Assembly (NCBI GenBank): GCA_016193065.1
Contig: JACPSX010000068.1
Coordinates: forward strand, 1-6,259
Direction of reading: 5' to 3'
Length of the DNA: 6,259 nt
Source: Candidatus Tectimicrobiota bacterium
GTDB lineage: Bacteria > JACPSX01
Positions 1 to 6,259 of this stretch are shown here, piece by piece. The translations under genes were made by a program, and so were the position numbers. Position 1 is the first letter of the stretch, and each line of letters starts with the position of its first letter. The notes beneath the pieces were generated by a model, which saw nothing but the letters and a program-made list of their open reading frames with translations, did not search any database and was not told where the DNA came from.

Positions 1-2
1 CG

Positions 3-197
3 GTGAAGCTGGTCTCGGCTGCCCGCTCTCCGAATCAGTTCATCCTGGAAGGCAAGTTTGTGGATCTCCTGGATCCAGCTCTGGCCAAGATCGACCAGTT
101 CCTTGAGCTCAATCAGAGAATCCAGCAGGCCGTCGCGTCCCCATCCGCAACCCCGGATGTCCCGACGGAAGGTGAGAAAGCCGGCTCCTCATCGTAA
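3..197 (+). CDS. C-terminal end of an unrecognised protein (partial)
   Basis: This open frame enters from the left edge and ends at TAA 195-197, so only the last 64 or so residues are visible; the GTG at position 3 is probably internal. The visible part has a stretch with alternating hydrophobic residues (FILEGKFVDLLDPAL), then a helix-like segment (AKIDQFLELNQRIQQAV), then a Pro/Ser/Glu-rich low-complexity tail typical of a protein end. I do not recognise the family and assign no function. The end overlaps the mnmA stop codon by 9 bases in convergent orientation, with no terminator hairpin between them. The opposite strand is also open here (see rejected items), but that frame has no start of its own, so this strand is the better choice. 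Confidence 0.5.
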   Translation: MKLVSAARSPNQFILEGKFVDLLDPALAKIDQFLELNQRIQQAVASPSATPDVPTEGEKAGSSS

Positions 198-1271
198 GAT
201 CGTCTGGATCCAGCCCCCGCCCAGGATCTCGTCCCCCTCATAGAAGACCGCGGCCTGGCCGGGCGTGATGGCACGCTGTGGAGTGTGGAAGGAGACCGTC
301 ACCTCGTCGGATCCGGGGCCGGAGCGCAGGATGGCGGGCGATCCCCCGTGACGGTGACGGATCTGAACGCTTGCTTCCCGCTCTCCGTCCAGCTCCGGGA
401 TCAGCATCCATCGCACCTGATCCACGACGCAGACGCTGTGCAGGAGTTCTTCGTTTTTCCCAACCACGAGCCGGTTTCGGTTCGAGTCAATTTCCAGGAC
501 ATATAGAGGATCCCGAGAGCTCACCTGCAATCCCCGGCGCTGGCCGACCGTGTAGTAGGGATAGCCCCGGTGCCTGCCCAGCACCTTCCCATCAGAATCC
601 ACAATGTCCCCGGCACGGTCTGCCGCTTCGGGGGCGCGCTGGCGCACGAACTCCGCATAATCGTCGTCCGGTATGAAACAGATCTCCTGACTCTCGGGCT
701 TGTTCGCCACCGGCAGTCGGTGTCTTGCAGCGGCAGCCCGCACTTCCTCCTTCGTAAATTCCCCAATCGGGAAAAGTGTGTGTGCCAACTGTTCCTGGGA
801 AAGGTTGAAGAGAAAATAGCTCTGGTCCTTGGCCCGGTCCCGTCCTCGGGCCACCCGCAGGCGATCTCCATCCCCCCCCAGCAGACGGGCGTAGTGCCCC
901 GTGGCGACTTTGTCGGCGCCGAGCATCCGGGCCCGCAACAGGAGCGTGTCGAACTTCACCTTCTGGTTGCACACCACGCAGGGGTTCGGGGTGCGCCCCC
1001 GCAGGTACTCGGCGACGAAGTAGTTCACCACCTCGCTCTCAAAGTGCTCCTCAAAGTTCAGAAGGTAGTGGGGGATGCCGAGATTGTGGGCCACCTGGCG
1101 GGCGTCCGCCAGATCCCGGGGGGAGCAGCACGAGCCGAACGTCCGGTCCGCGTTGTGGTCCCAGGTCTGCATGGAAATGCCGATTACCTCGCACCCCTGC
1201 TCCACCAGCAAGGCCGCGGCCACGGAACTGTCCACCCCGCCGCTCATGGCTACCACAATTCTCTCGCCCAA
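189..1271 (-). CDS. mnmA: tRNA-specific 2-thiouridylase MnmA
   Basis: Cytoplasmic enzyme that uses ATP and a persulfide sulfur (in known systems relayed from a cysteine desulfurase) to make 2-thiouridine at wobble position 34 of Lys, Glu and Gln tRNAs. The 360 residues match the usual family length. Visible motifs are the PP-loop SGGVDSS (10-16), CCSPRDLADAR (48-58), TPNPCVVCNQKVKF (94-107) with the first catalytic cysteine at 98, TGHYAR (124-129), KDQSYFL (148-154), ESQEICFIPDDDY (193-205) with the second catalytic cysteine at 198, and GQRRGL (243-248). The C-terminal beta-barrel ends with the typical GQAAVFYEGDEILGGGWI. The start is TTG: it has a GGGAG site 6 bases upstream, an in-frame TAG lies a few codons further up, and the next ATG would cut away the strand leading into the PP-loop. 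No cysteine desulfurase gene is adjacent. Identification is secure. Confidence 0.97.
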   Translation of the reverse strand: MGERIVVAMSGGVDSSVAAALLVEQGCEVIGISMQTWDHNADRTFGSCCSPRDLADARQVAHNLGIPHYLLNFEEHFESEVVNYFVAEYLRGRTPNPCVVCNQKVKFDTLLLRARMLGADKVATGHYARLLGGDGDRLRVARGRDRAKDQSYFLFNLSQEQLAHTLFPIGEFTKEEVRAAAARHRLPVANKPESQEICFIPDDDYAEFVRQRAPEAADRAGDIVDSDGKVLGRHRGYPYYTVGQRRGLQVSSRDPLYVLEIDSNRNRLVVGKNEELLHSVCVVDQVRWMLIPELDGEREASVQIRHRHGGSPAILRSGPGSDEVTVSFHTPQRAITPGQAAVFYEGDEILGGGWIQTILR

Positions 1272-1277
1272 GGGTAG

Positions 1278-1282
1278 CTCCC
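1278..1282 (-). promoter_or_regulatory. Ribosome binding site deciding the TTG start of mnmA
   Basis: On the minus strand GGGAG, within AGGAAAGGGAG, sits 6 bases before TTG at 1271-1269. A TAG in the same frame overlaps the start of this purine stretch, so no longer protein is possible. I see no convincing sigma-70 promoter for mnmA further upstream. Confidence 0.75.
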
Positions 1283-1345
1283 TTTCCTAAAAAATTGCCT
1301 TGTGCACCCCCACCCTTCCCCCCCCCATCGGAGACTGTGTCATAA

Positions 1346-1382
1346 GTCCGTTCATGGTGCGACAAGCTCACCACGAACGGAC
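1346..1382. repeat. Long intergenic palindrome (REP-like)
   Basis: Left arm GTCCGTTCATGGTG (1346-1359) and right arm CACCACGAACGGAC (1369-1382) are complementary at 13 of 14 positions, around the 9-base loop CGACAAGCT. From memory, palindromes with this core (GACAAGCTCA flanked by GTTC.../...GAACGG arms) recur in intergenic DNA of many environmental bacteria; when mis-translated they give peptides such as VRQAHHER on one strand and VVSLSxHER on the other, and both frames are present here. It lies between divergent promoters, so it is unlikely to be a terminator for either flanking gene. I read it as a dispersed palindromic repeat; copy number in this genome is unknown. Confidence 0.7.
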
Positions 1383-1421
1383 GACGACACACGGAAATCC
1401 AACCACTTACCCCCCGGGTAC

Positions 1422-1523
1422 CCTCTGGGTGCGGGAGGGATGGGTGAGGGTGTTTTCGGCCCCGCCATGCGCTCCTCTTGCCCCCCGGGGCTTAAGCAGG
1501 ACTTTTTTTGACCCTCCCAGAGG
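1422..1523. repeat. Imperfect inverted repeat around the terminator-like hairpin
   Basis: CCTCTGGG followed by TGCGGG and AGGG (1422-1438) is matched by CCCTCCCAGAGG (1512-1523): 12 complementary bases with a 6-base bulge on the left side. GGTACC also occurs outside both arms (1417-1422 and 1542-1547), partly overlapping the left arm. The arms enclose about 73 bases that contain the T7 hairpin. This could be the boundary of a small repeat element or a structured RNA; sequence alone does not decide. Confidence 0.35.
1473..1509 (+). terminator. Possible intrinsic terminator with no gene before it
   Basis: The plus strand can fold TCCT/AGGA (1473-1476 with 1498-1501), CTT/AAG (1477-1479 with 1494-1496) and GCCC/GGGC (1480-1483 with 1488-1491) with small bulges, followed by C and seven T (1503-1509). 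This has the form of a rho-independent terminator for rightward transcription. No rightward gene lies upstream of it in the intergenic region, so it would end an unannotated transcript or insulate the operon promoter from readthrough. Confidence 0.4.
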
Positions 1524-1646
1524 ACAGCGGGCACCAAAAACGGTACCATCTCCCCGCCGGGCCCGCAACTCATTTCCGGGCGGCAAAGTGCCGATAAGTG
1601 TTAACAGAATCAGGAACCTGGGGAACCGGCCGGGTAGGAAGCGGCG

Positions 1647-1675
1647 TTGACATTCCCCCCCCTCACCCCTATAAT
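1647..1675 (+). promoter_or_regulatory. Consensus sigma-70 promoter of the sugar operon
   Basis: TTGACA (1647-1652) and TATAAT (1670-1675) are exact consensus boxes with an optimal 17-base spacer. Transcription would start near 1682, giving a leader of only about 18 bases before the ATG at 1700. The spacer contains a C8 run (1655-1662). A perfect match of this kind suggests strong, largely housekeeping expression unless a repressor acts here; no clear operator is visible. Confidence 0.87.
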
Positions 1676-1688
1676 TCGTTCCCCAAAC

Positions 1689-1693
1689 GGGAG
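1689..1693 (+). promoter_or_regulatory. Ribosome binding site deciding the start of the first operon gene
   Basis: GGGAG lies 6 bases before ATG 1700. An upstream in-frame TTG at 1598 would place the exact promoter inside the coding sequence and add a proline-rich, non-conserved leader, so 1700 is chosen. Confidence 0.8.
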
Positions 1694-1699
1694 ACCGAA

Positions 1700-3019
1700 A
1701 TGAATGTTGGGAGTCAGCTCGTCATTACCATGGCCGACGGGACCGTCAAGCAGACGAATCCCCTGACCGGCCACGAGGCCTGGTTTGTTCCGGGCCGCTC
1801 CACGCGCCCCATGATCAATGAAATCCCCAAGACCGCCAAGCCGCTGGAACGTCACAGCCCGGAGGATTACTGCAACTTTTGCGAGGCCAACTATCTTCAG
1901 ACCCCTCCGGAAAAAGAACGGCTGGTGGCCGTCAACGGGAGGTACGAGGTTCGCGAGCATGTGCCTCCAGATCAGTTACATTCCGAACGCCCCTTGTGCC
2001 GGCGCATTGGAAACCTCTTCGAGATCGTCACCATCGACTACTGGCAGAAAAACTACAGCTACCGCCTCTCGGAAAAAACAGCCCGCTGGAAAGGGGAGTA
2101 CCTGTCCCGGGAGGACGGCCTCAAGCACGTCATCAGCATGGTGGATTACAAACTGCGCCTGGCCAAGAAGTCCGAGGAAGAAATCGCCAACTCGCCCATC
2201 GGTCAGAAGGTGAAACTGGCGGACGCGTTTTTCGGAGGGGGGCACGATCTGATCGTTTTCGGTCGCCACTACTCTCCCGAGGCCCAGTACGACTCTCAGA
2301 TCTGCTCCTCCGGAGAGATGACCCAGGAAGAGCACTTCCAGTACATTTTGTTTACGACCCGGGAGATTCAAGACATTCTGGACAATAACCGCTACGTCCG
2401 CTACGTGATCACCTTCCAGAACTGGCGCATGGCGGCCGGGGCTTCTTTCGACCACCTGCACAAGCAGCTTGTGGCCCTCGACGAGTGGGGCACCTTCCTC
2501 GATCGTGAGGTCGAACTGGTCGTCAAGAACCCGAACATATACAACGAGCTGGTCGCGAACTTTGCGGGCTACTCGAACCGGGTCATCGCCGAAAACGACC
2601 ATGCCATCCTGTTCGGCGATATCGGCCACCGCTTCCCCACCCTGGCCGTCTATTCCAAGAGCCCCCATGTCAGGCCCATGGAGCACGAGCCCGAGGAGAT
2701 CCGGGGAGTCAGTGATCTGATCCACGCCGCCCACATGGCCATGGGCAGCACGATCCCGTGCAACGAAGAGTGGTACTACGCGCCCCGGGACTGCCCCGTA
2801 AAGATCCCCTGGCACATTCTGATCAAGTGGAGGATCAACACGCCGGCGGGCTTTGAAGGGGGCACGAACATTCACATCAACCCCCTCGACCCGCTCTATC
2901 TCAGGGATCTCATCGTGCCCCGGCTCTACGATTTGAGGGACAAGAAAATCATCGACGGCTTCAAAATCGCCGAGGAGTGTGCCCTGCTCCCGAATTCCCT
3001 GAGGTATAACCAGTCCTGA
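1700..3019 (+). CDS. GalT-like (HIT superfamily) protein, DUF4921-type
   Basis: The 439-residue product is a divergent relative of galactose-1-phosphate uridylyltransferase. The start MADGTVKQTNPLTGHEAWFVPGR (11-33) and the overall form resemble what I recall of the DUF4921 family, whose function is not established. GalT-like features are the CNFC zinc-type pair (58-61); an N-x4-AG segment leading to HLHKQ (252-256), in which His254 aligns with the nucleotidylated histidine of GalT; and WHILIKWRINTPAGFEGGTNIHINP (371-395), parallel to the GalT C-terminal signature. Compared with the next gene it is about 100 residues longer, with an insertion in the middle, and Pro370 replaces the first His of the GalT HWH metal site. 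It is the first gene after the promoter and lies 48 bases before galT. A nucleotidyl transfer or phosphorolysis role on a sugar phosphate is likely; the substrate is unknown. Confidence 0.8.
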   Translation: MNVGSQLVITMADGTVKQTNPLTGHEAWFVPGRSTRPMINEIPKTAKPLERHSPEDYCNFCEANYLQTPPEKERLVAVNGRYEVREHVPPDQLHSERPLCRRIGNLFEIVTIDYWQKNYSYRLSEKTARWKGEYLSREDGLKHVISMVDYKLRLAKKSEEEIANSPIGQKVKLADAFFGGGHDLIVFGRHYSPEAQYDSQICSSGEMTQEEHFQYILFTTREIQDILDNNRYVRYVITFQNWRMAAGASFDHLHKQLVALDEWGTFLDREVELVVKNPNIYNELVANFAGYSNRVIAENDHAILFGDIGHRFPTLAVYSKSPHVRPMEHEPEEIRGVSDLIHAAHMAMGSTIPCNEEWYYAPRDCPVKIPWHILIKWRINTPAGFEGGTNIHINPLDPLYLRDLIVPRLYDLRDKKIIDGFKIAEECALLPNSLRYNQS

Positions 3020-3055
3020 TGGTTCTTGGGGTCAAGAAGGCCGGGTGAGGAGGCT

Positions 3056-3062
3056 GGAGGAG
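3056..3062 (+). promoter_or_regulatory. Ribosome binding site of galT
   Basis: GGAGGAG lies 5 bases before ATG 3068 and fixes that start. The in-frame TTG at 3026 would add 14 non-conserved residues, and the GalT family normally begins close to the xxxRxDPxTxxWVI motif. Confidence 0.8.
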
Positions 3063-3067
3063 ATCGA

Positions 3068-4084
3068 ATGTCCGAGATGCGCAAGGATCCCATTACGAAC
3101 CGCTGGGTCATCGTCCGCACCGAATCCGGCGCCGGCCCCAGCACGATGATGCCCCCTCCGGAAGATCCCGAACCCGCCGTGTGCCCCTTTTGCGAGGGGA
3201 ACGAACACATGACGCCGCCCGAAATCTTCGCCCTGCGGAACATAGGCACTTCCCCCAACGGGAAGGGGTGGCAGGTTCGGGTGGTCGCCAACCGCTTCCC
3301 CGTGCTGGGAATCGAGGGGGGGAAAGAGGGACAAGGGCTTTTCGACAAGATGAACGGCATCGGCGCCCACGCGATGATCATCGAATCCCCGGCCCACGGG
3401 GCCGGCCTGAACACCCACGGGAGGGAGGTCCTCACCCGGATCCTGGAGGTCTATCGACTGCGCATGCTGGATCTCATACGGGATCTGCGCTTCCACTATA
3501 TCCTGGTCTTCCGCAACGAGGGACACGAGGCCGGCGGGCACTTGCGCCACCCGCACTCCCAGATGGTGGCCACTCCAGTCACGCCGCGGGAAGTCAAGTC
3601 CGAGCTGCAAGGGGCCCGCGATTATTTTCTCTACAAAGACCGCTGCATTTTTTGCGACATGATCCGGGCGGAAAAAGAAGACGGACGCCGGGTGGTCTGG
3701 GAAAACCGGGATTATGTCAGCTTCTGCCCCTTTGCGTCCCGTTCCCCCTTTGAGATGTGGATCCTCCCCAAGGAGCATTCCCCCGACTTCTACCGGCTGT
3801 CCAGTGAAGGGCTGGCGGGGATGGCCGAGGTTCTCGACCAGTCGATGAAGAGGCTGGCGGGCGCCCTTAACCGTCCCCAGTACAACATGGTCCTGCACTC
3901 GGGCCCCAACCGCCGGGAGCGCCGCGACTACTGGCAGACAATCGACCATGACTTCCACTGGCACATGGAAATCATCCCCCGGTTCACCCCCTATTCCGGG
4001 TTCGAGTGGGGCACGGGGTTCTTCATCAACCCAACCCCCCCCGAGGAGTCCGCCGCATTCCTGCGTGAGCTGAAGATTCCATGA
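3068..4084 (+). CDS. galT: Galactose-1-phosphate uridylyltransferase
   Basis: Soluble enzyme of the Leloir pathway that exchanges UMP between UDP-glucose and galactose-1-phosphate through a uridylyl-histidine intermediate. The 338 residues fit the bacterial family. The order of motifs is RKDPITNRWVI (5-15), CPFC (39-42), ANRFPVL (74-80), ESPAHG (106-111), the active site GGHLRHPHSQ (156-165) with nucleophile His163, a second CIFC pair (193-196), FEMWILPKEH (228-237), HSGP (277-280), HWHMEIIPR (297-305) and GFEWGTGFFINP (311-322). By analogy with E. coli GalT, Cys39, Cys42, His110 and His161 form the zinc site, and His277, His297 and His299 belong to the second metal site. Its stop overlaps the start of the GH57 gene (ATGA), so the two are probably translationally coupled. 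With no galK or galE in view, a related activity on glucose-1-phosphate (as in ADP-glucose phosphorylases of this family) is possible. Confidence 0.93.
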   Translation: MSEMRKDPITNRWVIVRTESGAGPSTMMPPPEDPEPAVCPFCEGNEHMTPPEIFALRNIGTSPNGKGWQVRVVANRFPVLGIEGGKEGQGLFDKMNGIGAHAMIIESPAHGAGLNTHGREVLTRILEVYRLRMLDLIRDLRFHYILVFRNEGHEAGGHLRHPHSQMVATPVTPREVKSELQGARDYFLYKDRCIFCDMIRAEKEDGRRVVWENRDYVSFCPFASRSPFEMWILPKEHSPDFYRLSSEGLAGMAEVLDQSMKRLAGALNRPQYNMVLHSGPNRRERRDYWQTIDHDFHWHMEIIPRFTPYSGFEWGTGFFINPTPPEESAAFLRELKIP

Positions 4085-5403
4085 GCCCCCTCGCGGTGGC
4101 GTTCGTGTGGCACATGCATCAACCCTACTACACGGACCCCGTCTCCCGGACCGCTTTGCTCCCCTGGGCCCGCCTGCACAGCACCCGCAGCTACTATGAC
4201 ATGGCTTCCCTGCTGGAAGAGTTCGCGGACGTCCGAGTCACCTTCAATCTGGTCCCCTCTCTCCTCCGGCAGATCGAGCAATATTCCCGCCAGGAGATCC
4301 ATGATCCGTTCCGGGACGTGGCCGAGATTCCGGCTTCCGACCTCGAGATCCGGCACAAGATCTTTCTCCTGCGCTTTTTCTTTTACGCCAACCGGGAGAC
4401 CATGGTCGACCCCTACCCGCGCTACCGGGAGCTGCTGAGCCAGCGGGGCCGGCATCATCAGGAGAAGGAAGTGGAAAGCCGGATCCGTGAGTTTTCCGTC
4501 CAGGACTACCGGGACCTGCAGGTCTGGTTTAACCTGACCTGGATGGGTTTTCAGGCCAGAAAAAAGATCCCGGAGCTGAACGACCTTTTCGAGAAGGGCG
4601 CCAGGTTCTCCGAGGAGGACAAACGTCTGGTCCTGGAAGCCCAGGATCGCATCGTTGCCGAAGTGATCCCCCTCTACCGGAAGCTTGCCGACCAGGGCCG
4701 GATCGAACTCACCACGAGTCCCTTCTACCATCCCATCCTCCCCCTGCTCATCGACACCGGAAGCGCCCGCCGGGCCCTGCTCAACCTCCCGCTTCCCGCA
4801 CCTTTTCGATACCCGCAGGACGCGGAGGCCCAGATCCGGCGCGCCGTCCAATTCCACCAGGATCTCTTCGGAAAACCGCCCCGGGGTCTGTGGCCTTCAG
4901 AAGGCTCCGTGTGTCCGGAATTGATCCCCATCCTGACCGAGGCGGGGCTGCAGTGGACGGCCACCGACGAGGAGATCCTCATCCACTCCCTGGGAGCGGG
5001 AAGGTACCGGTCCGAGTCTCTCTACCAGCCCTATCGGGTCAGCCACCAGGGGCGGGAGATCTCTATCATTTTTCGGGATAAAACTCTCTCGAACCTCATC
5101 AGCTTCAGCTACTCCCGGCGGCCTTCCAGAGATGCTGCCGCAGATCTTCGCAATCATCTCCAGGGCATCGAAAGCCGCCTGGGATCCGCGGAGCACCCCC
5201 CCCTGTGCGCCATCATCCTGGACGGCGAGAACCCCTGGGAGTACTACCCGGGAGGCGGGGAAGAATTCCTTCGCCTAGTCTACAGCTCCCTCACCGGCAA
5301 TCTGAGGACCACCACGGTGAGTGCCTACCTCGAGCAATATCCGGCTCAGGAAACTCTCCCCACCCTGTTCACAGGCTCCTGGATCGGGCCCGCCAGGATC
5401 TAG
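4081..5403 (+). CDS. GH57 glycoside hydrolase, N-terminal catalytic part (frame broken)
   Basis: The 440-residue frame is the first part of a large GH57 alpha-glucan-active enzyme (amylase/amylopullulanase-like, retaining mechanism). Visible are WHMHQPYY (10-17, GH57 region 1), TFNLVPSLL (54-62), DLQVWFNLTW (145-154), TSPFYHPILPLL (212-223), GLWPSEGSVCPE (269-280) with Glu274 as candidate nucleophile, TATDEEIL (293-300), IIFRDKTLSNLISF (329-342) and ILDGENPWEYY (379-389) with Asp381 as candidate acid/base. No signal peptide is visible, so it is probably cytoplasmic and acts on stored glucan. The frame runs normally to TGSWI (431-435), then reads five unrelated residues and stops at TAG. In relatives as I recall them, GSWI continues into an IWIG-x-x-E-x-N-x-A-W segment, which is absent; the remainder of the protein continues in another frame. 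Start is ATG overlapping the galT stop. The fragment alone is probably inactive. Confidence 0.85.
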   Translation: MSPLAVAFVWHMHQPYYTDPVSRTALLPWARLHSTRSYYDMASLLEEFADVRVTFNLVPSLLRQIEQYSRQEIHDPFRDVAEIPASDLEIRHKIFLLRFFFYANRETMVDPYPRYRELLSQRGRHHQEKEVESRIREFSVQDYRDLQVWFNLTWMGFQARKKIPELNDLFEKGARFSEEDKRLVLEAQDRIVAEVIPLYRKLADQGRIELTTSPFYHPILPLLIDTGSARRALLNLPLPAPFRYPQDAEAQIRRAVQFHQDLFGKPPRGLWPSEGSVCPELIPILTEAGLQWTATDEEILIHSLGAGRYRSESLYQPYRVSHQGREISIIFRDKTLSNLISFSYSRRPSRDAAADLRNHLQGIESRLGSAEHPPLCAIILDGENPWEYYPGGGEEFLRLVYSSLTGNLRTTTVSAYLEQYPAQETLPTLFTGSWIGPARI

Positions 5404-6179
5404 GCGCTCTCAAGCCTTCCGCAGGGGATGACCAGTCCCAGGAAGCCTGGCAGGAGATCTATAGGGCCGAAGGGAGTGATTGGTTCTGGTGGTTTGGAGA
5501 CGATTTCCAGTCGGAGCAAAAACCCGAGTTTGACCGGATCTTCCGCCTCCACCTGCAAAATGCCTATCGACTGGCCGGCGCCGAGGTCCCCGCCGAGCTC
5601 CTGACCCCCGTCCGGCAGAGGGAAGCCGCAGCCTGGGAGCGCGGTCAGAGCGGTTTCATTTCCCCCGTCATCAGCGGTTCTCTGACGCACTTTTACGAAT
5701 GGCAGGGGGCCGTCCACTTCAATCCAGCCACGGCTTCGGGAACCATGGTCACCGGCGCGCTGGCCATCGACGCCATTTACTACGGCCAGGACCGGGGAAA
5801 TTTCTATCTGCGGTTCGACCCACATCTTCCGTTTGACTCGCAGCACAATCAAGACCTGGAACTGAGCTTGAGGTTCCTAAATCCAGCCGGATACTCTGTG
5901 ACCGTTCCCCTGGACAGTACGGGCCCCAAGAGCTATACCGTGTACCGCAAAAAGGGCGAAGAGAAAAAAGAGCCCTCAGGATCCTTCTCCCTTTGCCACC
6001 TGGGTGAGATCGGCGAGATGGCGATCCCCCTGGATATCCTCCAGGCCCGGATCGGTGAGACGCTGCGTTTCATCATCCAGATACGCCGGGGCTCTGCGCT
6101 GCTGGAAACCTACCCCTTCCAGGGGGTGTTCTCGTTGCTCTTGCAACCCGAGAACGAGAGAATCTGGTGGGGGGTTTAA
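5373..6179 (+). pseudogene. GH57 glycoside hydrolase, C-terminal part in shifted frame
   Basis: This 268-codon frame continues the GH57 protein of 4081-5403 in a different frame and ends at TAA 6177-6179. It begins with LLDRARQDLGAL, where the family resumes after the conserved IWIG...AW segment, and carries the hallmark AWQEIYRAEGSDWFWWFGDD (about 37-56), followed by FDRIFRLHLQNAYRLAG and, after SGSLTHFYEWQGA, a beta-rich C-terminal domain. No ATG, GTG or TTG occurs in this frame near its beginning; the only earlier in-frame start (GTG 5205) lies in antiframe sequence overlapping the N-terminal part, so it is not an independent gene. The frame is otherwise intact, which suggests a recent lesion or a sequence/assembly error. 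Repaired, the whole protein would be roughly 720 residues. Together with 4081-5403 it should be treated as one broken gene. Confidence 0.85.
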
Positions 6180-6259
6180 TGTCAACGGTACACCTCCTCC
6201 TGGCGATCCATTGTCACCAACCCGTCGGCAATTTCCCTGAAGTTTTCGAGAGGGCCTAC
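6179..6259 (+). CDS. GH57 4-alpha-glucanotransferase/alpha-amylase, N-terminus (partial)
   Basis: Only 27 residues are inside the window, but they start with MSTVHLLLAIHCHQPVGNF followed by PEVFERAY, the characteristic opening of the AmyA-type GH57 enzymes (4-alpha-glucanotransferases and alpha-amylases, as in Thermococcus), with HxHQPVGNF as GH57 region 1. These enzymes transfer or hydrolyse alpha-1,4-glucan chains. The ATG overlaps the TAA of the upstream GH57 frame (TAATG), and GGTGGGGGG (6166-6174) ends 4 bases before it, so it is probably the fourth gene of the operon and translationally coupled. It differs in subfamily from the preceding GH57 gene and is not a recent duplicate of it. 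Choice between transferase and hydrolase is not possible from this fragment. Confidence 0.8.
   Translation, partial: MSTVHLLLAIHCHQPVGNFPEVFERAY

Follow-up and report, generated by a model that had tools for sequence, protein, structure and literature searches.

Genes and Motifs at the Locus

The window, which is the whole stretch of DNA analyzed here, corresponds to one entire short contig (C126, 6259 bp). The draft genome to which this contig belongs amounts to 2.90 Mb in 294 contigs, is 86% complete, and was the sole representative of its phylum among the genomes searched. The window carries a GH57 gene divided between two reading frames, with the following features:

4081..5403, + strand, upstream GH57 part of 440 aa, ending at TAG 5401-5403 (open reading frame, Pfam, and homology)
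4891..4908, + strand, WPSEGS, which fits GH57 CSR-3 (alignment with relatives; CSR numbering of PMC6037648)
5215..5244, + strand, ILDGENPWEY, which fits GH57 CSR-4 (alignment with relatives; PMC6037648)
5376..5385, + strand, junction, about 10 nt (CTCCTGGATC) that can close GSWI in one frame and open LLDR in the other
5376..6179, + strand, downstream GH57 part in the other frame, from LLDRAR to WWGV, with stop TAA 6177-6179
5466..5492, + strand, AEGSDWFWW, which fits GH57 CSR-5, retained in the shifted frame
6147..6259, + strand, 3' contig end, overlapping the 5' end of contig C199 and containing the end of the GH57 gene and the start of the next gene

The upstream part matched PF03065 between residues 7 and 425 (4.5e-58) with 197 bits, above the curated cut-off of 21.2 bits, and is therefore a member of this family; the Pfam GH57 match was confined to this first part of the gene. 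Homology of the upstream part to its relatives extended as far as GSWI(G), at 5385-5388, with 49% identity to two of them (L029 and L008). The downstream part matched these relatives in their C-terminal halves, with E values down to 1e-40; in other bacteria, the two parts thus aligned in succession with opposite ends of one uninterrupted open frame.

Two residues invariant in the alignment, E274 (4900-4902) within WPSEGS and D381 (5221-5223) within ILDGENPWEY, are expected from their positions to be the catalytic nucleophile and the proton donor, respectively, so that the CSR-3 glutamic acid and CSR-4 aspartic acid pair characteristic of GH57 would be present. CSR-5 has been described as a stretch of nine residues with two terminal tryptophans in amylopullulanases (PMC6037648); the block that fits it here, AEGSDWFWW, lay beyond TAG 5401 and out of frame with CSR-1 to CSR-4. 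The motifs HMHQP, WPSEG, DGENPWEY, and AEGSDWFWW are shared with GH57 amylopullulanase-like proteins of 700-800 aa, and uncharacterized bacterial relatives of this type displayed up to about 50% identity to the gene of the window; the solved GH57 relatives 9jlq and 8zyi are about 480 aa long. Unlike the amylopullulanase-like proteins, the copy in the window was split over two frames and lacked the segment between GSWI and LLDR.

The next gene downstream, starting at ATG 6179, encodes a 4-alpha-glucanotransferase-like GH57 protein, and two adjacent intact genes upstream (window 1700-4084) encode a DUF4921 protein and a GalT-like uridylyltransferase; the neighboring genes suggest an alpha-glucan cluster. 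A repeat of about 50-100 bases that includes GTCCGTTCATGGTGCGACAAGCTCACCACGAACGGAC lies between genes at 1308-1412 of the window and has copies elsewhere in the draft, on several contigs.

The Segment Missing at the Junction

The upstream frame was open from 4081 to 5385-5388 and reached its stop at 5401, and the second frame was open from 5376 to 6179. A codon-model HMM that is blind to homology placed the frame switch at 5376-5377. In relatives the order of conserved elements was GSWI, 15 residues including F.IWIG..E.N, then AW, one residue (usually D), and [Y/L]L..[T/A]R. Among the 94 relatives having the GSWI block, the spacing from GSW[I/V/L/F] to [AGS]W was exactly 15 residues in 92, and the W.G motif was present in 93. 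The window passed straight from GSWI to LLDRAR, and the segment with IWIG..E.N.AW was absent from it. When both halves were compared by BLASTP with the same relatives, most of the pairs shown gave an inferred loss of 64 nt, which equals 1 modulo 3; the exceptions (61-94) came from alignments beginning further on, past a variable helix. Both flanks of the break were otherwise open and the sequence was undecayed. A simple single-base frameshift was ruled out, given that about 18 residues of conserved spacing are missing.

The ability of the junction to be read in both frames was assessed by a column-wise score on 87 relatives. The upstream reading, GSWI (5374-5385), scored +17.2 bits, and the downstream readings LL and LLDR (5376-5387) scored +6.4 and +6.0 bits, values reached by 0.76 and 0.25% of wrong-frame positions, respectively. 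The residue preceding LL was D or E in 70 of the 87 relatives, whereas the downstream reading of the window gives R. As a codon ending in GG before LL would be unusual, the shared stretch should start at about 5376 rather than at 5374; on these scores it probably comprises about 10 nt (5376-5385), perhaps reaching 5388 (range about 10-13 nt). The 10-mer CTCCTGGATC was not rare, with 24 copies in 1.87 Mb of the genome counting both strands, and one further copy occurred in the window, at 66. No direct repeats were found within 5300-5480, as would be expected if one copy had gone.

These results bear out the initial annotation as regards the frame change at the GSWI/LLD junction, now located by the HMM and by BLASTP of the two halves, the absence of the IWIG..E.N.AW segment, and a lost length of 1 modulo 3. 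The annotation had also described a 12-mer readable in both frames at 5374-5385; the dual reading holds, but its left edge was set too far upstream, the stretch being of about 10 nt from 5376. The lost block had been identified with GH57 region 5, an assignment that has to be abandoned, as CSR-5 in the numbering of PMC6037648 fits the retained AEGSDWFWW. The annotation had further allowed for relatives naturally lacking the IWIG...AW segment, and the occurrence of W.G in all but one of the 94 speaks against this.

Frame Breaks and Gap Sizes in the Draft Genome

Frame breaks were screened with the codon-model HMM, a separate model being trained for each genome. The draft was represented by 0.93 Mb, from 95 contigs or parts of contigs in addition to the window, and the two controls (0.63 Mb together) were a single-contig genome (0.40 Mb) and a MAG of 240 contigs (0.23 Mb). 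The screen gave 22 calls in the draft, some of which are probably false positives, vs. none in the controls, where about 15 would be expected at the rate of the draft; under a stricter penalty the figures were nine and zero. Six of the breaks were checked:

C20 (L133), about 6348, UbiD, 23 nt missing compared with seven of the eight relatives shown
C20 (L133), about 14167, TAXI-type receptor, 19 nt missing compared with a 78% identical neighboring paralogue
C241 (L193), about 10317, Apt, 23 nt missing compared with most relatives
C17 (L130), about 4845, acetolactate synthase, 14 nt missing (three models agree)
C3 (L116), about 2234, DctM, 32 nt missing (Pfam and TIGRFAM agree)
C45 (L178), about 2252, ATP-grasp protein, about 208 nt missing

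The losses in the last three genes are arithmetic from profile coordinates. Several of these other breaks also presented bases readable in both frames. Considered alone, the six checked breaks represent 6.5 per Mb, which would predict about four in the controls; the difference from zero was only moderately significant for the checked breaks and strong for all calls. Similar breaks thus recurred across the draft and were absent from both controls, as expected of an assembly artefact. Further calls concerned ArgB-ArgD, NuoL-NuoM, NrdJ, Card1, HATPase, and a cytochrome.

Some other features of these genes were also observed. Two of the six broken genes lay less than 8 kb apart on one contig. A UbiD-family decarboxylase query found 17 matches in the draft, an unusually high number, and further acetolactate-synthase-like genes were present. 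In the Card1-like CARF nuclease (L114, contig C1, about 984-2576, minus strand), the frame may also be broken near locus position 1435.

Thirteen short runs of N, 4-60 nt in length and assumed here to be scaffold gaps, were present in the screened contigs of the draft, vs. none in the controls. Gap sizes were measured at the three runs located inside recognizable domains, and all three were wrong-sized, again as expected of an assembly artefact: 4 Ns stood for about 36 nt in cytidylate kinase (-32), 56 Ns for about 45 nt in NuoH (+11), and 24 Ns for about 21 nt in a Sulf_transp protein (+3). Gap-size errors of up to about 30 nt imply that, where contigs were joined, a few tens of bases between them had been left unassembled, and most of the apparent deletions in the draft fell in the same size range. 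Scaffolds are known to contain negative gaps (PMC3504050, PMC3158087), and errors of local sequence have been documented where MAG scaffolds are joined, including the insertion of Ns despite overlap and unsupported consensus (PMC7111523).

Contig ends were informative as well. The last 113 bases of the window (6147-6259) matched positions 3-115 of C199 (L173) with 87.6% identity and conserved gene order, and further contig-end overlaps in the draft displayed 93.5 and 98% identity. These imperfect overlaps suggest a draft composed of more than one related strain or species; where such strains share a bin, the assembly would become fragmented and joins at short overlaps would be favored. Exact contig-end overlaps, sought as a clue to the assembler, gave a single clear case (141 nt), insufficient to name it.

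Cause of the Break

We consider it likely that the break in the GH57 gene is an assembly error, a bad join between contigs. About 64 bases of one intact gene would have gone unassembled, and the two contigs flanking them would have been linked through roughly 10 bases that their ends happened to share, where Ns of the correct length should have stood. A gap judged to be near zero or negative, together with a few shared end bases, would produce such a join without Ns; a scaffolding or gap-closing step may have made it, and the gene in the cell itself would be intact. This reading is favored because at least six similar breaks occur in the draft together with mis-sized N gaps and the flanks of the junction are undecayed, and also because, in a draft of 294 contigs with imperfectly overlapping ends, the window constitutes one complete short contig. 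The case resembles the local assembly and scaffold-gap errors described in MAGs (PMC7111523) in the unsupported joins, wrong gaps, incorrect or incomplete protein-coding genes, and fragmented MAG; unlike those cases, the sequence here seems to have been lost at a short overlap. Against an assembly error it may be argued that the other broken genes may themselves not be artefacts, real pseudogenes being conceivable since several of them have paralogues in the genome, and that the screen had two control genomes only, with probable false positives among its 22 calls.

A real deletion of 64 nt between direct repeats of about 10 nt, through replication slippage or end joining, would have left a recent pseudogene encoding a truncated barrel protein of 440 aa. 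When replication slippage or alternative end joining removes the DNA between short direct repeats, one repeat copy is kept and the resulting junction is legible in both frames, and the junction seen here has this form. The frames flanking it are otherwise uninterrupted, and searches of the draft with either half of the gene, or with the segment as it occurs in a relative, found no second intact copy of this GH57 gene. However, a join at a chance overlap leaves an identical trace, and the recurrence of breaks across the draft, together with mis-sized gaps and with neither seen in the controls, points instead to the assembly. The relatives found reach at most 51% amino acid identity, which is too distant to show the repeat pair of an intact ancestor: no close DNA relative in which to compare both repeat sites was present among the best 80 matches in genome contigs, nor was one found in plasmids. 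On balance we regard a real deletion as unlikely. The initial annotation had put repeat-mediated deletion forward as the leading cause and had named an assembly artefact as an option; in the light of the many similar breaks and mis-sized gaps in the draft, it is the latter that is favored. If all the breaks were real, this deep-branching lineage would be losing gene pieces of 14-208 nt between repeats of about 10 nt at an unusually high rate, which seems very unlikely.

The contig ends overlapping at 87.6-98% identity, with the mixed related populations that they suggest, would agree with a chimera, formed either by joining contigs from two related strains or during amplification. There was, however, no sign that the two sides of the junction derive from different strains, and such a chimera, which we hold to be extremely improbable, would in any case be a sub-case of assembly artefact. 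Lastly, the segment could be naturally absent, with a single sequencing error or a programmed frameshift linking the two frames. The frame change itself, and nothing more, agrees with this; the near-constant spacing and the W.G motif in the relatives do not, and neither a single-base change nor recoding would remove about 18 residues. The probability that we attach to it is negligible.

The probable assembly error at this locus is a caution and not a discovery: the frame breaks, missing motifs, and "pseudogenes" of this draft should not be taken as biology before they have been checked against the reads. A screen that combines codon-model breaks, the length lost at each break, the size of N gaps as compared with profile coordinates, and control genomes can tell an odd gene from an assembly-wide property.
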